Assembly (NCBI RefSeq): GCF_016741875.1
Contig: NZ_JAERRF010000003.1
Location: forward strand, 1-64,000
Length of the DNA: 64,000 nt
Reading direction: 5' to 3'
Source: Streptomyces coffeae
Lineage (GTDB): Bacteria > Actinomycetota > Actinomycetes > Streptomycetales > Streptomycetaceae
Every line of letters begins with the position of its first letter. The first letter of the stretch is position 1. Below, one piece after another: positions 1 to 64,000 of the stretch. A program made the position numbers and the translations under genes. Under the pieces are notes generated by a model. That model searched no databases and was not told the origin of the DNA. It worked only from the letters and a program-made list of their open reading frames with translations.

Positions 1-11
1 ATTCGATCCGA

Positions 12-29
12 ATTTCGGCATGCCGAAAT
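12..29. promoter_or_regulatory. 18-bp perfect palindrome, possible operator
   Basis: The sequence ATTTCGGCATGCCGAAAT is a perfect 18-bp palindrome about 140 bp beyond the stop codon of the MarR gene, with no ORF of its own. Palindromes of this length without a loop are typical of dimeric repressor sites, so it may be an operator for a gene left of the window. It has no T-run and is not a convincing terminator. The target regulator is unknown. Confidence 0.35.
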
Positions 30-171
30 CCATCCCGATGAGGGGCCGTGCAGTAGTGGTTTGCCGCCGGTGCGGCTCGAGTGCGTACCGGAGAACCGTT
101 ACGGCTCCGTGGCAGCTCGGAGAACATTACGGATCGGCCTGGGCAGTGTCAACCCGTGTCGGCCGTTTGCC

Positions 172-723
172 TCAGTCGAGGTCGTTCAGCCGTCCGCCGG
201 CGTCGGGTTGGGCCTCCTCCACCCGGCGCAGCACCCGGGTGAGCATCTCGCCGAGAGCGCCCCTCTCCTCGCTCGAGAGGTCCTGGAGCAGGTCCTCCTC
301 GAAGACCGATGCCCGGCGCATTGCCTCCAGCCACTTCTCCCGGCCGTCGGCGGTCAGCTCGACGATGACCCGGACCCGATTGCTCTCATCACGCTCACGG
401 GTGACAAGCCCCTCGTTCACCATGCGGTCGATCCGGTGGGTCATGGCGGCGGGGGTGAGCCCGAGCCGCTTGGCCAGGTCGCCGGGGCCGAGCTGGTACG
501 GGGGGCCGGAGAGGACAAGGGCCTTGAGGACCTCCCACTCGGCGTTGCTGATGCCGAGGGTCGCGGACTGGCGGCCGTAGGCCACGTTCATCCGCCGGTT
601 GAGTCGGCTGAGGGCGCTGACCACCTGCTCCACCTGGGGGTCCAGGTCCTGGAATTCGCGCTGGTAGACCGCGATCTGCTCCTCGAGGCTCAGCAGGTCG
701 TCCGGCTCGGGGGTCTCAGGCAT
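172..723 (-). CDS. MarR-family transcriptional regulator
   Basis: Encodes 183 residues with the winged-helix layout of MarR regulators. An N-terminal dimerisation helix is followed by the segment GPGDLAKRLGLTPAAMTHRI (about residues 81-100), the helix-turn-helix, and then the wing NEGLVTRERDESNRV. Such proteins bind palindromes as dimers and are often released by small aromatic or phenolic ligands. The gene is divergent from an MFS efflux gene, so by analogy with other MarR/MFS pairs it probably represses that pump and itself. The ATG at 723 has no strong Shine-Dalgarno sequence, so the start is approximate. In S. coelicolor an equivalent MarR/MFS pair sits next to the atrA region, as recalled from knowledge of that genome. 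Confidence 0.88.
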   Translation of the reverse strand: MPETPEPDDLLSLEEQIAVYQREFQDLDPQVEQVVSALSRLNRRMNVAYGRQSATLGISNAEWEVLKALVLSGPPYQLGPGDLAKRLGLTPAAMTHRIDRMVNEGLVTRERDESNRVRVIVELTADGREKWLEAMRRASVFEEDLLQDLSSEERGALGEMLTRVLRRVEEAQPDAGGRLNDLD

Positions 724-885
724 GCCGGGCAGTATGGCACGAAACTCATTGGCGCTGAAGTCCTTCGATGTGTACTCTTAAGCATTGAAGTTTAGCTTCG
801 AAGTCTTCACGCTTCGACTGTCCGTGCTTCATCCCTGTTCATCCGACATCCCTGGGCCCCGTGGGCCCTTTTTCGACCTAGGTAG
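724..885. promoter_or_regulatory. MarR/MFS divergent promoter region with inverted repeats
   Basis: This 162-bp gap contains an A/T-richer core. GAAGTTTAGCTTC (787-799) is a 4-bp inverted repeat around a 5-bp spacer, overlapping the palindrome CTTCGAAG (796-803). Further CTTC/GAAG half-sites occur to about 830. The layout suits binding of a dimeric MarR protein between two divergent promoters. No single clear -10/-35 pair could be assigned. Confidence 0.45.
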
Positions 886-2217
886 GTGAGTGTGACCACC
901 GCGATGGGCGCAGCGCTGCGCCGGATCCAGCTGGGCAACGCGCTGAGCGCGTTCGGCAACGGCTTCACAGTTCCGTTCCTCTTCGTCTATGTGGCGCAGG
1001 TGCGGGATCTTGGTGCGAATACGGCGGGCCTGGTGCTCGCCACGTTCGCGGTGGCCGCGCTTGTCGTGCTGCCCTTCACCGGTCGGGTGATCGACCGGCG
1101 GGGACCGCTGCCTGTTGCCGTCGTGGGTGCGGTCGCCGCCGCCGTCGGATCGATGGGGCTCGGGCTGGCCGCGAGTGAGCCGCTGGTCCTCGCCGCGGCC
1201 GGAGTGCTCGGCGCGGGTATGGCGGTGATTCAGCCCGCCCTGGCCACGCTGATCGTGTGGTGCTCCACGACGGTCACCCGCTCGCGCGCGTTCGCCATGC
1301 AGTTCTTCCTCAGCAACCTCGGCCTCGGCGTCGGCGGGCTGTTCGGCGGGCTGCTGGTGGACACCTCCGCCCCGTCCAGCTTTGTGCGGCTCTTCGCGAT
1401 CGACGCGCTGATGTTCCTGGTGCTGGGTGCGGCGGTCGCCACAGTGCGGCTGGCGAAGGCGCCGGTCTTCGAGGACGCGGTGCCGACGGACGAGAGCGTG
1501 GACGCCAAGGGCGGCTGGCGCGCCCTGCTCCGCGACCGCGCCATGGTGCAGCTGTGTGCGCTGGGGTTTGTGATGTTCTTCGCCTGCTACGGGCAGTTCG
1601 AGTCCGGGCTGGCGGCGTTCGCGGTGGAGGTCGCCCATGTCTCACCGGCGATGCTGGGTGTCGCCCTGGCCGCGAACACGGCGGTCATCGTGCTGGCGCA
1701 GTTCGTCGTGCTCAAGCTGGTCGAGCGGCGGCGGCGCAGCCGGGTGATCGCGCTGGTCGGCCTGGTGTGGACGGCCGCGTGGGTCGTCGCCGGAGCCGCC
1801 GGGCTGGTCCCGGGGAGCCAGGTGCTGGGCACCGCCGCGATCGTCTCGGCGTTCGCGCTCTTCGGGCTCGGTGAGTCGATGCTGTCGCCCACCGTCGCTC
1901 CGCTGGTCGCGGATCTGGCGCCGCCGTCCCTGCTCGGGCAGTACAACTCAGCGTTCTCGCTGGTGAAGCAGCTTGCGCTGGCGGTCGGCCCGGCGGTCGG
2001 CGGGCTGATGGCCGGTGCCGGTCTGTACGGGACGTATATCGCGTCGCTGATCCTCTGCTCGCTCGGCGTCACGGTGCTGGGTGTGCGGCTGGGCCGCGCG
2101 CTCTCCGCCCGGCAGGACAATCCGCTGCGGATCGTCGCCGGTGCCGCGGTGCCCGCGCCCCGTAAGGAGTCGACCGAGTCGAAGGAGCCGTCCGAGACGG
2201 TGGCCGCCGCGGCCTGA
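886..2217 (+). CDS. MFS-family drug-efflux-type transporter
   Basis: A 443-residue membrane protein with about 12 hydrophobic helices. It begins with a short cytoplasmic segment and a first helix at ALSAFGNGFTVPFLFVYVAQ. The conserved MFS loop 2-3 motif is present as GRVIDRRGPLPVAVVG (about residues 67-82). The C-terminal tail is charged and Ser/Glu-rich. It lies divergent to a MarR regulator, which suggests export of a toxic or self-made compound under MarR control; the substrate cannot be inferred. The start is GTG 886 or the in-frame GTG 892, both behind TAGGTAGGTGA. A strong hairpin follows the stop codon. Confidence 0.9.
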   Translation: MSVTTAMGAALRRIQLGNALSAFGNGFTVPFLFVYVAQVRDLGANTAGLVLATFAVAALVVLPFTGRVIDRRGPLPVAVVGAVAAAVGSMGLGLAASEPLVLAAAGVLGAGMAVIQPALATLIVWCSTTVTRSRAFAMQFFLSNLGLGVGGLFGGLLVDTSAPSSFVRLFAIDALMFLVLGAAVATVRLAKAPVFEDAVPTDESVDAKGGWRALLRDRAMVQLCALGFVMFFACYGQFESGLAAFAVEVAHVSPAMLGVALAANTAVIVLAQFVVLKLVERRRRSRVIALVGLVWTAAWVVAGAAGLVPGSQVLGTAAIVSAFALFGLGESMLSPTVAPLVADLAPPSLLGQYNSAFSLVKQLALAVGPAVGGLMAGAGLYGTYIASLILCSLGVTVLGVRLGRALSARQDNPLRIVAGAAVPAPRKESTESKEPSETVAAAA

Positions 2218-2243
2218 TGCTCCGGCCGGGCCACGGCCTCGAC

Positions 2244-2277
2244 AGCGCCCTGGTGGGGAGCTCCCCACCAGGGCGCT
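2244..2277. terminator. Bidirectional hairpin terminator between convergent genes
   Basis: A perfect 34-bp palindrome, AGCGCCCTGGTGGGGAG followed by its exact complement, lies between the stop codons of the MFS gene and the convergent SpoIIE-type gene. With 17-bp arms it can serve both directions. Only short T-runs follow, as is usual in Streptomyces. Confidence 0.75.
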
Positions 2278-2298
2278 TCTCGTCCGCCGTCCCTCGCG

Positions 2299-4215
2299 CT
2301 AACCCGTCGGAAGGGCGAATTCGCACCACACCGCCTTGCCGCCGCCCAGTGTGCGGCGGCAGCCCCAGGACGAGGCGATGGTGGCGACGATCGAGATCCC
2401 ACGCCCGGCCTCGTCCACCGGTTCGGCCCGGCGGCGGCGCGGCAGATGATCATCCCCGTCCGTCACCTCGATGATCAGGCGGCGGTCGGTGCGGCGCAGC
2501 CGCAGCCGCATCGGAGGGGTGCCGTGCTGGAGGGAGTTGGCGACCAGCTCGCTGACGGCCAGCACGCCCAGATCGCGCAATTCGGTGGGGAAGCGCCAGC
2601 TGGCCAGGACGCCGGAGGCGAAGGCGCGGGCGCGCGGTGCGGCTTCCACCCCGCCGAGCAGCTCCAGCGCCGCGTTGTGGAAGAGCTCCGCGTCATGGCC
2701 GGTGCGGGCGGGGTGCTGGAGGACCAGCACCGCCACGTCGTCGTCGTGCTCCGCGGTGATACCCAGCGCCCGGATCAGGCGGTCGCACGTCACCTGGGGT
2801 GTGCCGGTCGCCCCCGCGAAGACCCGCTCGAGCGCGGCGACACCGTCGTAGATGTCCTTGTCGCGGCGCTCGACCAGACCGTCGGTGTAGAGGACGGCGC
2901 CGGCTCCGGGGCCGAACGGGACGGAGCCGGAGGTGTGCAGCCAGCCTCCGGTGCCGAGCGGTGGGCCGGTCGGCTCGGCGGCGCGGCGCACGGTGCCGTC
3001 CGGGTCGCGGACCAGGATCGGCAGATGGCCCGCGGAGGCGTAGACGAGACGGCCCTCATTGGGGTCGTGGACGGCGTAGACGCAGGTGGCGATCTGGTTG
3101 GCGTCGATCTCGGCGGCGAGGCCGTCGAGGAGTTGCAGCACCTCGTGCGGGGGCAGGTCCAGCCGGGCGTACGCCCGGACGGCGGTGCGCAGCTGGCCCA
3201 TGACGGCGGCGGCTCGCACACCGCGGCCCATGACATCGCCGATGACCAGCGCGGTGCGCCCGGCGCCGAGGGTGATGACGTCGTACCAGTCGCCGCCCAC
3301 GGCGGCTTCCGTGCCGCCCGGCTGATAGGTGGCGGCGATCCTGAGGTCGTCGGGCTGCTCCAGCTCCTGGGGGAGCAGGCTGCGCTGGAGAGTGACGGCG
3401 GCCTCGCGCTGGAGCCGCTCGCTGGCGCGCAGCCGCTCCGCGGCCTCGACTTGGTCGGTGACGTCCGCGCCGAAGACGAGGACACCGCGGACGGGGGTCG
3501 CCGGGGCGGTGGTCTCCTCGGGAGCGGTGGTCTCCTCCGGGGTGGTGGTGTCGGAGCCGGTCCGGACCACCGCCGGTGTGCCGTCGGCTGGTGCGGCCCC
3601 GGTCGGCTGGGCGACCGGCGCCCGGTCGGGGGCGGTGGTGGCCGGGAGCGCCATCTCGATCGGGGAGCAGGTGAAGGTGTAGTAGCCGTGGCGCGACCGC
3701 CCGCCGCCGGCCGCCTCCGGCTCGGAGCCCGGCGCGGCGCCGGACTCGGCAGCGGGCACCCGACGGGACTTGACCGTACGGGGCTTGCCGCTGCGCAGGA
3801 CCTGGTCCATGAGCGTCAGCAGACCCAGCTCCCTCAGCTCGGGCAGGGCCTGGCGGGCAGGCGCGCCGAGCGTGCGGCGGCCGAAGAGGTCGGCATAGGC
3901 GTCGTTGGTGTAGGCGATGCGGTGGTCGGGGCCGTAGACGACCGCGACCAGGGCCGGGACCTGGCCGAGCATGTCGTGGACGGACAGTCCGTCGAGGGTC
4001 GGGACGGCGGCGGGGGCCTCGGCCTGCGGGGCGGCCACCGCCGCGGGGGACGCTTCGCCGCGCCCCGCGGGCTCGGCGCGTTCGCCCCGGGCCGCGGGGA
4101 CGGAGCCGCCGCCCGGCGTGGGCGCGGGCTGCGGGCGCCGCGCGCCGCGGTCGGCGCGCGACCCGGTGCGTCGCTGGGTTCGGGGGAGCCGGGCGCTCCA
4201 GCGCGTGAAGTTCAC
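2299..4215 (-). CDS. PAS / SpoIIE-type PP2C phosphatase / HATPase_c regulator
   Basis: A 638-residue signalling protein. Residues 1-90 are Pro/Ala-rich and disordered. A PAS domain spans about 95-205 (it includes LGQVPALVAVVYGPDHRIAY). A long Thr/Pro/Glu-rich linker then leads to a SpoIIE-type PP2C phosphatase domain at about 290-490, with GGDWYDVITL, GDVMGRGVRAA and SAGHLPIL metal-site motifs. A C-terminal GHKL ATPase domain at about 520-635 has the ELVANSLQHGTPP N-box and a Gly-rich GRGISIVATI segment. Proteins of this layout usually act as anti-sigma kinase plus anti-anti-sigma phosphatase in partner-switching systems. The partner is not encoded nearby. The GTG at 4215 follows GAGGTAAT. 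It converges on the MFS gene. Confidence 0.9.
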   Translation of the reverse strand: MNFTRWSARLPRTQRRTGSRADRGARRPQPAPTPGGGSVPAARGERAEPAGRGEASPAAVAAPQAEAPAAVPTLDGLSVHDMLGQVPALVAVVYGPDHRIAYTNDAYADLFGRRTLGAPARQALPELRELGLLTLMDQVLRSGKPRTVKSRRVPAAESGAAPGSEPEAAGGGRSRHGYYTFTCSPIEMALPATTAPDRAPVAQPTGAAPADGTPAVVRTGSDTTTPEETTAPEETTAPATPVRGVLVFGADVTDQVEAAERLRASERLQREAAVTLQRSLLPQELEQPDDLRIAATYQPGGTEAAVGGDWYDVITLGAGRTALVIGDVMGRGVRAAAVMGQLRTAVRAYARLDLPPHEVLQLLDGLAAEIDANQIATCVYAVHDPNEGRLVYASAGHLPILVRDPDGTVRRAAEPTGPPLGTGGWLHTSGSVPFGPGAGAVLYTDGLVERRDKDIYDGVAALERVFAGATGTPQVTCDRLIRALGITAEHDDDVAVLVLQHPARTGHDAELFHNAALELLGGVEAAPRARAFASGVLASWRFPTELRDLGVLAVSELVANSLQHGTPPMRLRLRRTDRRLIIEVTDGDDHLPRRRRAEPVDEAGRGISIVATIASSWGCRRTLGGGKAVWCEFALPTG

Positions 4216-4449
4216 TGCGGATTACCTCGCGGGGTGGTGGCTGAGCAGCGCGCCGGCGCGGGATCGGGGAGATGGGTGCGGATACGGGGGACGGCCCCCG
4301 GGGGAATGCAGCAAACTTCCGAATCCTCGCGATTGTCACTCTTTGCAGATACGAGCCCACCCATGGTCACACGTCCAGTGTGGCCGACCGGACTGACATC
4401 CGTCAGACTCCGATCGTGGGAGGGGAGTTCCCGGCTCCGCTCGCAGGGA

Positions 4450-5805
4450 TCAACTGGCTTCGGGATGGCGACCGGTGTCCGCGGCGAGTTTGAACTCGGC
4501 ACGCGGGTTCTCCAGCGACCCGAGCGAGACGATCTCCCGTTTGAACAGCCCCGACAGGATCCACTCGGCCAGGACGCGTGCCTTACGGTTGAAGGTCGGC
4601 ACCCGGCTGAGGTGGTAGACGCGGTGCATGAACCAGGCCGGATAGCCCTTCAGCTTCCGCCCGTAGACATGCGCGACACCTCTGTGGAGACCCAGGGACG
4701 CCACCGAGCCGACGTACTTGTGCTCGTAGTCCTGGAGCGGCCGGCCCCGCATGGCGGCGATCAGGTTCTCGGCCAGGACCTTGGCCTGGCGTACGGCGTG
4801 CTGCGCGTTGGGGGCGCACTCGGTGCCGGGCTGCTCCGCCGTACGGTCCGGGACGGCCGCCGCGTCCCCGGCCGCCCATGCATGGTCCACACCGTCCACC
4901 TGGAGTGTCGCGGTGCAGGTGAGGCGGCCGCGCATGTTCCGCGGCAGATCGGTGGAGGCCAGGATCGGATGCGGTTTGACACCCGCGGTCCACACCAGGG
5001 TGCGGGTGGGGAAGCGTGCGCCGTCGCTCAGGACGGCGACACGGTTCTCGCACGAGTCGAGCCGGGTCTCCAGGCGTACGTCGATGTTGCGGCTGCGCAG
5101 CTCGCGGACCGCGTACTGGCCCATCTCCTCGCCGACCTCGGGGAGGATCCTTCCGGTGGCCTCCACGAGGATCCACTTCAGATCCTCGGGCGCGATGTTG
5201 TGGTAGTAGCGGACGGCGAACCGGGCCATGTCCTCCAGCTCGCCGAGCGCCTCGACGCCCGCGTATCCGCCGCCGACGAACACGAAGGTCAGCGCCGCGT
5301 CGCGGACGTCGGGATCCCGGGTCGAGGAGGCGATGTCCAGCTGTTCCAGCACATGGTTGCGCAGGCCGATGGCCTCCTCGACGGTCTTGAAGCCGATGCC
5401 GAACTCGGCGAGGCCGGGGACCGGGAGGGCGCGGGAGACGGATCCGGGGGCCAGAACCAGCTCGTCGTAGTGGATCTCGATCGAGCCGGTGCCCTCCTCC
5501 TCGGTGGCGAGGGTTCTGACGGTCGCGACGCGTTTGCCGTGGTGGATCGCGGTGGCCTCGCCGATGACGACCTTGCACTCGGGCAGGACACGCCGCAGGG
5601 GCACCACAACATGGCGCGGAGAGATGGACCCGGCCGCCGCTTCGGGGAGGAACGGCTGATAGGTCATATACGGCTCGGGGTCGACCACGATGACCTGTAC
5701 GTCGCCTTGCCTCAGCTCTCGCTTCAGCTTCCGCTGGAGGCGCAGCGCGGTGTACATCCCGACGTAGCCACCGCCGACAACGAGAATGCGCGCAGGTTCC
5801 TTCAC
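4450..5805 (-). CDS. NAD(P)/FAD-dependent oxidoreductase (type II NADH dehydrogenase family)
   Basis: About 451 residues. The N-terminal FAD-binding fold ILVVGGGYVGMYTALRL is followed by the family signature MTYQPFLPEAAAG (about 46-58). A second dinucleotide fold, LTFVFVGGGYAGVEALGELE, lies near residue 165, and WAAGDAAAVPD is the FAD ribityl motif. These are features of NDH-2-like flavoproteins that oxidise NADH and pass electrons to quinone without proton pumping, on the cytoplasmic face of the membrane. Family members start at the residue encoded by GTG 5805 (VKEPARIL), but the GGGAGG there abuts the start codon, so GTG 5820 is also possible. It is divergent from atrA, as in S. coelicolor. 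Confidence 0.88.
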   Translation of the reverse strand: MKEPARILVVGGGYVGMYTALRLQRKLKRELRQGDVQVIVVDPEPYMTYQPFLPEAAAGSISPRHVVVPLRRVLPECKVVIGEATAIHHGKRVATVRTLATEEEGTGSIEIHYDELVLAPGSVSRALPVPGLAEFGIGFKTVEEAIGLRNHVLEQLDIASSTRDPDVRDAALTFVFVGGGYAGVEALGELEDMARFAVRYYHNIAPEDLKWILVEATGRILPEVGEEMGQYAVRELRSRNIDVRLETRLDSCENRVAVLSDGARFPTRTLVWTAGVKPHPILASTDLPRNMRGRLTCTATLQVDGVDHAWAAGDAAAVPDRTAEQPGTECAPNAQHAVRQAKVLAENLIAAMRGRPLQDYEHKYVGSVASLGLHRGVAHVYGRKLKGYPAWFMHRVYHLSRVPTFNRKARVLAEWILSGLFKREIVSLGSLENPRAEFKLAADTGRHPEAS

Positions 5806-6126
5806 CCTCCCATGAGGCACGCACAACCGCAGTTTGTCCACAGCCCCGACGAATTGTGTGACCGGAGGGCGGGATGCAACCGGAGGCCGGAATTCGGCTG
5901 GGCGTGCGAAAGGTACGCAGGTCAGCACAGGGGCGCGGGGCGGGGCGCGGGCGAAGTGGCAGGAAATGGCGGTTCGCTGCTCCGACCGGGGGGCGGTCTG
6001 TCCGGACCTACCCCCTTCTTTCTTGACCGGGGCTCAACTATGTTCGTACTTCGTCGGGGTTGTGACTGCCCCGGCAGACTGGGCGGGGAGTCTCCGGGGG
6101 GAGACATCATTACCGGGGGATCACTT
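5806..6126. promoter_or_regulatory. NADH dehydrogenase / atrA divergent intergenic region
   Basis: A 321-bp gap between two divergent genes, so it must contain both promoters. It has a G/C-rich centre (CGGGGCGCGGGGCGGGGCGCG around 5930-5950) and a more A/T-rich stretch at 6020-6060 ahead of atrA. No palindrome strong enough to be called an AtrA site was found by eye. The purine-rich CCGGGGGATCACTT precedes the atrA ATG without a canonical Shine-Dalgarno. Confidence 0.4.
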
Positions 6127-6879
6127 ATGCACCTTCAGGGTTCGTCATGGTCCACAGCCGTCGCTTCTTCGGACGGGAACGGGGGCCGGAGCACTCCGCT
6201 GCGCGTGGATGCGCAGCGCAATCTCGAGCATGTTCTACGCGCGGCGCGCGAGGTCTTCGGGGAGCTGGGATACGGGGCTCCCATGGAGGACGTGGCGCGG
6301 CGGGCCCGGGTCGGGGTGGGGACCGTCTACCGGCGGTTCCCCAGCAAGGACGTGCTGGTGCGTCGGATAGCCGAGGAGGAGACGGCCCGGCTGACCGATC
6401 AGGCGCGCTCGGCGCTGGGGCAGGAGAACGAGCCGTGGTCCGCGCTGGCCCGGTTCCTGCGCACCTCGGTGGCGTCCGGCGCGGGCCGGCTGCTGCCGCC
6501 GCAGGTGCTGCGGGTCGGGGTCGATGTGGAGACCGAGATCCGGGTGCCGCAGCAGCGGCAGGCGGCCTTAGCCACCACGGCCACCACGGCCACCACGGCC
6601 ACCACCGCGCAGCCGGAGCTGCGGCTGGTCGAGCAGCCACCCGCACCGCGGGGCGAGCCGGACGACGCGGGGGCGGCGGCGCTGCTCGAGGTCGTCGGTC
6701 AGCTGGTGGAGCGGGCGCGGGCCGCGGGCGAGCTGCGCCCGGATGTGACGGTCGCGGATGTGCTGCTGGTCATCGCCACGGCGGCGCCCTCGCTGCCGGA
6801 CGCGGCGCACCAGGCCGCGGCGTCGGCGCGGCTGCTGGACATCCTGCTGGACGGACTGCGGTCGCGCCCTGCCGGGTGA
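6127..6879 (+). CDS. atrA: TetR-family global regulator AtrA, TTA-containing
   Basis: A 250-residue TetR regulator. The N-terminal DNA-binding domain (about residues 31-80) has a helix-turn-helix running through YGAPMEDVARRARVGVGTVY followed by RRFPSKDVLVRRI. The C-terminal two thirds form a ligand-binding domain ending DILLDGLRSRPAG. The position divergent from an NADH-dehydrogenase gene, and the sequence, match AtrA, known to activate actII-ORF4 in S. coelicolor and strR in S. griseus. Codon 148 (6568-6570) is TTA, the rare leucine codon read by the bldA tRNA, so full-length AtrA should depend on bldA here. The TTA sits next to a 9-bp tandem repeat that encodes Ala-Thr-Thr units. The ATG at 6127 is chosen by homology; an open frame extends far upstream but is not coding. 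Confidence 0.8.
   Translation: MHLQGSSWSTAVASSDGNGGRSTPLRVDAQRNLEHVLRAAREVFGELGYGAPMEDVARRARVGVGTVYRRFPSKDVLVRRIAEEETARLTDQARSALGQENEPWSALARFLRTSVASGAGRLLPPQVLRVGVDVETEIRVPQQRQAALATTATTATTATTAQPELRLVEQPPAPRGEPDDAGAAALLEVVGQLVERARAAGELRPDVTVADVLLVIATAAPSLPDAAHQAAASARLLDILLDGLRSRPAG
6571..6606 (+). repeat. 9-bp tandem repeat inside atrA
   Basis: Three perfect copies and one near-perfect copy of GCCACCACG follow directly after the TTA codon and encode (Ala-Thr-Thr)x4. Short in-frame tandem repeats expand and contract easily, so this part of AtrA is likely a strain-variable linker in the ligand-binding half. Confidence 0.85.
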
Positions 6880-7302
6880 TGTGACGCCATGGCCGCCTCG
6901 GGTACACGGAGCGGCGGCGCGGCAGGGCCGCGAGGGGTCCACGCGATGCGTCCATCAGGCGGTGCTTCAGGCGTATGACGGCCGGGCGACCGGTGCCCGG
7001 CCGTCATACGGGGCGGCGCGATGCGGGGTCGTTCGCGTTGGGGTCCCCGCGTGGGGTCTGCTGTCTGCTCTGTCTGCCGTGGAAATGCCGACTGCCGTGC
7101 GCGGTGTGGTCACCGCGTCCGGCGGGAGCGAGGCGGTTCCGGCGGTCGGGGGCCCGCACGGTCTCGCGTTCGCCCATAGGTTTCGGGTTCGTGCGCCACG
7201 CCTTCCCCGTACGGGTGAACGTAAGCCTGCGCCGACCGGGAAATTCCGCCGCGCCCGGACCCGGCGGCCGATGGTGTTCCCGGCCGGTGGCCGAAGTGCG
7301 CC
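6880..7302. other. Gene-free convergent gap with terminator
   Basis: This 423-bp stretch lies between the stop codons of atrA and the convergent SARP gene. Apart from the strong hairpin at 6972-7010 nothing convincing was seen. The ORFs here have poor third-position bias and no ribosome-binding sites. Confidence 0.6.
6972..7010. terminator. Bidirectional hairpin after atrA
   Basis: CGTATGACGGCCGGGC pairs perfectly over 16 bp with its complement across a 7-nt loop (GACCGGT). It lies between two convergent genes and can end transcripts from both strands. Confidence 0.75.
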
Positions 7303-10300
7303 TCAGCCGGTGACCGGGGCCCGGCCCGGGGCGTCGGAAGGGCTGGTGTCCACGGGGTGGCCGAGGTGGCCCAGGGCATCGTCGAGCAGGGCGACGACCT
7401 GCTCGGCGGACAGAGCCGCGCCATCCGCGCGCAGTTCCTCCACCGTCTCCGTGCCCAGCGTCGCGGCGGCCCGTGCCGCGGTCCGGCCGGTCTCCTCCCG
7501 TCCCTGCGGTGAGCGCGGCAGCCGGCCGCGCCAGCTGTCGGCCGCTCCCAGCAGCCGTGCGGCGAGTCGTTCCTGTCCGCAGCCGGTCAGGACATCCGCC
7601 GCGTGCTCGGTCTGCTGGGCCATCAGCCCCTCCGTGCAATGCGCCTCGGCACCGCGGACCAGGGCGTCGCGCAGCGTACGCAGTCCGCCGGGCAGATCAC
7701 CCTCCTCCGCGCGGATACGGCCGCCCAGACCACCGGCGACAACCCAGTACTGCGGTGGCGGAGTGCCGCGCTCGGCCCAGTGCATCGCCTTGTCGTAGCA
7801 GGTCCTGGCCGCGGCCACATCGCCGAGGATCAGGTGCGTGATGCCACGCAGCAGGTGGTTGAAGGACCGCACATCCACCGAGCCGCAGCGCTCCGCCTCC
7901 TCCTCGGAGCGGTCGATCAGCTTGATCGCGCCGTCGAGGTCTCCCTCCTGCACGGCGAGGTCGGCGCGGCGGGTGTAGAGGAACGGCACCTCGGTATGCG
8001 CGCCGATCTCACGGGCGAGCCGCTGGGCCTCCTCGTAGGCGGCTCGTGCCTCGGCGAACCGGCCGCGGATGCCGGCCATCTCACCGAATGCGCCCTTCAC
8101 CTGGGCGAGCATCCAGCGGTCGCCGACGCGGGCGCTCAGTTCGCGCAGCTCGGCCCAGTAGTCATCGGCGTTCTCGAGACCGCCGGGCAGATCGATCGCC
8201 ACATGGGTGCGGAACATGAGCGTCACACCGAGTGCCCAGTCGTCTCCGTACGCCCGGCAGTTGGACACCACGTCGTCCATCAGCGGCATCACCGCGGCGT
8301 GGCCATTGAGGACAAAACCGGCAAACGGCCACAGCATCCCAGGGAAACGGGCGGTCCGGGGGCCGGGGTGGGCGCTGTAGGCGTCGCGGATCCGCTCGGC
8401 TCCGAGCCGTGCCTCGTCGTCGTGCATCTCCGGTCCGCGGTACTCGGAGAGCAGGAAGAAGTAGAGCAGCCGCAGGTCCATGAACTGCCAGTAGCGGGTG
8501 GCTGCCGCGTCGATGCCGTCCGTGCCGTCGGGGACAGCGACGGGGACGGGGCTCGGGCCCCCGTCCGGAGCCGGTTCGTCCGCGGCGTTCCGCTCGCCCG
8601 GGAAGTCCGCGCCGTCCGGGAAGTCCGCGCCGTCCGGGAGGTTCTCCAGGGTCAGGGCGGCATAGGCCCAGGCAGCGCCCTCGTCACGGTAGTTGCGCAG
8701 CCACCAGAACCAGCCCAGGGCAAAAAGGATCGCGAAGAGACTGTCCTCGTCGCGCGCGGTCAGAGAACGCTGAAGAGCAGCCCGGATGTTGTCGAGATCG
8801 GTCTCGACATGGCGCAGCCATGGCAGTTGTTCGGCCGAGCGCAGACGTGGCTCGGCGGCGCTGACGAAGTCCCGGAACCAGGCGGTGTGACGGGTGAGGG
8901 CAGCGGCGTGGTCGGCGCGGGCTGCCGGGTCCTCGACACCCCGCTCAGCCGCGTATTCGTGGATCGTCTCCAGCATGCGGTAGCGGGTCTCGCCCGCCGG
9001 GACGGACGGATCGGTGGCCGTCGGGTGCGTGGGGTGGTCGACGACCAGAAGGGACTTGTCGGCCAGCGCCCCGAGCAGTTCCAGAACGTCGTGGGGCGCG
9101 ATCTTTGCGCGGGGGTGTGTATGGGAGCGCGAGGGGGCGTGTGCGTCGGCGTACGCGCCGATCTCGGAGCCCAGGCCGGTGTCGGCGTCGTGGCCGACGG
9201 CGTCGGCGCCGGTGTCGTGCTCGGCGGCGCCGGGCGGCGCGTCCGCGCACACCGCCTCCGCCGCCGCCAGACTCCATCCGCCCGCGAAGACCGAGGCACG
9301 GCGCAGCACGGTGCGTTCCCGCTCATCCAGAAGCTCCCAGGACCAGTCGACGACCGCTCTGAGGGTCTGCTGACGCGGCAGGACGGTTCTGCTGCCGCTG
9401 GTGAGCAGACGGAAGCGGTCATCGAGCCGGTCGGCGATCTGGCGCGGGGTGAGCAGCCGCAGCCGCGCCGCGGCCAGTTCGATCGCGAGCGGCAGTCCGT
9501 CCAGGCGGCGGCAGATCTCGGCGACCGCCTCCGCCGTCGCCGGGTCCGCCGCCGGGTCGAATCCGGGACGTACGCTTCCGGCGCGTTCCACGAACAACTG
9601 GTGGGCGGGGATCGGAGGCAGCGGTTCCAGGGGCCGTACGACCTCGCCGGGCACACCCAGCGGCTCACGGCTGGTGGCGAGCACGGTCACGCCCGGGCAG
9701 TGCGCGAGCAGGGTCTCGGTGAGCCGCGCCGCGGTGTCGATGACGTGCTCGCAGTTGTCGAGCAGGAGCAGCAGGGTGCGATCGGCGCAGTACTCGACGA
9801 GGCGGCCGGTGGGATCCGTTCCGTCCGGACTGCTCGTGCGGCCCTCCAGACCGGAGGCGAGCAGCGCCGTCTCACGGCGGCCGACCGCGCTCAGCACGGC
9901 GCCGGGGACGGCCGCGGGGTGGTCGAGGGGAGCGAGTTCGGCCGCCCACACACCGTCCGGGTAGCCGTGCGCCGTGGACGCGGCGATCTCCTCGGACAGC
10001 CGGGTCTTACCGGACCCGCCGGGGCCGGTGAGGGTGACAAGCCGTGCGGCGCCCAGGTCCTGGCGCAGGGCGCCGATCTCGCTCTCGCGGCCGACAAAGC
10101 TGGTGAGACGGGCCCGGATGTTGCTCTGCGGGGGCGTCGGGGCGGTGTGGCCGGGGGATGGGGCCGACCGCGGGGGTGAGGCGGGCAGCGGGGGTGTGGC
10201 GGGCAGCGGGACCTCGGTCTGCCGGTCGGCGCCCGGTGCGTGCTCGGCGTTGCTCGTGACACGGGATTGCCGGGCGCCGGGTCTGCCGTCCGTGAGCAGC

Positions 10301-11028
10301 AACTGCCGGTGGAGCTCCTTCAGCTCCGCGCCCGGGTCCGTGCCGAGCCGGTCGGCGAGGACCCGGCGCACCTGCTCGTACGCCGTGAGGGCGTCGGCAT
10401 GGTGACCGCCCGCGCGCAGTGCCCGGATCAGCTGCGCGTGGAACGTTTCGTCCAGCGGGTGGTCCGCGACCAGTTCCCGCAGCTCGGGTATCAGGTCCAC
10501 GGCATGGCCGAGCGCGAGGTCGGCGTCGATCCGGCGGCGCAGGGCGGTCAGCCGGAGCGCCTCGGGACGGGCGGCGACCGCGTCCCGGTCCGGGAGGTCC
10601 GCGAGGGCGGGGCCGCGCCACAGGGCGAGCGCCTGACGGAGGGCGGTGGCGGCCGTACCGGAGTCGTCGGCGTCCAGGGCACGTCCGCCGTCCTGGGTCA
10701 GCCGCTCGAAGCGCAGCAGGTCGACGTCGTCGTGGGGGGTGGCCGTGACGAGGCGATAGCCCCCGGGCGAGGAGGCGACGGCGTCCTTGCCGATGGCTCG
10801 GCGGAGCCGGCCGACGAGCGCCTGGAGCGCGGCGGGCGCGTCGTGCGGGGGTTCGTCGGCCCACACCTCGTCGATGAGGACGTCGACCGGGACCGGTGCG
10901 GAGCGTGCGGCGCGGAGGGCGAGCGCGGCGAGCAGCGCGCGGATCCGCGGACCGCCGAGGGGCAGGGTGTTCCCCTGTGCGTCGCGCGCTTCGCTGGTGC
11001 CGAGGATCAGATACCGCACGGGGGCCAT
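7303..11028 (-). CDS. AfsR-like SARP-family regulator with NB-ARC and TPR regions
   Basis: A 1241-residue regulator. Residues 1-95 form an OmpR-like winged-helix DNA-binding domain starting MAPVRYLILG. The BTAD domain follows (about 96-250, ending DPGAELKELHRQLLLT). After a Pro-rich linker comes an NB-ARC/AAA-type ATPase with Walker A LTGPGGSGKTRL (about 340-350) and Walker B LLLLLDNCEHV. The remainder holds helical TPR-like repeats. SARPs activate antibiotic clusters by binding direct repeats near -35 boxes; the large AfsR type integrates nucleotide and phosphorylation signals. The start ATG at 11028 has a good CCTAGGAGA site, so the longer open frame upstream is rejected. No biosynthetic cluster is adjacent, so it is probably a global or distal regulator. 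Confidence 0.88.
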   Translation of the reverse strand: MAPVRYLILGTSEARDAQGNTLPLGGPRIRALLAALALRAARSAPVPVDVLIDEVWADEPPHDAPAALQALVGRLRRAIGKDAVASSPGGYRLVTATPHDDVDLLRFERLTQDGGRALDADDSGTAATALRQALALWRGPALADLPDRDAVAARPEALRLTALRRRIDADLALGHAVDLIPELRELVADHPLDETFHAQLIRALRAGGHHADALTAYEQVRRVLADRLGTDPGAELKELHRQLLLTDGRPGARQSRVTSNAEHAPGADRQTEVPLPATPPLPASPPRSAPSPGHTAPTPPQSNIRARLTSFVGRESEIGALRQDLGAARLVTLTGPGGSGKTRLSEEIAASTAHGYPDGVWAAELAPLDHPAAVPGAVLSAVGRRETALLASGLEGRTSSPDGTDPTGRLVEYCADRTLLLLLDNCEHVIDTAARLTETLLAHCPGVTVLATSREPLGVPGEVVRPLEPLPPIPAHQLFVERAGSVRPGFDPAADPATAEAVAEICRRLDGLPLAIELAAARLRLLTPRQIADRLDDRFRLLTSGSRTVLPRQQTLRAVVDWSWELLDERERTVLRRASVFAGGWSLAAAEAVCADAPPGAAEHDTGADAVGHDADTGLGSEIGAYADAHAPSRSHTHPRAKIAPHDVLELLGALADKSLLVVDHPTHPTATDPSVPAGETRYRMLETIHEYAAERGVEDPAARADHAAALTRHTAWFRDFVSAAEPRLRSAEQLPWLRHVETDLDNIRAALQRSLTARDEDSLFAILFALGWFWWLRNYRDEGAAWAYAALTLENLPDGADFPDGADFPGERNAADEPAPDGGPSPVPVAVPDGTDGIDAAATRYWQFMDLRLLYFFLLSEYRGPEMHDDEARLGAERIRDAYSAHPGPRTARFPGMLWPFAGFVLNGHAAVMPLMDDVVSNCRAYGDDWALGVTLMFRTHVAIDLPGGLENADDYWAELRELSARVGDRWMLAQVKGAFGEMAGIRGRFAEARAAYEEAQRLAREIGAHTEVPFLYTRRADLAVQEGDLDGAIKLIDRSEEEAERCGSVDVRSFNHLLRGITHLILGDVAAARTCYDKAMHWAERGTPPPQYWVVAGGLGGRIRAEEGDLPGGLRTLRDALVRGAEAHCTEGLMAQQTEHAADVLTGCGQERLAARLLGAADSWRGRLPRSPQGREETGRTAARAAATLGTETVEELRADGAALSAEQVVALLDDALGHLGHPVDTSPSDAPGRAPVTG

Positions 11029-11371
11029 TCTCCTAGGTTGCCGATCGCGGAGCGGGATGACGGGCGGGAGCGTGCGCGGGCGATGTGGGGTGGGCCACAG
11101 CGTCGCAGCCGCCCGTTGCCCGGACGGGAACGCCGCGACGGCCGCTGAGCCGCTCAACCGCAAGGCCGCCCGGACCGCCCGCACCACCCGTGCCCGCACC
11201 TCGCACCCAAACCACCCACCCAACACCCCCGGTCCCCGACCCCGCACCCCAATTACCCGCAGGGCGGGCGGCATCGGCAGCCGGAACGCCGTGGGCCGGG
11301 CCCTTGCCCCAGGACACCGCGGGCCGGGGTTGCCGAGGGCCGGGGTTGCCGAGGGCGGCGCCCGCCGCCCG
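11029..11371. other. Gap upstream of SARP gene with 16-bp tandem repeat
   Basis: A 343-bp gap between the asparagine-synthase-like stop and the SARP start, both on the minus strand. It contains a two-copy tandem repeat GGGCCGGGGTTGCCGA (11321-11352) and a long C/A-rich tract (11160-11250). No promoter hexamers or extra gene could be assigned, though the SARP promoter should be here. Confidence 0.4.
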
Positions 11372-13456
11372 TCACAGGCTCGGTCGCGGCACTCCGCCCG
11401 CCACCGCGCGCTGTCGCGGGGCCGCCGTGCCCGTCCAGCAGGTGCCGCGGCGGGAGACCAGCCGCCGCAACCACACCTCGGTGGAGACGAGTTCGGCCAG
11501 GCCGTCCAGGGGCAGCCGCTCGCCCTGGGACGCGGCGCGCAGCGCCTTGCGGACGACGCGGGCCTCGATCAGGCCCGCGTCGGCCAGCAGCGGCGCGTCG
11601 AAGAGGGCCAGCAGATCGCCGACCCAGGTGCGCATACCGGTGCGTACGGCGGCGGTGTGGGCGGCGTGGGAGGTGGCGCCCCACCCGGTGGGGAGGTCCC
11701 GGATGCCGGTTCCGTCGAGGACCGCGCGCAGGACGGCGGCGCGCGCCCCCGGTTGCACTCGAAGCGCTTCGGGGAGCGCGCGGCAGGCCCGTACGACCTG
11801 GTTGTCGAGGAAGGGCGCGTGCAGACGCTGGCTGCGGACCTCCGCCGCCTGCTCGAAGACGCGGTGATCCGCGGCGTAGCGGGCGAGAGCGGCGTCGGCG
11901 CGGCGCTCCCCCGGGCGGCGCAGCAGGACGGGGCGCACGGCCGCTTCCACCAGCCGGACAGAGACTTCCGCCAGTGCCTCTCCGGTCAGCCAACGGGCCG
12001 CGGGGCCGGGGCGGCACCAGGTGAGGGCGGCGAGGGAGGCGGAGACGGCGCCGGGGCCACCGGGCACCTGGTCATCGGTGAAGCGGCGCTCCAGCAGTCG
12101 CGCGGCGGCTTCCTCGACGCCCTCCCTATAGGACGTACGGGCCAGCCTGCGCGCCGCGCGGTACACGGTGAACGGGACGAAGAAGGAGTGGGCCGAGGGC
12201 CCGTCGGCCTTGGCGAGCGCGGTCGCCGGACGCAACAGATGGCGTCTGCGGCGGTCGAGCAGCAGGTCGGCGAGGCGCGCGGGGTGGGCGTCGAGCACTT
12301 GGCGGGCACCATGGCCGACAAAATGGTCGGCGCTGCCCGCGGCGAGCCGGCGCCGGTGGCGTTCGGCGATGACGAGGGAGGGACCGGGCTCGTCGGTGAG
12401 CGCGCCGCTGTCGAGCGCGGCGTAGGGCAGGGCTTCCTCGCCCGCGGCGACGACCACATGGTGCAGCCGCGGGTTGGCGGCGATGGTTCCGGCGCGCTCC
12501 AACTCCGCCTCACGGACGCGGGCCCCGCCTGCCGTGGCGAGGTCGTTGAAGGTGACGGCCAGGAGGCGTTCGCCCGCCTCGGTGCCGTGTCCGAGCAGAG
12601 TGCCGGGCATCCCGGGGAGTCCGGCGGCGAGCAGGGCGAGGGTTGCGGAGGCACTGCCTCCGGACAGATCGGCGCCGATGCCGGGGGCCGGGCCGCCGCG
12701 TGCGGCACGGCGTTCGGCCGGGCCCATGCCGGGGACGGGGCCGGGGTCGAGGCCGCCGGTCTCGGGGGCGTGGCGGGGTGCGGTGAGCCGGGCCCGTACC
12801 GCCTCCACCAGGGCGTCCCGGACGCCGTCCACGGCCTTGTCCTGGTCGAGTTGGGGCGCGGCGACGGCGAGCGAGGCGGTGGGTTCGTAGCCGGTGACGT
12901 CGCGGGCGCCGTCACGCAGGATCAGCGCATGGCCCGGGGGGACGCGTCTGACGCCTCTGTAGGGCGTGCTCTCGCCGACAGCCTCCGGGGAGTCGGGGCA
13001 GGCCAGGAGCGCGCCGAGGTGACTGACGTCGAGCTGCGCCTCGATGAGGTCGGCGAGCGGGAGGGCGGCGGTGGCGTAGGCGGTGCCGCCCGCCCAGTCG
13101 GTATGGAAGACGGGCCGGGCGCCCGCCAGATCACCGGCGATGGTGACGCGGCGGCCGACCTGGGCGACGGCGGTGTAACTGCCGGGCCAGGCGGTGAGAT
13201 GGCGCAGGGCGCCGCCGCGGGCGGCGAACAGGCCCACCCGCAGCTCCTCGTCGGAGGCGCCGCAGCAGCCGAAGACGGCGAGCCGGGTGAAGGGGTCGGC
13301 CTGGACGACGCGCACCTCGTCGGGGCGCCAGTCGCCGACCGCCCACAGCGGATCGGGGTCGGCCCACAGCAGGTGGGCGCCGACCGGTTGGATCGCACGG
13401 CCTTCCGGGGGGACCGGGCCGGATGCGGTACTGCTCCACCCCACCAACCACCGCAT
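11372..13456 (-). CDS. Asparagine-synthase-like protein with degraded catalytic motifs
   Basis: A 694-residue protein with the two-domain layout of AsnB-type amidotransferases and lasso-peptide cyclases. The N-terminal glutaminase-like domain (about 1-200) starts MRWLVGWSST, so the catalytic Cys after Met1 is absent and no glutamine hydrolysis is expected. The ATP-pyrophosphatase domain begins near residue 270 with GADLSGGSASATL. The usual SGGxDS pyrophosphate loop is here SGGSAS, with the Asp replaced by Ala. Lasso cyclases adenylate a side-chain carboxylate to form an isopeptide ring and also lack glutaminase activity, so a role in modifying a peptide is possible, but the loop change makes activity uncertain. 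GGAGG 5 nt before ATG 13456 supports this start; GTG 13468 is an alternative. No lasso leader peptidase or exporter gene is adjacent. Confidence 0.78.
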   Translation of the reverse strand: MRWLVGWSSTASGPVPPEGRAIQPVGAHLLWADPDPLWAVGDWRPDEVRVVQADPFTRLAVFGCCGASDEELRVGLFAARGGALRHLTAWPGSYTAVAQVGRRVTIAGDLAGARPVFHTDWAGGTAYATAALPLADLIEAQLDVSHLGALLACPDSPEAVGESTPYRGVRRVPPGHALILRDGARDVTGYEPTASLAVAAPQLDQDKAVDGVRDALVEAVRARLTAPRHAPETGGLDPGPVPGMGPAERRAARGGPAPGIGADLSGGSASATLALLAAGLPGMPGTLLGHGTEAGERLLAVTFNDLATAGGARVREAELERAGTIAANPRLHHVVVAAGEEALPYAALDSGALTDEPGPSLVIAERHRRRLAAGSADHFVGHGARQVLDAHPARLADLLLDRRRRHLLRPATALAKADGPSAHSFFVPFTVYRAARRLARTSYREGVEEAAARLLERRFTDDQVPGGPGAVSASLAALTWCRPGPAARWLTGEALAEVSVRLVEAAVRPVLLRRPGERRADAALARYAADHRVFEQAAEVRSQRLHAPFLDNQVVRACRALPEALRVQPGARAAVLRAVLDGTGIRDLPTGWGATSHAAHTAAVRTGMRTWVGDLLALFDAPLLADAGLIEARVVRKALRAASQGERLPLDGLAELVSTEVWLRRLVSRRGTCWTGTAAPRQRAVAGGVPRPSL

Positions 13457-13631
13457 CGCCGCCTCCACAGGCTGTGGGCATCCAGGGCAACCAAGAAGTA
13501 GGTGCCATCATGCACAGCATGTTGACGGTTTCGGCATCGAACCGGACAACTACGCGGATCTCCTGGATGTCCAGTGACCACGGATGACCGCAGGAATCAC
13601 CAGGGTTGATCACGCGCGGTGTGCTTCCCAT
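13131..13631 (-). CDS. Small ORF overlapping the cyclase-like gene, possible precursor peptide
   Basis: ATG 13631 is preceded by GGGGGAGG at 7 nt, one of the best ribosome-binding sites in the area, and nothing else explains that site. The frame reads MGSTPRVINPGDSCGHPW, continues through an amphipathic RVVVRFDAETVNMLCMM and then a Trp/Pro/Cys-rich stretch, TSWLPWMPTACGGG. It runs into the cyclase-like gene in another frame and stops only at 13131. The overlapping C-terminal half is probably a shadow, so a functional product might be read mainly for translational coupling. Third-position G/C is weaker than in real genes nearby. It may be a RiPP-like precursor, a coupling leader or chance; confidence is low. 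Confidence 0.25.
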   Translation of the reverse strand: MGSTPRVINPGDSCGHPWSLDIQEIRVVVRFDAETVNMLCMMAPTSWLPWMPTACGGGDAVVGGVEQYRIRPGPPGRPCDPTGRRPPAVGRPRSAVGGRRLAPRRGARRPGRPLHPARRLRLLRRLRRGAAGGPVRRPRRRPAPSHRLARQLHRRRPGRPPRHHRR

Positions 13632-14468
13632 GTCAGGGCCTCCCCCGGCATCCCTGAGGAGTCCATGAGGGAACACCGCCGGTCGCGACGCACCGTTCCG
13701 CCGTGGCCCATGCTGCCACGGTTGAGCCGTACAAGAGCGCAAGGACGCCGACGAGTGTGCGAAGGCACGCGAGCGCGAGCGCGGACCCGGTGCGGTGACG
13801 AGCGCGCCCCTGGAGTCAATCGCGGCCTCAACTGCCGTCCACGGAAAGCAGCTTCCGGTATGCGGGTCGGTGCGGGACAGGGCCGTCCCGCGTCGGGCCT
13901 CCCCCTCCGCGGCCCGACACGGGAAACCCGGTCCGTGGTGGACGTCGTTGACGGGGACGGGTGTTGGCGCGCGATGACGGACCGTGGCGGGTGCTGCTGA
14001 TGAACACCGGTGGGCATCGATGGGCGCTATTCAGCCAAAGTTGCGATGGCTCTCTCAACGCCCTTGCGGATGCCCTGTACTGACCCGGTCCTTCGTCGCT
14101 CACCCTCCACTCGCCCGTCCCGCCGTCGGTCAACACGACAGTCCGGGAGGCGCTGTTCGCCTCCCGGACCAATCCGCCACCCGCGGGGAATGAGGCGGCG
14201 GCGTCCCCCAGCCCACTGGATCCAGTACAGCGGGCCGACCCACGCAGGACCCATCGAAACGTCCTGGCCGCGACTGAGACAGAGCGCACACACGGGCGCA
14301 CAGCCACACACAGCCGGAGCACGCGAACCGCCCTGCACGCCCGTTCGTACAAGAATCTCGCCATCCGGGACACCACCTCTTAACGGTCGGGATGCGGCGA
14401 ACTACGCTGGGTTTACGAATGCCCCGTGCTTATGCCGGGGCGGCCGTCGGTGCTGTCGAGGGGTGCGC
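13632..14468. other. Long divergent intergenic region, no gene seen
   Basis: About 840 bp between the cyclase-like locus and the divergent sporulation-associated gene. Open frames exist on both strands, but none combines a ribosome-binding site with Streptomyces codon bias. The A/T-richer stretch at about 14385-14440 is the likely promoter region of the downstream gene. A possible long leader or small RNA cannot be excluded. Confidence 0.45.
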
Positions 14469-15920
14469 ATGTCCAGGGAGCCACGCGGGCCGAACGAAAA
14501 GCTCGGCACCGTTCTCGCCCTCGCTGGGATCAGCAATGCCGGGCTCGCGCGCAGAGTCAACGACCTCGGCGCCCAGCGTGGCCTGACGCTTCGCTACGAC
14601 AAGACGTCCGTGGCGCGGTGGGTGTCCAAGGGCATGGTCCCCCAGGGCGCCGCGCCCCATCTGATTGCTGCTGCGATCGGCAGCAAACTCGGCCGCCCCG
14701 TCCCCCTGCACGAGATCGGTCTCGCCGATGCCGATCCGGCTCCCGAAGTGGGGCTCGCCTTCCCGCGCGACATCGGCCAGGCCGTCCGCTCCGCGACCGA
14801 GTTGTACCGGCTGGATCTCGCGGGTCGGCGCGGAGGTGTCGGTATCTGGCAGAGTCTGGCCGGTTCCTTCGCCGTCAGCGCATACGCCACACCCGCGTCC
14901 CGCTGGCTCATATCTCCCGCCGACAGCTCGGTGGCGCGCGAGCCCGAGGACGCCGAACCCGCGACAAGCACCACCAACGGCGCGAGCACCGAGGCATTAC
15001 CGCAGCGTGTCGGCCACAGTGATGTCACCAAACTGCGCGAGGCCGCCGAGGACGCGCGCCGCTGGGACTCCAAGTACGGCGGTGGTGACTGGCGTTCGTC
15101 CATGGTCCCCGAGTGCCTGCGGGTGGACGCGGCGCCGCTGCTGCTCGGCTCGTACAGCGACGAGGTCGGCCGCTCGCTCTTCGGCGCCACCGCCGAACTG
15201 ACCCGGCTCGCCGGGTGGATGGCCTTCGACACCGGCCAGCAGGAGGCCGCGCAGCGGTACTACATCCAGGCGCTGCGCCTGGCGCGCGCCGCCGCCGATG
15301 TCCCCCTGGGCGGGTATGTCCTGGCGTCCATGAGCCTCCAGGCCACCTACAGGGGCTTCGCCGACGAGGGTGTGGACCTCGCCCAGGCCGCCCTGGAGCG
15401 CAATCGCGGTCTGGCCACCGCCCGCACCATGAGCTTCTTCCGCCTCGTCGAGGCCCGTGCCCAGGCCAAGTCCGGCGACGGCCCCGCCTGCGGCGCGGCG
15501 CTGAAGTCCGCCGAGGGCTGGCTGGAGCGGGCGCGGGCGGGCGACCCCGACCCCTCCTGGCTCGACTTCTACAGCGCGGAGCGGTTCGCCGCCGACGCCG
15601 CCGAGTGCTACCGCGACCTCCGGCTGCCCCGCCAGGTGCGGCGCTTCACCGAGCAGGCACTCGCCCGGCCGACGGAGGAGTTCGTACGCTCCCACGGGCT
15701 GCGGCTCGTCGTCTCCGCCGTGGCCGAACTGGAGTCCGGGAACCTGGACGCGGCCTGCGCCGCCGGCGCCCGCGCGGTGGAGGTCGCCAACCGCATCTCC
15801 TCCGCCCGCACCACGGAGTACGTACGCGACCTGATGAACCGCCTCGAGGCATTTCGGGACGAACCACGCGTCGCCGAGCTGCGCGAGCAGGCCCGGCCGC
15901 TGCTGGTGGCTCCGGCGTGA
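14469..15920 (+). CDS. Sporulation-associated protein, ORF1590/P56-like, HTH + TPR-like
   Basis: A 483-residue protein. The N-terminus carries a helix-turn-helix region (about residues 10-60) running [20 protein letters not shown] then [15 protein letters not shown]. The C-terminal two thirds are Ala-rich helices of TPR type, for example [20 protein letters not shown]. This resembles the S. griseus ORF1590 product and its S. coelicolor equivalent, annotated as sporulation-associated; the assignment is from memory of the family. ATG 14469 is chosen because GTCGAGG lies 6 nt upstream; the open frame to 14010 lacks coding character. It is monocistronic, and its promoter should be in the long gap upstream. 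Confidence 0.75.
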
Positions 15921-16031
15921 GCCGTGGCCGGGGCCCTGACAGGGGTTTCCGGCCGATGTCGGTGGCGCAGGTCATGATAGGGATCGACGGTCGGGTGACT
16001 GGACGGTGCGGCGTCTGGGGAGGTGCATGAC

Positions 16032-17246
16032 GTGACGGCGTTGGACTGCGACGTACTGGTGATCGGGGGCGGCATCGTCGGCCTGTCGACGGCGTATGCG
16101 CTCACGCGTGCCGCGCCCGGCACGCGGGTGACCGTGCTGGAGAAGGAGGCCGGTCCGGCTCGCCACCAGACCGGGCGGAACAGCGGCGTGATCCACAGCG
16201 GGATCTACTACCGGCCGGACTCGCTGAAGGCGCGGTTCGCGGTGCGCGGCGCGGCGGAGATGGTGAAGTTCTGCGCCGAGCACGGCATCGCCCATGAGGT
16301 GACCGGCAAGCTGATCGTCGCCACCGAGCGGTCGGAGCTGCCCCGGCTGCACGCCCTGGTCCAGCGCGGCCGGGAGAACGGCATTCCGGTGCGCGAGCTG
16401 GGCCCCGCCCAGATCACGGAGTACGAGCCGTGGGTGCGCGGTCTGGCGGCGATCCATGTGGGCACCACGGGCGTGTGCGACTTCGCGGCGGTCGCGGCCC
16501 GGCTGGCCCGCCTCGCGCGGGACGCGGGCGCCTCGGTGCGGTACGGAGCCGAGGTGCGCACCATCGGGCGGCGCCCCTCGGCGGTCGCGGTGCGCACGGC
16601 GGACGGCACGGTGCTGCGCGCCCGCGCCCTGGTCAACTGCGCGGGGCTGCACTGCGACCGGGTCGCCCGGCTGGCCGGTGACGACCCCGGGATGCGGATC
16701 GTGCCCTTCCGCGGTGAGTACTACGAGCTGGTGCCCGACCGCGCGTCCCTGGTCAACGGCCTGGTGTACCCCGTACCCGACCCGGCGTTCCCGTTCCTCG
16801 GCGTCCATCTCACCCGCGGCATCGACGGCGGCATCCACATCGGGCCCAACGCGGTGCCCGCGCTCGCCCGGGAGGGCTACGCCTGGCACACGGTGCGCCC
16901 GGCGGAGCTGGCGGGCACCCTGGCCTATCCGGGCTCCTGGCGGATAGCCCGTCGCCACTGGCGGTACGGAGCGGGTGAGCTGCACCGCTCGCTGTCCAAG
17001 CGCGCCTTCACCGACGCCGTCCGCCGGCTGCTGCCGGATGTGACCGCCGACGACCTGACGGAGGCCCCGGCGGGAGTGCGCGCCCAGGCGGTGCTGCGTG
17101 ACGGCACCCTGGTGGACGACTTCCTGATCTCGGAGTCACCCCGCGTCGTCCATGTGCTCAACGCCCCCTCCCCGGCGGCGACGGCCTCACTGCCGATCGG
17201 ACGCGAGGTGGCCCGACGGGTGCTGGACACGCTGCGGGCGGGGTGA
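16032..17246 (+). CDS. lhgO: L-2-hydroxyglutarate-oxidase-like FAD oxidoreductase
   Basis: A 404-residue flavoprotein of the DAO/GlpO superfamily. The FAD-binding dinucleotide fold VLVIGGGIVGLSTAYALTRA is at the N-terminus, followed by the family signature HQTGRNSGVIHSGIYY (about 43-58), which is typical of LhgO. LVNCAGLHCDRVA lies near residue 200. LhgO oxidises L-2-hydroxyglutarate to 2-oxoglutarate and feeds electrons to the membrane quinone pool. GTG 16032 is chosen because GGGGAGG ends 8 nt upstream; GTG 16023 overlaps that site. It lies between a developmental gene and trmB with no obvious operon partner. The substrate is inferred from motifs only. Confidence 0.85.
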   Translation: MTALDCDVLVIGGGIVGLSTAYALTRAAPGTRVTVLEKEAGPARHQTGRNSGVIHSGIYYRPDSLKARFAVRGAAEMVKFCAEHGIAHEVTGKLIVATERSELPRLHALVQRGRENGIPVRELGPAQITEYEPWVRGLAAIHVGTTGVCDFAAVAARLARLARDAGASVRYGAEVRTIGRRPSAVAVRTADGTVLRARALVNCAGLHCDRVARLAGDDPGMRIVPFRGEYYELVPDRASLVNGLVYPVPDPAFPFLGVHLTRGIDGGIHIGPNAVPALAREGYAWHTVRPAELAGTLAYPGSWRIARRHWRYGAGELHRSLSKRAFTDAVRRLLPDVTADDLTEAPAGVRAQAVLRDGTLVDDFLISESPRVVHVLNAPSPAATASLPIGREVARRVLDTLRAG

Positions 17247-17585
17247 CCGTAGTGACGTAACGGGACCGAGTGCCGCCGTCACTCCCGGAGGGACGACGGG
17301 CTGTGGGCTTCCCCACGGCCGGGGCGATGTGATGACGCGCACATGCCGTTCAGGCGCGGTGCGCACACGTGCCGTTCCGGCCCGTGAGGGGTACTCGCCG
17401 CGCCCCGACCCCATGGCTGAACGGCCCCGGTGCCCCGGCGCCTGTCGTTGGAGGCCGCGCGGTGTCTGCCAAAGGGGCCGCCCGGCGGCTGCCGGCAGGG
17501 GGCCGCGCGGTACCTACCTGCCCCAGGGGGCCGGTCCTCGCGAGCCCCACCCCCGTCGTACCCCGCCCGTAGAATCGGAAGCACT
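17247..17585. other. Gap with hairpin, no gene
   Basis: A 339-bp gap between lhgO and trmB. A hairpin near 17299-17320 (GGCTGTGGG / CCCACGGCC with one G-U pair) may end lhgO transcription. Two imperfect copies of GCGCACA-TGCCGTTC occur at about 17337-17380. No coding frame was accepted. The trmB promoter is expected here but could not be identified. Confidence 0.4.
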
Positions 17586-18476
17586 GTGTCCGAGAACTCC
17601 ACTGCCCCCGAATCCCCCGCGCAGCCACGCACCCTGCCGACGCCGCGCGACCGCGGCGAGCCGATGTTCCCCGGCGGTCCCGTCGCCGATCCCGCGGGCT
17701 CGCACCACGAGCGCCGGATCCGTTCCTTCCGCCCCCGTCGCGGCCGTGTCACCCTCGGCCAGGGCGAGGCGCTGCGCCGCCTGTGGCCGCAGTGGGGCTT
17801 GGACATCGACGGAATGCGCCGTATCGACCTCGGTGAGCTGTTCCGCACCGAGGGGACCGGAAGCCCCAAAGCGACCGGGGGCGCCGAGGGCAGCGCGGGT
17901 GCCGAAGGGTCCGAGGGCGCCGCGGGGGCGCCGCGCCCCGACCTCCCCGTCGTGCTGGAGATCGGCTTCGGCATGGGCGAGGCCACCGCGCAGATGGCCG
18001 CCGCCGACCCCGGCACCGGCATCCTCGCCGCCGACGTCCACACCCCCGGCCAGGGCAATCTGCTCGCGCTCGCCGAGCGGAACGGCCTGACCAACATCCG
18101 GGTCGCGAACGGCGACGCGATCATCCTGCTGCGCGAGATGCTGGCGCCCGCCGCCCTCTCCGGGCTGCGGATCTTCTTCCCCGACCCCTGGCCGAAGAAG
18201 CGGCACCACAAGCGCCGACTGGTCCAGCCCGAGTTCATCGAACTCGCCGCCACCCGGCTGAAGCCCGGTGCGCTGCTGCACTGCGCGACCGACTGGGAGC
18301 CGTACGCCGAGCAGATGCTCGAGGTCCTCACCGCGAGCCCCGCCTTCGACAACACCCAGCCCGACGGCGGCTACAGCCCCCGCCCGGACTTCCGTCCGCG
18401 AACCAAGTTCGAAGGCCAGGGGCTGGACAAGGGGCATCGGGTCCACGACCTGATCTTCCGCCGCAACGACACATAG
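17586..18476 (+). CDS. trmB: tRNA (guanine-N7-)-methyltransferase
   Basis: A 296-residue SAM-dependent methyltransferase that makes m7G46 in the tRNA variable loop. SAM motif I is LEIGFGMGEATAQMAA, and the substrate-binding FPDPWPKKRHHKRR motif, diagnostic of TrmB, lies near residues 197-210. GTG 17586 follows GGAAG at a normal distance and gives a plausible start. It is longer than most bacterial TrmB proteins (about 210-240 residues), partly from an N-terminal extension and partly from a Gly/Ala/Glu-rich insertion (EGSAGAEGSEGAAGA) just before the SAM fold, likely a disordered loop. A putative PrsW gene follows 64 bp downstream and may be co-transcribed. Confidence 0.93.
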   Translation: MSENSTAPESPAQPRTLPTPRDRGEPMFPGGPVADPAGSHHERRIRSFRPRRGRVTLGQGEALRRLWPQWGLDIDGMRRIDLGELFRTEGTGSPKATGGAEGSAGAEGSEGAAGAPRPDLPVVLEIGFGMGEATAQMAAADPGTGILAADVHTPGQGNLLALAERNGLTNIRVANGDAIILLREMLAPAALSGLRIFFPDPWPKKRHHKRRLVQPEFIELAATRLKPGALLHCATDWEPYAEQMLEVLTASPAFDNTQPDGGYSPRPDFRPRTKFEGQGLDKGHRVHDLIFRRNDT

Positions 18477-18540
18477 CGACCCCGAGGGGATGGGCATAAT
18501 CCCCCAGTCCGCCACGCCCCCTTTCGTTAGGGTCGGTTGA

Positions 18541-20280
18541 GTGCATCATCAGTCCCAGCCCCCTCAGCAGCCGCCCGGACCGCCGCCGGCCGCGCCGCCG
18601 ACGGCGCCGGCCGACAGGCCGTACGGCCCGGCCTACGACGCGCCGTACGGTCAGCAGCCGTGGTTCGACGGAGCGACCGCCCCGGCGGGCTGGCCGCATC
18701 CACCGCGCCGCCGTCTGTGGGGCAGGCACGGCCGCCTCGGCACCCTCTGGGACAACAAGTCGCTGCGCGCCACCGCGCTGGTGCTGCTGCTCTCGGTCTC
18801 CGGCCTGGTCATCCTGGCGCTGGTGCGCGAGCAGACCGGCACCAAGGGGTTCCTGGTGGGGCTCGGCCTCGCCGTACTGCCCGTACCGCTGATCATCGCG
18901 GCGTTCCGCTGGGTGGACCGCGTCGAGCCGAAACCCTGGCGGAACCTCCTCTTCGCGTTCGCCTGGGGGGCATGCGCCGCGACGCTGGTCGCGCTGATCG
19001 CCAACGGCTTCGCGACCGAGTGGCTGATGACCACCATCGATTCCTCGTCCGCCTCCCGCCGGACCGACGCGAACACCTGGGGCGCCACCCTCGTCGCCCC
19101 GTTCGTGGAGGAGAGCGCCAAGGCGGCCGCCGTGCTGCTGCTCTTCCTCTTCCGCCGCCGCGACTTCAACGGGATCATGGACGGTGTCGTCGTCGCCGGA
19201 ATCACCGCCACCGGCTTCGCCTTCACCGAGAACATCCTCTATCTCGGCTCGGCCTTCGTCAGTGACCAGGAGTTCGGCTACTCCGGGATACGGTCCACCA
19301 CCGCGGCGACCTTCTTCATCCGCGGCGTGGTGTCCCCCTTCGCGCATCCGCTCTTCACCGCCATGACCGGTGTGGGCTTCGGCATAGCCGCGGCGGCGGC
19401 CCGCCATCAGCGCGCCCGCCGCGCCCTGGTGCCGATCGCGGCGCTGCTGGCGGCGATGGTGCTGCACGGCGTGTGGAACGGCTCGGCGACGCTCGGGGGG
19501 TACGGCTTCATCACCGTCTACCTCCTGTTCATGGTCCCGGTCTTCGGGCTGCTGACCTGGCTCACGATCTGGTCCCGCGGCAAGGAACTGCGCGCCATAC
19601 AGGAACAGCTCAGCGCGTATCAGGCGGCGGGCTGGCTCACCCCGCCCGAGCCGGTCGCCCTGGGGTCGATACGGGCCCGCGGCATAGCCCGTGACCTCGC
19701 ACGGCGCACCGGTGGCACGGCGGCGGCCCGCACGGTCGCCGAGTACACCGCCTACGCGACCTCCCTGGCCTTCCTGCGGCGGCGCGCCCACCGGGGCATG
19801 GCGGGGCCGGACTTCACCGCCCAGGAGAAGCAACTGCTGGACCGCCTCTGGGAGCGGCGGGAGGCGGCACAGCCGGCGCTGGCGCACGCGGCTCTGGCGG
19901 TGCCGATCCGACGACCGCGCCCGGTCCCCCGGCCGGTGCCGGGGGCGGTGCCCCCGGCGTTCTGGCCCACGGCGCCGTACGGCGGGTACGGAGCGGGCGG
20001 GTACGGGGCTGCCAGCTACGGATACGGGTACGGGGGGCAGCAGACGTACGCGGGGCAGGCGGCGTACGGAGCCCAGGCGGCGTACGGGGCCCAGTCCCCG
20101 TACGGGGCGCAGCCCGGCGGGCAGCCTCCGGGGGCACAGCAGCCGCAGAGCGGACAGACGCCGCACAGCGGGCAAACGCCGCCGGGCGCACCGCAGACCG
20201 CCCCTCCGCCGTATGTTCCGCAGGCGCGTCCGACCTGGTCATTTCCCTATGGATCCGGGGGTCCGCAAAGTCATGTGTAA
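18541..20280 (+). CDS. PrsW-family intramembrane metalloprotease with repetitive tail
   Basis: A 579-residue membrane protein starting at GTG 18541. A Pro/Gln-rich cytoplasmic N-terminus (about 65 residues) is followed by about eight hydrophobic helices. Conserved PrsW motifs are seen: EESAKAAAVLL (ExxxK), FTENILY, SPFAHPLFTAMTG and HGVWNG. PrsW proteases act on membrane proteins such as anti-sigma factors (RsiW in Bacillus). The C-terminal 150 residues are low-complexity, rich in Tyr-Gly-Ala-Gln, with repeated AYGAQ units encoded by repetitive DNA at about 19975-20120, then Pro-rich sequence. Such a tail is unusual for PrsW and may contact the membrane surface or division machinery. The gene lies 64 bp after trmB. 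Confidence 0.88.
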   Translation: MHHQSQPPQQPPGPPPAAPPTAPADRPYGPAYDAPYGQQPWFDGATAPAGWPHPPRRRLWGRHGRLGTLWDNKSLRATALVLLLSVSGLVILALVREQTGTKGFLVGLGLAVLPVPLIIAAFRWVDRVEPKPWRNLLFAFAWGACAATLVALIANGFATEWLMTTIDSSSASRRTDANTWGATLVAPFVEESAKAAAVLLLFLFRRRDFNGIMDGVVVAGITATGFAFTENILYLGSAFVSDQEFGYSGIRSTTAATFFIRGVVSPFAHPLFTAMTGVGFGIAAAAARHQRARRALVPIAALLAAMVLHGVWNGSATLGGYGFITVYLLFMVPVFGLLTWLTIWSRGKELRAIQEQLSAYQAAGWLTPPEPVALGSIRARGIARDLARRTGGTAAARTVAEYTAYATSLAFLRRRAHRGMAGPDFTAQEKQLLDRLWERREAAQPALAHAALAVPIRRPRPVPRPVPGAVPPAFWPTAPYGGYGAGGYGAASYGYGYGGQQTYAGQAAYGAQAAYGAQSPYGAQPGGQPPGAQQPQSGQTPHSGQTPPGAPQTAPPPYVPQARPTWSFPYGSGGPQSHV

Positions 20281-20346
20281 CCTTCCGCCCGTTTTCAACG
20301 TGCTCCTTAGTAGAAGCGGGGAGCACGCGGGGGGCGCGGGGAACAC

Positions 20347-21100
20347 ATGTGGGCACCAACACATCGATCACAACCGTCACATCCACCGGCGCATCCGGAT
20401 GTCGACCAGTTCTACGCGGCCCCGGCGAAGCGGCCGGCGCCCGCGGTCCATGCGGCGGCGAGCGGAGATGCTCCTGCCCGGCAGCGCTGGGACCGGCTGA
20501 CCGCCGAAGGCGACCTGCGTCCTGCCATCAACTCCTGGCCCCGCGCCCGTAACCGGATGCGGGCCACTTTCCGGCACGGTCCGCCCGCCGATCTCCCCGA
20601 TCTCGCCCCCGACGGGGCGGCGCTGATCCATGCCCTGCGCCGCGGGAAGCCCGTCGGCTCCACCGACCAGGGCCGGATCCCCCTGCTCGACCTCTCGCCC
20701 GGCTGCCGTCCGGACGGCCCGAAGCCCCTGACCCGGCGCAGCCGTGCCCACGGCTCGCAGCGGTCGAGCCGTCATGGCTGCGGCACCCGCCACACGACCA
20801 ACGCCGGTACGAGCGAGCGCCAGACCACGGAGGTCTTCACCGCTCCGGAGAAGACGCTCACGAAGCAGTGCGTCCGGCGCGGTCTCAAGGCGAGCACGGG
20901 CCCGCCGGGCACATCTCCGTCCGGCGGACCGTGGCCACGCACACCCGGCACTCCAGCGCCGCACAGCAGCACGCGCAGGTCGCCCTGACGCCCTCGGGCG
21001 CCGCGGTCGCCGTTCTCCAGGCCACGCCCCCTCAGCATCCGCCGCTTCTCCCCGTCCCCATGAGCACAACCGCGACGAAGCGCAGCGGCGTTGCCGACTC
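20347..21100 (+). pseudogene. Possible frameshifted hypothetical gene
   Basis: From 20347 (ATG, behind GGGGAACAC) to about 20705 one frame shows good third-position G/C and reads through QRWDRLTAEGDLRPAINSW and LIHALRRGKPVGSTDQGRIP. Beyond that the coding character weakens. From about 20880 a different plus-strand frame looks coding, with GPAGHISVRRTVATHTRHSS and then ALTPSGAAVAVLQATPP. One or more frameshifts in an old gene would explain this. No domain was recognised. It may instead be two small ORFs or chance. It sits between the PrsW gene and an L,D-transpeptidase gene. Confidence 0.35.
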
Positions 21101-21132
21101 ACACTTCCCACCACACCCACAAGAGGTTTGCT

Positions 21133-22317
21133 TTGATCTCCGTACGCTCACTCCGCATCGTCGCGGTGCCCTCGCTCGCCGTCGCCCTCCTCGCCGCCTG
21201 CTCCGGCTCGTCCGACAAGGTGGACCCGGCCAAGGCCAAGCCCGCCCGGATATCCATCACCCCGAACAGCGACTCCGACGCGATAGCCCCCAACGCCAAG
21301 GTCAAGGTGACCGCCTCCCACGGCACCCTCACCAAGGTCCGCATCACCCCCGACGGTGCGGGCTCCCAGGCCGTCTCGGTGACCGGCTCGCTCTCCTCCG
21401 GCAAGGACAGCTGGCGCTCCAACCGGCCCATGACACCGGGCACCACCTACACCGTCGAGGCCACCGCCACCAACGCCGCGGGCCGCACCGCCACCCAGCG
21501 CTCCACCTTCCGCACCCGCGCCGCCCAGCAGGTCAACGGCGTCACCGTCACCCCCTCCAACAACACCACCGTCGGCGTCGGCCAGCCGGTCTCCGTGGCC
21601 TTCGACCACCCGGTCACCGACAAGGCCGCGGTCGAGCGCCAGCTCTCCGTCTCCACCTCACCCAAGACCGAGGGCTCCTGGGGCTGGACCAAGGACCCGC
21701 TCACCGGCACCGAGCGCGTCGACTGGCGCCCCAAGACCTACTGGAACAAGGGCACCAAGGTCACCCTCCGCGCCCGCCTCAGCGGCGTGGACACCGGCAA
21801 CTCCCGTTATCTCCGCCGCGATGTCAACAGCACCTTCACCATCGGCACGGCCCGTGTCTCCAAGGTCGACCTCAACAAGCACACCATGACCGTCTTCGAG
21901 GACGGCAAGCAGCAGAAGTCCATCCCGATCTCCGGTGGCCAGCCCGCCTACCCCACCTGGAACGGCAAGATGGTCGTCCTCGACAAGGCCCCCATGGTCC
22001 GTATGACCAGCGAATCCGTCGACATAGCCGACCCCTACAACAAGGACGTCCCCTGGGCCGTCCACCTCACCACCTCCGGCACCTACGCCCACGCCGCCCC
22101 GTGGAACGAGGGCCGCGGCTACTTCGGCCGCTCCAACCAGTCCCACGGCTGCGTCGGCATGTCCGAAGCCGACGGCAAGTGGTTCTACGACCGCGCCACC
22201 CGCGGCGACCTCGTCGAGGTCACCGGCTCCACCCGCGCAACGGTCGCCACCGGCAACGGCATCGGCGACTGGAACCTCTCCTACGCGGCCTGGCAGAAGC
22301 TCAGCGCCCTGCGTTGA
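21133..22317 (+). CDS. Lipoprotein L,D-transpeptidase (YkuD) with Ig-like domains
   Basis: A 394-residue exported lipoprotein. TTG 21133 is chosen because AAGAGG lies 6 nt upstream and the product then has a proper signal peptide ending in the lipobox LLAAC (Cys20 lipidated). Two Ig-like domains follow (about 40-240), then the YkuD catalytic domain with the Cys-protease-like motif HGCVGM near residue 340. These enzymes form 3-3 cross-links in peptidoglycan, the major type in mycelial actinobacteria, outside the membrane. The preceding intergenic region carries a decayed gene. A strong hairpin follows the stop. The longer upstream frame starting at 21091 would bury the signal peptide. Confidence 0.92.
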   Translation: MISVRSLRIVAVPSLAVALLAACSGSSDKVDPAKAKPARISITPNSDSDAIAPNAKVKVTASHGTLTKVRITPDGAGSQAVSVTGSLSSGKDSWRSNRPMTPGTTYTVEATATNAAGRTATQRSTFRTRAAQQVNGVTVTPSNNTTVGVGQPVSVAFDHPVTDKAAVERQLSVSTSPKTEGSWGWTKDPLTGTERVDWRPKTYWNKGTKVTLRARLSGVDTGNSRYLRRDVNSTFTIGTARVSKVDLNKHTMTVFEDGKQQKSIPISGGQPAYPTWNGKMVVLDKAPMVRMTSESVDIADPYNKDVPWAVHLTTSGTYAHAAPWNEGRGYFGRSNQSHGCVGMSEADGKWFYDRATRGDLVEVTGSTRATVATGNGIGDWNLSYAAWQKLSALR

Positions 22318-22329
22318 GTTCTCTGACGT

Positions 22330-22369
22330 CTGTGGGCAGCTACTTCCGGGCGAAGGTAGCTGCCCACAG
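22330..22369. terminator. Hairpin after L,D-transpeptidase gene
   Basis: CTGTGGGCAGCTAC pairs with GTAGCTGCCCACAG over 14 bp across a 12-nt loop that itself can extend the stem. It lies between convergent genes, 12 bp after the stop codon of the transpeptidase gene. Confidence 0.75.
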
Positions 22370-22388
22370 TCCGTTGTGCGACGGATCG

Positions 22389-23489
22389 TTACTGCACGTC
22401 GACCATTCCCCATCCCACCGCCATGGGCGAACCCGCCCATCCCTCCACGGTCTTCCAGATGGACGCGATACCGCGCTGTTCGAGGTAGGGCGCATACGCC
22501 TCGATGTCCTCGGTGAAGAGCCCCAGCAGGTATGGCTCTGGGCGCTCCTGCTGGGCGTAGAGAAAATGCCTGTACTCAAAGAGCTGGCTCAGCGCCTCAC
22601 GCACGGCCCTGGTGGGGTTGCCGCGCTTGACGGTCTTGGCCTCCACCAGCCACTCCGTACCGCCTCGCCGGAGCACAAGGTCCTTGGGGTGCATCTTCTC
22701 GGTGATCGGAACGAATCCCCGCGGCTCGATGTATCGACCGAAGCCATCGATCAGGTTCTCGTGGTCCCGCGTGACCGTGATCGTTCGCTGAGCGATATGC
22801 GCTACATAGTCACCGCCGTCCTTGGGACGAAAGCCGTCGAGTCCCTCGAACTCAGCACCGGGATCAGAGACAAAGCCGGTCGTACGAAGCCCCTTCGACG
22901 TCTCCTCGTCCTTGAGCAACTTCTCTACCGAGGCAGCGTGCTGAAGGAGCTCGGCCATGTACCACAGGTCCTCACGGAGACTGGTCTCCGTCGGCATGGC
23001 GGTCGTGCTGTAGGTCCGAGCTGCCACGCTTCCCGCTTCATAGGACAGCGCCCGCGATAGCTTGCACCTGAACTCGGGGCAGTCCTCCCACCCTGCTCTC
23101 AGGCCCTTCGGGAGCCCCTGCTGCAATGTCTCGGCCCTGCTCCGCAGATAGGTGCGGCGCTTCTCCCCCTCGCCGAGCTTGCCCTTGAGTGACGTCACGC
23201 CCTGTTGGAGAGTCAGCGTCACCGTCGCAAGGTCGGCCGCAAAGATGTAGGCAAGGTAGAGCCCCTGCTTCGGGTCCCGGGTAATGGCCGGGTCATAGAC
23301 GCCGATCCAGGGTGTCCGGCTAGCGCCGCCGCTTCCCCCGTTGCCTTCCGCCTCAAAACCTCCTGGCAGGAGGGGCTTCCACTCAGCCCCTGCGGCACGC
23401 AGCAGATCCTGCGCGCGCACCCCTGAGGACGTCCCCTTCCCTGCGTCATAGGTGAGGGCAATCTCAAGGAGCAGACCACGTATGTCCAT
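22389..23489 (-). CDS. McrB-N-terminal-like / PD-(D/E)XK nuclease, putative restriction protein
   Basis: A 366-residue protein. Residues 1-130 match the MrcB/McrB N-terminal-like DNA-binding family: LLLEIALTYD, then TPWIGVYDP, GLYLAYIFA and LTLQQGV. After a helical middle region the C-terminal part (about 235-340) reads RDHENLIDGFGRYI, KDLVLRRGGTEWLVEAKTV and ALSQLFEYRHFLY. This gives Asp270 - Glu283-x-Lys285 followed by a Gln/Tyr helix, the PD-(D/E)XK nuclease pattern. McrB-N domains elsewhere read modified or specific DNA, so a restriction-like nuclease is the best guess. ATG 23489 is used. It is divergent from the PLD-helicase gene, with a 157-bp shared promoter region. Codon use has lower G+C than its neighbours, which suggests horizontal transfer. 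Confidence 0.75.
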   Translation of the reverse strand: MDIRGLLLEIALTYDAGKGTSSGVRAQDLLRAAGAEWKPLLPGGFEAEGNGGSGGASRTPWIGVYDPAITRDPKQGLYLAYIFAADLATVTLTLQQGVTSLKGKLGEGEKRRTYLRSRAETLQQGLPKGLRAGWEDCPEFRCKLSRALSYEAGSVAARTYSTTAMPTETSLREDLWYMAELLQHAASVEKLLKDEETSKGLRTTGFVSDPGAEFEGLDGFRPKDGGDYVAHIAQRTITVTRDHENLIDGFGRYIEPRGFVPITEKMHPKDLVLRRGGTEWLVEAKTVKRGNPTRAVREALSQLFEYRHFLYAQQERPEPYLLGLFTEDIEAYAPYLEQRGIASIWKTVEGWAGSPMAVGWGMVDVQ

Positions 23490-23646
23490 GCTCAAGAACT
23501 ATGCATGAACGGTCGGACAGCAACTTGAGTGATCACATACGGTCATGGTGGGTGCACACCCGACAGGATCTCCCATCGATCTACCTGAGGACTGTCGGAC
23601 ATCGCTGATAGAACGACACATGAATGAGTGAACGAGGAGCTGCTGC
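23490..23646. promoter_or_regulatory. Divergent promoter region of the nuclease/helicase pair
   Basis: This A/T-richer region holds two direct copies of GTCGGACA (23512-23519 and 23594-23601), about 82 bp apart, each near one of the divergent genes. That spacing suggests a shared regulator. The helicase ATG has the ribosome-binding site GAGGAG 7 nt upstream. Hexamers were not assigned. Confidence 0.4.
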
Positions 23647-26600
23647 ATGGCCGATGCCTTCACAGACCCCGCAAGTCCCGTACCGGGCCTCTATGAGCGA
23701 CTCATTACCGATCGCATCGAGCACCAACTCAAGGCGTTAGATCCCGACGGCTGGAAGATCATCGAGCAAGGGGTCGGCGAGCACTCCTCGCCCCATGTGT
23801 TGGCTCGACACATCGCAGAGACCGTCCAGCAGGTCTTCACGGCCCTGCCACACGATGAGCAACTCATCGCTGCGAACCGCATCCTCGAATCGATCAGCAC
23901 CCTGGCCGGAGCCAAGCAGTGGGTTGACCTCATCGCGGACGGACCCCGGCAGTTGATCGCCATCGCCGCGCAAGAGGCACCCGGCGTCTACAGCGTGCGC
24001 CCTGCAACGCCGCTCTCCGAGACGGCCCTCATCACCAACTCCCCCGAAGATCCCAACCTCGGCTTTGAGCTACGGGCCGAGTTGGCCACCGCTGACCGCG
24101 TGGATCTGCTGTGCGCGTTTGTGAAATGGCATGGCCTCCGTGTTCTGGAAGAGCCACTCAAGGCCGCTCGCGATCGAGGGGTGCCGATCCGCGTCATCAC
24201 CACCACCTACATCGGGGCGACCGAACGTCGTGCGCTAGATCGGCTGGTCAGGGATTTCCATGCCGAGGTCAAGGTCAACTACGAAGTGCGGTCCACGCGT
24301 CTCCACGCGAAGGCATGGCTCTTCCGTCGCAACAGCGGCTATGACACCGCATATGTGGGGAGTTCCAACCTTTCGAAGGCTGCTCTCCTCGATGGATTGG
24401 AATGGAACGTACGACTCTCCTCGATAGCGACTCCCGCCGTGATGAAGAAGTTTGAGGCAACGTTTGACTCCTACTGGAGTGACCCCACCTTTGAAGCATA
24501 TGACCCGGATAGCGACGGCGCCCGGCTTCTCGAGGCCCTCTCACTAGCTAGCGGGAAACGGCAGAACGACACCCAGACCATCAGTCTTGCCGGGCTTGAG
24601 GTACGCCCATATCCTCACCAACAAGACATGCTCGAACGACTTGCCATCGAGCGTGAGATCCACGGTCGTCACCGGAACCTGCTCGTCGCCGCAACCGGCA
24701 CCGGCAAGACGGTCATGGCAGCCCTTGACTACCAGTCTCTCGTCAGAGCTAACCGAGGTCGGCGCCCAAGCCTTCTCTTCGTGGCCCATCGTCAGGAGAT
24801 ACTGAAGCAGTCACTGCGTACGTACCAGCATGTGCTGAACGATGCGAATTTCGGCGAGCTCATGGTGGGCGGCGAAGTCCCCGATGACTGGACACATGTC
24901 TTCGCTAGCGTCCAATCCCTCAATGCCCGCTCCCCAGAGCATTTCGCTCCCGATCACTTCGACATTGTGGTCATTGATGAGTTTCATCATGGGGTCTCAC
25001 CGACCTACCGACGCATCATTGATCACTTCAAGCCGACCGAACTCCTCGGCCTGACCGCCACACCCGAGCGCATGGACGGCAAAAACGTCCAAGATGAGTT
25101 TTTCGACGGCCATATCGCTGCGGAGATGCGACTCTGGGAGGCATTGGAGAACGAACTCCTAAGCCCCTTCCACTATTTCGGGATTGCCGACAACACCGAC
25201 CTCGATGGACTCACCTGGAAGCAGGGGTCCTATGTCATAAGCGAGCTCAACGAGCTCTACACGGGGAACCACGCCCGCGCCCGGCTCATCGTGAGGGCCG
25301 TGGCCGAGAAGGTGACGGACCCTGGGGCCATGCGGGCACTCGGGTTCTGCGTCACTGTGGCGCACGCCCACTTCATGGCGGACTTCTTCTGTCAGGCCGG
25401 CATCAAAGCCAAAGCCCTCGATGGGTCCACCCCCACCACAGAGCGCGCCCAGGCCCTTGCAGAACTCCGCGATGGGCGGGTGCAGATCCTCTTTTCCGTT
25501 GACCTCTTCAACGAAGGTCTTGACATTCCCGATGTGGACACGCTCCTCCTGCTGCGGCCCACGTCCAGCGCCACCGTGTTCCTCCAGCAACTTGGCCGTG
25601 GCCTACGCCGCACACCGGACAAGGCCGTGCTCACGGTCCTTGACTTCATCGGCCAACACCGCAAGGAATTCCGCTTCGAAGAGCAGTTCCGCGCGCTGAC
25701 CAACTTCACGCGCAACCGGCTTACCGAGCATATGGAGCGTGACTTCCCACAGCTCCCTTCTGGCTGCCAGATCATCCTGGACCGCAAATCGAAGCAGCGG
25801 ATCCTGGACAACATCAGGAGCCAGATCAACGTCAACGTACGGCAGTTGACCCAAGAGGTCGCTGCCTACGCTGAGCCGCGTCTTGACGCATATCTGCGAG
25901 AGAGTCGCCGAGAGTTGAAGGAGCTCTACCGTGCCAACAACTCATGGACCCGCCTCCTGAGGCGGGCCAACCTCCTCACTCAAGATGCTCCCGAGGGCGA
26001 GGAGCAACTCCTCAAGCGCGTGTCAGCATTTCTCCACGTGGACGACCCACAGCGGGTGCATGCGTATCGGCGCATCCTGGCTGACAATGCACCTGACTAC
26101 GACGAACTCAATGCGACGGAGCAAGCGTACGCACGTATGCTCTTCTTCTCGATCTGGCCCCTCGGGGGTGGATTCTCCACCTACGCGGATGGATTTGATT
26201 CCCTGCGCAAGCAGAGCGCATTCCGAAGCGAGCTGCGACAAGTCCTCGCCTGCAACGCGGAGCACACCGACCACTACCCCATTCCGCTCCTCGGCGAGCA
26301 CAGTGGGGTGCCACTCACCATCCACGCTTCGTATAGCCGCGAAGAGATCCTGCCCGCTCTTCGCCAGGCAGACGTCAACGGCTTCCTACCGGGACACTTT
26401 CGCGAGGGGGTGAAGTGGTGTGAGGACGTGCAAACCGATGCACTGCTGATCACTCTGGAGAAGGACGACAAGGACTTCTCACCGCAGACCCGCTACAAGG
26501 ACTACGCCATGAGCCCGGCGCGGTTCCACTGGGAGTCACAGAACCAGACGTCGGAAGCGTCACCCACGGGCCAGCGCTATCAGCATCACAAGGAGCGCGG

Positions 26601-26787
26601 ATCACATGTCCTGCTCTTCGTCCGGCGCTACAAGAAGACAGACATAGGTGGCCCACAGCCGTGGATGTTGCTCGGCCCCGCCGAGTACGAGTCTCACGAA
26701 GGCAGTAAGCCCATGGGGATCGTCTGGCGGCTACAGCAAGAACTGCCTGCCGACGTCTGGACCTACTCGGCCATCGCAGCGGGGTAA
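23647..26787 (+). CDS. PLD-nuclease / SF2 helicase / DUF3427 protein, putative defence enzyme
   Basis: A 1046-residue protein. A phospholipase-D-like nuclease domain (about 120-280) has one HxK motif, STRLHAKAWLF (His220, Lys222), followed by YVGSSNLSKAALLDG. An SF2 helicase core has Walker A AATGTGKT (about 348-355), DEFH box VVIDEFHHG (about 441-449) and motif III LTATPERM. The second RecA domain ends QLGRGLRR (about 635). The C-terminal 300 residues fit the DUF3427 family. This fusion resembles ATP-dependent restriction subunits and occurs in defence islands. Leucine codon 31 (23737-23739) is TTA, so translation may depend on bldA. It is divergent from a McrB-N/PD-(D/E)XK nuclease. Lower G+C than the core genome supports acquisition. 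Confidence 0.82.
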   Translation: MADAFTDPASPVPGLYERLITDRIEHQLKALDPDGWKIIEQGVGEHSSPHVLARHIAETVQQVFTALPHDEQLIAANRILESISTLAGAKQWVDLIADGPRQLIAIAAQEAPGVYSVRPATPLSETALITNSPEDPNLGFELRAELATADRVDLLCAFVKWHGLRVLEEPLKAARDRGVPIRVITTTYIGATERRALDRLVRDFHAEVKVNYEVRSTRLHAKAWLFRRNSGYDTAYVGSSNLSKAALLDGLEWNVRLSSIATPAVMKKFEATFDSYWSDPTFEAYDPDSDGARLLEALSLASGKRQNDTQTISLAGLEVRPYPHQQDMLERLAIEREIHGRHRNLLVAATGTGKTVMAALDYQSLVRANRGRRPSLLFVAHRQEILKQSLRTYQHVLNDANFGELMVGGEVPDDWTHVFASVQSLNARSPEHFAPDHFDIVVIDEFHHGVSPTYRRIIDHFKPTELLGLTATPERMDGKNVQDEFFDGHIAAEMRLWEALENELLSPFHYFGIADNTDLDGLTWKQGSYVISELNELYTGNHARARLIVRAVAEKVTDPGAMRALGFCVTVAHAHFMADFFCQAGIKAKALDGSTPTTERAQALAELRDGRVQILFSVDLFNEGLDIPDVDTLLLLRPTSSATVFLQQLGRGLRRTPDKAVLTVLDFIGQHRKEFRFEEQFRALTNFTRNRLTEHMERDFPQLPSGCQIILDRKSKQRILDNIRSQINVNVRQLTQEVAAYAEPRLDAYLRESRRELKELYRANNSWTRLLRRANLLTQDAPEGEEQLLKRVSAFLHVDDPQRVHAYRRILADNAPDYDELNATEQAYARMLFFSIWPLGGGFSTYADGFDSLRKQSAFRSELRQVLACNAEHTDHYPIPLLGEHSGVPLTIHASYSREEILPALRQADVNGFLPGHFREGVKWCEDVQTDALLITLEKDDKDFSPQTRYKDYAMSPARFHWESQNQTSEASPTGQRYQHHKERGSHVLLFVRRYKKTDIGGPQPWMLLGPAEYESHEGSKPMGIVWRLQQELPADVWTYSAIAAG

Positions 26788-26800
26788 CTTCCCCGTTCGC

Positions 26801-27448
26801 TCAACCGACCGCATCGCCCCGTGACTCGAAATGCATCTGTGCACGGTCCAATGCGGTGTCAGGGTCCCGCCCATGCGCACGGAACCAGTGGAGGAGGTCC
26901 GCGATGAGAGTGATCGCGGCCTCCTCGACCCCTACCAACTCCAGTCGCGTCGCTGCCGCACTGGAGCCTGCCTGGCCGTAGAGCGTAAGTACTGCCTCTG
27001 CACGGTGGACTTGAGGGCTATCGACATGGCCATCTGTGTGGCTGAGATCAGTGCCAAGCTCGCACCAGGTGGTCTTACCGGTCTCGGTCGGGATCACCCC
27101 CCATCGATCCGATACCGCTGTGACCAAGGTCAGCCCCCGACCGGACTCAGCCGTCTTGGGCACGCTCAGCAGCGTGGGCAACGCGCTCCTGTCGGGGTCG
27201 TGAACCTCGATACGCAGGTCAGTGTCGTTCATGGCAACAGCCAGGGTCGTCGGAGTGCCGACACCTACGTGCCTGATGACGTTGGCGACGAGTTCGGTCA
27301 CGCAGATCTGTGCCGCACCGACGTGATCAGAAAGCCCCCATAACTCCAGGTGTGTTCGCACGATCCGTCGCAGGGCAGCGACTTCACCGGGTACCGCGAG
27401 GAAGGGAAGGTCCCACGCCTTCCGTGACATGCACTGTTTGATCATCAT
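26801..27448 (-). CDS. ATP-binding (anti-sigma-like HATPase) regulatory protein
   Basis: A 215-residue protein with a RsbW/SpoIIAB-like GHKL ATPase domain: N-box ICVTELVANVIRHVG (about residues 48-62), VHDPDRS, and the Gly box SGRGLTLVTAVSDRWGV. Such stand-alone HATPase proteins are abundant in Streptomyces, often beside XRE and DUF397 genes as here. They are thought to act as anti-sigma kinases, though most lack a known partner. The ATG 27448 has AAGGGG 9 nt upstream. Codon 36 (27341-27343) is TTA, so expression is probably bldA-dependent. The C-terminal 70 residues, with VEEAAITLIADLLHWFRAHG, have no recognised domain. It is divergent from the XRE gene, and its stop is 13 bp from the helicase stop. 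Confidence 0.8.
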   Translation of the reverse strand: MMIKQCMSRKAWDLPFLAVPGEVAALRRIVRTHLELWGLSDHVGAAQICVTELVANVIRHVGVGTPTTLAVAMNDTDLRIEVHDPDRSALPTLLSVPKTAESGRGLTLVTAVSDRWGVIPTETGKTTWCELGTDLSHTDGHVDSPQVHRAEAVLTLYGQAGSSAAATRLELVGVEEAAITLIADLLHWFRAHGRDPDTALDRAQMHFESRGDAVG

Positions 27449-27646
27449 GCGCGTCAGCCCCTTGCTGTTCGACCATCACTCGATCACCGATTGCAATGAA
27501 TCGATGGCGCTTAGTTACTCCATGTGAAAGCATGGCAGTGCACATCCCTCCATGCAATGTGCATATACGGATTCGCTCGATCGAGTGACTGACGAGGGCC
27601 CAGCCGCCCGCAAGACTGAACGACCCTGACAACTGGAGGAGTTCGC
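27449..27646. promoter_or_regulatory. Divergent promoter with inverted CACTCGATC sites
   Basis: The 198-bp gap between the ATPase and XRE genes contains CACTCGATC (27477-27485) and its exact inverse GATCGAGTG (27579-27587), which is part of the palindrome CTCGATCGAG (27576-27585). The two copies lie near the two promoters, as expected for an autoregulatory XRE protein. GGAGGAG at 7 nt precedes the XRE GTG start. Confidence 0.5.
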
Positions 27647-28480
27647 GTGCCTGGATCACCCACCGCTCGACGACGCCGCCTGGCGATCGAGCTCAGGAAG
27701 CTCCGCGAGGAGCATCAGCTCACGTGCAATCAAGTGGGCAAGGCACTGGACTGGAGCGGTTCGAAGGTCAACCGCCTCGAGACCGGTCAGGGTCGTGTAC
27801 AGCCATCGGACGTTGATGCACTCTGTCGCTTCTACGGAACGTCGGATGAACTTCGCGAACTCCTCAAGGACCTCGCCAAGCAATCGAAGATGCGTGGTTG
27901 GTGGCATGCTTATGGCAATGCCGTCCCCGACTGGTTCTCGGTCTACGTTGGGCTCGAACAGGCGGCCTCGGGGCTACGGACGTACGAGTGCGAGTTCGTC
28001 CCCGGTCTGCTTCAAACGGCTGACTATGCTCGTGAACTCCACCTCGCCACGCCTCCTTCAGATGCAGACGAGGTTGAGCGCTTGATCAGCGTACGGCTGG
28101 AGCGGCAAGAACTGCTCACCAGCACCACACCGCCCGACCTGTGGGCCATCGTGCACGAAAGTGTGCTGCGACATGTGATCGGCAGCCCGAAGGTCATGCG
28201 CGGCCAGTTCGAGCTCCTCCTGAAGATGGGGGAGCTGAAGAACATCACCATCCAGGTACTGCCGTTCGATGCTGGAAGCTACCCCGCTGCCGGAGCGTTC
28301 ACCATCTTGGAGTTCCCAGAGCAGGGCGATCCCGATGTCGTGTACCGCGATGGCTTGACGGACGCTGTGTATCTTGAGCGTCCGGAAGACATTGCTCGAT
28401 ACACAAAGGCGTTTGACAACCTCCGTGCCTTGTCCTTGAGTCCTCAGCGATCGGCCGATCTGATCAGACAGGCGACGTAA
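27647..28480 (+). CDS. XRE-family regulator with DUF5753 domain
   Basis: A 277-residue protein. An N-terminal XRE helix-turn-helix (about 12-70) reads LRKLREEHQLTCNQVGKALD then WSGSKVNRLETGQGRV. The rest fits DUF5753, with FVPGLLQTADYAREL and the C-terminal DVVYRDGLTDAVYLE. This architecture is very common in Streptomyces and typically pairs with a small DUF397 protein encoded just downstream, as here (10-bp gap). WhiJ-type examples affect development. The GTG 27647 with GGAGGAG is a strong start. Its own operators are probably the inverted sites in the preceding gap. Targets are unknown. Confidence 0.88.
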   Translation: MPGSPTARRRRLAIELRKLREEHQLTCNQVGKALDWSGSKVNRLETGQGRVQPSDVDALCRFYGTSDELRELLKDLAKQSKMRGWWHAYGNAVPDWFSVYVGLEQAASGLRTYECEFVPGLLQTADYARELHLATPPSDADEVERLISVRLERQELLTSTTPPDLWAIVHESVLRHVIGSPKVMRGQFELLLKMGELKNITIQVLPFDAGSYPAAGAFTILEFPEQGDPDVVYRDGLTDAVYLERPEDIARYTKAFDNLRALSLSPQRSADLIRQAT

Positions 28481-28490
28481 GGGCTGACCG

Positions 28491-28691
28491 ATGACTGAGA
28501 TACCACCTCTCATGTGGCACAAGAGCAGCTACAGCAATGGTGCTGGCGGCAACTGTGTAGAGACTGCGCGTCTCGAGGACGAACAGACGGCTGTGCGGGA
28601 CTCCAAAGATCGGGGCGGACCCGTGCTGGCGTTCTCGCACCGGGCCTGGGGGGACTTTCTCGCCGCCATGCGAGGCGGGCGTCTGGGCTGA
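28491..28691 (+). CDS. DUF397 small protein, XRE partner
   Basis: A 66-residue protein with the DUF397 signature: WHKSSYSNGAGGNCVETA near the N-terminus, VRDSKDRGGPVLAFS in the middle, and WGDFLAAMRGG at the C-terminus. These small proteins are co-encoded with XRE/DUF5753 regulators and are thought to antagonise or modulate them; some pairs behave like toxin-antitoxin modules. It starts 10 bp after the XRE stop and should be in the same operon. Confidence 0.9.
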   Translation: MTEIPPLMWHKSSYSNGAGGNCVETARLEDEQTAVRDSKDRGGPVLAFSHRAWGDFLAAMRGGRLG

Positions 28692-28785
28692 GGTGTAGTT
28701 CACCGCGGTCATTGTGGAGTGCGGGTCGGTTGCGGGTGAGGGCTGCGTAGGGTCGGGCTCAGGAAGCTCGGAGTGGAGGTTGGAG

Positions 28786-29088
28786 ATGGCTGGAGTTCCG
28801 GCGGGCGTGGTGGCCGCGGGTGGGTTGGTCGGTGGGTACGGGGTGGCCCGGTGGACCAAGAAGCGGCCCCTGGGTGGGGTGGCGCTGGCGGCGGCTGGGG
28901 TGGTGGCCGCCCGGGGGTGGCGGGAGAAGGCCGGGAACGGGACGGCGGCCGCGCTGAGCGGGATGTACGTCGCCGCGTTCGCCGGGTCGCACCCTCTTGC
29001 CAAGAAGGTCGGGGCCTGGCCGTCGGTGTTCGCCGTCGCCGGTGGGGTCGCCCTCGCGTCCTGGGCGCTCGCCGACCGGCGTTCGTAG
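28786..29088 (+). CDS. Small hydrophobic hypothetical protein
   Basis: A 100-residue Gly/Ala-rich protein with two or three short hydrophobic segments (AGVVAAGGLVGGYGVA, LGGVALAAAGVVAARGW, SVFAVAGGVALASWALA), so probably membrane-associated. ATG 28786 has TGGAGG 7 nt upstream, and the third-position G/C is high, unlike the preceding island. It therefore marks the return to core sequence. No family was recognised. Confidence 0.65.
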   Translation: MAGVPAGVVAAGGLVGGYGVARWTKKRPLGGVALAAAGVVAARGWREKAGNGTAAALSGMYVAAFAGSHPLAKKVGAWPSVFAVAGGVALASWALADRRS

Positions 29089-29141
29089 GGTCCCCGTTCG
29101 GTCGCGGCGGGCGGAGTCGGTTTCCGCCCGCCGCGCTCGGC

Positions 29142-30086
29142 TCAGGCCGAAGCCGTCGTCAGCAGGTCCAGCTCCTGCTGGGTCAGGTCGAGGTCCGCCG
29201 CTGCCAACAGGGGCGGGAGTTGGGTGAGGGTGCGGGCGCTGGCGATCGGGGCGGCGACCGTGGGCTGGGCGGCGAGCCAGGCGAGGGCGACCGTGGCGAG
29301 CTCGGCGCCGTGGTGCGCGGCGACCTCGTCGAGGGCGGCGAGGACCTTCTTCCCGCGCTCCGTCTCCAGGTGCTTGGCCGCGCCCGCGGAGCGCGAGCTG
29401 TCGACCGCGCTGCCGGGGCGGTACTTGCCGGTGAGGAAACCGGTGGCGAGCGCGTAATAAGGGACGGTCGCCACACCGTGGCGGGTGACCACATCGGCGA
29501 GCGCGCCCTCGAAGGTGTCGCGTGAGACCAGGTTGTAGTGGGGCTGGAGGGCGGCGTAACGGGCCAGGCCCTCCTGGGTGGAGAAGGTCAGGAAGGAGTC
29601 GAGCCGCTCGGCGCTGACGTTGGAGGCCCCGATCTCACGGACCTTGCCCTCCCGGACCAGTGCGTCCAGGGTGGTGGCGATCTCCTCCACCGACACCGAC
29701 GGGTCGTCGTAGTGGGTGTAGTAGAGGTCGATGTAGTCGGTGCGCAAACGCCGGAGGGAGTCCTCGATACCGGACCTGATGGCGGCCGGGGACAGTCCGC
29801 GGGGCTCCGGGCGGCCGCCGCCGACCTTGGTGGCGAGGACGATGTCGGAGCGGTTGCCGCGGGAGGCGAACCAGTTGCCGAGGATGGTCTCGGACTCGCC
29901 GCCCTGATTGCCGGGCGCCCAGACCGAGTAGACATCGGCCGTGTCGATGAAGTTGCCGCCCGCCGCGGCGTAGGCGTCGAGCACCGTGAAGGACTCGGCC
30001 TCGTCCGCGGTCCAGCCGAAGACGTTCCCGCCGAGGGAGAGCGGGGAGACGGAAAGGTCACCGATCTTCTGCTTGTTGTCAGCCAT
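29142..30086 (-). CDS. Aldo/keto reductase
   Basis: A 314-residue TIM-barrel NADPH-dependent oxidoreductase. Conserved AKR features are FIDTADVYSVWAPGN (catalytic Asp and Tyr), ATKVGGG (catalytic Lys), DYIDLYYTHYDDPS (the catalytic His lies here) and EIGASNVSAERL. It belongs to the YajO/Gas2-like group of general aldehyde and ketone reductases; the natural substrate is not predictable. ATG 30086 is preceded by GAGGTAAC. It stands alone between the small hydrophobic gene and the M23 peptidase gene. Confidence 0.92.
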   Translation of the reverse strand: MADNKQKIGDLSVSPLSLGGNVFGWTADEAESFTVLDAYAAAGGNFIDTADVYSVWAPGNQGGESETILGNWFASRGNRSDIVLATKVGGGRPEPRGLSPAAIRSGIEDSLRRLRTDYIDLYYTHYDDPSVSVEEIATTLDALVREGKVREIGASNVSAERLDSFLTFSTQEGLARYAALQPHYNLVSRDTFEGALADVVTRHGVATVPYYALATGFLTGKYRPGSAVDSSRSAGAAKHLETERGKKVLAALDEVAAHHGAELATVALAWLAAQPTVAAPIASARTLTQLPPLLAAADLDLTQQELDLLTTASA

Positions 30087-30174
30087 GCGTTACCTCAACG
30101 CCCTTACGGGTGGCCTTGTTCCGGGGGCGGAGGTGCCGGGGGTTCCGGGGCGCTCCCCCGCGTTCCTCGCACAA

Positions 30175-30220
30175 CCGGCGGCCCTGGCGTCAAGGGGGGA
30201 GAGAGCGCCAGGGCCGCCGG
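30175..30220 (-). terminator. Terminator after M23 peptidase gene
   Basis: CCGGCGGCCCTGGCG pairs perfectly over 15 bp with CGCCAGGGCCGCCGG across a 16-nt loop. It lies 21 bp beyond the M23 stop codon and upstream of the aldo/keto reductase start. Confidence 0.75.
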
Positions 30221-30241
30221 AGTATCAGGGGAGCAGGCGTA

Positions 30242-31468
30242 TCAGGGGTTTATGCCGTGGTCGCGCAGCCAGGGCATCGGGTCGATCGGGGAGCCGCCGC
30301 CGGGGCGCACCTCGAGGTGGAGGTGCGGACCGGTCACATTGCCGGTGGCGCCGACACGGCCGATCACATCACCGGTGCTCACTTTGCCCGAGGTGACCAC
30401 CATGGACGACAGGTGGCAGTACCAGATCTCGGTGCCGTCATCGAGCTTGAGCACGATGCGGTAGCCGTACGAACCGGCCCAGCCCGCCTGGGTGATGGTG
30501 CCGCTGTGCACCGCCTTGGCGGGAGTGCCGGTCGGGGCGGCGAAGTCCTGGCCGGTGTGGTCGGCGGACCACATGTCGCCGGCCTGGCCGAAACCCGCGG
30601 TGAGGGTGTAGGAGGCGACGGGGAGGGTGTACGCGGCGGCCAGCTTGGCGCGGCGCTCGGCCTCGGCCTTGCGCTCGGCGGCCTCCCTGGCCTTGCGCTC
30701 GGCTTCCTTCTTCGCCGCCGCGGCCTTGGCCTTCCGCTCCGCCGCCTCCTCGGCGGCCTTGTCCGCGGCCTGCTGGGCGGCGGCCTTGGCCTTCGCGGCG
30801 GCGGCCTTCGCGGCGGCGGTCCGCTCGTCCTCGTCGGCGGCGGTCTGCTGGTTCTCGGCCTGCTGGAGGATGCGGGCGCGCAGCGCCTCACCGGCGTCGG
30901 TGGTGCCGCTCGCCTCGTCCTGGGAGGTCAGTCCGGCCTGAGAGAGGGGGGCCGCGCTGGTGGTCGCGGAATCGTCGTCGTCGGAGACCAGCGAACCGAT
31001 GCCGGGAATGTCCTTGGCGTCCGGGAGCTTGTCCTCGACCGCGTTGGCGACATGGGCGAGGTCGGGCATGGATATGGGGGCCGCCGGACGGTCCTTGGCG
31101 CTCGCCATCCCGCCCGCGCCGACCGCCGCGATGACACCGACGCCGAGGACGGCGCCGCTGCGCGCCATGGTCCCGCCCCGCTGCTTCACCACGCGATGCC
31201 GGCCGCGCAGGGAGATGGACTCCTCGGTGGGGTTCCACTCCTCCCAGGTCTCGTCGTCGAAATCCGGACCCGCCGGGCCGTAGACGTCGTCCACCGCGTA
31301 CTCCTCGCCGTCACCGTCGGCGGCGAAGTCCCCCTCGGTGGCGAATCCGCCACCGGGCCTCGTGCCTCCCCTGGCATCGAACCCGGGGCCATAGGCGGTG
31401 GCGGAGCCGGGACCGAAGCCCGACGCACGGTATGGAGCCTCGTCCAGGACAGACCTGTTGGACGCCAC
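30242..31468 (-). CDS. Membrane-anchored M23 peptidoglycan endopeptidase with coiled coil
   Basis: A 408-residue protein. A Gly/Asp/Glu-rich cytoplasmic N-terminus (about 105 residues) is followed by one hydrophobic segment, SGAVLGVGVIAAVGAGGMAS, so it is probably anchored with the rest outside. An Ala/Lys/Glu-rich coiled coil spans about 200-270. The C-terminal LytM/M23 domain has HTGQDFAAPTG (His-x3-Asp) and HLHLEVRPGG (HxH) zinc ligands. M23 enzymes cut peptide cross-links during growth or germination. GTG 31468 follows AAAGGAG. A c-di-AMP riboswitch upstream shows control by the second messenger, as for other cell-wall hydrolases such as rpfA in Streptomyces. Confidence 0.92.
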   Translation of the reverse strand: MASNRSVLDEAPYRASGFGPGSATAYGPGFDARGGTRPGGGFATEGDFAADGDGEEYAVDDVYGPAGPDFDDETWEEWNPTEESISLRGRHRVVKQRGGTMARSGAVLGVGVIAAVGAGGMASAKDRPAAPISMPDLAHVANAVEDKLPDAKDIPGIGSLVSDDDDSATTSAAPLSQAGLTSQDEASGTTDAGEALRARILQQAENQQTAADEDERTAAAKAAAAKAKAAAQQAADKAAEEAAERKAKAAAAKKEAERKAREAAERKAEAERRAKLAAAYTLPVASYTLTAGFGQAGDMWSADHTGQDFAAPTGTPAKAVHSGTITQAGWAGSYGYRIVLKLDDGTEIWYCHLSSMVVTSGKVSTGDVIGRVGATGNVTGPHLHLEVRPGGGSPIDPMPWLRDHGINP

Positions 31469-31484
31469 GGGGGCGCACTCCTTT

Positions 31485-31610
31485 CCTTCCCTCTCGCCTA
31501 CCGGGTTAGCTGACGGGTTCGGAGCAGGAAGGTCTCCTACGGGTCAGGTTCGACCCGATTCACCCCAAGGTGGTGGTTCCCCGGTTCCCTTGGTGCTTTT
31601 GTGGTGCAGT
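31485..31610 (-). promoter_or_regulatory. c-di-AMP (ydaO-yuaA) riboswitch
   Basis: Read on the minus strand, the leader of the M23 gene contains the conserved ydaO blocks in order: GGGGAACC, TTGGGGTGAATC, a Gly-rich loop segment, GACCTTCCTGCTCCGAACCC, then CGTCAGCTAACCCGGTAGGCG. This is the hallmark of the c-di-AMP aptamer (RF00379). In actinobacteria it typically turns off cell-wall hydrolase genes when c-di-AMP is high. Exact ends are approximate; the 3-prime edge lies about 20 nt from the start codon. Confidence 0.92.
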
Positions 31611-31877
31611 GGTGCTGCTGCCGCAGTGCGTTACGGGATTCGGCGACGGCGCACGGTGCCGTCCTGGCGACGGTTGTGACGACCGCGCTGCGTTATCGAA
31701 CGTTAATAGAGAGCGCTATGTGATTCCAAGCTGTTCTGAGGAATCGACGCAGCTTTGCCATGAACTTAGCGACCAAGACCGGACAGATGGGGGCGAGTCA
31801 ACCCCCCAGGGTGTGATGAGCAAAACCCTGGAAGTGCTGATCGTGCATCAATTGTTATGCGCAGCGGGCATGCACGG
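31611..31877. promoter_or_regulatory. Upstream leader/promoter region of the riboswitch transcript
   Basis: This stretch has A/T-rich sequence (CGTTATCGAACGTTAATAG at 31691-31709 and AATTGTTATG near 31851) that contrasts with flanking DNA and probably contains the promoter of the minus-strand M23 transcript. No gene was accepted. Confidence 0.4.
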
Positions 31878-33136
31878 CTACGGAGCGTGGCCAGGGCCCT
31901 TCACGAGTCCCTCACCATTGCCTTTGCCCTGGCCGTTACCGGTCCCCCGGCCCGGACCCGTGGGGCGGCGGCGGAGCGCGAGCAGCGCCATGTCGTCCGA
32001 CGTCCCGCCGCCCGTGTGCCGCTCGACATCCGCCACCAACGCGTCCAGCAGTTCCCCCGGGCCGCCGAAGCGCTGACCGCGCAGCCGGTCCTCCGGGTCG
32101 TAGAACACACCCTCCTGGTCACGCGCCTCCGTCACCCCGTCCGTGAAGAGCAGCAGGGTCGCGCCCTCGGCGAACCGCAGCTCCGTCACCCGGTCCGGCC
32201 AGCCGCCCAGCTCCCCCATCCCCAGCGGCAGCGCCGATGCCGCCGGCTCCACCCGGCGCACCGTGCAGCCGCCGCCCTGGCCGCCCTGGCCCGGCCGACC
32301 GCGCCGGACGTCCTCGCCGCCCTCCCCGTCCTCCAGGAGCAGCGGTGGCGGATGGCCGCGATTGATCACCCGAAGCGTCGAGTCGCCGCGCGGGATCTCG
32401 GCCAGCACGGCCGTGGTGAACCCTTCGAACCCCTCGAGGTCGGCCCGCCGCGCGCCCTCGCGCTGCAACGCCCGCTCCAGCCGCCCCGCCAGCCCCTCCA
32501 GCGTCGTCTCCTGCTCCGCCGCCTCCCGGAAGGAGCCGATGAGGATCGCGACCGACTCCACGGCCTGGAGCCCCTTGCCGCGTACGTCGCCGACGACCAG
32601 ACGTACGCCGTGCGGAGTGTCCTGCACCGCGTACAGGTCACCGCCGATGGCGGCGTACTTCTCCGCGGCCACATAACGCGCCGCGACGTCCAGCCCGGCC
32701 AGCCGGGCGGGCGGTACGGGCAGGACGGCGCGCTGGGCCGCCTCCGCGACACCGCGCGCCGAGGCCAGCCGCCGGTCGCTGCGGCGTACGAGGTGGTTGA
32801 TGAGGAGCGCCGGAAGAGCGGAGCGGCGACGAGCGGGGCGGCGGCGAGGAAGGGGCCCGCCGTGTAGGTGGCCGGGGTACTGAGGTCGAAGACGACCCCG
32901 CCGACGATCAGCAGCGCGGGGATCCAGCGCACCAGCCGCCGTCCTGACGTCCCCTTGGGCGACTCGTCGGCCGGCCCGGTGCCCGCGGTGGCCCCGGCGG
33001 GTCCGTTTGCGGCGTGGGTGTCGACGAGCATATGGAGGCGGGTCCGGGGGCGCGTACGGGACCGGGCCAGGCGCGCCCAGGTCGTACCCCGCTCCGTACG
33101 GGCGCTCGTACGAGCCCCGTTCCCTCGCACCCGCAC
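31878..33136 (-). pseudogene. Frameshifted SpoIIE-type PP2C phosphatase
   Basis: Two minus-strand frames together give one gene. The upstream frame reads RRLVRWIPALLIVGGVVFDL and FLAAAPLVAAPLFRR, the first transmembrane helices of the common Streptomyces membrane PP2C family. After about 32820 the coding signal moves to another frame: LINHLVRRSDRRLASARGVA, then IGGDLYAVQDTPHGVRL, GDVRGKGLQAVES, and so on to the stop at 31878, an intact SpoIIE phosphatase domain. Homologs carry additional transmembrane helices between these two parts, so a deletion with frameshift probably removed them. The residual phosphatase could still be made if an internal start were used. No good ribosome-binding site was found for the N-terminal frame. 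Confidence 0.6.
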
Positions 33137-33597
33137 CGGTCTCTCCCGCTTTCCCTGGTCCGCAGCCGGAGCGCCCGGTCCTCGCGGCCGCCGTCCGTCA
33201 CTCCAGGCTTCCGGCTGACGGGCCGCCAGGCGAATCGGTGTCGTCCATGTGGGTGGGCGGGCGGCGGGGGCGTGCTACGGACGTCAGGCGGCTCCGTGCG
33301 GCTTCCTTACGCGGTCCGGGCGGCACGCGGTCCGGGCGGCTTCCCTCCGCGGGTCCGGGCGAAGGCCGGGCGACGACCGGGGCCGGGGCGGGCCTGCTCA
33401 GCGCTCCGCGGGAAGTGCCGCGAGGTGCCGTCATGCGTCCGCGGCTGCGTCGTGGCCGGTCGCGCCCACGCGGCGGAGCCGCACATCGACACAGCCCCGC
33501 GCCCCTGCGGGGCGCACCCGAACCGCACCGGACTTCAGCGAGGCCGCTTGGCCAGGGGCGGACGTCCGGACCGGAGGGCAGGGGTGCGGAGCGAGGG
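33137..33597. other. Gap with no recognised gene
   Basis: About 460 bp between the phosphatase remnant and the DUF6227 gene. Open frames are numerous but arginine/glycine-rich, show no codon bias and lack ribosome-binding sites. Nothing was assigned. Confidence 0.4.
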
Positions 33598-34368
33598 TCA
33601 GAGATCGACGCCGAGCGCCCGGGCATGGCGGTCCGCCGCCAGCTCCGCCGACACCTCGTCGAGATACACCTCGCACACCAGCCGGCCGTCGTGGGTCAGA
33701 TTGTGCTCCAGCTCCCACAGCACGATCTCGTCCCCTCCGGCCAGCAGAAAGGCGTGCTCGTAGAAGCGGCACCAGGTGGTGTCGGGGCCGCCGGAGCGAC
33801 GGCGCGGCTTGGGAGCCAGGGCGATGTCGTGGGCGAACGCGGTCGCCAGCAGCCGCTCGGTCTCCTCGCCCGGCCGGTCGGGGTTCTCGGCGCGGCGCAG
33901 TACACGGCGGGCGTGGTCGGCCGAATTGTCGGCCACATAGGTGCGGGGGGATTCCAGGGGCTCGGCCGCCTGGTGCAGCAACTGCTCCGGCCAGAGGGGT
34001 AACCCGTCGAGCGCCTCCCAGCGGGCACCGCCGATGCGCTCGTGCACACGGCGCTCGGCCAGCGCGAGGGCATCCTCGTCGGCGTAGAGCTCGTGATGGG
34101 GGCCGTCGTCCGGGCCGGAGCTGTGCTCCAGCTCCCACAACAGCAGACTGCTGCCGTCGGGGAGCAGGAAGACATGGCGGTACGTGCTGTAGCCCAGCGG
34201 ACCGGAGGGGTCATTGCACTGACGGCAGGAACGCAGCTCGGACTGGTGCATCTGGGCGCTGCGCGCCTGAGCCGGCACCGCATCGTCGATCTCGAACCCG
34301 TTCTGCGCGCGGGCGAGAAGCCCGTCCATCAGCTCGGCGGGGGTCCCGCCCGCTCGTAAGTGCCCCAT
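33598..34368 (-). CDS. DUF6227-like protein with internal duplication
   Basis: A 256-residue soluble protein resembling the Streptomyces DUF6227 family. Two copies of one module can be aligned: TYRHVFLLPDGSSLLLWELE (about 62-81) and RFYEHAFLLAGGDEIVLWEL (about 195-214), each followed by an acidic Glu/Asp helix ending near Arg-His. The function is unknown. ATG 34368 has GGAGG 7 nt upstream, a good start. Confidence 0.72.
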   Translation of the reverse strand: MGHLRAGGTPAELMDGLLARAQNGFEIDDAVPAQARSAQMHQSELRSCRQCNDPSGPLGYSTYRHVFLLPDGSSLLLWELEHSSGPDDGPHHELYADEDALALAERRVHERIGGARWEALDGLPLWPEQLLHQAAEPLESPRTYVADNSADHARRVLRRAENPDRPGEETERLLATAFAHDIALAPKPRRRSGGPDTTWCRFYEHAFLLAGGDEIVLWELEHNLTHDGRLVCEVYLDEVSAELAADRHARALGVDL

Positions 34369-34861
34369 GTCCCGTCCTCCCGCCTCCCGGCCTTGGATGC
34401 GCCGCGCCCCCGGGCGACTGCTTCGCGCACTTAGCGTAGCGGCACGAACACGGGCCGCGCTGCGGTTCGGCGAAGCCGTCGATGTGACTGTGCCTCACAT
34501 ACCCCTGCGTCCGCGGACCCGGATGTATCACTCGTCCGTGCCGGGCGTCGCACCGGCGGACCGCGCCCGTGATCCCTCCGGCCCCGGACGCCGAACCGTC
34601 CGGCCCCGCCCCGAACTCCCCTCCTCCGGCTCCTCTGGCCGCCCGCCTCCGCCTTTCCTTATAAGGAGGCACCGGAGCTCCACACTGCTCCAAATGCCGC
34701 TTCTCCCGGTATCGATTGCGGGAATCACGGGGAACACGCGCCACAGAAGTCGCACTATGCCGGACGGGTGAAGCTGAGTGGTGAGCCGAAGCCTTAACTG
34801 ATGAGCTTCGTTGTGTCAGACGTCCGTGAATTCGCGGAGCAACCCCAGACGGAGGAATTAA
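34369..34861. promoter_or_regulatory. Long upstream region of the first secreted paralog
   Basis: This 493-bp region separates divergent genes. It contains the 12-bp palindrome TCCTTATAAGGA (34656-34667) and, close to the downstream gene, GGAGGAATTAA before the GTG start. The sequence GGAGGCACC at 34665-34673 recurs upstream of the third paralog at 36196. No gene was accepted. A promoter for the secreted protein is expected here. Confidence 0.4.
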
Positions 34862-35221
34862 GTGAACATCGGCAAGAAGGCAATTCTCCTGACCGCTGCT
34901 GCCGGCGCCCTGGTCATCGGCGGTGCGGGCGGTGCCATGGCCCACAACGGCGACTCTGTCACTCAGAGCAACAAGTGCGACACGAGCACCGGCCTCGAGG
35001 CCGCGGGCGGTCTCGACCTTGCTCCCACGGGCGACATCAACATCGGCTCCGACTGCATCAACTTCACCAACGCCGGCGGGTCGGTTACCCAGAGCAACGA
35101 CTGCGACACGAGCACGGCGCTCGACATCGGCGGCGGCGCGGACCTGGCTCCCGAGGGTGACACCAACATCGGCAGCAAGTGCGCCAACATCGCCATCGAC
35201 GACGACTCGACCCGTCACTGA
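34862..35221 (+). CDS. Secreted paired-cysteine QSN-repeat protein A
   Basis: A 119-residue exported protein. The signal peptide is typical (Lys-rich start, hydrophobic TAAAGALVIGGAGGA, cleavage near AMA). The mature part has two repeats of about 42 residues, each beginning VTQSN-x-CDTST and ending IGS-x-C-x-N, with a Gly/Asp/Leu-rich middle (LDLAPTGDINIG / ADLAPEGDTNIG). There are four Cys, two per repeat, so one disulfide per repeat is likely. It starts at GTG 34862 with GGAGG. Two further paralogs follow on the same strand. No known domain was recognised. A spore- or hypha-surface structural role is a guess. Confidence 0.85.
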   Translation: MNIGKKAILLTAAAGALVIGGAGGAMAHNGDSVTQSNKCDTSTGLEAAGGLDLAPTGDINIGSDCINFTNAGGSVTQSNDCDTSTALDIGGGADLAPEGDTNIGSKCANIAIDDDSTRH

Positions 35222-35235
35222 GTCGTTGACCATCT

Positions 35236-35267
35236 CGCAGTGTTCCCGCCCCCGCGGGAACACTGCG
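35236..35267 (+). terminator. Terminator after paralog A
   Basis: CGCAGTGTTCCCGC pairs perfectly over 14 bp with GCGGGAACACTGCG around a CCCC loop, 15 bp after the stop codon. Confidence 0.8.
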
Positions 35268-35286
35268 GGGTACCCCGTTGGGATCT

Positions 35287-35317
35287 GCGGCCCTGGAAAC
35301 TCCCCTTCCAGGGCCGC
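35287..35317 (+). terminator. Second hairpin after paralog A
   Basis: GCGGCCCTGGAA pairs with TTCCAGGGCCGC over 12 bp, loop ACTCCCC. The CCCTGGAA/TTCCAGGG core is the same as in the hairpin after paralog C. Confidence 0.65.
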
Positions 35318-35400
35318 TGCCACGTAAATGGCTTTCAGCGACCGCCGTCGTTTGTCGGATGTTCGCTGAGATCAGCCAAGAATCCACTCGGAGGCTCTTT

Positions 35401-35931
35401 ATGCACATGCGCAAGAGGACGGCACTTCTTGTAGCGGCCATGGGGGTGCTGCTCATCGGCGGCGCGGGGGGAGCCGATGCTGCCGACGACAGCGCCGCCC
35501 ACCGCGCCGCCCCCAACGGCGGAGGAAGCCAGAAGAACCGCTGTGACACGAGTTCCGTCATCGGCGGGGTCACGCTGGCGACGTCGGACATCACGACCGA
35601 GACCAATTGTGTCAACTACAGCGAGTCCGGCGTCTCCGAGCAGAGCAATCACTGCCGGACCCACTCCGTCATCGGCCCCGTTACGGTCAACCTGACCGGA
35701 TCCGATGTCACACAGCGGACCAATTGCGTCAACGTCAGTAAGTCGGGTGGCGTGACCAAGCAGTCCAACGACTGCAAGACGACCTCGGTCCTCGGCCCGA
35801 TCACGATCGGAGCCGGAGAGGTCACCCAAGAGACGAACTGCACCAACCTCGCCGGGACCGACTCCGCGAACGGGAAAGCCAAGCACAAGGCGAGCACCGC
35901 GAAGACGGCGGGCGGCACACAGAGCCGTTGA
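35401..35931 (+). CDS. Secreted paired-cysteine repeat protein B
   Basis: A 176-residue exported protein. ATG 35401 has CGGAGG 6 nt upstream. The signal peptide reads MHMRKRTALLVAAMGVLLIG with cleavage near ADA. The mature protein has three units built on QxNxCxTxSVxG(P)VT or similar, followed by T-x-TNCVN: NRCDTSSVIGGVTL, QSNHCRTHSVIGPVTV, QSNDCKTTSVLGPITI, and TETNCVN, TQRTNCVN and TQETNCTN. Six Cys, two per unit. The Lys/Ala/Thr-rich tail ends AGGTQSR. Homology with paralog A and C is clear from the QSN-C pattern. The alternating beta-prone pattern suggests a disulfide-braced beta-solenoid. Function unknown. Confidence 0.85.
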   Translation: MHMRKRTALLVAAMGVLLIGGAGGADAADDSAAHRAAPNGGGSQKNRCDTSSVIGGVTLATSDITTETNCVNYSESGVSEQSNHCRTHSVIGPVTVNLTGSDVTQRTNCVNVSKSGGVTKQSNDCKTTSVLGPITIGAGEVTQETNCTNLAGTDSANGKAKHKASTAKTAGGTQSR

Positions 35932-35987
35932 CAGAGAAGCCCTCGGCCCTCTCCGGTCCTCGCTTCTTCGGATCTGCCTTCTCGTCA

Positions 35988-36031
35988 TGAACGCGACCTC
36001 CGGGATTACTTTGTCCCGGGGGTCGCGTTCA
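35988..36031 (+). terminator. Terminator after paralog B
   Basis: TGAACGCGACCTCCGGGA pairs with TCCCGGGGGTCGCGTTCA, an 18-bp stem with one G-U pair and an 8-nt loop. Confidence 0.75.
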
Positions 36032-36210
36032 CGCATTTCTGCGCAGGAAACGGGAAATGTGAATTTCCATGGCCTCCATCGACTGAATATACCTTTACTG
36101 TGGCGCATGGGTGACGCTCCCCTATACCCCGGATCCTATTGCGTGGAAACCTCGTTGATCAGGTGTCTGCGGATCATTCGCGGAGAACCTGATATGGAGG
36201 CACCAGCACA

Positions 36211-36729
36211 ATGCAGATCAGCAAGAAGGTAGCTCTCATGGCCGCGGCGGCCGCGGGCACGATTGTCGTCGGTGGCGCAGGTAGCGCGAGTGCGTACGGT
36301 CCGTTCCCGCACCACGACGGGGTCACCCAGTCGAACAAGTGCGACACCAACATCGGCCCCGATGTCGATCTCGACCTGCTCGAGAGCAGCGGGGACTTCG
36401 ACCCCAACGCGGACTGTGTCAACTTCACCAACCGCCACAACGTGTCGCAGAGCAACGACTGCGATTCCAACATCGGCCCCGAGGTCAGCCTCCCCGAGCT
36501 CGCCCCGAACGGCGACGTCGACCTCGGCCCCAACTGCGCCAACATCGCGGTCGAGCCCCCGGTGGAGCACAAGGAAAAGAAGCACCACAAGGACAAGAAG
36601 CACCACAAGACCAAGGACCACAAGAGCAAGAAGGACCACAAGACCAAGAAGGACTGCAAGGGCAAGAAGCACGTCAAGGGCAAGGTCACGGTCAAGTCCA
36701 AGGTCAAGAACCACAAGGTCAAGCACTGA
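36211..36729 (+). CDS. Secreted paired-cysteine QSN-repeat protein C with Lys/His tail
   Basis: A 172-residue exported protein. ATG 36211 has TGGAGG about 10 nt upstream. The signal peptide ends near SASA. Two repeats match those of protein A: VTQSNKCDTNIGPDVDLDLL to DCVNFTN, and VSQSNDCDSNIGPEVSLPEL to NCANIAV. The last 60 residues form a highly basic Lys/His tail (KKHHKDKKHHK and similar) with one extra Cys, able to bind metals, polyanions or teichoic-type polymers. This tail is absent from A and B, so the paralogs may differ in partner. It is followed by a strong hairpin and converges on a beta-helix protein gene. Confidence 0.85.
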   Translation: MQISKKVALMAAAAAGTIVVGGAGSASAYGPFPHHDGVTQSNKCDTNIGPDVDLDLLESSGDFDPNADCVNFTNRHNVSQSNDCDSNIGPEVSLPELAPNGDVDLGPNCANIAVEPPVEHKEKKHHKDKKHHKTKDHKSKKDHKTKKDCKGKKHVKGKVTVKSKVKNHKVKH

Positions 36730-36755
36730 CCTTCCGCTCTCCCCTCGAGCGCACC

Positions 36756-36786
36756 GCGACCCTGGAAGCATCGCTTCCAGGGTCGC
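36756..36786 (+). terminator. Terminator after paralog C
   Basis: GCGACCCTGGAAGC pairs perfectly over 14 bp with GCTTCCAGGGTCGC across an ATC loop. It shares its CCCTGGAA/TTCCAGGG core with the hairpin at 35287-35317, which suggests gene and terminator were duplicated together. Confidence 0.8.
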
Positions 36787-36832
36787 CTGGGCTTTCGGGG
36801 GACTTTCCTGTGGGTCAGGTCGTGGCCGTGGG

Positions 36833-37951
36833 TCAGGTCGTGCACGTACCGATGGACGGCTGGCAGTTCGCGGGGTTGTTGCCGGTCACGGTGGTCGCGT
36901 TGAGCGTCACCGTACCGCCGTCGACGAAGATGCCACCGCCGTTGTTGCCCGGGCCGCCATTGGCCGTGTTCCCCGTGATGGAGTCCCCGGTCAGCTGGGC
37001 GGAACCCGCGTGATTGAACAGCCCGCCACCGTTCAGGGTGGCGGTGTTGTTGGACACCGTGGTGCCCAACACGTTCAGCGTGCTGCCGAGATTGGCGATT
37101 CCACCGCCGAAGCTCCCGGCGGTGTTCTGCTGAATCGTGCTCCCGCTGATGGTGAGGGGACCAGCATCAGTGGCGATTCCGCCGCCTTCGAAGTTGGTCG
37201 TCCGGTTTCTCTTCACAGCGACACTGCTGATCAGCGTCTGGCCGTAGTTCGCGACACCGCCACCGGTGTTCACCGCGGTGTTGTCGGAAATGTTTCCGCT
37301 GGCGATAGTGGCGTTGGCCTGGGTATTGATGTGAATACCGCCGCCGTCTCCGCCCGTATTGTGCGTCACATCCGTGGCCGAGAGTCTCGCGATGGCACCC
37401 GAGGCGACTTCGATACCTCCGCCGAGACCGCTCGCGGTGCTACCGGTGATGGTCGCCCGGTTCGTCGTCAGCCTGCCGAGGTCGAGGATGCCTCCGCCGT
37501 CCGCGGTGCCTCCCGCGTCGGCACGGCCGTTGGCCAGCGTGATGCCGCTGACGGTGAGGCTGCCCCCGGCGGCCACCTCGGCGATACGGAAGTCCGGAGC
37601 CGACGCGCTGCGCCGGATGGTCGCCCCGAGGCCGGTGATGGTCACGTCCCCGGTGATGATGGGCAGTCCGTCGGGGCCGTTGGCACCGGTCGTGGCCGCG
37701 GACGTCAGCGTGTACACGCACCCCGTGGCCAGGGTGACGGTGCCGCCCGACGGCTGGTTGTTGGCGGCGGTCACCGCGGCGACCAGCGCCGCCACGTCCC
37801 CACAGGAGACGGGGACCTGACTCGATCCGTTGCCGCCTCCCCCTCCCCCACCCCGGTTCTCCTCGGCGGAGGCGGGGACGGAAAGCGCCCACGCCGATAC
37901 CGCCAGTGCGATGACGGGGATGAAACCGCGGGTCGTTGTCACGAGTCGCAC
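36833..37951 (-). CDS. Secreted right-handed parallel beta-helix protein
   Basis: A 372-residue exported protein. GTG 37951 follows GGAG at 7 nt and gives a signal peptide (FIPVIALAVSAWALSVPASA). After a poly-Gly linker come many short imperfect repeats of pectate-lyase-like (PbH1) type: TVSNNTATLNGGGLFN, TIQQNTAGSFGGGIAN, NISDNTAVNTGGGVAN. Each turn has Asn ladders and a Gly-Gly-Gly-hydrophobic step. Proteins of this kind are cell-surface or secreted and often lack enzyme activity. It ends with CQPSIGTC. The gene converges on paralog C, and both encode exported repeat proteins. Confidence 0.88.
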   Translation of the reverse strand: MRLVTTTRGFIPVIALAVSAWALSVPASAEENRGGGGGGGNGSSQVPVSCGDVAALVAAVTAANNQPSGGTVTLATGCVYTLTSAATTGANGPDGLPIITGDVTITGLGATIRRSASAPDFRIAEVAAGGSLTVSGITLANGRADAGGTADGGGILDLGRLTTNRATITGSTASGLGGGIEVASGAIARLSATDVTHNTGGDGGGIHINTQANATIASGNISDNTAVNTGGGVANYGQTLISSVAVKRNRTTNFEGGGIATDAGPLTISGSTIQQNTAGSFGGGIANLGSTLNVLGTTVSNNTATLNGGGLFNHAGSAQLTGDSITGNTANGGPGNNGGGIFVDGGTVTLNATTVTGNNPANCQPSIGTCTT

Positions 37952-38329
37952 GAGGTGTCTCCTTTAAGCGTTCCGAGCAAGCCGAGCAAGCAGAGATCAG
38001 CAGCATCAGACTGTGGGGAGGCACCGCGTTCGGCATCCGCGCGGACGCGGGACGAGCGGTCACGACCTGCGGTAACGGCGGGCCCACGGGCCCGGAGCGG
38101 CCATCGGGAGCCTGTCCGCCTCTCCTGTGAAGTGCGACAAAACCGCAGGTCACTGGCTAGATCTCAGGACCTTCCGGATGGATCGTCAGATGTCCGGAAC
38201 GACCTTCAGAAATTCGCACGTCCGCGATAGGCCGATCGTGGGGGCACCAGGGAACATTCCGTCAGTTGTGCGCTCTTGGCGGGGGGATGGTCGCGCGAGG
38301 AGGCCAAGGAGGCGTACGGCGGGGCGTCT
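37952..38329. other. Gap upstream of beta-helix gene
   Basis: This 378-bp region carries the promoter of the minus-strand beta-helix gene. CCGAGCAAG occurs twice in tandem near 37974-37990. No coding frame was accepted. AAAGGAG near 37960 is the ribosome-binding site. Confidence 0.4.
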
Positions 38330-38626
38330 TCAGCGGGGCTGATCGCCGTGGGGCTGAGCGCCGTGGGTCTGCACGTCGTGGGTCTGCTCGTCGCTCCGGG
38401 ACGAGGCACGGGCCATGATCCGCTTCAGTGCCTCGTTGGCCGTCAGATCCGTCAGCCCCTCCGTGAGGGGCAGATGTGTGGGACAGAACCACTCGGCGTT
38501 CTCCGGATGACCGGCCCAGTCGTCGGGGTACTCCACGGTCGGGCGGAAATACACCACGTCGAATCCGCCCCAACGGGTGCTGTCGCGCTCCGGCCGCGAC
38601 CGGCACACCGCGCAGATCGGTGGCAT
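38330..38626 (-). CDS. Small hypothetical protein with CxxC and Cys-His motifs
   Basis: A 98-residue protein starting MPPICAVCRSRPERDSTRWG (zinc-ribbon-like C-x2-C) followed by VVYFRPTVEYPDDWAGHPEN and WFCPTHLPLTEGL (Cys-x2-His), so a small zinc-binding protein is plausible. The C-terminus is polar and His/Gln-rich. The start is taken at ATG 38626; no strong Shine-Dalgarno is visible. Third-position G/C supports coding. The family was not recognised. Confidence 0.6.
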   Translation of the reverse strand: MPPICAVCRSRPERDSTRWGGFDVVYFRPTVEYPDDWAGHPENAEWFCPTHLPLTEGLTDLTANEALKRIMARASSRSDEQTHDVQTHGAQPHGDQPR

Positions 38627-38720
38627 CACGGCTCGGCCCCCTGCTTCTGTCTCCGCCCTCGGCACGGTGCCGGGCACGGCTGAAGCCCGCGCCGGAATAC
38701 TCCGGCACGGGCCTCGTCAG

Positions 38721-38793
38721 TGGGTCATCAGGGGCTCGAACCCTGAACCAATGGATTAAAAGTCCACTGCTCTGCCAATTGAGCTAATGACCC
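38721..38793 (-). tRNA. tRNA-Lys (UUU)
   Basis: A 73-nt cloverleaf on the minus strand starting GGGTCATTAGCTC, with anticodon loop CTTTTAA (anticodon TTT), T-loop TTCGAGC and acceptor GGGTCAT/ATGACCC. CCA is not encoded. Confidence 0.95.
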
Positions 38794-38855
38794 GCACCCC
38801 CGCAGCATAGCTTGGCCGGGGGCCAAGACCCGAGCCAATACCGTCCAGGAGCGAA

Positions 38856-38887
38856 GGGCCGTGCAACAGCACGGTGTTGCACGGCCC
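38856..38887 (-). terminator. Terminator after DEAD-box helicase gene
   Basis: GGGCCGTGCAACA pairs perfectly over 13 bp with TGTTGCACGGCCC across a 6-nt loop, 39 bp after the helicase stop codon on the minus strand. Confidence 0.7.
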
Positions 38888-38926
38888 TCATCCGCTCCGG
38901 GTGAGCGCCCGGGTCAGCCGTTCCGA

Positions 38927-41095
38927 TCAGCCGTTGCGCTTCCAGCGCGGCTTGTCGGCGCGGCGGTCGAACGACCGGCTGCCGGTGCCGCCGCGGTGAT
39001 CGTCACGGCGCGCCGGGCGCTCGTCACGGCGGTCCCGGTTGAACGGACGGTCCCCGCCGCGGTGGGCGTGGTCCCGGCGCTCGAAGGGACGGCCCGGACG
39101 GTCGTCACGGCGGTCGTCGCGCCGGTTGAAGCCACCCCGGTCGTCACGGCGCTCGAAGGAGCGGCCACCACGGTCGTCACGGCGGTTGAAACCGCCACGC
39201 TCGTCACGGCGGTCCCGGCCGAAGCCGCCACGGTCGTCACGCCGCTCGAAGGACCGGCCACCACGCTCGTCACGCCGCTCGAAGGACCGGCCACCACGGT
39301 CGTCACGGCGGTCCCGGCCGAAACCACGGTCGCCCCGGTCGCCACGGTCGTCACGGCGGTTGAAGCCACCGCGGTCGTCGCGCCGGTCGCGGCCGAAGCC
39401 GCCACGGTCGTCACGGCGCTCGAAGGACCGGCCACCACGGTCGTCACGGCGGTCCCGGCGCTCGAAGTTGCCCCGGTCGTCACGGCGGTCGTACGAGGGC
39501 CGGCGCGGCGTGTCGTCCGCACCGGCGGCCTCGGCGGCCGGGACGGTCACGGGCTCGGCCGTGCGCTGCGCCGGAACCGTCGCGGTGACCTCCACGGCCT
39601 CTCCAGCCGACTGAGCTGTCTCAGCCGCCTCGGCTGTCTCGGCGCCGGCCGTGGCCGCGGGGGCGACGGTCTCGCCGCGTTCGCGTGCCGCGCGCGCGGC
39701 CAGCCGGTCGGCGTCCTCGCGCAGCTCGGCCGCCCGCCGCTGGACCCGCTCCAGCTGCCGGGTGAGGTCCTGGACCTCGCGCTCGGCCTGCTTGGCGGAG
39801 TTCGCGGCCGCTTCGGCCTGCACCTCGGTGAGCGAGCGGGCGCCGGTGATCCGGGCCACGTCCTCGTCGAAAGCGCCCGCCCCGCCCACGATGTGGCGGG
39901 AGGCGTCCACGCCCGCGTCCTCCATCAGCCGGAAGATCTGGCGGCGCTGGTGCGGCAGGGCGAGCGACACGACCGTGCCGCTCTGGCCCGCGCGGGCCGT
40001 ACGGCCGGAGCGGTGGAGATAGTCCTTGTGGTCACCGGCCGGGTCCACGTTCAGCACCAGGTCGATGCCGTCCACGTGGATGCCTCGCGCGGCCACGTCG
40101 GTCGCGACGAGGACGTTGACGTACCCGTCCTTGAAGTCGGCCAGGGTGCGGGTGCGGGCGCCCTGGGTCATACCGCCGTGCAGCGCGTCGGCTCGTACGC
40201 CCGCGTCGCACAGCTGCTCGGCGACGCGGTCGGCGCCGAGCTGGGTCCGGACGAAGATGATGGTGCGGCCCTTGCGCGCGGCGATGGCGGCGGTGACCGG
40301 GGCCTTGTCCTTCGGCTTCACCACCAGCACGTGGTGGGTCATGGTCGAGACGGCGCCCGCGGACGGGTCGACCTCGTGGGTGATCGGGTTGACCAGGTAG
40401 CGCTTGACCAGCGTGTCGATCTCGTTCTCGAGCGTCGCGGAGAACAGCAGCCGCTGGCCGCCCTGGGGCACCAGGTCGAGGATCTCGGTGACCTCGGGCA
40501 GGAAGCCCATGTCGGCCATCTGGTCGGCCTCGTCGAGAACCGCGACCTGGATCTTGTCGAGAGAGGCGGCGCCGCGGTCGATGATGTCGCGCAGTCGGCC
40601 CGGGGTGGCGACGAGGATGTCGACACCGCGCTCCAGCGCGGTGATCTGATTGCCCATCGAGGTGCCGCCGCAGACGACCTTGAGCCGGAGGCCGAGGACA
40701 TCGCCGTACGGCTGGAGCGCGTCGCTCACCTGCATCGCGAGCTCGCGCGTGGGGGTGAGGATCAGACCGCGCGGGCGCTTCTTCTCGGTGTGGCCGCCGG
40801 CCAGCGTGGTCAGCAGCGGAAGGCCGAAGGAGAGGGTCTTGCCGGAGCCGGTACGGCCGCGGCCGAGGATGTCGCTTCCGGCCATGGCGTCGGGGATGGT
40901 CGCGGCCTGGATCGGGAAGGGCGTGGTCACACCGTTCTGGGCCAGCTTGCGGACGATCTGCTCGGGGAGCCCGAGGTCGGCGAAGGTGATGTCGGGGGTC
41001 TTCTCGTCCTGCGGCTGGTCCTGCTCGGCCTGGACGGGCTGCTCGGGCTGCTCGTCGTGGGCAGGCATGACGGCGTGATCAGTGGAAACGGACAT
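38927..41095 (-). CDS. DEAD-box RNA helicase with Asp-Arg-rich tail
   Basis: A 722-residue ATP-dependent RNA helicase. The core shows the Q motif (PFPIQAATIPDA), motif I GRGRTGSGKT, Ia PTRELAMQVSD, Ib TPGRLRD, DEAD box as VLDEADQM, SAT motif FSATLEN, VATDVAARGIHV and HRSGRTARAGQSG. The final 230 residues are low complexity, many copies of RRDDRGGF, an arginine-rich RNA-binding tail similar to cold-shock helicases (CsdA/RhlE-like). Roles in ribosome assembly or mRNA unfolding are likely. ATG 41095 is chosen; GGAAGG lies 13 nt upstream. The tail DNA is tandemly repeated and could vary in copy number. Confidence 0.93.
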   Translation of the reverse strand: MSVSTDHAVMPAHDEQPEQPVQAEQDQPQDEKTPDITFADLGLPEQIVRKLAQNGVTTPFPIQAATIPDAMAGSDILGRGRTGSGKTLSFGLPLLTTLAGGHTEKKRPRGLILTPTRELAMQVSDALQPYGDVLGLRLKVVCGGTSMGNQITALERGVDILVATPGRLRDIIDRGAASLDKIQVAVLDEADQMADMGFLPEVTEILDLVPQGGQRLLFSATLENEIDTLVKRYLVNPITHEVDPSAGAVSTMTHHVLVVKPKDKAPVTAAIAARKGRTIIFVRTQLGADRVAEQLCDAGVRADALHGGMTQGARTRTLADFKDGYVNVLVATDVAARGIHVDGIDLVLNVDPAGDHKDYLHRSGRTARAGQSGTVVSLALPHQRRQIFRLMEDAGVDASRHIVGGAGAFDEDVARITGARSLTEVQAEAAANSAKQAEREVQDLTRQLERVQRRAAELREDADRLAARAARERGETVAPAATAGAETAEAAETAQSAGEAVEVTATVPAQRTAEPVTVPAAEAAGADDTPRRPSYDRRDDRGNFERRDRRDDRGGRSFERRDDRGGFGRDRRDDRGGFNRRDDRGDRGDRGFGRDRRDDRGGRSFERRDERGGRSFERRDDRGGFGRDRRDERGGFNRRDDRGGRSFERRDDRGGFNRRDDRRDDRPGRPFERRDHAHRGGDRPFNRDRRDERPARRDDHRGGTGSRSFDRRADKPRWKRNG
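38990..39500 (-). repeat. Tandem repeats encoding Asp-Asp-Arg-Gly units
   Basis: About 500 bp of the helicase 3-prime end is built from degenerate units such as CGGTCGTCACGGCGGTC on the plus strand, in phase with the reading frame and encoding RRDDRGG-type units. It is a coding repeat, not CRISPR, because the units are degenerate and lack spacers. Confidence 0.75.
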
Positions 41096-41396
41096 GCGAA
41101 ATGCGAAACCTTCCGGAGTCTCGGCACGCGCCCAAACTCCGTGTGAGTCGCAAACAACCGCCTCTATGCGGTCAGCCACAGGATGGGAAGGAACGCGCCT
41201 CGCGGCGCACTTCAATGAGGCGCCGGGCAAATGGGATCAAACGATCTACCACCATACGCACTCCCACCCCTCAAGAGCAAATTCGCTCCACCTGTGATCG
41301 ATCTGCCCTCCACCGCCCATCATGTGTGCTCTGCACCGGATCCCCAGGGCCGCTCCGGTGCTCCAGCGGCGCGGGCCCGGCCCAGGGCCCACCGGA
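41096..41396. other. Helicase upstream region
   Basis: A 301-bp region upstream of the DEAD-box gene. It is A/T-richer around 41225-41300, consistent with a promoter and a long 5-prime leader. Cold-shock helicase genes often have such leaders. No gene was seen. Confidence 0.4.
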
Positions 41397-42005
41397 TCAG
41401 CTCGTGGGCGCGTCCGTGGAGGCGGGCGGGGACGTGGGCTCGGGCTGAGTGGGCTTGGGGTCCGAGGCGGTCGGCGGCGCCGTGGTGGGGTGGGGCTCCG
41501 GGGCCGGGCCGGAGGGCACATCACCGCCCGGCTGCGGCGGCGGGGACGGGTCCGGGCGGTCCTGGGACGAGCGGTGCTTCTTCCTGGACGCCGGTGTGGC
41601 CGACTCCTCGGGGTCCGACGCGCCGGCCGACGGCGTCCCGCTCGCGTCGCCCTTCCGCTTCTTGCCCTTCTTCTCGCCCTTCTTCTTCCCCTTCCCGTCC
41701 CGCTCGCGGTCCGGATACAGGTGACCCTTGCCGTCCGAGCGCACCACCGAGCCGCCGGACTCGTCCGTCCCGCCCTTCTCCTGGGAGCTGCGGTGCTTGT
41801 CCGGCCGCTCGGGGTCGTCCGAGATGCTCATGCAACCGCCCAGGGTCATCGCCGCCACCACAAGGCTCACCACCGCCGCGCAGCGCGCCGTCAAGCGCGG
41901 CGCACGCCCGGCGTGGGACGCACCATGTCGGGCGCGCGCCGGACGGTGGGTCCGGGGGGACCGGGCGGACGGGTCGTCGGTGCGTGGAGCGGGGGATCCG
42001 GGCAT
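41397..42005 (-). CDS. Putative lipoprotein, Lys/Ser/Pro-rich
   Basis: A 202-residue protein. The first 50 residues are Arg/Pro-rich, followed by a hydrophobic stretch with lipobox TLGGC (AAVVSLVVAAMTLGGC, about 50-65). The remainder is low-complexity: Lys-rich GKGKKKGEKKGKKRKGD, then Ser/Pro/Thr-rich to the C-terminus. ATG 42005 has GGAGG 9 nt upstream. A long Arg-rich region before the lipobox is unusual and the true start may be further in. No known domain. It lies near a metallopeptidase gene on the same strand. Confidence 0.65.
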   Translation of the reverse strand: MPGSPAPRTDDPSARSPRTHRPARARHGASHAGRAPRLTARCAAVVSLVVAAMTLGGCMSISDDPERPDKHRSSQEKGGTDESGGSVVRSDGKGHLYPDRERDGKGKKKGEKKGKKRKGDASGTPSAGASDPEESATPASRKKHRSSQDRPDPSPPPQPGGDVPSGPAPEPHPTTAPPTASDPKPTQPEPTSPPASTDAPTS

Positions 42006-42159
42006 GCGCGGGACACCTCCAGGCCGCAGGGCTGTGACGCACTGCCCAACTGGCCCCGCCCCGCCCAGGACACGCGTCCGAGACGGCTGGTACGCGAGTG
42101 GCACGCGGTGCACGCGGGCCCGCGCCGACGGCCAGGGGCGCCCCACGGCTCGTGGGAGA

Positions 42160-42510
42160 TCACCCGTAGCCGAGAGCGTGCAGCCGTTCGTCGTCGATCC
42201 CGAAGTGGTGGGCGATCTCGTGGACGACGGTCACCTCCGTCTCCTGGACCACGTCCTCCCGTGTCTCGCTCATACGCAGCGTCGGCCCCCGGTAGACGGT
42301 GATCCGGTCCGGCAGTACGCCCGCGTACCACTCGCCCCGGTCCGTGAGCGGCGTCCCCTCGTACAACCCGAGCAGCTCGGGGTCGTCGGCCGCCGGCTCG
42401 TCCTCCACGAACACGGCGACGTTGTCCATCAGCCGCGTCAGCTCCGGCGGGATCCGGTCCAGCGCCTCGGCGACCAGTTCCTCGAACTCCTCGCGCGTCA
42501 TCTCCAACAC
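42160..42510 (-). CDS. Zincin-like metallopeptidase family protein
   Basis: About 116 residues with the minimal zincin motif VHEIAHHFGID (HExxH plus downstream H and D/E) and the family N-terminus LEMTREEFEELVAEALDRIP. This matches the small actinobacterial metallopeptidase family (PF06262). The function is unknown. The start is taken as GTG 42510 because family members begin there; no ribosome-binding site is evident. The longer open frame upstream is low-complexity. Confidence 0.82.
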   Translation of the reverse strand: MLEMTREEFEELVAEALDRIPPELTRLMDNVAVFVEDEPAADDPELLGLYEGTPLTDRGEWYAGVLPDRITVYRGPTLRMSETREDVVQETEVTVVHEIAHHFGIDDERLHALGYG

Positions 42511-42672
42511 GTGGCCATTGTCGGGCAGCCGGGCCCGGAAAGGCGCGGTGTATGGCCCACTTCGTCGAACGGCAAACCTTCCGGCTCCAGGAGCGGGCCC
42601 AGGAACGGGCCCGGGAACCGGACGGGGACCGGTCCAGGAATGCGGCGCGGGGCGGCAGGGCATACGGGCCCC

Positions 42673-44304
42673 ATGGCCCGCGAACCGCTCCGGCTGCTCC
42701 GTGCCACCGCTCAGCGTGCACGGGCTGCGGCCGCCTCCCCCTTCCGCCGCCACCGCAGCCGACCGTCCCCGTCCCCTTCCGGTTCAACCGCTTCATCCGC
42801 TTCCATACGCCCCATCCGGCCCAAGCGCCCCAGCCGCTCCATACGGCTGGACGACGGCGGCGCCGCGACCCGCCCCCGGCCGCTGGTCAGGGCCGTTGGA
42901 CTGGCCGTCGTGACCGTCGTCGGGGCGTGGATGGGGCTGCTCGTCGTCGGCAGCGTCCACATCTCCGTGGGCCCCATGGACACGCGTATGGCGCTGCGGC
43001 CGTCCCTCGTCGGCGGCACCAAGATCAATGTGCCCCCGCTCGGCGCCCTCGAGCTCGACAGCCATCAGGCCCCGGTCCGGCTGGACGTCGATGTGGACCG
43101 GCTCGATCCGGTCCGTTCCGAGGCGCTCGTCGACCACCCCGAACGGCTCTCCGGCCTCCAGGAGGAAGTGGCGAGCGATGTCGCCCAGGGCACCCTGGAC
43201 CTCGCGGTGCGCTCCTGCGTCGCCGTTGTCCTCGGCGCCACCGCACTGGGCCTGGCCGTCTACCGCCGGCCACGCAGGGCGCTGGCCGCCGGGGGCCTCG
43301 CGCTCTCCCTGCTCGCCGCGTCGGGCGCCGCCGCGTACGCCACCTGGAACCCGAAGTCGGTGCTGGAGCCGCGCTACTCCGGGCTGCTCTCCAGCGCGCC
43401 GTCGGTGGTCGGCAACGCGCGCAGCATCGTCACGGAATTCGATGTCTACCAGCGGGAGTTGGCCAGGCTGGTGACCAATGTCACGCAGCTGTACGAGGCC
43501 ACCTCGACCCTTCCCGCGTACCAGCCCGACCCGACGACCATGCGGGTACTGCATATTTCGGACGTCCATCTGAACCCGGCCGCCTGGCACATCGTGGAGT
43601 CGCTGGTCCGGCAGTACAGGATCAACGTGATCGTCGACACAGGCGACACGATGGATCACGGCACCGCCGCCGAGAACGGGTTCCTGGACCCGATCGCGAC
43701 CCTCGGAGCGCCCTATGTGTGGGTGCGCGGCAACCACGACTCGGCGACGACCCAGCGCTACATCGCCAAGCGCAAGGGGGTTCATGTCGTCGACGACGGC
43801 AAGGTGGTCACCGTCGGCGGACTGCGGATCGCGGGCATCGGCGACCCCCAGTTCACCCCCGACCGCTCGGTCGTCGCCTCCGGTGACCCGGCCGAGCACC
43901 GCGCGGGCCGGCGGCTGGCCGACGCGATCCGGGCCCGGAAGGCCGCGGGCGACCCACCCGTGGACATCGCCCTCACCCACAACCCGGCCGCGGCCCGGGA
44001 GACCGACGGCACCGTCCCGCTCGCCCTCGCCGGCCATCTCCACCACCGCGGTACGGAGGTCCTCCCGGGTGGCACCCGCCTGATGACGGAGGGCTCCACG
44101 GGCGGCAGCGGACTGCGCGCGGTGGACGACGGGGACCCCGACAAGGTCCAGGCGTCGGTCCTCTACCTGGACCGGGACACCCATCGGCTCCAGGCGTGGG
44201 ACGAGATCGACCTCGGCGGTCTCGGCCTGTCGAAGGCTGAGGTCAGCCGCCATCTCCCGGCCGAGAACGCACCGGGCGCGACGTCGCCACCCGCCACCGG
44301 GTAA
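42673..44304 (+). CDS. Membrane metallophosphoesterase
   Basis: A 543-residue protein. A Ser/Pro/Arg-rich N-terminus is followed by hydrophobic helices (AVGLAVVTVVGAWMGLLVVG about 75-95; two more near 178-225). The catalytic domain (about 290-520) carries the calcineurin-type metal motifs HISDVHLN, VDTGDTMDHG, RGNHDS, LTHNP and AGHLHHRG. It is likely a membrane-tethered phosphoesterase acting on a phosphate or phospholipid substrate. ATG 42673 is the first good start in the coding-biased frame. It is divergent from the zincin gene. tRNA genes follow. Confidence 0.9.
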   Translation: MAREPLRLLRATAQRARAAAASPFRRHRSRPSPSPSGSTASSASIRPIRPKRPSRSIRLDDGGAATRPRPLVRAVGLAVVTVVGAWMGLLVVGSVHISVGPMDTRMALRPSLVGGTKINVPPLGALELDSHQAPVRLDVDVDRLDPVRSEALVDHPERLSGLQEEVASDVAQGTLDLAVRSCVAVVLGATALGLAVYRRPRRALAAGGLALSLLAASGAAAYATWNPKSVLEPRYSGLLSSAPSVVGNARSIVTEFDVYQRELARLVTNVTQLYEATSTLPAYQPDPTTMRVLHISDVHLNPAAWHIVESLVRQYRINVIVDTGDTMDHGTAAENGFLDPIATLGAPYVWVRGNHDSATTQRYIAKRKGVHVVDDGKVVTVGGLRIAGIGDPQFTPDRSVVASGDPAEHRAGRRLADAIRARKAAGDPPVDIALTHNPAAARETDGTVPLALAGHLHHRGTEVLPGGTRLMTEGSTGGSGLRAVDDGDPDKVQASVLYLDRDTHRLQAWDEIDLGGLGLSKAEVSRHLPAENAPGATSPPATG

Positions 44305-44385
44305 ACCGTTTTGGCGAACTTCCCCGGCATCCCATATGCTTCTCGCGTCCCCGAAAGCGCCACCAGGCGCCCAGGTGAGCCATCG

Positions 44386-44458
44386 GCCCTCATCGTCTAG
44401 TGGCCCAGGACGCCGCCCTTTCAAGGCGGTAGCACGGGTTCGAATCCCGTTGGGGGCA
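44386..44458 (+). tRNA. tRNA-Glu (UUC)
   Basis: A 73-nt cloverleaf starting GCCCTCATCGTCTAG, anticodon loop CTTTCAA (TTC), T-loop TTCGAAT, acceptor GCCCTCA/TGGGGGC and discriminator A. CCA is not encoded. Confidence 0.95.
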
Positions 44459-44473
44459 CAGATTCTCTATATC

Positions 44474-44514
44474 GCCGCAGGTCAGACCCCTTAGCGGGGT
44501 GGCCTGCGGCTTTT
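44474..44514 (+). terminator. Terminator after tRNA-Glu
   Basis: A long hairpin (GCCGCAGG...CCTGCGGC, with an inner ACCCC/GGGGT stem) ends in TTTT. It lies 16 nt after tRNA-Glu. Confidence 0.8.
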
Positions 44515-44812
44515 GCGTTTCCGACCCTGGTGTTTCCCTGAGTTTCCCCCCCTGATCCACCCTGATCCGCCCCGATGATCCGCCCTGACCGCCTTGATCC
44601 ACGCTTCGGACACCCTTTCCGGCCCCTCCCCCGCCCAACGCTGTGAGCGGTCAGAACACGCCCCGAGGTCTGATACGCTGATCCAGCGACATCGACGCGG
44701 CGGAGCCCGAAAGAGCCCCTCATGCGAAGGTCGCGGGGAATGCGAATCCACCGAGAGAAATCCCGTTGGGAGCGCACGCCATCCTGTGCGAGACTCGTGC
44801 TCGTACACGCAA
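44515..44812. other. tRNA leader region with possible decayed tRNA-Glu copy
   Basis: About 300 bp between tRNA-Glu and tRNA-Asp. AAATCCCGTTGGGAGC (44758-44773) matches the 3-prime end of tRNA-Glu (GAATCCCGTTGGGGGC) at 14 of 16 positions, and AGCCCCTCATGCG at 44714-44726 recalls its 5-prime end; no cloverleaf survives between them. TGATACGCT at 44676-44684 may be a -10 for the downstream tRNAs. Confidence 0.3.
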
Positions 44813-44887
44813 GGTCCTGTGGAGCAGTTTGGAGTGCTCGCCACCCTGTCAAGGTGGAGGCCGCGGGTTCAAATCCCGTCAGGACCG
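44813..44887 (+). tRNA. tRNA-Asp (GUC), copy 1
   Basis: A 75-nt cloverleaf starting GGTCCTGTGGAGCAG with anticodon loop CTGTCAA (GTC), T-loop TTCAAAT and acceptor GGTCCTG/CAGGACC, discriminator G. It is identical to the copy at 52520-52594. Confidence 0.96.
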
Positions 44888-44891
44888 CTGC

Positions 44892-44965
44892 GGCTGGGTA
44901 GCTCAGTTGGTACGAGCGTCCGCCTGAAAAGCGGAAGGTCGCCGGTTCGACCCCGGCCCCAGCCA
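44892..44965 (+). tRNA. tRNA-Phe (GAA)
   Basis: A 74-nt cloverleaf starting GGCTGGGTAGCTCAGTTGG with anticodon loop CTGAAAA (GAA), T-loop TTCGACC and acceptor GGCTGGG/CCCAGCC. It begins 4 nt after tRNA-Asp, so both come from one transcript. Confidence 0.95.
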
Positions 44966-44983
44966 CTGCCGCAGAACAGCGAG

Positions 44984-45016
44984 AGACCCCGACAGGATCA
45001 TCTGTCGGGGTCTTTT
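44984..45016 (+). terminator. Terminator after tRNA-Asp/Phe
   Basis: AGACCCCGACAG pairs perfectly with CTGTCGGGGTCT (12 bp), followed by TTTT. An intrinsic terminator. Confidence 0.88.
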
Positions 45017-45160
45017 GCGTGCTCGCTGTGCCACCTGTGCCCCGTACGCCGACATCGGCAAGCAGCGACGGGCACCCCGGAGGCGTCCCGATACGGGCGG
45101 TGACCGGCGCGATCCGGCATGGCCCTGGAACAGTGCGCCGCGCCCGTTACGCCGTGTCGA

Positions 45161-45553
45161 TCAGACGTTGGCGCAGATGACGAAAACGCTGATGCCCACG
45201 TTGTCGGTGGCGGTCTGCCGCCCCAGTCCGATCCAGCCGGTTCCGTCGTCGGTGGGGAAGCTGCCGACGAGGATGGCCGTGTCGCCCCGCGCCTCGGCGC
45301 CGCCGCCGAGCACCTTCTTCCCCGGGGGGCAGTGCACCGTGCGCCGCTGGAAGTTCGGGACATTGGCGTTGGGCAGCGTGACCCGCTGGTATCCGGGCAC
45401 TCCCTCGTGGGCGCGGGGGTGTTTGTGGGAAACGGGCGGCTTGGTGCGGTGGGAACCGGTCGCCTGGCCGCCGTCGTCCTGTGCTCCCCACGCGACGCCC
45501 GACGTCAGAGCCATGGTCAATGCGCCGACAGCGATGACGAGCCTTCCACGCAT
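45161..45553 (-). CDS. Secreted hypothetical protein
   Basis: A 130-residue exported protein. The signal peptide is MRGRLVIAVGALTMALTSGV with cleavage near AWGAQ. The mature part contains RTVHCPPGKKVLGGGAEARG and ends GISVFVICANV, with two Cys that may pair. The pattern CPPGKKVLGGG is shared with many actinobacterial secreted proteins of unknown function. ATG 45553 has AAAGGAAG upstream. The long upstream extension is not coding. An A/T-rich promoter-like stretch lies at 45620-45660. Confidence 0.75.
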   Translation of the reverse strand: MRGRLVIAVGALTMALTSGVAWGAQDDGGQATGSHRTKPPVSHKHPRAHEGVPGYQRVTLPNANVPNFQRRTVHCPPGKKVLGGGAEARGDTAILVGSFPTDDGTGWIGLGRQTATDNVGISVFVICANV

Positions 45554-45771
45554 GTGTGTCTTCCTTTCGTCACGGGTCCCCAGACGGGACCGATACCGTG
45601 ACAAGAGTGACCAGACACACGGAAAAATAGGCATAAAAGTATGTGCATCCTACGAACGAGGGAAGCGTGCGGAGCGTACGGGTGCAACCCGGAACCAGAG
45701 CCGAGTACTGAGCCCCCATCAGACCCTTTCGCCCCCGAAGTCGGCCCCGCGGATATGACGGTGACATGGCG

Positions 45772-45903
45772 TCAGATATGCGGGCCCGGCTCCAGGTAGC
45801 CGGTCACCGTATGGCCCAGGCACAGGATCAGGGACGTGATCACCGTTCCCGTCCGGCTGGGGCGCTGGTGCGGGCGGGTGGAGGGCGGGGAGGCGGCGGT
45901 CAC
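45772..45903 (-). CDS. Small 43-residue membrane peptide gene
   Basis: A short ORF starting at GTG 45903 and reading MTAASPPSTRPHQRPSRTGT then VITSLILCLGHTVTGYLEPG. Nearly every third position is G or C, which is stronger than any overlapping frame. The hydrophobic C-terminal half could be a membrane helix, with a positively charged N-terminus inside the cell. No good ribosome-binding site was seen; it may be leaderless. It lies between the secreted hypothetical and the divergent DUF1152 gene. Confidence 0.5.
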   Translation of the reverse strand: MTAASPPSTRPHQRPSRTGTVITSLILCLGHTVTGYLEPGPHI

Positions 45904-45944
45904 GGGGGACGACGCTATCGAGCGCCGCGCCGTACGCTGGCCGC

Positions 45945-47051
45945 GTGACGCGGCTGATGGTGGCAGGCGGAGGTGGCGGGGACGCGGTCGCCGCTGCCGT
46001 GATCGACAGCGTGCTGTACGGGGCGGACGGGACGGACCGCACCGGCAGCGAACCGGCCGTGATCCTCACCTACTCCTGGGACCGGCTGATCGTCGACCCC
46101 TTCCCCGGGCCGCGCGGCGCCGCCCACTTCGCCGGGCTGCGGCGCCTGACGCCGAGTGTGTACGCCGTACCCGCCGAGGCGGTGCCCGCGCCGCCGGGCG
46201 GTTCCACGCTGCCGCGGCTCGCCCGGGAGCTTCCGTACACCTTCGCCCTCATCGATCCGCACCACGGGGTCGAGGGAATGATCCGGCAGCTCGAGGAGCT
46301 GGTGGAGCAACTGGCCCCGGACTCCATCGATCTGCTGGACGTGGGCGGCGACGTCCTGGCGCGGGGTGACGAACCGACGTTGCAGAGTCCGCTCGGCGAT
46401 GCGCTGTCGCTCGCCGCCTGTGCCCAGGTCAACGCCGGGATCCGGCTGCTGGTCGCCGGGCCGGGGCTGGACGGGGAGATTCCGCCGGCCGTGCTGCGGG
46501 AGCGGCTGGGGCCGGTGGTCCACACCCTGGGGGCCGAGGAGGTCTCCCCCGTCCGCGCGGTCATGGAGTGGCATCCGTCGGAGGCCACCGCCATGCTCGT
46601 GGCCGCCGCCCGGGGCGAACGGGGGCTCTGCGAGATCCGGGACGCCGGTCTCGCGGTGCCGCTCACCGATGCGTCCCCCGCCGTCCACGAGGCCGATCTC
46701 GACGCCGCCTTCGGCCGCAACCGGCTCGCCCAGGCCATCGTGACCACCACCAGCCTCGACGAGGCCGAGCGGTACAGCCGGGAGCTCTTCGGTTACTCCG
46801 AGATCGACTACGAGCGTGACAAGGCCGCCCGGCTGGGCGGGGAAGGCGGCGCCGCGCCGCTCGACCGCGACGAGGCGCTGCGGCGGCTGGCATCCTTCGA
46901 GGACGAGGCCCGTGCCCGCGGGGTCACCCACACCACCTTCCGCCGGCTCACCGAAGCCCTCGGCGTCCCCGGTGATCACCGCACCGCCCTGCGCTCCCTG
47001 CTGATCGGCGCCCATCCCGAGCGGTACGCCGCGCCCCTGTGGCATTTGTGA
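45945..47051 (+). CDS. DUF1152 family protein
   Basis: A 368-residue soluble protein starting MTRLMVAGGGGGDAVAAAVI, a Gly-rich loop resembling nucleotide-binding folds. Other conserved features are DLLDVGGDVLARGDEP (about 127-142) and HTTFRRLTEAL. This is the DUF1152 family, widespread in actinobacteria and archaea, of unknown function. GTG 45945 is the start. It stands alone; a tRNA-like gene follows. Confidence 0.82.
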   Translation: MTRLMVAGGGGGDAVAAAVIDSVLYGADGTDRTGSEPAVILTYSWDRLIVDPFPGPRGAAHFAGLRRLTPSVYAVPAEAVPAPPGGSTLPRLARELPYTFALIDPHHGVEGMIRQLEELVEQLAPDSIDLLDVGGDVLARGDEPTLQSPLGDALSLAACAQVNAGIRLLVAGPGLDGEIPPAVLRERLGPVVHTLGAEEVSPVRAVMEWHPSEATAMLVAAARGERGLCEIRDAGLAVPLTDASPAVHEADLDAAFGRNRLAQAIVTTTSLDEAERYSRELFGYSEIDYERDKAARLGGEGGAAPLDRDEALRRLASFEDEARARGVTHTTFRRLTEALGVPGDHRTALRSLLIGAHPERYAAPLWHL

Positions 47052-47144
47052 CCGCCCGCATCGGTTCTCCCCGCCAGTTTCCTCCGATGATCAGGTTGGG
47101 GTAGAGTTGATCTCGCAACGCCGCCCCAGCGGGCGGGGTTTGAT

Positions 47145-47216
47145 GCGTCGGTCGTCTAAGGAAAGATGCTCGTCTCCAAACGAGAGATGTAGGTGCAAGG
47201 CCTGCTCGGCGCTCCA
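47145..47216 (+). tRNA. Degenerate tRNA-Trp-like gene
   Basis: The segment folds as a full cloverleaf: acceptor GCGTCGG/TCGGCGC (7 bp with two G-U), D-stem GTCT/AGAT, loop AAGGAA with the GG pair, anticodon stem CTCGT/ACGAG, T-stem GTAGG/CCTGC, and an encoded TCCA end. The anticodon loop CTCCAA has only 6 nt (CCA, Trp, if U33 is in register), and the T-loop TGCAAGG has G instead of the T at position 55. TAGAGT (47102-47107) is a plausible -10. An intrinsic terminator follows. It could be a pseudo-tRNA, a non-translational tRNA, or a tRNA-derived small RNA. Confidence 0.6.
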
Positions 47217-47220
47217 GTGA

Positions 47221-47254
47221 AGATCCCCCTCTGACAGCAGAGGGGGATCTTTTT
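47221..47254 (+). terminator. Intrinsic terminator of the tRNA-like gene
   Basis: AGATCCCCCTCTG pairs perfectly over 13 bp with CAGAGGGGGATCT, loop ACAG, followed by TTTTT. It is one of the strongest intrinsic terminators in the window. Confidence 0.92.
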
Positions 47255-47271
47255 GTCATGCCGTCCGCTGG

Positions 47272-48324
47272 TCACGCCGTCCGCGTCGGATGCTCCGGTG
47301 TCGCCCTCGGCGGCCGACTGCCCGGGTGGCCATGGCGCCAGACCCAGAAGATCGCCGCGGAGAGCACACACCACCCCGCCAGCACCAGGAACGGGAACGC
47401 GTGCTGGTGGTCGCCGAAGTAGATGGCCGTGTGCTGGGCGTTCACCGAGGCGCCCGGCGGGAGCCAGCGGCCGATGCGGCCCAGGAGGGACGGGAGCAGG
47501 GGCCAGGAGACCGCGCCGCCCGAGGAGGGGTTGCCCAGCAGCACCATCAGTCCCCAGGTCGGGATGAGCGCCCAGCGTCCGAAGAGGACGTTGAACATCG
47601 AGAAGACCAGGCCCGAGGTGAACATCGTCAGGGCCAGGATCGCCCAGGACTCCACGAACGGGAGGTCCAGCGTGCCCAACCCCCAGTCCACGATCGCCGC
47701 GATGGTGAAGCCGCCGAGCACGGCGTACGCGATCATGAAGCCGATCCGGGCCGCCGGTTCGAGCCCCGCGGCGTTCACACTCAGCTGGATCGCGCCCAGG
47801 AAGCCGATGATCACGGCGGCGAGCGTGATGTAGAAGACGGCGAGACCGCGCGGGTCGCCTGCTTGCAGCGGCTTGAGGTCCCTGACCCGGACCGGTACGC
47901 CGACCTCCCGGCCCACCTTCCCGGCGGCCGAGGCGAGCACCTGGGCGACGGTCGCGCCCGCCGCGGCGGAGAGGTCCAGTTCGACGCCGCGGCCGCGCAT
48001 CCGCAGCACCGCGAAGACCTTCTGCTCCTCGACGACCCAGCGGGCCGCACCGAACGAGGGGTACGCATGCAGCCGGAGCGAGGCGTCCAGGGCCTTCTCC
48101 ATACCGTTGATGAACTCCGTCCGCGGGGCGGTGCCCCGGTCGCCGAGGATCACCGCGGTGGGGATCTGGCGCGGGGTGGGGTTGGCGAACGCGTAGGTGT
48201 ACGAGCCCGCGAAGAGACCGGCGCCGGCCGCGATGATCAGCACGATGACGGTGGCCGGGAGGTACGCCGAGTGCTTGAACCGCTCCCAGACCGATGGCGC
48301 CCTGTCCGCCGTGTCATCCGCCAT
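47272..48324 (-). CDS. ABC-2/YhgE-type integral membrane protein (DUF3533-like)
   Basis: A 350-residue membrane protein. One N-terminal helix (VIVLIIAAGAGLFAGSYTYA) is followed by an extracytoplasmic domain of about 120 residues, then about five helices including VFYITLAAVIIGFLGAIQLS. This topology resembles ABC-2-type permease / YhgE-Pip phage-infection-type proteins and DUF3533. The function is unknown. The ATG 48324 lies about 100 bp from the divergent hrpA start. Confidence 0.75.
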   Translation of the reverse strand: MADDTADRAPSVWERFKHSAYLPATVIVLIIAAGAGLFAGSYTYAFANPTPRQIPTAVILGDRGTAPRTEFINGMEKALDASLRLHAYPSFGAARWVVEEQKVFAVLRMRGRGVELDLSAAAGATVAQVLASAAGKVGREVGVPVRVRDLKPLQAGDPRGLAVFYITLAAVIIGFLGAIQLSVNAAGLEPAARIGFMIAYAVLGGFTIAAIVDWGLGTLDLPFVESWAILALTMFTSGLVFSMFNVLFGRWALIPTWGLMVLLGNPSSGGAVSWPLLPSLLGRIGRWLPPGASVNAQHTAIYFGDHQHAFPFLVLAGWCVLSAAIFWVWRHGHPGSRPPRATPEHPTRTA

Positions 48325-48424
48325 GCGCTCACGCTAAAGCGTGCATCACGGACATAAGGCGCAACACGGCCCGATCGGAAATGGTTCGCCAGCCGTTTTC
48401 CCGAGGTGAGATCCTGGGGTCCGT

Positions 48425-51400
48425 ATGTCCATCACGCCTGCCCCCGCCCTGTCCGCCCTGCTGGCGCGGCTCCCCGAGCTCATGCTGCGTGACCAGCAGC
48501 GGCTGGGTCGCCGGCTCGACGGCGCGCGCCGGATCCGTAAGCCCGAGGCCCGTGCCGCCGTCCTCGGTGACATCGTCCAGGAGGTCGAGCACGCCGAACT
48601 GCGCGTCGCGGGCCGCCGGGCCGCCGTGCCGGACGTGACCTATCCGGAAGAACTGCCGGTCAGCCAGAAGAGGGACGACATCCTGGCGGCCGTGCGCGAT
48701 CACCAGGTGGTGATCGTCGCGGGTGAGACCGGCTCCGGCAAAACCACCCAGATCCCCAAGATCTGTCTGGAGCTGGGGCGGGGGGTGAAGGGGCTGATCG
48801 GCCATACGCAGCCGCGTCGTATCGCCGCCCGTACCGTCGCCGAGCGCATCGCCGAGGAGATCGGGTCACCGCTGGGCGAGTCGGTCGGCTGGAAGGTCCG
48901 GTTCACCGATCAGGTGAGCCCGGACACCCACGTCAAGCTGATGACCGACGGCATTCTGCTCGCCGAGATCCAGACCGACCGCGAGCTGCGCCAGTACGAC
49001 ACGATCATCATCGACGAGGCCCATGAGCGCAGCCTCAACATCGACTTCCTGCTCGGCTATCTCGCCCAGCTGCTCCCCCGCCGCCCCGATCTCAAGATCG
49101 TGATCACCTCCGCGACCATCGATCCCGAGCGCTTCTCCCGCCACTTCGGCGACGCGCCGATCGTCGAGGTCAGCGGGCGTACCTATCCGGTGGAGGTGCG
49201 GTACCGGCCGTTGCTGGAGGAGGGCGGCGAGGACAGCGACCGCGACCAGATCACCGCGATCTGCGACGCGGTCGACGAGCTCCAGGCCGAGGGGCCTGGC
49301 GATGTCCTGGTCTTCCTCTCCGGTGAGCGGGAGATCCGGGACACGGCCGACGCGCTGAACAAGAAGCAGCTCCGGGCGACCGAGGTGCTGCCGCTGTACG
49401 CCCGGCTGTCCCATGCCGAGCAGCACCGGGTCTTCCAGCGGCACACCGGCAGACGGATCGTGCTGGCGACGAATGTCGCCGAGACCTCGCTGACCGTCCC
49501 CGGCATCCGCTATGTGATCGACCCGGGCACCGCCCGGATCTCCCGCTACAGCCATCGCACCAAGGTCCAGCGGCTGCCGATCGAGCCGGTGTCGCAGGCC
49601 AGCGCCAATCAGCGCAAGGGCCGCTGCGGCCGTACCAGCGACGGCATCTGCATCCGGCTGTACTCCGAGGACGACTTCCTCACCCGCCCGGAGTTCACCG
49701 ACGCCGAGATCCTGCGGACCAACCTCGCCTCCGTCATCCTCCAGATGACCGCCGCCGGACTCGGCGACATCGAGAAGTTCCCGTTCATCGACCCGCCGGA
49801 CCGGCGCAACATCAAGGACGGCGTCCAGCTTCTGGAAGAGCTGCACGCGCTGGACGGCGCACAGAAGGATCCGCGCAAGCGGCTGACGAAGGTCGGCCGC
49901 AAGCTGGCCCAGCTGCCCGTGGACCCGCGGCTGGCCCGGATGGTGCTGGAGGCGGACCGCAACGGCTGTGTGCGCGAGGTCATGGTGATCGCGGCCGCGC
50001 TGTCCATCCAGGACCCGCGCGAGCGCCCCTCCGACAAACAGCAGCAGGCCGATCAGCAGCACGCTCGCTTCAAGGACGAGTCGAGCGACTTCCTGGCCTT
50101 CCTCCATCTGTGGAAGTACATCAGGGAGCGGCAGCGGGAACTGTCCTCGTCCGCGTTCCGCCGGATGTGCCGCCAGGAGTTCCTCAACTACCTGCGGATA
50201 CGTGAATGGCAGGACATCTACAGCCAGTTGCGCACCGTGGCCAAAACCATGGACATCCATCTGTCCGAAGACGACGCGGCGCCGGACCGGGTGCACACCT
50301 CGCTGCTGTCCGGGCTGCTGTCGCACATCGGACTCAAGGACGCCGAGAAGAACGAGTATGTGGGCGCGCGCAGCGCCAAGTTCGCGGTCTTCCCCGGCTC
50401 CGCGCTGTTCAAGAAGCCGCCACGCTGGGTGATGTCGGCCGAGCTGGTGGAGACCTCCCGGCTGTGGGCGCGGGTCAACGCGAAGATCGAGCCGGAGTGG
50501 ATCGAGCCGCTCGCCGAGCACTTGGTCAAGCGCACCTACAGTGAGCCGCACTGGGAGCAGAAGCAGGCGGCGGTGATGGCGTACGAGCGGGTCACGCTCT
50601 ACGGGGTGCCGATCGTCGCCCAGCGGAAGGTCAACTACGGCCGGATCGACCCGGAGACCTGTCGCGATCTGTTCATCCGCAACGCCCTGGTCGAGGGCGA
50701 CTGGCGCACCCACCACCAGTTCTTCCACGACAACCGGAAGCTGCTGGGCGAGGTGGAGGAGCTGGAGCACCGGGCCCGGCGCCGCGACATCCTGGTGGAC
50801 GACGAGACCCTCTTCGACTTCTACGAGCAGCGGATCCCCGAGCATGTGGTGTCGGGCGCGCACTTCGACTCGTGGTGGAAGCACAAGTGTCGTGAAGGAG
50901 GGGCTGCGCCGGAGCTTCTCAACTTCGAGAAGTCGATGCTCATCAACGAGCGGGCGCAGGACATCACCAAGGACGCCTATCCCGACTCCTGGCGGCAGGG
51001 CAAGCTCACGTTCCGGGTGACGTACCAGTTCGAGCCGGGCGCGGACGCGGACGGCGTGACCGTCCACATTCCGCTCCAGGTGCTCAACCAGGTCACCGCG
51101 GAGGGTTTCGACTGGCAGATCCCGGGGCTGCGCGAGGACCTCACCACCGAGCTGATCCGGTCCCTGCCCAAGCCGGTGCGGCGCAACTACGTACCGGCGC
51201 CGAACTACGCGAAGCGCTTCCTGGAAAGCGCTCTCCCCGTCCAGGAGCCGCTGACCGCGACCCTCGGCCGGGAGCTCCAGCGGATGGTGGGCGTACGGAT
51301 CGAGCCGGAGGACTGGGACTGGTCCAAGGTCCCCGAACATCTCAAGATCACCTTCCGGGTGGTCGACGAGCGGCGCCGCAAGCTGGCCGAGGACAAGGAC

Positions 51401-52360
51401 CTGGAGGCGCTGAAGCAGCGGCTCAAGCCCAGGACCCGGGCCGCGATCTCCAAGGCGTTCGAGACCTCGAAGCAGGCGGTGGGCACAGAACAGCGCAGCG
51501 GGCTGACCCAGTGGACGATCGGGGCCCTGCCACGCACCTTCGAGACCCGCCGCGGCGGCCAGCCGGTCAAGGCGTATCCGGCGCTGGTGGACGAGGGCGC
51601 GTCGGTGGCGGTGCGGCTGTTCGACACCGAGGCCGAGCAGCGGGAGGCGATGTGGCGCGGAACGCGCCGGCTGATCCTGCTCCAGCTGCCGTCCAGCCCG
51701 GCCAAGTTCGTCCAGGGCAAGCTGTCCAACCAGGCCAAGCTGGCGCTCTCGGCGAGTCCGCACGGCAGTGTGCAGGCCCTCTTCGAGGACTGTGTGGCCG
51801 CGGCGGCCGACCGGCTGATCACCGCGCGGGGCGGCCCCGCGTGGGACGAGGAGTCCTTCCGCAAGCTCTTCGACGCGGTGCGCGCCGACCTGGTGGACGC
51901 CACGCTGGACACCGTCCGCAAGGTCCAGGAGGTGCTGGCGGCCTGGCAGTCGTGCGAACGGCGGCTGAAGGCCACCACGAGCCCCGTGCTGCTGTCGTCC
52001 CTCCAGGACATCCGCGAGCAGCTCGCCCAGCTGATCACGCCGGGCTTCGTGACCGCCCACGGGGTACGCCGCCTCCCGGACCTCATGCGCTATCTGGTGG
52101 CCGTGGACCGGCGCCTCCAGCAGCTCGCGGGCAACGCCGAGCGGGACCGCACCCGGATGGCGAAGGTCCGCGAGATGCAGGACGAGTACGCCTGGCTGCT
52201 GGAGCAGTTCCCGGCCGGGCGTCCGGTGCCCCAGGAGGCGCTGGAGATCCGCTGGATGATCGAGGAGCTGCGGGTGAGCTACTTCGCGCATGCGCTCGAC
52301 ACCGCCTATCCGGTCTCCGACAAGCGGATCGTGAAGGCGATCGACGCGGCGGCCCCGTAG
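48425..52360 (+). CDS. hrpA: ATP-dependent RNA helicase HrpA
   Basis: A 1311-residue DEAH-box helicase of full length. It has motif I VAGETGSGKTTQIPK (about 97-111), DEAH box IIIDEAHERS (about 193-202), motif III ITSATID, and the motif VI region QRKGRCGRTSDG. The winged-helix/ratchet and OB-fold (HA2) domains follow, then a long HrpA-specific C-terminal region with DUF3418. HrpA acts in RNA processing and in rescue of collided ribosomes. ATG 48425 is chosen; the upstream GAGGTGAG is rather far. Gene order with bldC nearby is as in S. coelicolor. A tRNA-Asp follows. Confidence 0.95.
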   Translation: MSITPAPALSALLARLPELMLRDQQRLGRRLDGARRIRKPEARAAVLGDIVQEVEHAELRVAGRRAAVPDVTYPEELPVSQKRDDILAAVRDHQVVIVAGETGSGKTTQIPKICLELGRGVKGLIGHTQPRRIAARTVAERIAEEIGSPLGESVGWKVRFTDQVSPDTHVKLMTDGILLAEIQTDRELRQYDTIIIDEAHERSLNIDFLLGYLAQLLPRRPDLKIVITSATIDPERFSRHFGDAPIVEVSGRTYPVEVRYRPLLEEGGEDSDRDQITAICDAVDELQAEGPGDVLVFLSGEREIRDTADALNKKQLRATEVLPLYARLSHAEQHRVFQRHTGRRIVLATNVAETSLTVPGIRYVIDPGTARISRYSHRTKVQRLPIEPVSQASANQRKGRCGRTSDGICIRLYSEDDFLTRPEFTDAEILRTNLASVILQMTAAGLGDIEKFPFIDPPDRRNIKDGVQLLEELHALDGAQKDPRKRLTKVGRKLAQLPVDPRLARMVLEADRNGCVREVMVIAAALSIQDPRERPSDKQQQADQQHARFKDESSDFLAFLHLWKYIRERQRELSSSAFRRMCRQEFLNYLRIREWQDIYSQLRTVAKTMDIHLSEDDAAPDRVHTSLLSGLLSHIGLKDAEKNEYVGARSAKFAVFPGSALFKKPPRWVMSAELVETSRLWARVNAKIEPEWIEPLAEHLVKRTYSEPHWEQKQAAVMAYERVTLYGVPIVAQRKVNYGRIDPETCRDLFIRNALVEGDWRTHHQFFHDNRKLLGEVEELEHRARRRDILVDDETLFDFYEQRIPEHVVSGAHFDSWWKHKCREGGAAPELLNFEKSMLINERAQDITKDAYPDSWRQGKLTFRVTYQFEPGADADGVTVHIPLQVLNQVTAEGFDWQIPGLREDLTTELIRSLPKPVRRNYVPAPNYAKRFLESALPVQEPLTATLGRELQRMVGVRIEPEDWDWSKVPEHLKITFRVVDERRRKLAEDKDLEALKQRLKPRTRAAISKAFETSKQAVGTEQRSGLTQWTIGALPRTFETRRGGQPVKAYPALVDEGASVAVRLFDTEAEQREAMWRGTRRLILLQLPSSPAKFVQGKLSNQAKLALSASPHGSVQALFEDCVAAAADRLITARGGPAWDEESFRKLFDAVRADLVDATLDTVRKVQEVLAAWQSCERRLKATTSPVLLSSLQDIREQLAQLITPGFVTAHGVRRLPDLMRYLVAVDRRLQQLAGNAERDRTRMAKVREMQDEYAWLLEQFPAGRPVPQEALEIRWMIEELRVSYFAHALDTAYPVSDKRIVKAIDAAAP

Positions 52361-52519
52361 CCGGCCACAGCGGCACACAGGGGTTTCCCGGAGGGCGTCC
52401 CAGGGCTCTTCGGGGGCCGCCGGGCGCGAGTTCGACCGCACCCCCTGACCTGCTGTAGAGTCTGGGACGCAAGCGCACAGCAGCGCGGCGCAGACGGCTC
52501 GTCCGTAAGCGTCACTGTT

Positions 52520-52594
52520 GGTCCTGTGGAGCAGTTTGGAGTGCTCGCCACCCTGTCAAGGTGGAGGCCGCGGGTTCAAATCCCGTCAGGACCG
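52520..52594 (+). tRNA. tRNA-Asp (GUC), copy 2
   Basis: A 75-nt cloverleaf identical to copy 1 at 44813-44887 (GGTCCTG acceptor, CTGTCAA anticodon loop, discriminator G). Confidence 0.96.
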
Positions 52595-52602
52595 CATCGC
52601 AG

Positions 52603-52635
52603 AAGGCCCGGATTCCCAGTGGATCCGGGCCTTTT
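52603..52635 (+). terminator. Terminator after tRNA-Asp copy 2
   Basis: AAGGCCCGGAT pairs with ATCCGGGCCTT (11 bp) across a 9-nt loop and ends in TTTT. Confidence 0.85.
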
Positions 52636-52712
52636 GGCATCTTGACGGCCACCCGCGGCCGGAGGTACCCAGACAAGAAGGTGTGTGGTGGGGTGCGCGG
52701 GAGGTGCGGCGC

Positions 52713-52958
52713 ATGGGGATGTCCGCGAAACATGAGACCAGGGCGCTGCTGCGCGCCCATTTGGCGGCCGCCACGGGCTATCGCCATCTGACCCGGCACT
52801 GTCCGATCTGCCATCGGCTGCTGCTGCTGGCGATGGAGCCGACGGCGGCCGGTGAGGGACGGGATACGGTCCGGGAGGAGCCGTCGGCGTCGGCGGAGCC
52901 GGCGGCGCGGGAATCCGGCCGGGAGCCGGAGCCCTCTGCTCCGCCCTCAACTCGGTAA
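52713..52958 (+). CDS. Small CxxC protein, DUF6274-like
   Basis: An 81-residue protein reading MSAKHETRALLRAHLAAATG and then HLTRHCPICHRLLLLAME, with a C-x2-C site plus flanking His, possibly zinc-binding. The C-terminal half is Glu/Pro-rich and disordered. It resembles a small Streptomyces family (recalled as DUF6274) found near bldC. GGGAGG precedes ATG 52713; ATG 52719 is an alternative. Confidence 0.72.
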   Translation: MGMSAKHETRALLRAHLAAATGYRHLTRHCPICHRLLLLAMEPTAAGEGRDTVREEPSASAEPAARESGREPEPSAPPSTR

Positions 52959-53410
52959 GCCCTTACCACAGTTGCGCTTTACCGCAGCCGTTAGGGCGGA
53001 AACAAGTACCCAATGGTGTGACGGGAGTCACCGAATGGGTTTCCCGAGCAGTGGAACTTATGCCCGGCTCACAATGGGTCAATTTAATATGTGCAATTGC
53101 ACCCTTGGTCCGAGCCACCGCCGGAGCCCCTCCGAGACCGCCATGACCGGCCCGGATCACGACCCTTCGGGGCTGTGCGGCGACGTTCGGCGACACCCCG
53201 CGGGAGGCCATCATCCCCCCGTCCGCAACCACGCCCCGAGGGCGGAAGCGGACACAAAAAAGATCGCGCTGGACCCGGCGGAGTCCAGCGCGATCGACGA
53301 CGCACCCATGTCGAGCGGTGATTGGCCTGTTGGGGCAGGCACCCGTCGTGTGGAGCCTTACAGGCGAAAGCCGGGCTGGGGGGCCCGGAAATGCCCGGTT
53401 ATGCGGTTGT
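52959..53410. other. Gap between DUF6274-like gene and bldC
   Basis: About 450 bp without a supported gene. It contains the bldC terminator (53256-53295) and an A/T-rich patch (TCAATTTAATATGTGCAATTG near 53079-53099) that could be a promoter, for an unknown transcript. Confidence 0.4.
53256..53295 (-). terminator. Intrinsic terminator of bldC
   Basis: On the minus strand GATCGCGCTGGAC pairs perfectly with GTCCAGCGCGATC (13 bp, 8-nt loop) and is followed by TTTTTT, about 115 nt after the bldC stop codon, leaving a long 3-prime UTR. Confidence 0.88.
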
Positions 53411-53617
53411 TCAGGCCTCGCTGCGCTGCTGCGGGATGCCCGCCAGAAGTGCACGGACCTCCGCTTCGCGGTAGCGCCGATGCCCTCCGAGCGTGCGGAT
53501 GGACGTGAGCTTGCCTGCCTTCGCCCAGCGCGTGACCGTCTTCGGGTCCACGCGGAACATCGTGGCAACCTCAGCCGGGGTCAGCAGCGGCTCGGCATCA
53601 GGGGTGCGAGCGGTCAT
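53411..53617 (-). CDS. bldC: Developmental regulator BldC
   Basis: A 68-residue MerR-like winged-helix protein: LLTPAEVATMFRVDPKTVTR (about 11-30), WAKAGKLTSIRTLGGHRRYR (wing, about 31-50). Length and sequence match BldC, which is nearly invariant in streptomycetes. BldC times the switch from vegetative growth to sporulation by binding DNA repeats cooperatively as head-to-tail arrays. It stands alone in its usual position near hrpA. A long upstream region holds its promoter. Confidence 0.97.
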   Translation of the reverse strand: MTARTPDAEPLLTPAEVATMFRVDPKTVTRWAKAGKLTSIRTLGGHRRYREAEVRALLAGIPQQRSEA

Positions 53618-54076
53618 GAGCGGCCTCCTCGGGAGAACCGAACCATCACGGTTCTTTCCTCTAAATTCTGCACCTTGACCCGCGTTGCCCGAAATGGCAG
53701 ACGCGGGCCGAGTCGGTTATAGGACGAACGGCTTGTCCTCGGCACTACAACTACACCATCTGTCCAGCCCCGTCGGCCAAACCGATGGAATTGCCCTCTC
53801 AGGTGTTCAACCTCGACGGAACCCGATGGACCATGCCATAACGGACAGTCACGCGTCCGTGACGATCAGTCACAACAGGATCAGGGGGCATCAGACCCAT
53901 CAAGGAGTGCAATACCGATGAATCCGCCCTTACTTGGGCGGAAGGAGCCCTTCCCGGACTCCTTGTCCTATTTTGACACGAGGGTGGGGGATTGCCGCAA
54001 GGCCCGAAGTCAGTGCTTTAGGTCACGATTGAGGCAATGGCCCGGATCGGGACCTACGTCCCCTGTACGCCCCGGA
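53618..54076. promoter_or_regulatory. bldC upstream region
   Basis: A 459-bp non-coding region. A/T-rich sequence close to bldC (AACCATCACGGTTCTTTCCTC at 53639-53659) is the likely promoter core. The inverted repeat AACCATCACGGTT is visible there (AACC...GGTT). No gene was accepted in the remainder. Confidence 0.45.
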
Positions 54077-54913
54077 TCAGCTCGCGTGCTGCCGTCCGCG
54101 TACATCGCTCCACCGGTCGGTCAGCCGCTCATAGACGCTTCCCGCCCGCTCCCCGTCCCCCTCGCGCAGCGCGGCGAGCCCCTCGGCCACATCGGCGGCC
54201 GAGCGGTCGTCCTCCAGATGCCCGGCGGGTACCGCGTGCACCAGACCGCCGTAGTCCAGCTCGACCAGTGACCGCGGATGGAATTCCTCGAGCCACCGGC
54301 CGACGTCCACCAGGCCGTCGATCAGCGGTCCCTCGCCGAGGGATTCCTTCAATACTTTAAGGCCACGCGCCACCCTCCGCCTGGCCTGGACCATTGGAGT
54401 GCGATACCGCAAGCACGGTCCGTCGTCACCCTTGGTGTACTCCCGCTCCTCGTCCGCGAACAGCACGAACCAGCGCACCGGGACATGCCAGGTCGCGGAG
54501 CGGATCCACGGCCGGGCGTCCGGGTTGCGCTCCAGCCACTGCTCGTAGTCGGAGGCCGCCTGGCGCCGCACCACCGGGGGCAGCACCGCGTCCAGCAGCG
54601 GCCCGGGAAGCTGCTCGGACAGCTCCTCCAGCGCCAGCCAGCCCCGCAGCCGCGTCCGCCAGGGGCAGACGCAGGTGACACCGTCCACGACCGCCACGAA
54701 GGCGTCCGCGCTCTCGTGTACGGGCACCGGCACCGGGGGCACCGGCAGCAGATCGGCCAGCGAGCGGCGCAGCTCGTCCTGCGCGCCGGGGAGGTCGTCC
54801 CGCTTGGCATAACGCGCCCAGTGCGACCGCTCCGGCTCGGGAAAAGCGGCCAGTGGTTCATAGACCCGCAGATACGCCGCGTACGGGACAATCACCGAAG
54901 ACGCCAAGGTCAC
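54077..54913 (-). CDS. Conserved hypothetical protein near bldC
   Basis: A 278-residue soluble protein without a recognised domain. It begins MTLASSVIVPYAAYLRVYEP, then LAAFPEPERSHWARYAKR, and contains FVAVVDGVTCVCPWRTRLRG and YEQWLERNPDARPWIRSATW. It resembles an actinobacterial family adjacent to bldC and vdh. GTG 54913 has GGGAG at 6 nt, a good start; the upstream frame lacks support. It is divergent from vdh. Confidence 0.78.
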   Translation of the reverse strand: MTLASSVIVPYAAYLRVYEPLAAFPEPERSHWARYAKRDDLPGAQDELRRSLADLLPVPPVPVPVHESADAFVAVVDGVTCVCPWRTRLRGWLALEELSEQLPGPLLDAVLPPVVRRQAASDYEQWLERNPDARPWIRSATWHVPVRWFVLFADEEREYTKGDDGPCLRYRTPMVQARRRVARGLKVLKESLGEGPLIDGLVDVGRWLEEFHPRSLVELDYGGLVHAVPAGHLEDDRSAADVAEGLAALREGDGERAGSVYERLTDRWSDVRGRQHAS

Positions 54914-55103
54914 TCGCGCTCCCTCAAGGCTGAGGCCACCACCAGGAGTTGTCTGCACCCGGCTGACCGCATCGTCCCACGCCCACCATGTGGACTCGTC
55001 GGGGACGTGAGCGATCCGTCGGGTGCCCAGGGCTTACCCTCTTGCCCATCGGCCCTCCCCACCAGCAAGGAGGGCGCCTACCCGACCTATGGGAGTCACC
55101 ACC

Positions 55104-56246
55104 GTGACCGACGTACGTCACACCGTCAGCGCCGACGGTCCGACGGTAAGTCGCGTGCCGAACCCTCTGTCCCCGCTCTCAATACTGTTCCGGTCCGACC
55201 TGGGCGGACATGAGCAGGTCCTGCTGTGCCAGGACCGGGAGAGCGGTCTGAAGGCCGTCATCGCCATCCACTCGACCGCCCTGGGCCCGGCCCTCGGCGG
55301 CACCCGTTTCCATGCCTACAGCTCCGAGGAGCACCCCGAGGAGGCGGCGGTCCTCGACGCGCTCAACCTCTCGCGCGGCATGTCCTACAAGAACGCGCTG
55401 GCCGGTCTCGACCACGGCGGCGGCAAGGCCGTGATCCTCGGCGATCCGGATGAGGCCAAGAGCGAGGCCCTGCTGCTGGCCTACGGCCGTTTCGTGGCGT
55501 CCCTCGGCGGCCGGTACGTGACCGCCTGCGACGTCGGCACCTATGTCTCCGACATGGACGTGGTGGCCCGTGAGTGCCCCTGGACCACCGGCCGCTCCCC
55601 GGAGAACGGCGGCGCCGGCGACTCCTCCGTACTCACCGCCTTCGGCGTCTTCCAGGGCATGCGGGCCAGCGCCCAGGCGTCCTGGGGCGCGCCCACGCTG
55701 CGCGGCCGCCGGGTCGGCATCGCGGGCGTCGGCAAGGTCGGCCACCACCTGGTGGAGCACCTCCTCGAGGACGGTGCCGAGGTCGTGGTGACCGATGTGC
55801 GCGGCGAGTCGGTCGACCGGGTGCTGGCCCGCCACCCCCGGGTCCAGGCCGTCCCGGACACCGACGCGCTGATCCGCGCGGACCTCGACGTGTACGCCCC
55901 GTGCGCGCTCGGCGGCGCGCTCGACGACGACACGGTGCCCGCCCTGACCGCGAAGGTGGTGTGCGGCGCGGCCAACAACCAGCTCGCCCACCCGGGTGTG
56001 GAGAAGGACCTCGCCGACCGCGGGATCCTCTACGCACCGGACTACGTGGTGAACGCGGGTGGCGTGATCCAGGTCGCGGACGAACTGCACGGTTTCGACT
56101 TCGACCGGGCGAAGGCCAAGGCGGCCAAGATCTTCGATACGACTTTGGCCATATTCGATCGTGCCAAGACCGACGGCATTCCGCCCGCCGCGGCCGCCGA
56201 CCGTCTGGCGGAGCACCGGATGGCGGAGGGCCGGGCGAACGGCTGA
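55104..56246 (+). CDS. vdh: Valine dehydrogenase (Leu/Phe/Val dehydrogenase family)
   Basis: A 380-residue NAD+-dependent branched-chain amino acid dehydrogenase that oxidatively deaminates valine, feeding branched-chain precursors to polyketides and fatty acids. Motifs: [10 protein letters not shown] near the substrate site, [12 protein letters not shown] with catalytic Lys, [17 protein letters not shown], and the NAD Rossmann loop [18 protein letters not shown] 55104 with GGGAG gives the family N-terminus MTDVRH. The order vdh-DUF3073-purM matches S. coelicolor. The expected role includes ammonium and valine regulation. Confidence 0.94.
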
Positions 56247-56611
56247 CGGTCCGGGAAGGCGCTGAGAAGCCGCTGAGAACCGCCCCGACAGGCCGTGCGG
56301 GTCCCCTGCGGGCGGCTTCGCGCGGGGCCGTGAGAGCCCCGGCGGAGCCGTCGAGGAGAGATCCCTCACGGCCTGTCGGCGGGTCGGCGCACAGGACACG
56401 CTAAAATCGCAGCTGACCAGCGGGGAAGGGGCTCCCCGTCGGTCCTGCCGTGTGGCACCTCGTGCGGGCGACGTACCGTATGGCCACAGAAGCAGGTACC
56501 GTTGAAGCCCTACGGACCGGTCTCTCTCAGGAGAGTCCGCTCTAAGTGATGAACGTGAACGCGTGTCAAGACTCTGGGGCCGTCGAGCCCCGTCGTTGAG
56601 GGGGTCGAGCC
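56247..56611. other. vdh-DUF3073 gap with large inverted repeat
   Basis: This 365-bp gap contains CCGACAGGCCGTG (56285-56297) and its exact complement CACGGCCTGTCGG (56367-56379), which enclose about 70 bp with further G/C stems. It can form one large stem-loop, possibly ending vdh. A second hairpin, GGTCTCTC-TCAG-GAGAGTCC (56519-56538), lies in the DUF3073 leader. No gene was seen. Confidence 0.5.
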
Positions 56612-56866
56612 ATGGGGCGCGGCCGGGCCAAGGCCAAGCAGACGAAGGTCGCCCGCCAGCTGAAGTACAACAGCGGTGGGACGGACCTCTCACGCCTGGC
56701 CGAGGAGCTGGGCGCATCGACATCGAGCCAGCCGCCGAATGGCGAGCCGTTCGAGGACGATGAGCTGGACGACGACCCGTACGCACAGTACGCGGATCTG
56801 TACAACGACGATGAGGACGAGGACGACGAACAGTCGGATCCGTCCCCGCAGCGTCGCCGCGCCTGA
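56612..56866 (+). CDS. DUF3073 small acidic protein
   Basis: An 84-residue protein starting MGRGRAKAKQTKVARQLKYN, basic and followed by an acidic Asp/Glu-rich C-terminal half (EDDELDDDP). This is the DUF3073 family, conserved in actinobacteria next to purM/purF. The function is unknown; the charge split suggests an RNA- or ribosome-associated role. The ATG 56612 has GAGGGGGTCGAG upstream. Confidence 0.92.
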   Translation: MGRGRAKAKQTKVARQLKYNSGGTDLSRLAEELGASTSSQPPNGEPFEDDELDDDPYAQYADLYNDDEDEDDEQSDPSPQRRRA

Positions 56867-56905
56867 ACCACTCGTTCCAGGCGTCCGGCATTTCGCCGCA
56901 CCTCC

Positions 56906-56935
56906 GCCGGTCCGGGGCCCTCGCCTCGGACCGGC
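56906..56935. terminator. Terminator between DUF3073 and purM
   Basis: GCCGGTCCG pairs with CGGACCGGC (9 bp) across a 12-nt loop, between convergent genes. Confidence 0.6.
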
Positions 56936-56968
56936 TTCTGTGCTGCCCGCGCCCCGCGCGGGGCCGGC

Positions 56969-58036
56969 TCAGCTCGCGTAGTCACCGGTCAGCGTCACCG
57001 CTTCGGGGTCCTCGGCCGTGCGGTCGACGATCTCGCCGCTGACCCAGGCGTCCACCCCGCGGTCCGCGAGTGTGGCCAGTGCCACATCCACCGACTCGGC
57101 GGGGACCACGGCCATCATGCCGACGCCCATGTTGAGGGTCTTCTCCAGCTCCCGCCGCTCCACCGATCCGGCCTCTCCGACCAGCCGGAACACCGGGCCG
57201 GGGGTCCAGGTCGAACGGTCGACCACCGCACGCAGCCCGTCCGGGATCACCCGGGCCAGGTTGCTGGCGAGCCCGCCGCCGGTGATGTGCGAGAAGGCGT
57301 GCACCTCGGTGGTACGGGTCAGGGCCAGGCAGTCCAGCGCGTAGATCCGGGTGGGCTCCAGCAGCTCCGCGCCCAGGGTCCGGCCGAGCTCCGGCACCTC
57401 GCGGTCCAGCGTCCAGCCGGCCTTGTCGAAGAGCACATGACGGACGAGTGAGTACCCGTTCGAGTGAAGTCCGGAGGACTTCATGGCGATGACCGCGTCG
57501 CCCGTTCGGATGCGATCCGCGCCCAGCACCCGGTCGGCCTCGACCACGCCCGTACCGGCGCCGGCGACATCGAAGTCATCGGCGGCCAGCAGCCCCGGGT
57601 GTTCGGCGGTCTCGCCGCCCACCAGGGCGCAGCCGGCCAGCGCACAGCCCTCGGCGATGCCCTTGACGATGGCCGCGACCCGCTCGGGGTAGACCTTGCC
57701 GACGCAGATGTAGTCGGTCATGAACAGCGGCTCGGCGCCGCAGACGACGAGGTCGTCGACGACCATGCCGACCAGGTCGTGGCCGATGGTGTCGTAGACG
57801 CCCATCCGGCGCGCGATGTCCACCTTGGTGCCCACGCCGTCGGTGGCGGAGGCGAGCAGCGGGCGCTCGTAGCGGGCCAGCGCGGAGGCGTCGAAGAGCC
57901 CGGCGAAACCGCCGAGGCCGCCCACGACCTCGGGCCGGGACGCCTTCTTCACCCACTCCTTCATCAGCTCGACGGCGCGGTCGCCCGCCTCGATGTCGAC
58001 GCCCGCGGCGGCGTAGGTGGACCCGGACTCGGACAT
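56969..58036 (-). CDS. purM: Phosphoribosylformylglycinamidine cyclo-ligase
   Basis: A 355-residue AIR synthetase, step five of purine biosynthesis, using ATP to close FGAM to AIR. It has TDGVGTKVDIARRMGVYDT, the VGGETAEHPG motif and SHITGGGLASNLARVIPDG, all standard for PurM. Full length; ATG 58036. It starts 42 bp downstream of the purF stop, so purF-purM form an operon. Only the DUF3073 gene is convergent. Confidence 0.96.
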   Translation of the reverse strand: MSESGSTYAAAGVDIEAGDRAVELMKEWVKKASRPEVVGGLGGFAGLFDASALARYERPLLASATDGVGTKVDIARRMGVYDTIGHDLVGMVVDDLVVCGAEPLFMTDYICVGKVYPERVAAIVKGIAEGCALAGCALVGGETAEHPGLLAADDFDVAGAGTGVVEADRVLGADRIRTGDAVIAMKSSGLHSNGYSLVRHVLFDKAGWTLDREVPELGRTLGAELLEPTRIYALDCLALTRTTEVHAFSHITGGGLASNLARVIPDGLRAVVDRSTWTPGPVFRLVGEAGSVERRELEKTLNMGVGMMAVVPAESVDVALATLADRGVDAWVSGEIVDRTAEDPEAVTLTGDYAS

Positions 58037-58078
58037 GGCGTTGAGATCTTTCGTATCGGGGATGGCAGGCGGGCAGCC

Positions 58079-59638
58079 CTACGGGCGGCGGAGCGCGTCG
58101 GCGCCGCCGATCCCGGCGGTCAGCGTCCGCACACCGTCGGCGTCGGCGCTGCTGGGGGCCTGTGTCTCGGACTCCAGCAGATGCTTGCCGAGCAGCTCGG
58201 GATCCGGCAGGTCCATCGGGTACTCGCCGTCGAAGCAGGCACGGCACAGATTCGGCTTGGCGATGGTGGTCGCCTCGATCATGCCGTCGATGGAGATGTA
58301 CGCCAGCGAGTCGGCGCCCAGCGACTTGCCGATCTCCTCGACCGACAGTCCGTTGGCGATCAGCTCGGCGCGGGTGGCGAAGTCGATGCCGAAGAAGCAC
58401 GGCCACTTGATGGGCGGGGACGAGATGCGGATGTGCACCTCGGCGGCCCCGGCCTCGCGCAGCATCCGCACCAGGGCGCGCTGGGTGTTGCCGCGGACGA
58501 TCGAGTCGTCGACGACCACCAGGCGCTTGCCGCGGATGACCTCCTTGAGGGGGTTCAGCTTGAGCCGGATACCGAGCTGGCGGATGGTCTGCGAGGGCTG
58601 GATGAAGGTCCGGCCCACATAGCTGTTCTTGACCAGCCCGGAGCCGTAGGGAATGCCGCTGGCCTCGGCGTAGCCGACGGCGGCGGGGGTGCCGGACTCG
58701 GGCGTCGCTATGACCAGGTCGGCGTCGGCCGGGGCCTCGGCGGCCAGCTTGCGGCCCATCTCGACCCGGGAGAGGTAGACGTTCCGCCCGGCGATGTCGG
58801 TGTCGGGGCGGGCCAGGTAGACGTACTCGAAGACACAGCCCTTGGGGCGGGCGGCGGCGAAGGTGGTGGAGCGCAGCCCGTTCTCGTCGATGGCGACCAT
58901 CTCGCCGGGCTCGATCTCCCGGATGAAGGACGCACCCACGATGTCCAGCGCGGCGGACTCGGACGCCACCACCCAGCCGCGCTCCAGGCGGCCGAGGACC
59001 AGCGGGCGGATGCCCTGCGGGTCACGGGCGGCGTAGAGCGTCTGCTCGTCCATGAAGACGAGGCTGAATGCGCCCTTGACGCGGGGAAGGACGATGGGGG
59101 CGGCCTGCTCGACGGTCAGCGGCTTGCCGTCCTCGTCGACCTGGCCCGCGAGGAGGGCCGTGACGAGGTCGGTGTCGTTGGTCGCCGCGACCTGGGTGGC
59201 CCGGCCGCCGTCCTTGGGCAGAGCCGCGACCATCTCGGCCAGCTCGGCGGTGTTGACCAGATTGCCGTTGTGACCGAGCGCGATGGAGCCGTGGGCGGTC
59301 GCCCGGAACGTCGGCTGCGCGTTCTCCCACACCGACGCTCCGGTGGTGGAGTAGCGGGCGTGGCCCACCGCGATATGGCCCAGCAGGGAGCCGAGGGAGG
59401 TCTCGTCGAAGACCTGTGAGACCAGGCCCATGTCCTTGAAGACGAGAATCTGGGAGCCGTTGCTCACTGCGATGCCCGCGGACTCCTGTCCGCGGTGCTG
59501 CAGCGCATACAGCCCGAAATAGGTGAGTTTGGCGACCTCTTCACCCGGTGCCCAGACTCCGAAGACGCCGCAAGCGTCCTGGGGGCCCTTCTCACCGGGG
59601 AGCAGGTCGTGGCTGAGTCGTCCGTCACCACGTGGCAC
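58079..59638 (-). CDS. purF: Amidophosphoribosyltransferase
   Basis: A 519-residue enzyme that makes phosphoribosylamine from PRPP and glutamine, the committed purine step. The N-terminal nucleophile glutaminase has Cys23 in PQDACGVFGVW after a short propeptide. Further motifs are RGQESAGIAVS, GHNGNLVN, the PRPP loop VVVDDSIVRGNTQ and the Cys-rich NLCRACFDGEYP near the end, a possible Fe-S or structural site. GTG 59638 gives the family start MPRGDGRL. It is transcribed with purM. Confidence 0.96.
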   Translation of the reverse strand: MPRGDGRLSHDLLPGEKGPQDACGVFGVWAPGEEVAKLTYFGLYALQHRGQESAGIAVSNGSQILVFKDMGLVSQVFDETSLGSLLGHIAVGHARYSTTGASVWENAQPTFRATAHGSIALGHNGNLVNTAELAEMVAALPKDGGRATQVAATNDTDLVTALLAGQVDEDGKPLTVEQAAPIVLPRVKGAFSLVFMDEQTLYAARDPQGIRPLVLGRLERGWVVASESAALDIVGASFIREIEPGEMVAIDENGLRSTTFAAARPKGCVFEYVYLARPDTDIAGRNVYLSRVEMGRKLAAEAPADADLVIATPESGTPAAVGYAEASGIPYGSGLVKNSYVGRTFIQPSQTIRQLGIRLKLNPLKEVIRGKRLVVVDDSIVRGNTQRALVRMLREAGAAEVHIRISSPPIKWPCFFGIDFATRAELIANGLSVEEIGKSLGADSLAYISIDGMIEATTIAKPNLCRACFDGEYPMDLPDPELLGKHLLESETQAPSSADADGVRTLTAGIGGADALRRP

Positions 59639-59843
59639 GGCATCGAGTCTAGGCCAGTTCCCGAGCACGTCCGAACGAGGGACCTGCCCCGCGGCCTATG
59701 TCACATGCCACGGCGCCTCCCGCGGGGCGCCGGACCCCGGTCCCACCAGGGGGACAACGGCGGAGGGCAGGGGCGAGTGGGGCATGGATCACATCTGGCG
59801 CGAACCCGGCCGCCCGCCCCGGCCGGGGTGCCGCCGCGGAGGC

Positions 59844-60638
59844 CTACGCCAGAACCGGGAGGTGGGCGGCGAGGTCTGCGCGCTCACCGCCGGCCGACAC
59901 CTCGGCGGCCTCCAGCGCCTCGGCCCAGCCGGTGCGGCCGGTGGCCAGCCGCACCCAGGTGAGCGGGTCGGTCTCCACGACGTTCGGCGGGGTGCCGCGG
60001 GTGTGCCGGGGCCCCTCGACGCACTGGACCACCGCGTACGGCGGGATCCGGACCTCGACCGACCCGCCGGGCGCCTTCGCCGCGAGGGCGTCGGCCAGCA
60101 TCCGGACGGCGGCGGCCATCGCCTGGCGGTCGTATGGGACGGGGGTGCCGGTGGCGGCCGCCAGGTCGTCGGAGTGGACCACCAGCTCCACACAGCGGGT
60201 CACCAGATAGTCGTCGAGCCGCATGGCGCCCACCGGCACCGCCAGCAGCCGGTCCCCCGGCGCCGCGGCGGCCGTCTCGGTGAACCGGACCTCGGCGCGC
60301 TCCAGCAGCACCCGCGGATCCGTGTCCCGCGCCGCCGCGCGGGTGCGCTCGTCGACCGCCCCGGCGAACGAGGCGACGGCGGCCGCGTAGTCGTTCACCC
60401 CGGCCTCCTGGGCGGGCGGCGCGGGCGCCGCCAGCAGCCGGGCAACGGAGTCCACGGTCGCCGCCACATGTGTCAGCAGCTCACGGGCGGTCCAGTCGCC
60501 GAGCCGGGTGGGGGCGCCCAGCCGCTCCTCGTCCAGCTCCGCGACGGCCTGGCGGATATGGCCCAGCTGCGCGGTCAGGGCGGCGCGGATCGTGGCGGAG
60601 TCGTAGACGCGGGCTCGGGCACGGGTGCGAGGCGGCAT
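59844..60638 (-). CDS. Maleylpyruvate-isomerase / DinB-like, sterol-carrier-domain protein
   Basis: A 264-residue protein. The N-terminal helical bundle includes LGDWTARELLTHVAATVDSV (DinB/maleylpyruvate-isomerase metal site: His and Asp ligands) and RCVELVVHSDDLAAATG. The C-terminal SCP2-like domain reads GGSVEVRIPPYAVVQCVEGP then LTWVRLATGRTGWAEA. The family TIGR03083 often uses mycothiol, the actinobacterial thiol. The start at ATG 60638 has no clear ribosome-binding site. Substrate unknown. It lies upstream of purF on the same strand but with a 205-bp gap. Confidence 0.85.
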   Translation of the reverse strand: MPPRTRARARVYDSATIRAALTAQLGHIRQAVAELDEERLGAPTRLGDWTARELLTHVAATVDSVARLLAAPAPPAQEAGVNDYAAAVASFAGAVDERTRAAARDTDPRVLLERAEVRFTETAAAAPGDRLLAVPVGAMRLDDYLVTRCVELVVHSDDLAAATGTPVPYDRQAMAAAVRMLADALAAKAPGGSVEVRIPPYAVVQCVEGPRHTRGTPPNVVETDPLTWVRLATGRTGWAEALEAAEVSAGGERADLAAHLPVLA

Positions 60639-60741
60639 GGCGTCGAGCCTATCGAGCGCCGTGGACAGCCCGGCGGGTCTGGCAGACGATGGAAGAGAAC
60701 GGAAGAAAGGGACTCTATCCGTAGGAAAGGTGTGAATCACC

Positions 60742-61146
60742 ATGGGCGAGCATCCGGACTGTGCCCTGGTGCGCAAGGCTTTCGACACGTTCACCCGGGG
60801 CGACCTGAACACCCTGGCCACGATGATGACCACGGACGTCGTCCACCACGTGCCCGGCAGTAACCCGCTGTCCGGCACTCACAAGGGCGTGGAGGACGTC
60901 CTCCGGCTGTACCGCGACTGGGGCAGGCCGGACGGCAGTACCAAGGGAATCGAGCCCGAGCTGCTGACGGCCGACGGCCAGGGGCATGTGATCTTCGGTT
61001 ACCGCTACACCGCGCGGAAAGCTGACGGCAGCCGCAGCTTCGCCATGAAGGGCGCTCAGTACATCACCGTCATCGGCGGAAAGATCTCCGACATCGAGGA
61101 GTGCGTCGAGGACCTCGACGCCTTCGACGCGTACTGGCTGGGGTGA
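60742..61146 (+). CDS. SnoaL-like / NTF2-fold protein
   Basis: A 134-residue protein with the cone-shaped NTF2/SnoaL fold signs: DTFTRGDLNTLATMMTTDVV, then HHVPGSNPLSGTHKGVEDVL near the pocket, and ISDIEECVEDLDAFDAYWLG at the end. Members act as cyclases, isomerases or ligand-binding proteins; no substrate can be inferred. GGAAAGG lies 12 nt before ATG 60742. It is divergent from the SCP2-type gene. Confidence 0.85.
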   Translation: MGEHPDCALVRKAFDTFTRGDLNTLATMMTTDVVHHVPGSNPLSGTHKGVEDVLRLYRDWGRPDGSTKGIEPELLTADGQGHVIFGYRYTARKADGSRSFAMKGAQYITVIGGKISDIEECVEDLDAFDAYWLG

Positions 61147-61156
61147 CCGGCCGGAC

Positions 61157-61194
61157 GTACGGCCCCGCCCTCCCTGGGGAGGACGGGGCCGTAC
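61157..61194. terminator. Terminator between SnoaL-like gene and purL
   Basis: GTACGGCCCCGCCCTCCC pairs with the GGGGAGGACGGGGCCGTAC half with one mismatch near the middle; it lies between convergent genes. Confidence 0.7.
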
Positions 61195-61224
61195 CGGCAG
61201 TTACGGGCCCCGCGACGGGATCCG

Positions 61225-63470
<2,246 letters not shown>

Positions 63471-63474
<4 letters not shown>

Positions 63475-64000
63475 GCGCTGACCAGCCTCTTGAGGATCGA
63501 GGTGAAGAATCCGAGACCGTCGGTACGACCGGTGCCGATCAGCGGCTCCACGGCGTGCTCGGGATGGGGCATCAGACCGACGACATTGCCCGCGGCATTG
63601 GAGATACCGGCGATGTCGCGCAGGGAACCGTTGGGGTTCATCTCCTGATAGCGGAAGACGACCCGGCCCTCGGCCTCGAGTTCATCGAGGACCCGCTCAT
63701 CGGCGACATAGCGGCCGTCGATGTTCTTCAGCGGGATGTTGATCTCCTGGCCCTGCTCGTAGGAGCGGGTCCAGGCGGTCTCCGCGTTTTCCACTCGCAA
63801 CTTCTGGTCGCGGCAGATGAAGTGCAGATGGTTGTTCCGCAGCATCGCACCGGGCAGCAGATGGGTCTCGGTGAGAACCTGGAAGCCATTGCAGATGCCA
63901 AGGACGGGCATACCGGCCTTCGCCTGGCCGATGACCGACTCCATTACCGGGGAGAAGCGGGAGATCGCTCCGGCGCGGAGATAGTCGCCATAGGAGAAGC
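63471..64000 (-). CDS. purQ: FGAM synthase glutaminase subunit PurQ (partial)
   Basis: The C-terminal 176 residues of the class-I glutamine amidotransferase subunit; the start lies beyond 64000. The frame enters at [20 protein letters not shown] and carries the nucleophile Cys in [13 protein letters not shown] and the catalytic His-x-Glu as [11 protein letters not shown] near the end. It supplies ammonia to PurL and overlaps purL by 4 nt, so the two are co-translated. Confidence 0.94.

Follow-up and report, generated by a model that had tools for sequence, protein, structure and literature searches.

In Streptomyces, aerial hyphae and spores are usually covered by a layer of chaplins and rodlins, yet one clade, made up of antibiotic producers with large genomes, lacks rodlins, has few chaplin domains and is still known for distinctively ornamented spores. 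The question raised by a 64,000-nucleotide stretch of Streptomyces coffeae DNA (the window) is whether three tandem genes for small cysteine-paired proteins could contribute to such a surface. Gene A (34862..35221, + strand, GTG start) encodes 119 residues with two repeat units, gene B (35401..35931, +) encodes 176 residues with three units, and gene C (36211..36729, +) encodes 172 residues with two units and a Lys/His-rich tail; the translations agree with the earlier note on these lengths and on the cysteines of the mature parts, which number four in A, six in B and four plus one in C. Each product has a Sec-type N-terminus, read by eye, and is predicted to be secreted, as had been claimed. 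The tail of C spans 58 residues with a pI of 10.2, and its 24 Lys plus Arg (with 10 His, left out of the charge) give it a net charge of +17; Lys-rich tails also end the C orthologues that were read, in shorter form in S. milbemycinicus and S. sparsogenes. The mature part of A has an acidic pI of 4.1, as does the core of C, and the three mature proteins are hydrophilic (GRAVY -0.44, -0.58 and -1.27). The feature extends past the span of the genes themselves (34862-36729), with promoter elements from 34756 and a lineage-specific island from about 34477 to 38711.

The family can be defined as Streptomyces proteins built of units of approximately 39 residues with the pattern Q-x-N-x-C-x-T...C-x-N, based on 118 distinct units from the window and its relatives. 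Although the pattern used to collect units allowed Q, E or K and N, K or T at the first two conserved positions, and fixed only C and C-x-N, Q is present four residues before the first cysteine and N two residues before it in 118 of 118 units; T follows two residues past the first cysteine in 104 of 118, and the positions between the conserved ones are variable. The QSN motif of the earlier note is thereby narrowed to its invariant Q and N, its middle residue being variable, while the pairing of cysteines within units extends to all 118, with C and C-x-N fixed by the pattern. The spacing between the two cysteines is 20-26 residues in 114 units, and 16, 16, 17 and 19 residues in the other four. 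Conserved residues that alternate (Q-x-N-x-C-x-T) make a pattern as in a beta strand, and indicate nothing beyond that. AlphaFold2 models were all-beta at low confidence for A (pLDDT 42.7, 13 sequences) and for mature B (pLDDT 53.9, pTM 0.37, 6 sequences), and in both of these low-confidence models every unit cysteine lies within a predicted strand; the models speak neither for nor against the disulfide-braced beta-solenoid proposed in the earlier note. Short repeats with alternating conserved Gln and Asn are also found in curli-type and other functional amyloids, although cysteine pairs, present in the family units, are not a known feature of curli. The S. coffeae genome contains six family genes; those beyond A, B and C are on other contigs and consist of a D-type gene with two units (C231) and two genes with a single unit each (C78, at L005 1444-1941 and L007 1432), one of which has a Gln/His-rich DEHRQ repeat tail. 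Three other loci (L014, L030, L036) carry tandem one-unit E-type genes that end directly after C-x-N, in two or three adjacent copies with near-identical leaders.

No described family accounts for these proteins, and the earlier note had recognised none: A, B and C have no meaningful Pfam match and no NCBIfam match, with neither the chaplin domain PF03777 nor rodlin_AB (NF041022) found in the respective scans, and nothing matched when paralogues of the D and E types and a pair of distant orthologues were scanned. A sequence search of the PDB with A returned a nanobody at E 0.15 as its sole result, A had no match among plasmids and B none among phages, and literature searches, which had most subscription journals outside their scope, found no description of the family. 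The profile search proposed earlier was carried out over 392 Streptomyces genomes and 296 genomes of the class, and membership appears confined to Streptomyces. In the class-wide search, 14 of 296 genomes matched at E up to 0.01, and the nine that are not Streptomyces were set aside, since their proteins look unrelated and seem to have been hit by way of the signal peptide. Profile A2 (13 family members) matched 45 of the 392 Streptomyces genomes at E up to 0.001, 11 of them with strong matches that included A, B and C and 34 with weak matches alone.

The genes occur in the order A-B-C in these 11 of 392 sampled genomes (S. himastatinicus, L010, and G180 being counted once) and also in S. hygroscopicus NBRC 13472, Streptomyces sp. 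NEAU-Y11, S. milbemycinicus and S. sparsogenes, so that the order is kept in all 15 genomes with strong matches; in S. sparsogenes (L013) one copy of C has its start out of frame with its units. A further search of 199 relatives found four genomes, all Streptomyces and all already within the 11. In a midpoint-rooted PurL tree of 30 genomes, the 11 group together (support 100/98) and are joined first by G058 (99/97) and then by G149 (100/99). The S. violaceusniger clade is known for rugose ornamented spores, and S. milbemycinicus and S. sparsogenes (printed as S. sporogenes) are close to it, according to portions of PMC8137480 and PMC8407293; the 15 cluster genomes lie in or beside this rugose-spored clade. 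The source on these relatives also names six clades, highly related to one another, with spores that are rugose or rough, so presence of the family and ornamentation may not match one to one.

Within the window, A, B and C belong to a lineage-specific island (34477..38711; blastn against L167, tblastn over 15 loci) between a DUF6227 gene and a gene named helicase-like from its sequence. By blastn, these flanks are approximately 550 bp apart in the sister genome G058 versus 4.2 kb apart in the window. The island also contains a gene for a secreted beta-helix-like protein (36833..37951, - strand, convergent with C; repeats read by eye, no Pfam match), which tblastn found in 14 of the 14 loci that are long enough, the S. 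milbemycinicus contig being the one of 15 that ends too early. A 115-aa frame in the island stretch was matched in only two other loci. In G031, approximately 8.6 kb of other, unaligned DNA lies between the same flanking genes (L168 9038-17622), so the spot may be an insertion hot spot. The helicase-like protein (window 38930-41179, - strand) has a long Arg/Asp/Gly-rich repeat tail with many internal blastn matches.

Alignment of the upstream regions of A and of C revealed conserved blocks in each. Among these, TATGCCGGACGGGTGA upstream of A and TGTGGCGGACGGGTGA upstream of C in one orthologue resemble the BldM-WhiI heterodimer site, for which excerpts of PMC4125116 give the consensus TGnnCCGnnCGGGTGA and name whiE (spore pigment) and smeA-sffA among the Group II targets of S. 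venezuelae. In the window, the Group II-like site of A (TATGCCGGACGGGTGA, 34756..34771, +) has one mismatch to this consensus, that of C (TGTGGCGCATGGGTGA, 36099..36114, +) has two, and B has none. A conserved CGTTG follows as a possible -10 element at 34809..34813 (+) for A and at 36153..36157 (+) for C, and 34 of 56 distinct family upstream regions have CGTT(G/A) at a distance of 50-59 nt from the start; Sigma-BldN, whose -10 element resembles CGTTG, was considered as the sigma factor. With a site defined as a match of at most two mismatches to TGnnCCGnnCGGGTGA, 37 of the 56 upstream regions have one on the plus strand that ends 83-98 nt before the start codon: 13 of 14 for A, 13 of 13 for C, 5 of 5 for D, 3 of 15 for B and 2 of 6 for E, together with an extra A-like gene of S. 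himastatinicus; the E- and F-type genes of S. coffeae have none. Good sites are missing from its one-unit members (C78). When both strands of the full 300 nt were counted, approximately 6% of base-shuffled upstream regions contained a site, and 142 control genes (other genes of the loci fetched, picked by a simple ORF rule) had one within 200 nt in five cases and at 80-100 nt in one. The whole window contains 22 such sites versus 20.0 expected, which is no excess over chance, and promoters of paralogues and orthologues may share the site by descent. Downstream, terminator-like hairpins follow A (35291..35313, +; kept with small changes in aligned orthologues) and C (36760..36782, +), and their shared core CCCTGGAA...TTCCAGGG, which the earlier note had pointed out, occurs exactly twice in the window with none expected from shuffles.

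Components of the standard layer are absent or few in the genomes with the A-B-C genes. Rodlins were found in 274 of the 392 Streptomyces genomes and in none of the 11 with the cluster; counting the four named genomes as well, they are absent from 15 of 15 cluster genomes, S. coffeae included, and present in 274 of 381 others. Rodlins (NF041022) resemble the family in being small secreted Streptomyces proteins (about 130 aa) encoded by adjacent paralogous genes and in their spore-surface location, which for the family is assumed; they differ in sequence, and among the 15 cluster genomes the two are never in the same genome. Chaplin PF03777 domains, counted as domains and not as genes, number three in ten of the 11 cluster genomes, one in the remaining one and three in each of the four named genomes, versus 4-15 in each of 29 genomes hand-picked from the 381 others (13 without rodlins and 16 with). 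The sister genome G058, which has no island and no rodlin but seven chaplin domains, suggests that loss of rodlins preceded both the reduction of chaplins and the gain of the new family, which would fall on the following branch; co-occurrence within one clade amounts to few independent events. Parts of a 2013 review (PMC4255298) list S. avermitilis, S. griseoflavus and S. hygroscopicus as strains without rodlins and describe S. hygroscopicus, entered in its genome list as ATCC 53653, as an exception in having no SapB-type cluster; this clade strain carries the designation of L010, S. himastatinicus.

Taken as a whole, the evidence makes it somewhat probable that A, B and C are late-sporulation spore-envelope proteins that partly replace the rodlin/chaplin layer. 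The earlier note had proposed a surface or matrix protein for aerial growth or spore coats, and of this the sporulation role is the part favoured by the BldM-WhiI-like sites, the missing rodlins and the few chaplin domains; the binding of polyanions or metals that the note gave to C would be a putative role of its tail. The late spore-envelope reading draws on an A-B-C island that is confined to one clade and absent from its sister genome, on the lack of rodlins and the one to three chaplin domains in all 15 cluster genomes, on Group II-like sites in 37 of 56 family upstream regions versus 1 of 142 controls, on known Group II targets that include whiE and smeA-sffA, on the alternation of invariant Q, N and C, and on the rugose spores for which the clade is known. 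Counting against it are the 107 of 381 other genomes that lack rodlins and have no island, the chance frequency of sites across the window, the upstream regions with no site (12 of 15 for B, 4 of 6 for E and those of E and F in S. coffeae), a beta-helix-like neighbour with no Group II-like site within 200 nt, hydrophilic proteins unlike the hydrophobic sheath proteins, and the low confidence of the structure models. The predicted sequence of events is that BldM-WhiI would turn on the family genes late in sporulation, that Sec would export the A, B and C proteins, and that each unit would form two beta strands with its cysteines oxidised outside the cell; the acidic cores of A and C and the three-unit B would then assemble on the spore surface, where the Lys/His tail of C would fasten the layer either to polyanions of the wall or to these acidic cores, and the A-B-C layer would stand in, in part, for the rodlin/chaplin sheath.

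An alternative that seems improbable is that A, B and C are surface adhesins, or decoys facing phages or predators, whose variable loops are selected on a cysteine scaffold. The variable positions do lie between the invariant Q, N and C, and the median pairwise dN/dS (Nei-Gojobori; 91, 105 and 92 pairs with dS above 0.05 for A, B and C) is 0.71 for A and 0.85 for C, versus 0.44 for B. The loops of A and C converge inside a genome, however, which recombination fits as well as selection does: over 13 genomes, their likeness is 0.634 within a genome versus 0.542 across genomes for unit 1, and 0.688 versus 0.597 for unit 2, with 0 of 5000 permutations as high, in a permutation that is blind to the tree. 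The own A/C partner ranks first in only 4 of 13 genomes, and other unit pairs trend alike. In L104, the unit-1 loop common to A and C is identical in DNA as well, between segments that are 33-67% alike before it and 70-87% alike after it. The likeness within genomes is read here as gene conversion among family members, a reading made from sequence comparison. The earlier suggestion that a gene and its terminator were duplicated together is plausible, but the units of A and C look homogenised within some genomes, so their likeness is no simple record of duplication. Promoter sites that point to spore development also argue against adhesins or decoys.

Slightly harder to credit is that A, B and C are small soluble secreted proteins with no structural role, for example in metal binding, redox chemistry or antimicrobial activity. 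Such functions would suit proteins that are small, cysteine-rich and secreted by their N-termini, one of them with ten histidines in its tail, but they would not be expected from six family genes in one genome, several with a similar promoter layout, and no dedicated maturation or immunity gene was recognised in the ORF lists around the cluster.

It is unlikely, too, that A, B and C are highly diverged chaplins that arose while the chaplin set of the clade shrank. Chaplins (PF03777, ChpA-C) are, like the family, small secreted Streptomyces proteins with two cysteines per unit and C-x-N at the second, and their long forms repeat the unit; a surface role is assumed for the family. The family's G-x-x-C-x-N at the second cysteine is reminiscent of the G-N-x-C-x-N with which chaplins end, and outside the clade the weak profile matches are mostly chaplins: among 19 weak Streptomyces loci read, 13 are chaplins (called by eye, one checked with Pfam), two belong to another family with the pattern QS..CKSHD...MGC.N, and four are neither. 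These weak matches, however, extend mostly across the signal peptide; chaplins have approximately 17-18 residues between cysteines versus 20-26 in the family, whose units are hydrophilic and 38-40 residues long; A, B and C have no PF03777 match; and no intermediate forms were seen among the clade chaplins inspected. Profile-profile comparison (hhalign) of the unit with the chaplin domain gave 0.92% over 6 columns, versus 0.63% and 0.71% for reversed controls, although the family's own reversed profile scored 64%, so that reversal does not give a clean null where units are this repetitive. Homology to chaplins is thus undetectable at the level of sequence, and the family may nevertheless work in a chaplin-like way. 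The QS..CKSHD...MGC.N proteins (L056, L068, L072, L083, L086, L087) are another small secreted Streptomyces family, similar in having Q-S-x-x-C close to the N-terminus and x-N after a second cysteine, and different in having a single unit with approximately 45 residues between cysteines; hhalign gave 5.2% over 11 columns against the family units, and one member scanned has no Pfam or NCBIfam name. Least probable of all, and very unlikely, is that transglutaminase acts on A, B and C and joins the invariant Gln of their units to the Lys-rich tail of C in a covalent coat: the Gln, the 24 Lys plus Arg of the tail and a transglutaminase that, as reported in PMC4255298, builds a protein into the surface of S. 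hygroscopicus aerial hyphae speak for it, the invariant Gln may face inward, and the idea could be compatible with the spore-envelope reading.

Returning to the reading of A, B and C as spore-envelope proteins, the family is new, restricted to one clade, secreted by its N-termini and probably controlled by sporulation. A more ambitious and rather doubtful proposal is that it provides the structural basis of rugose spore ornamentation in the S. violaceusniger clade. After loss of rodlins in an ancestor shared with G058, and as the chaplin set shrank, a coat bearing cysteine, glutamine and asparagine ladders would have taken over, with the tail of C as its wall anchor and possibly as a donor for transglutaminase cross-links. 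Secreted, spread across the clade and preceded by promoter sites of the sporulation type, the family is a concrete candidate for the builder of this clade's spore surface, and gene deletion offers a way to test how rugose ornamentation arose.
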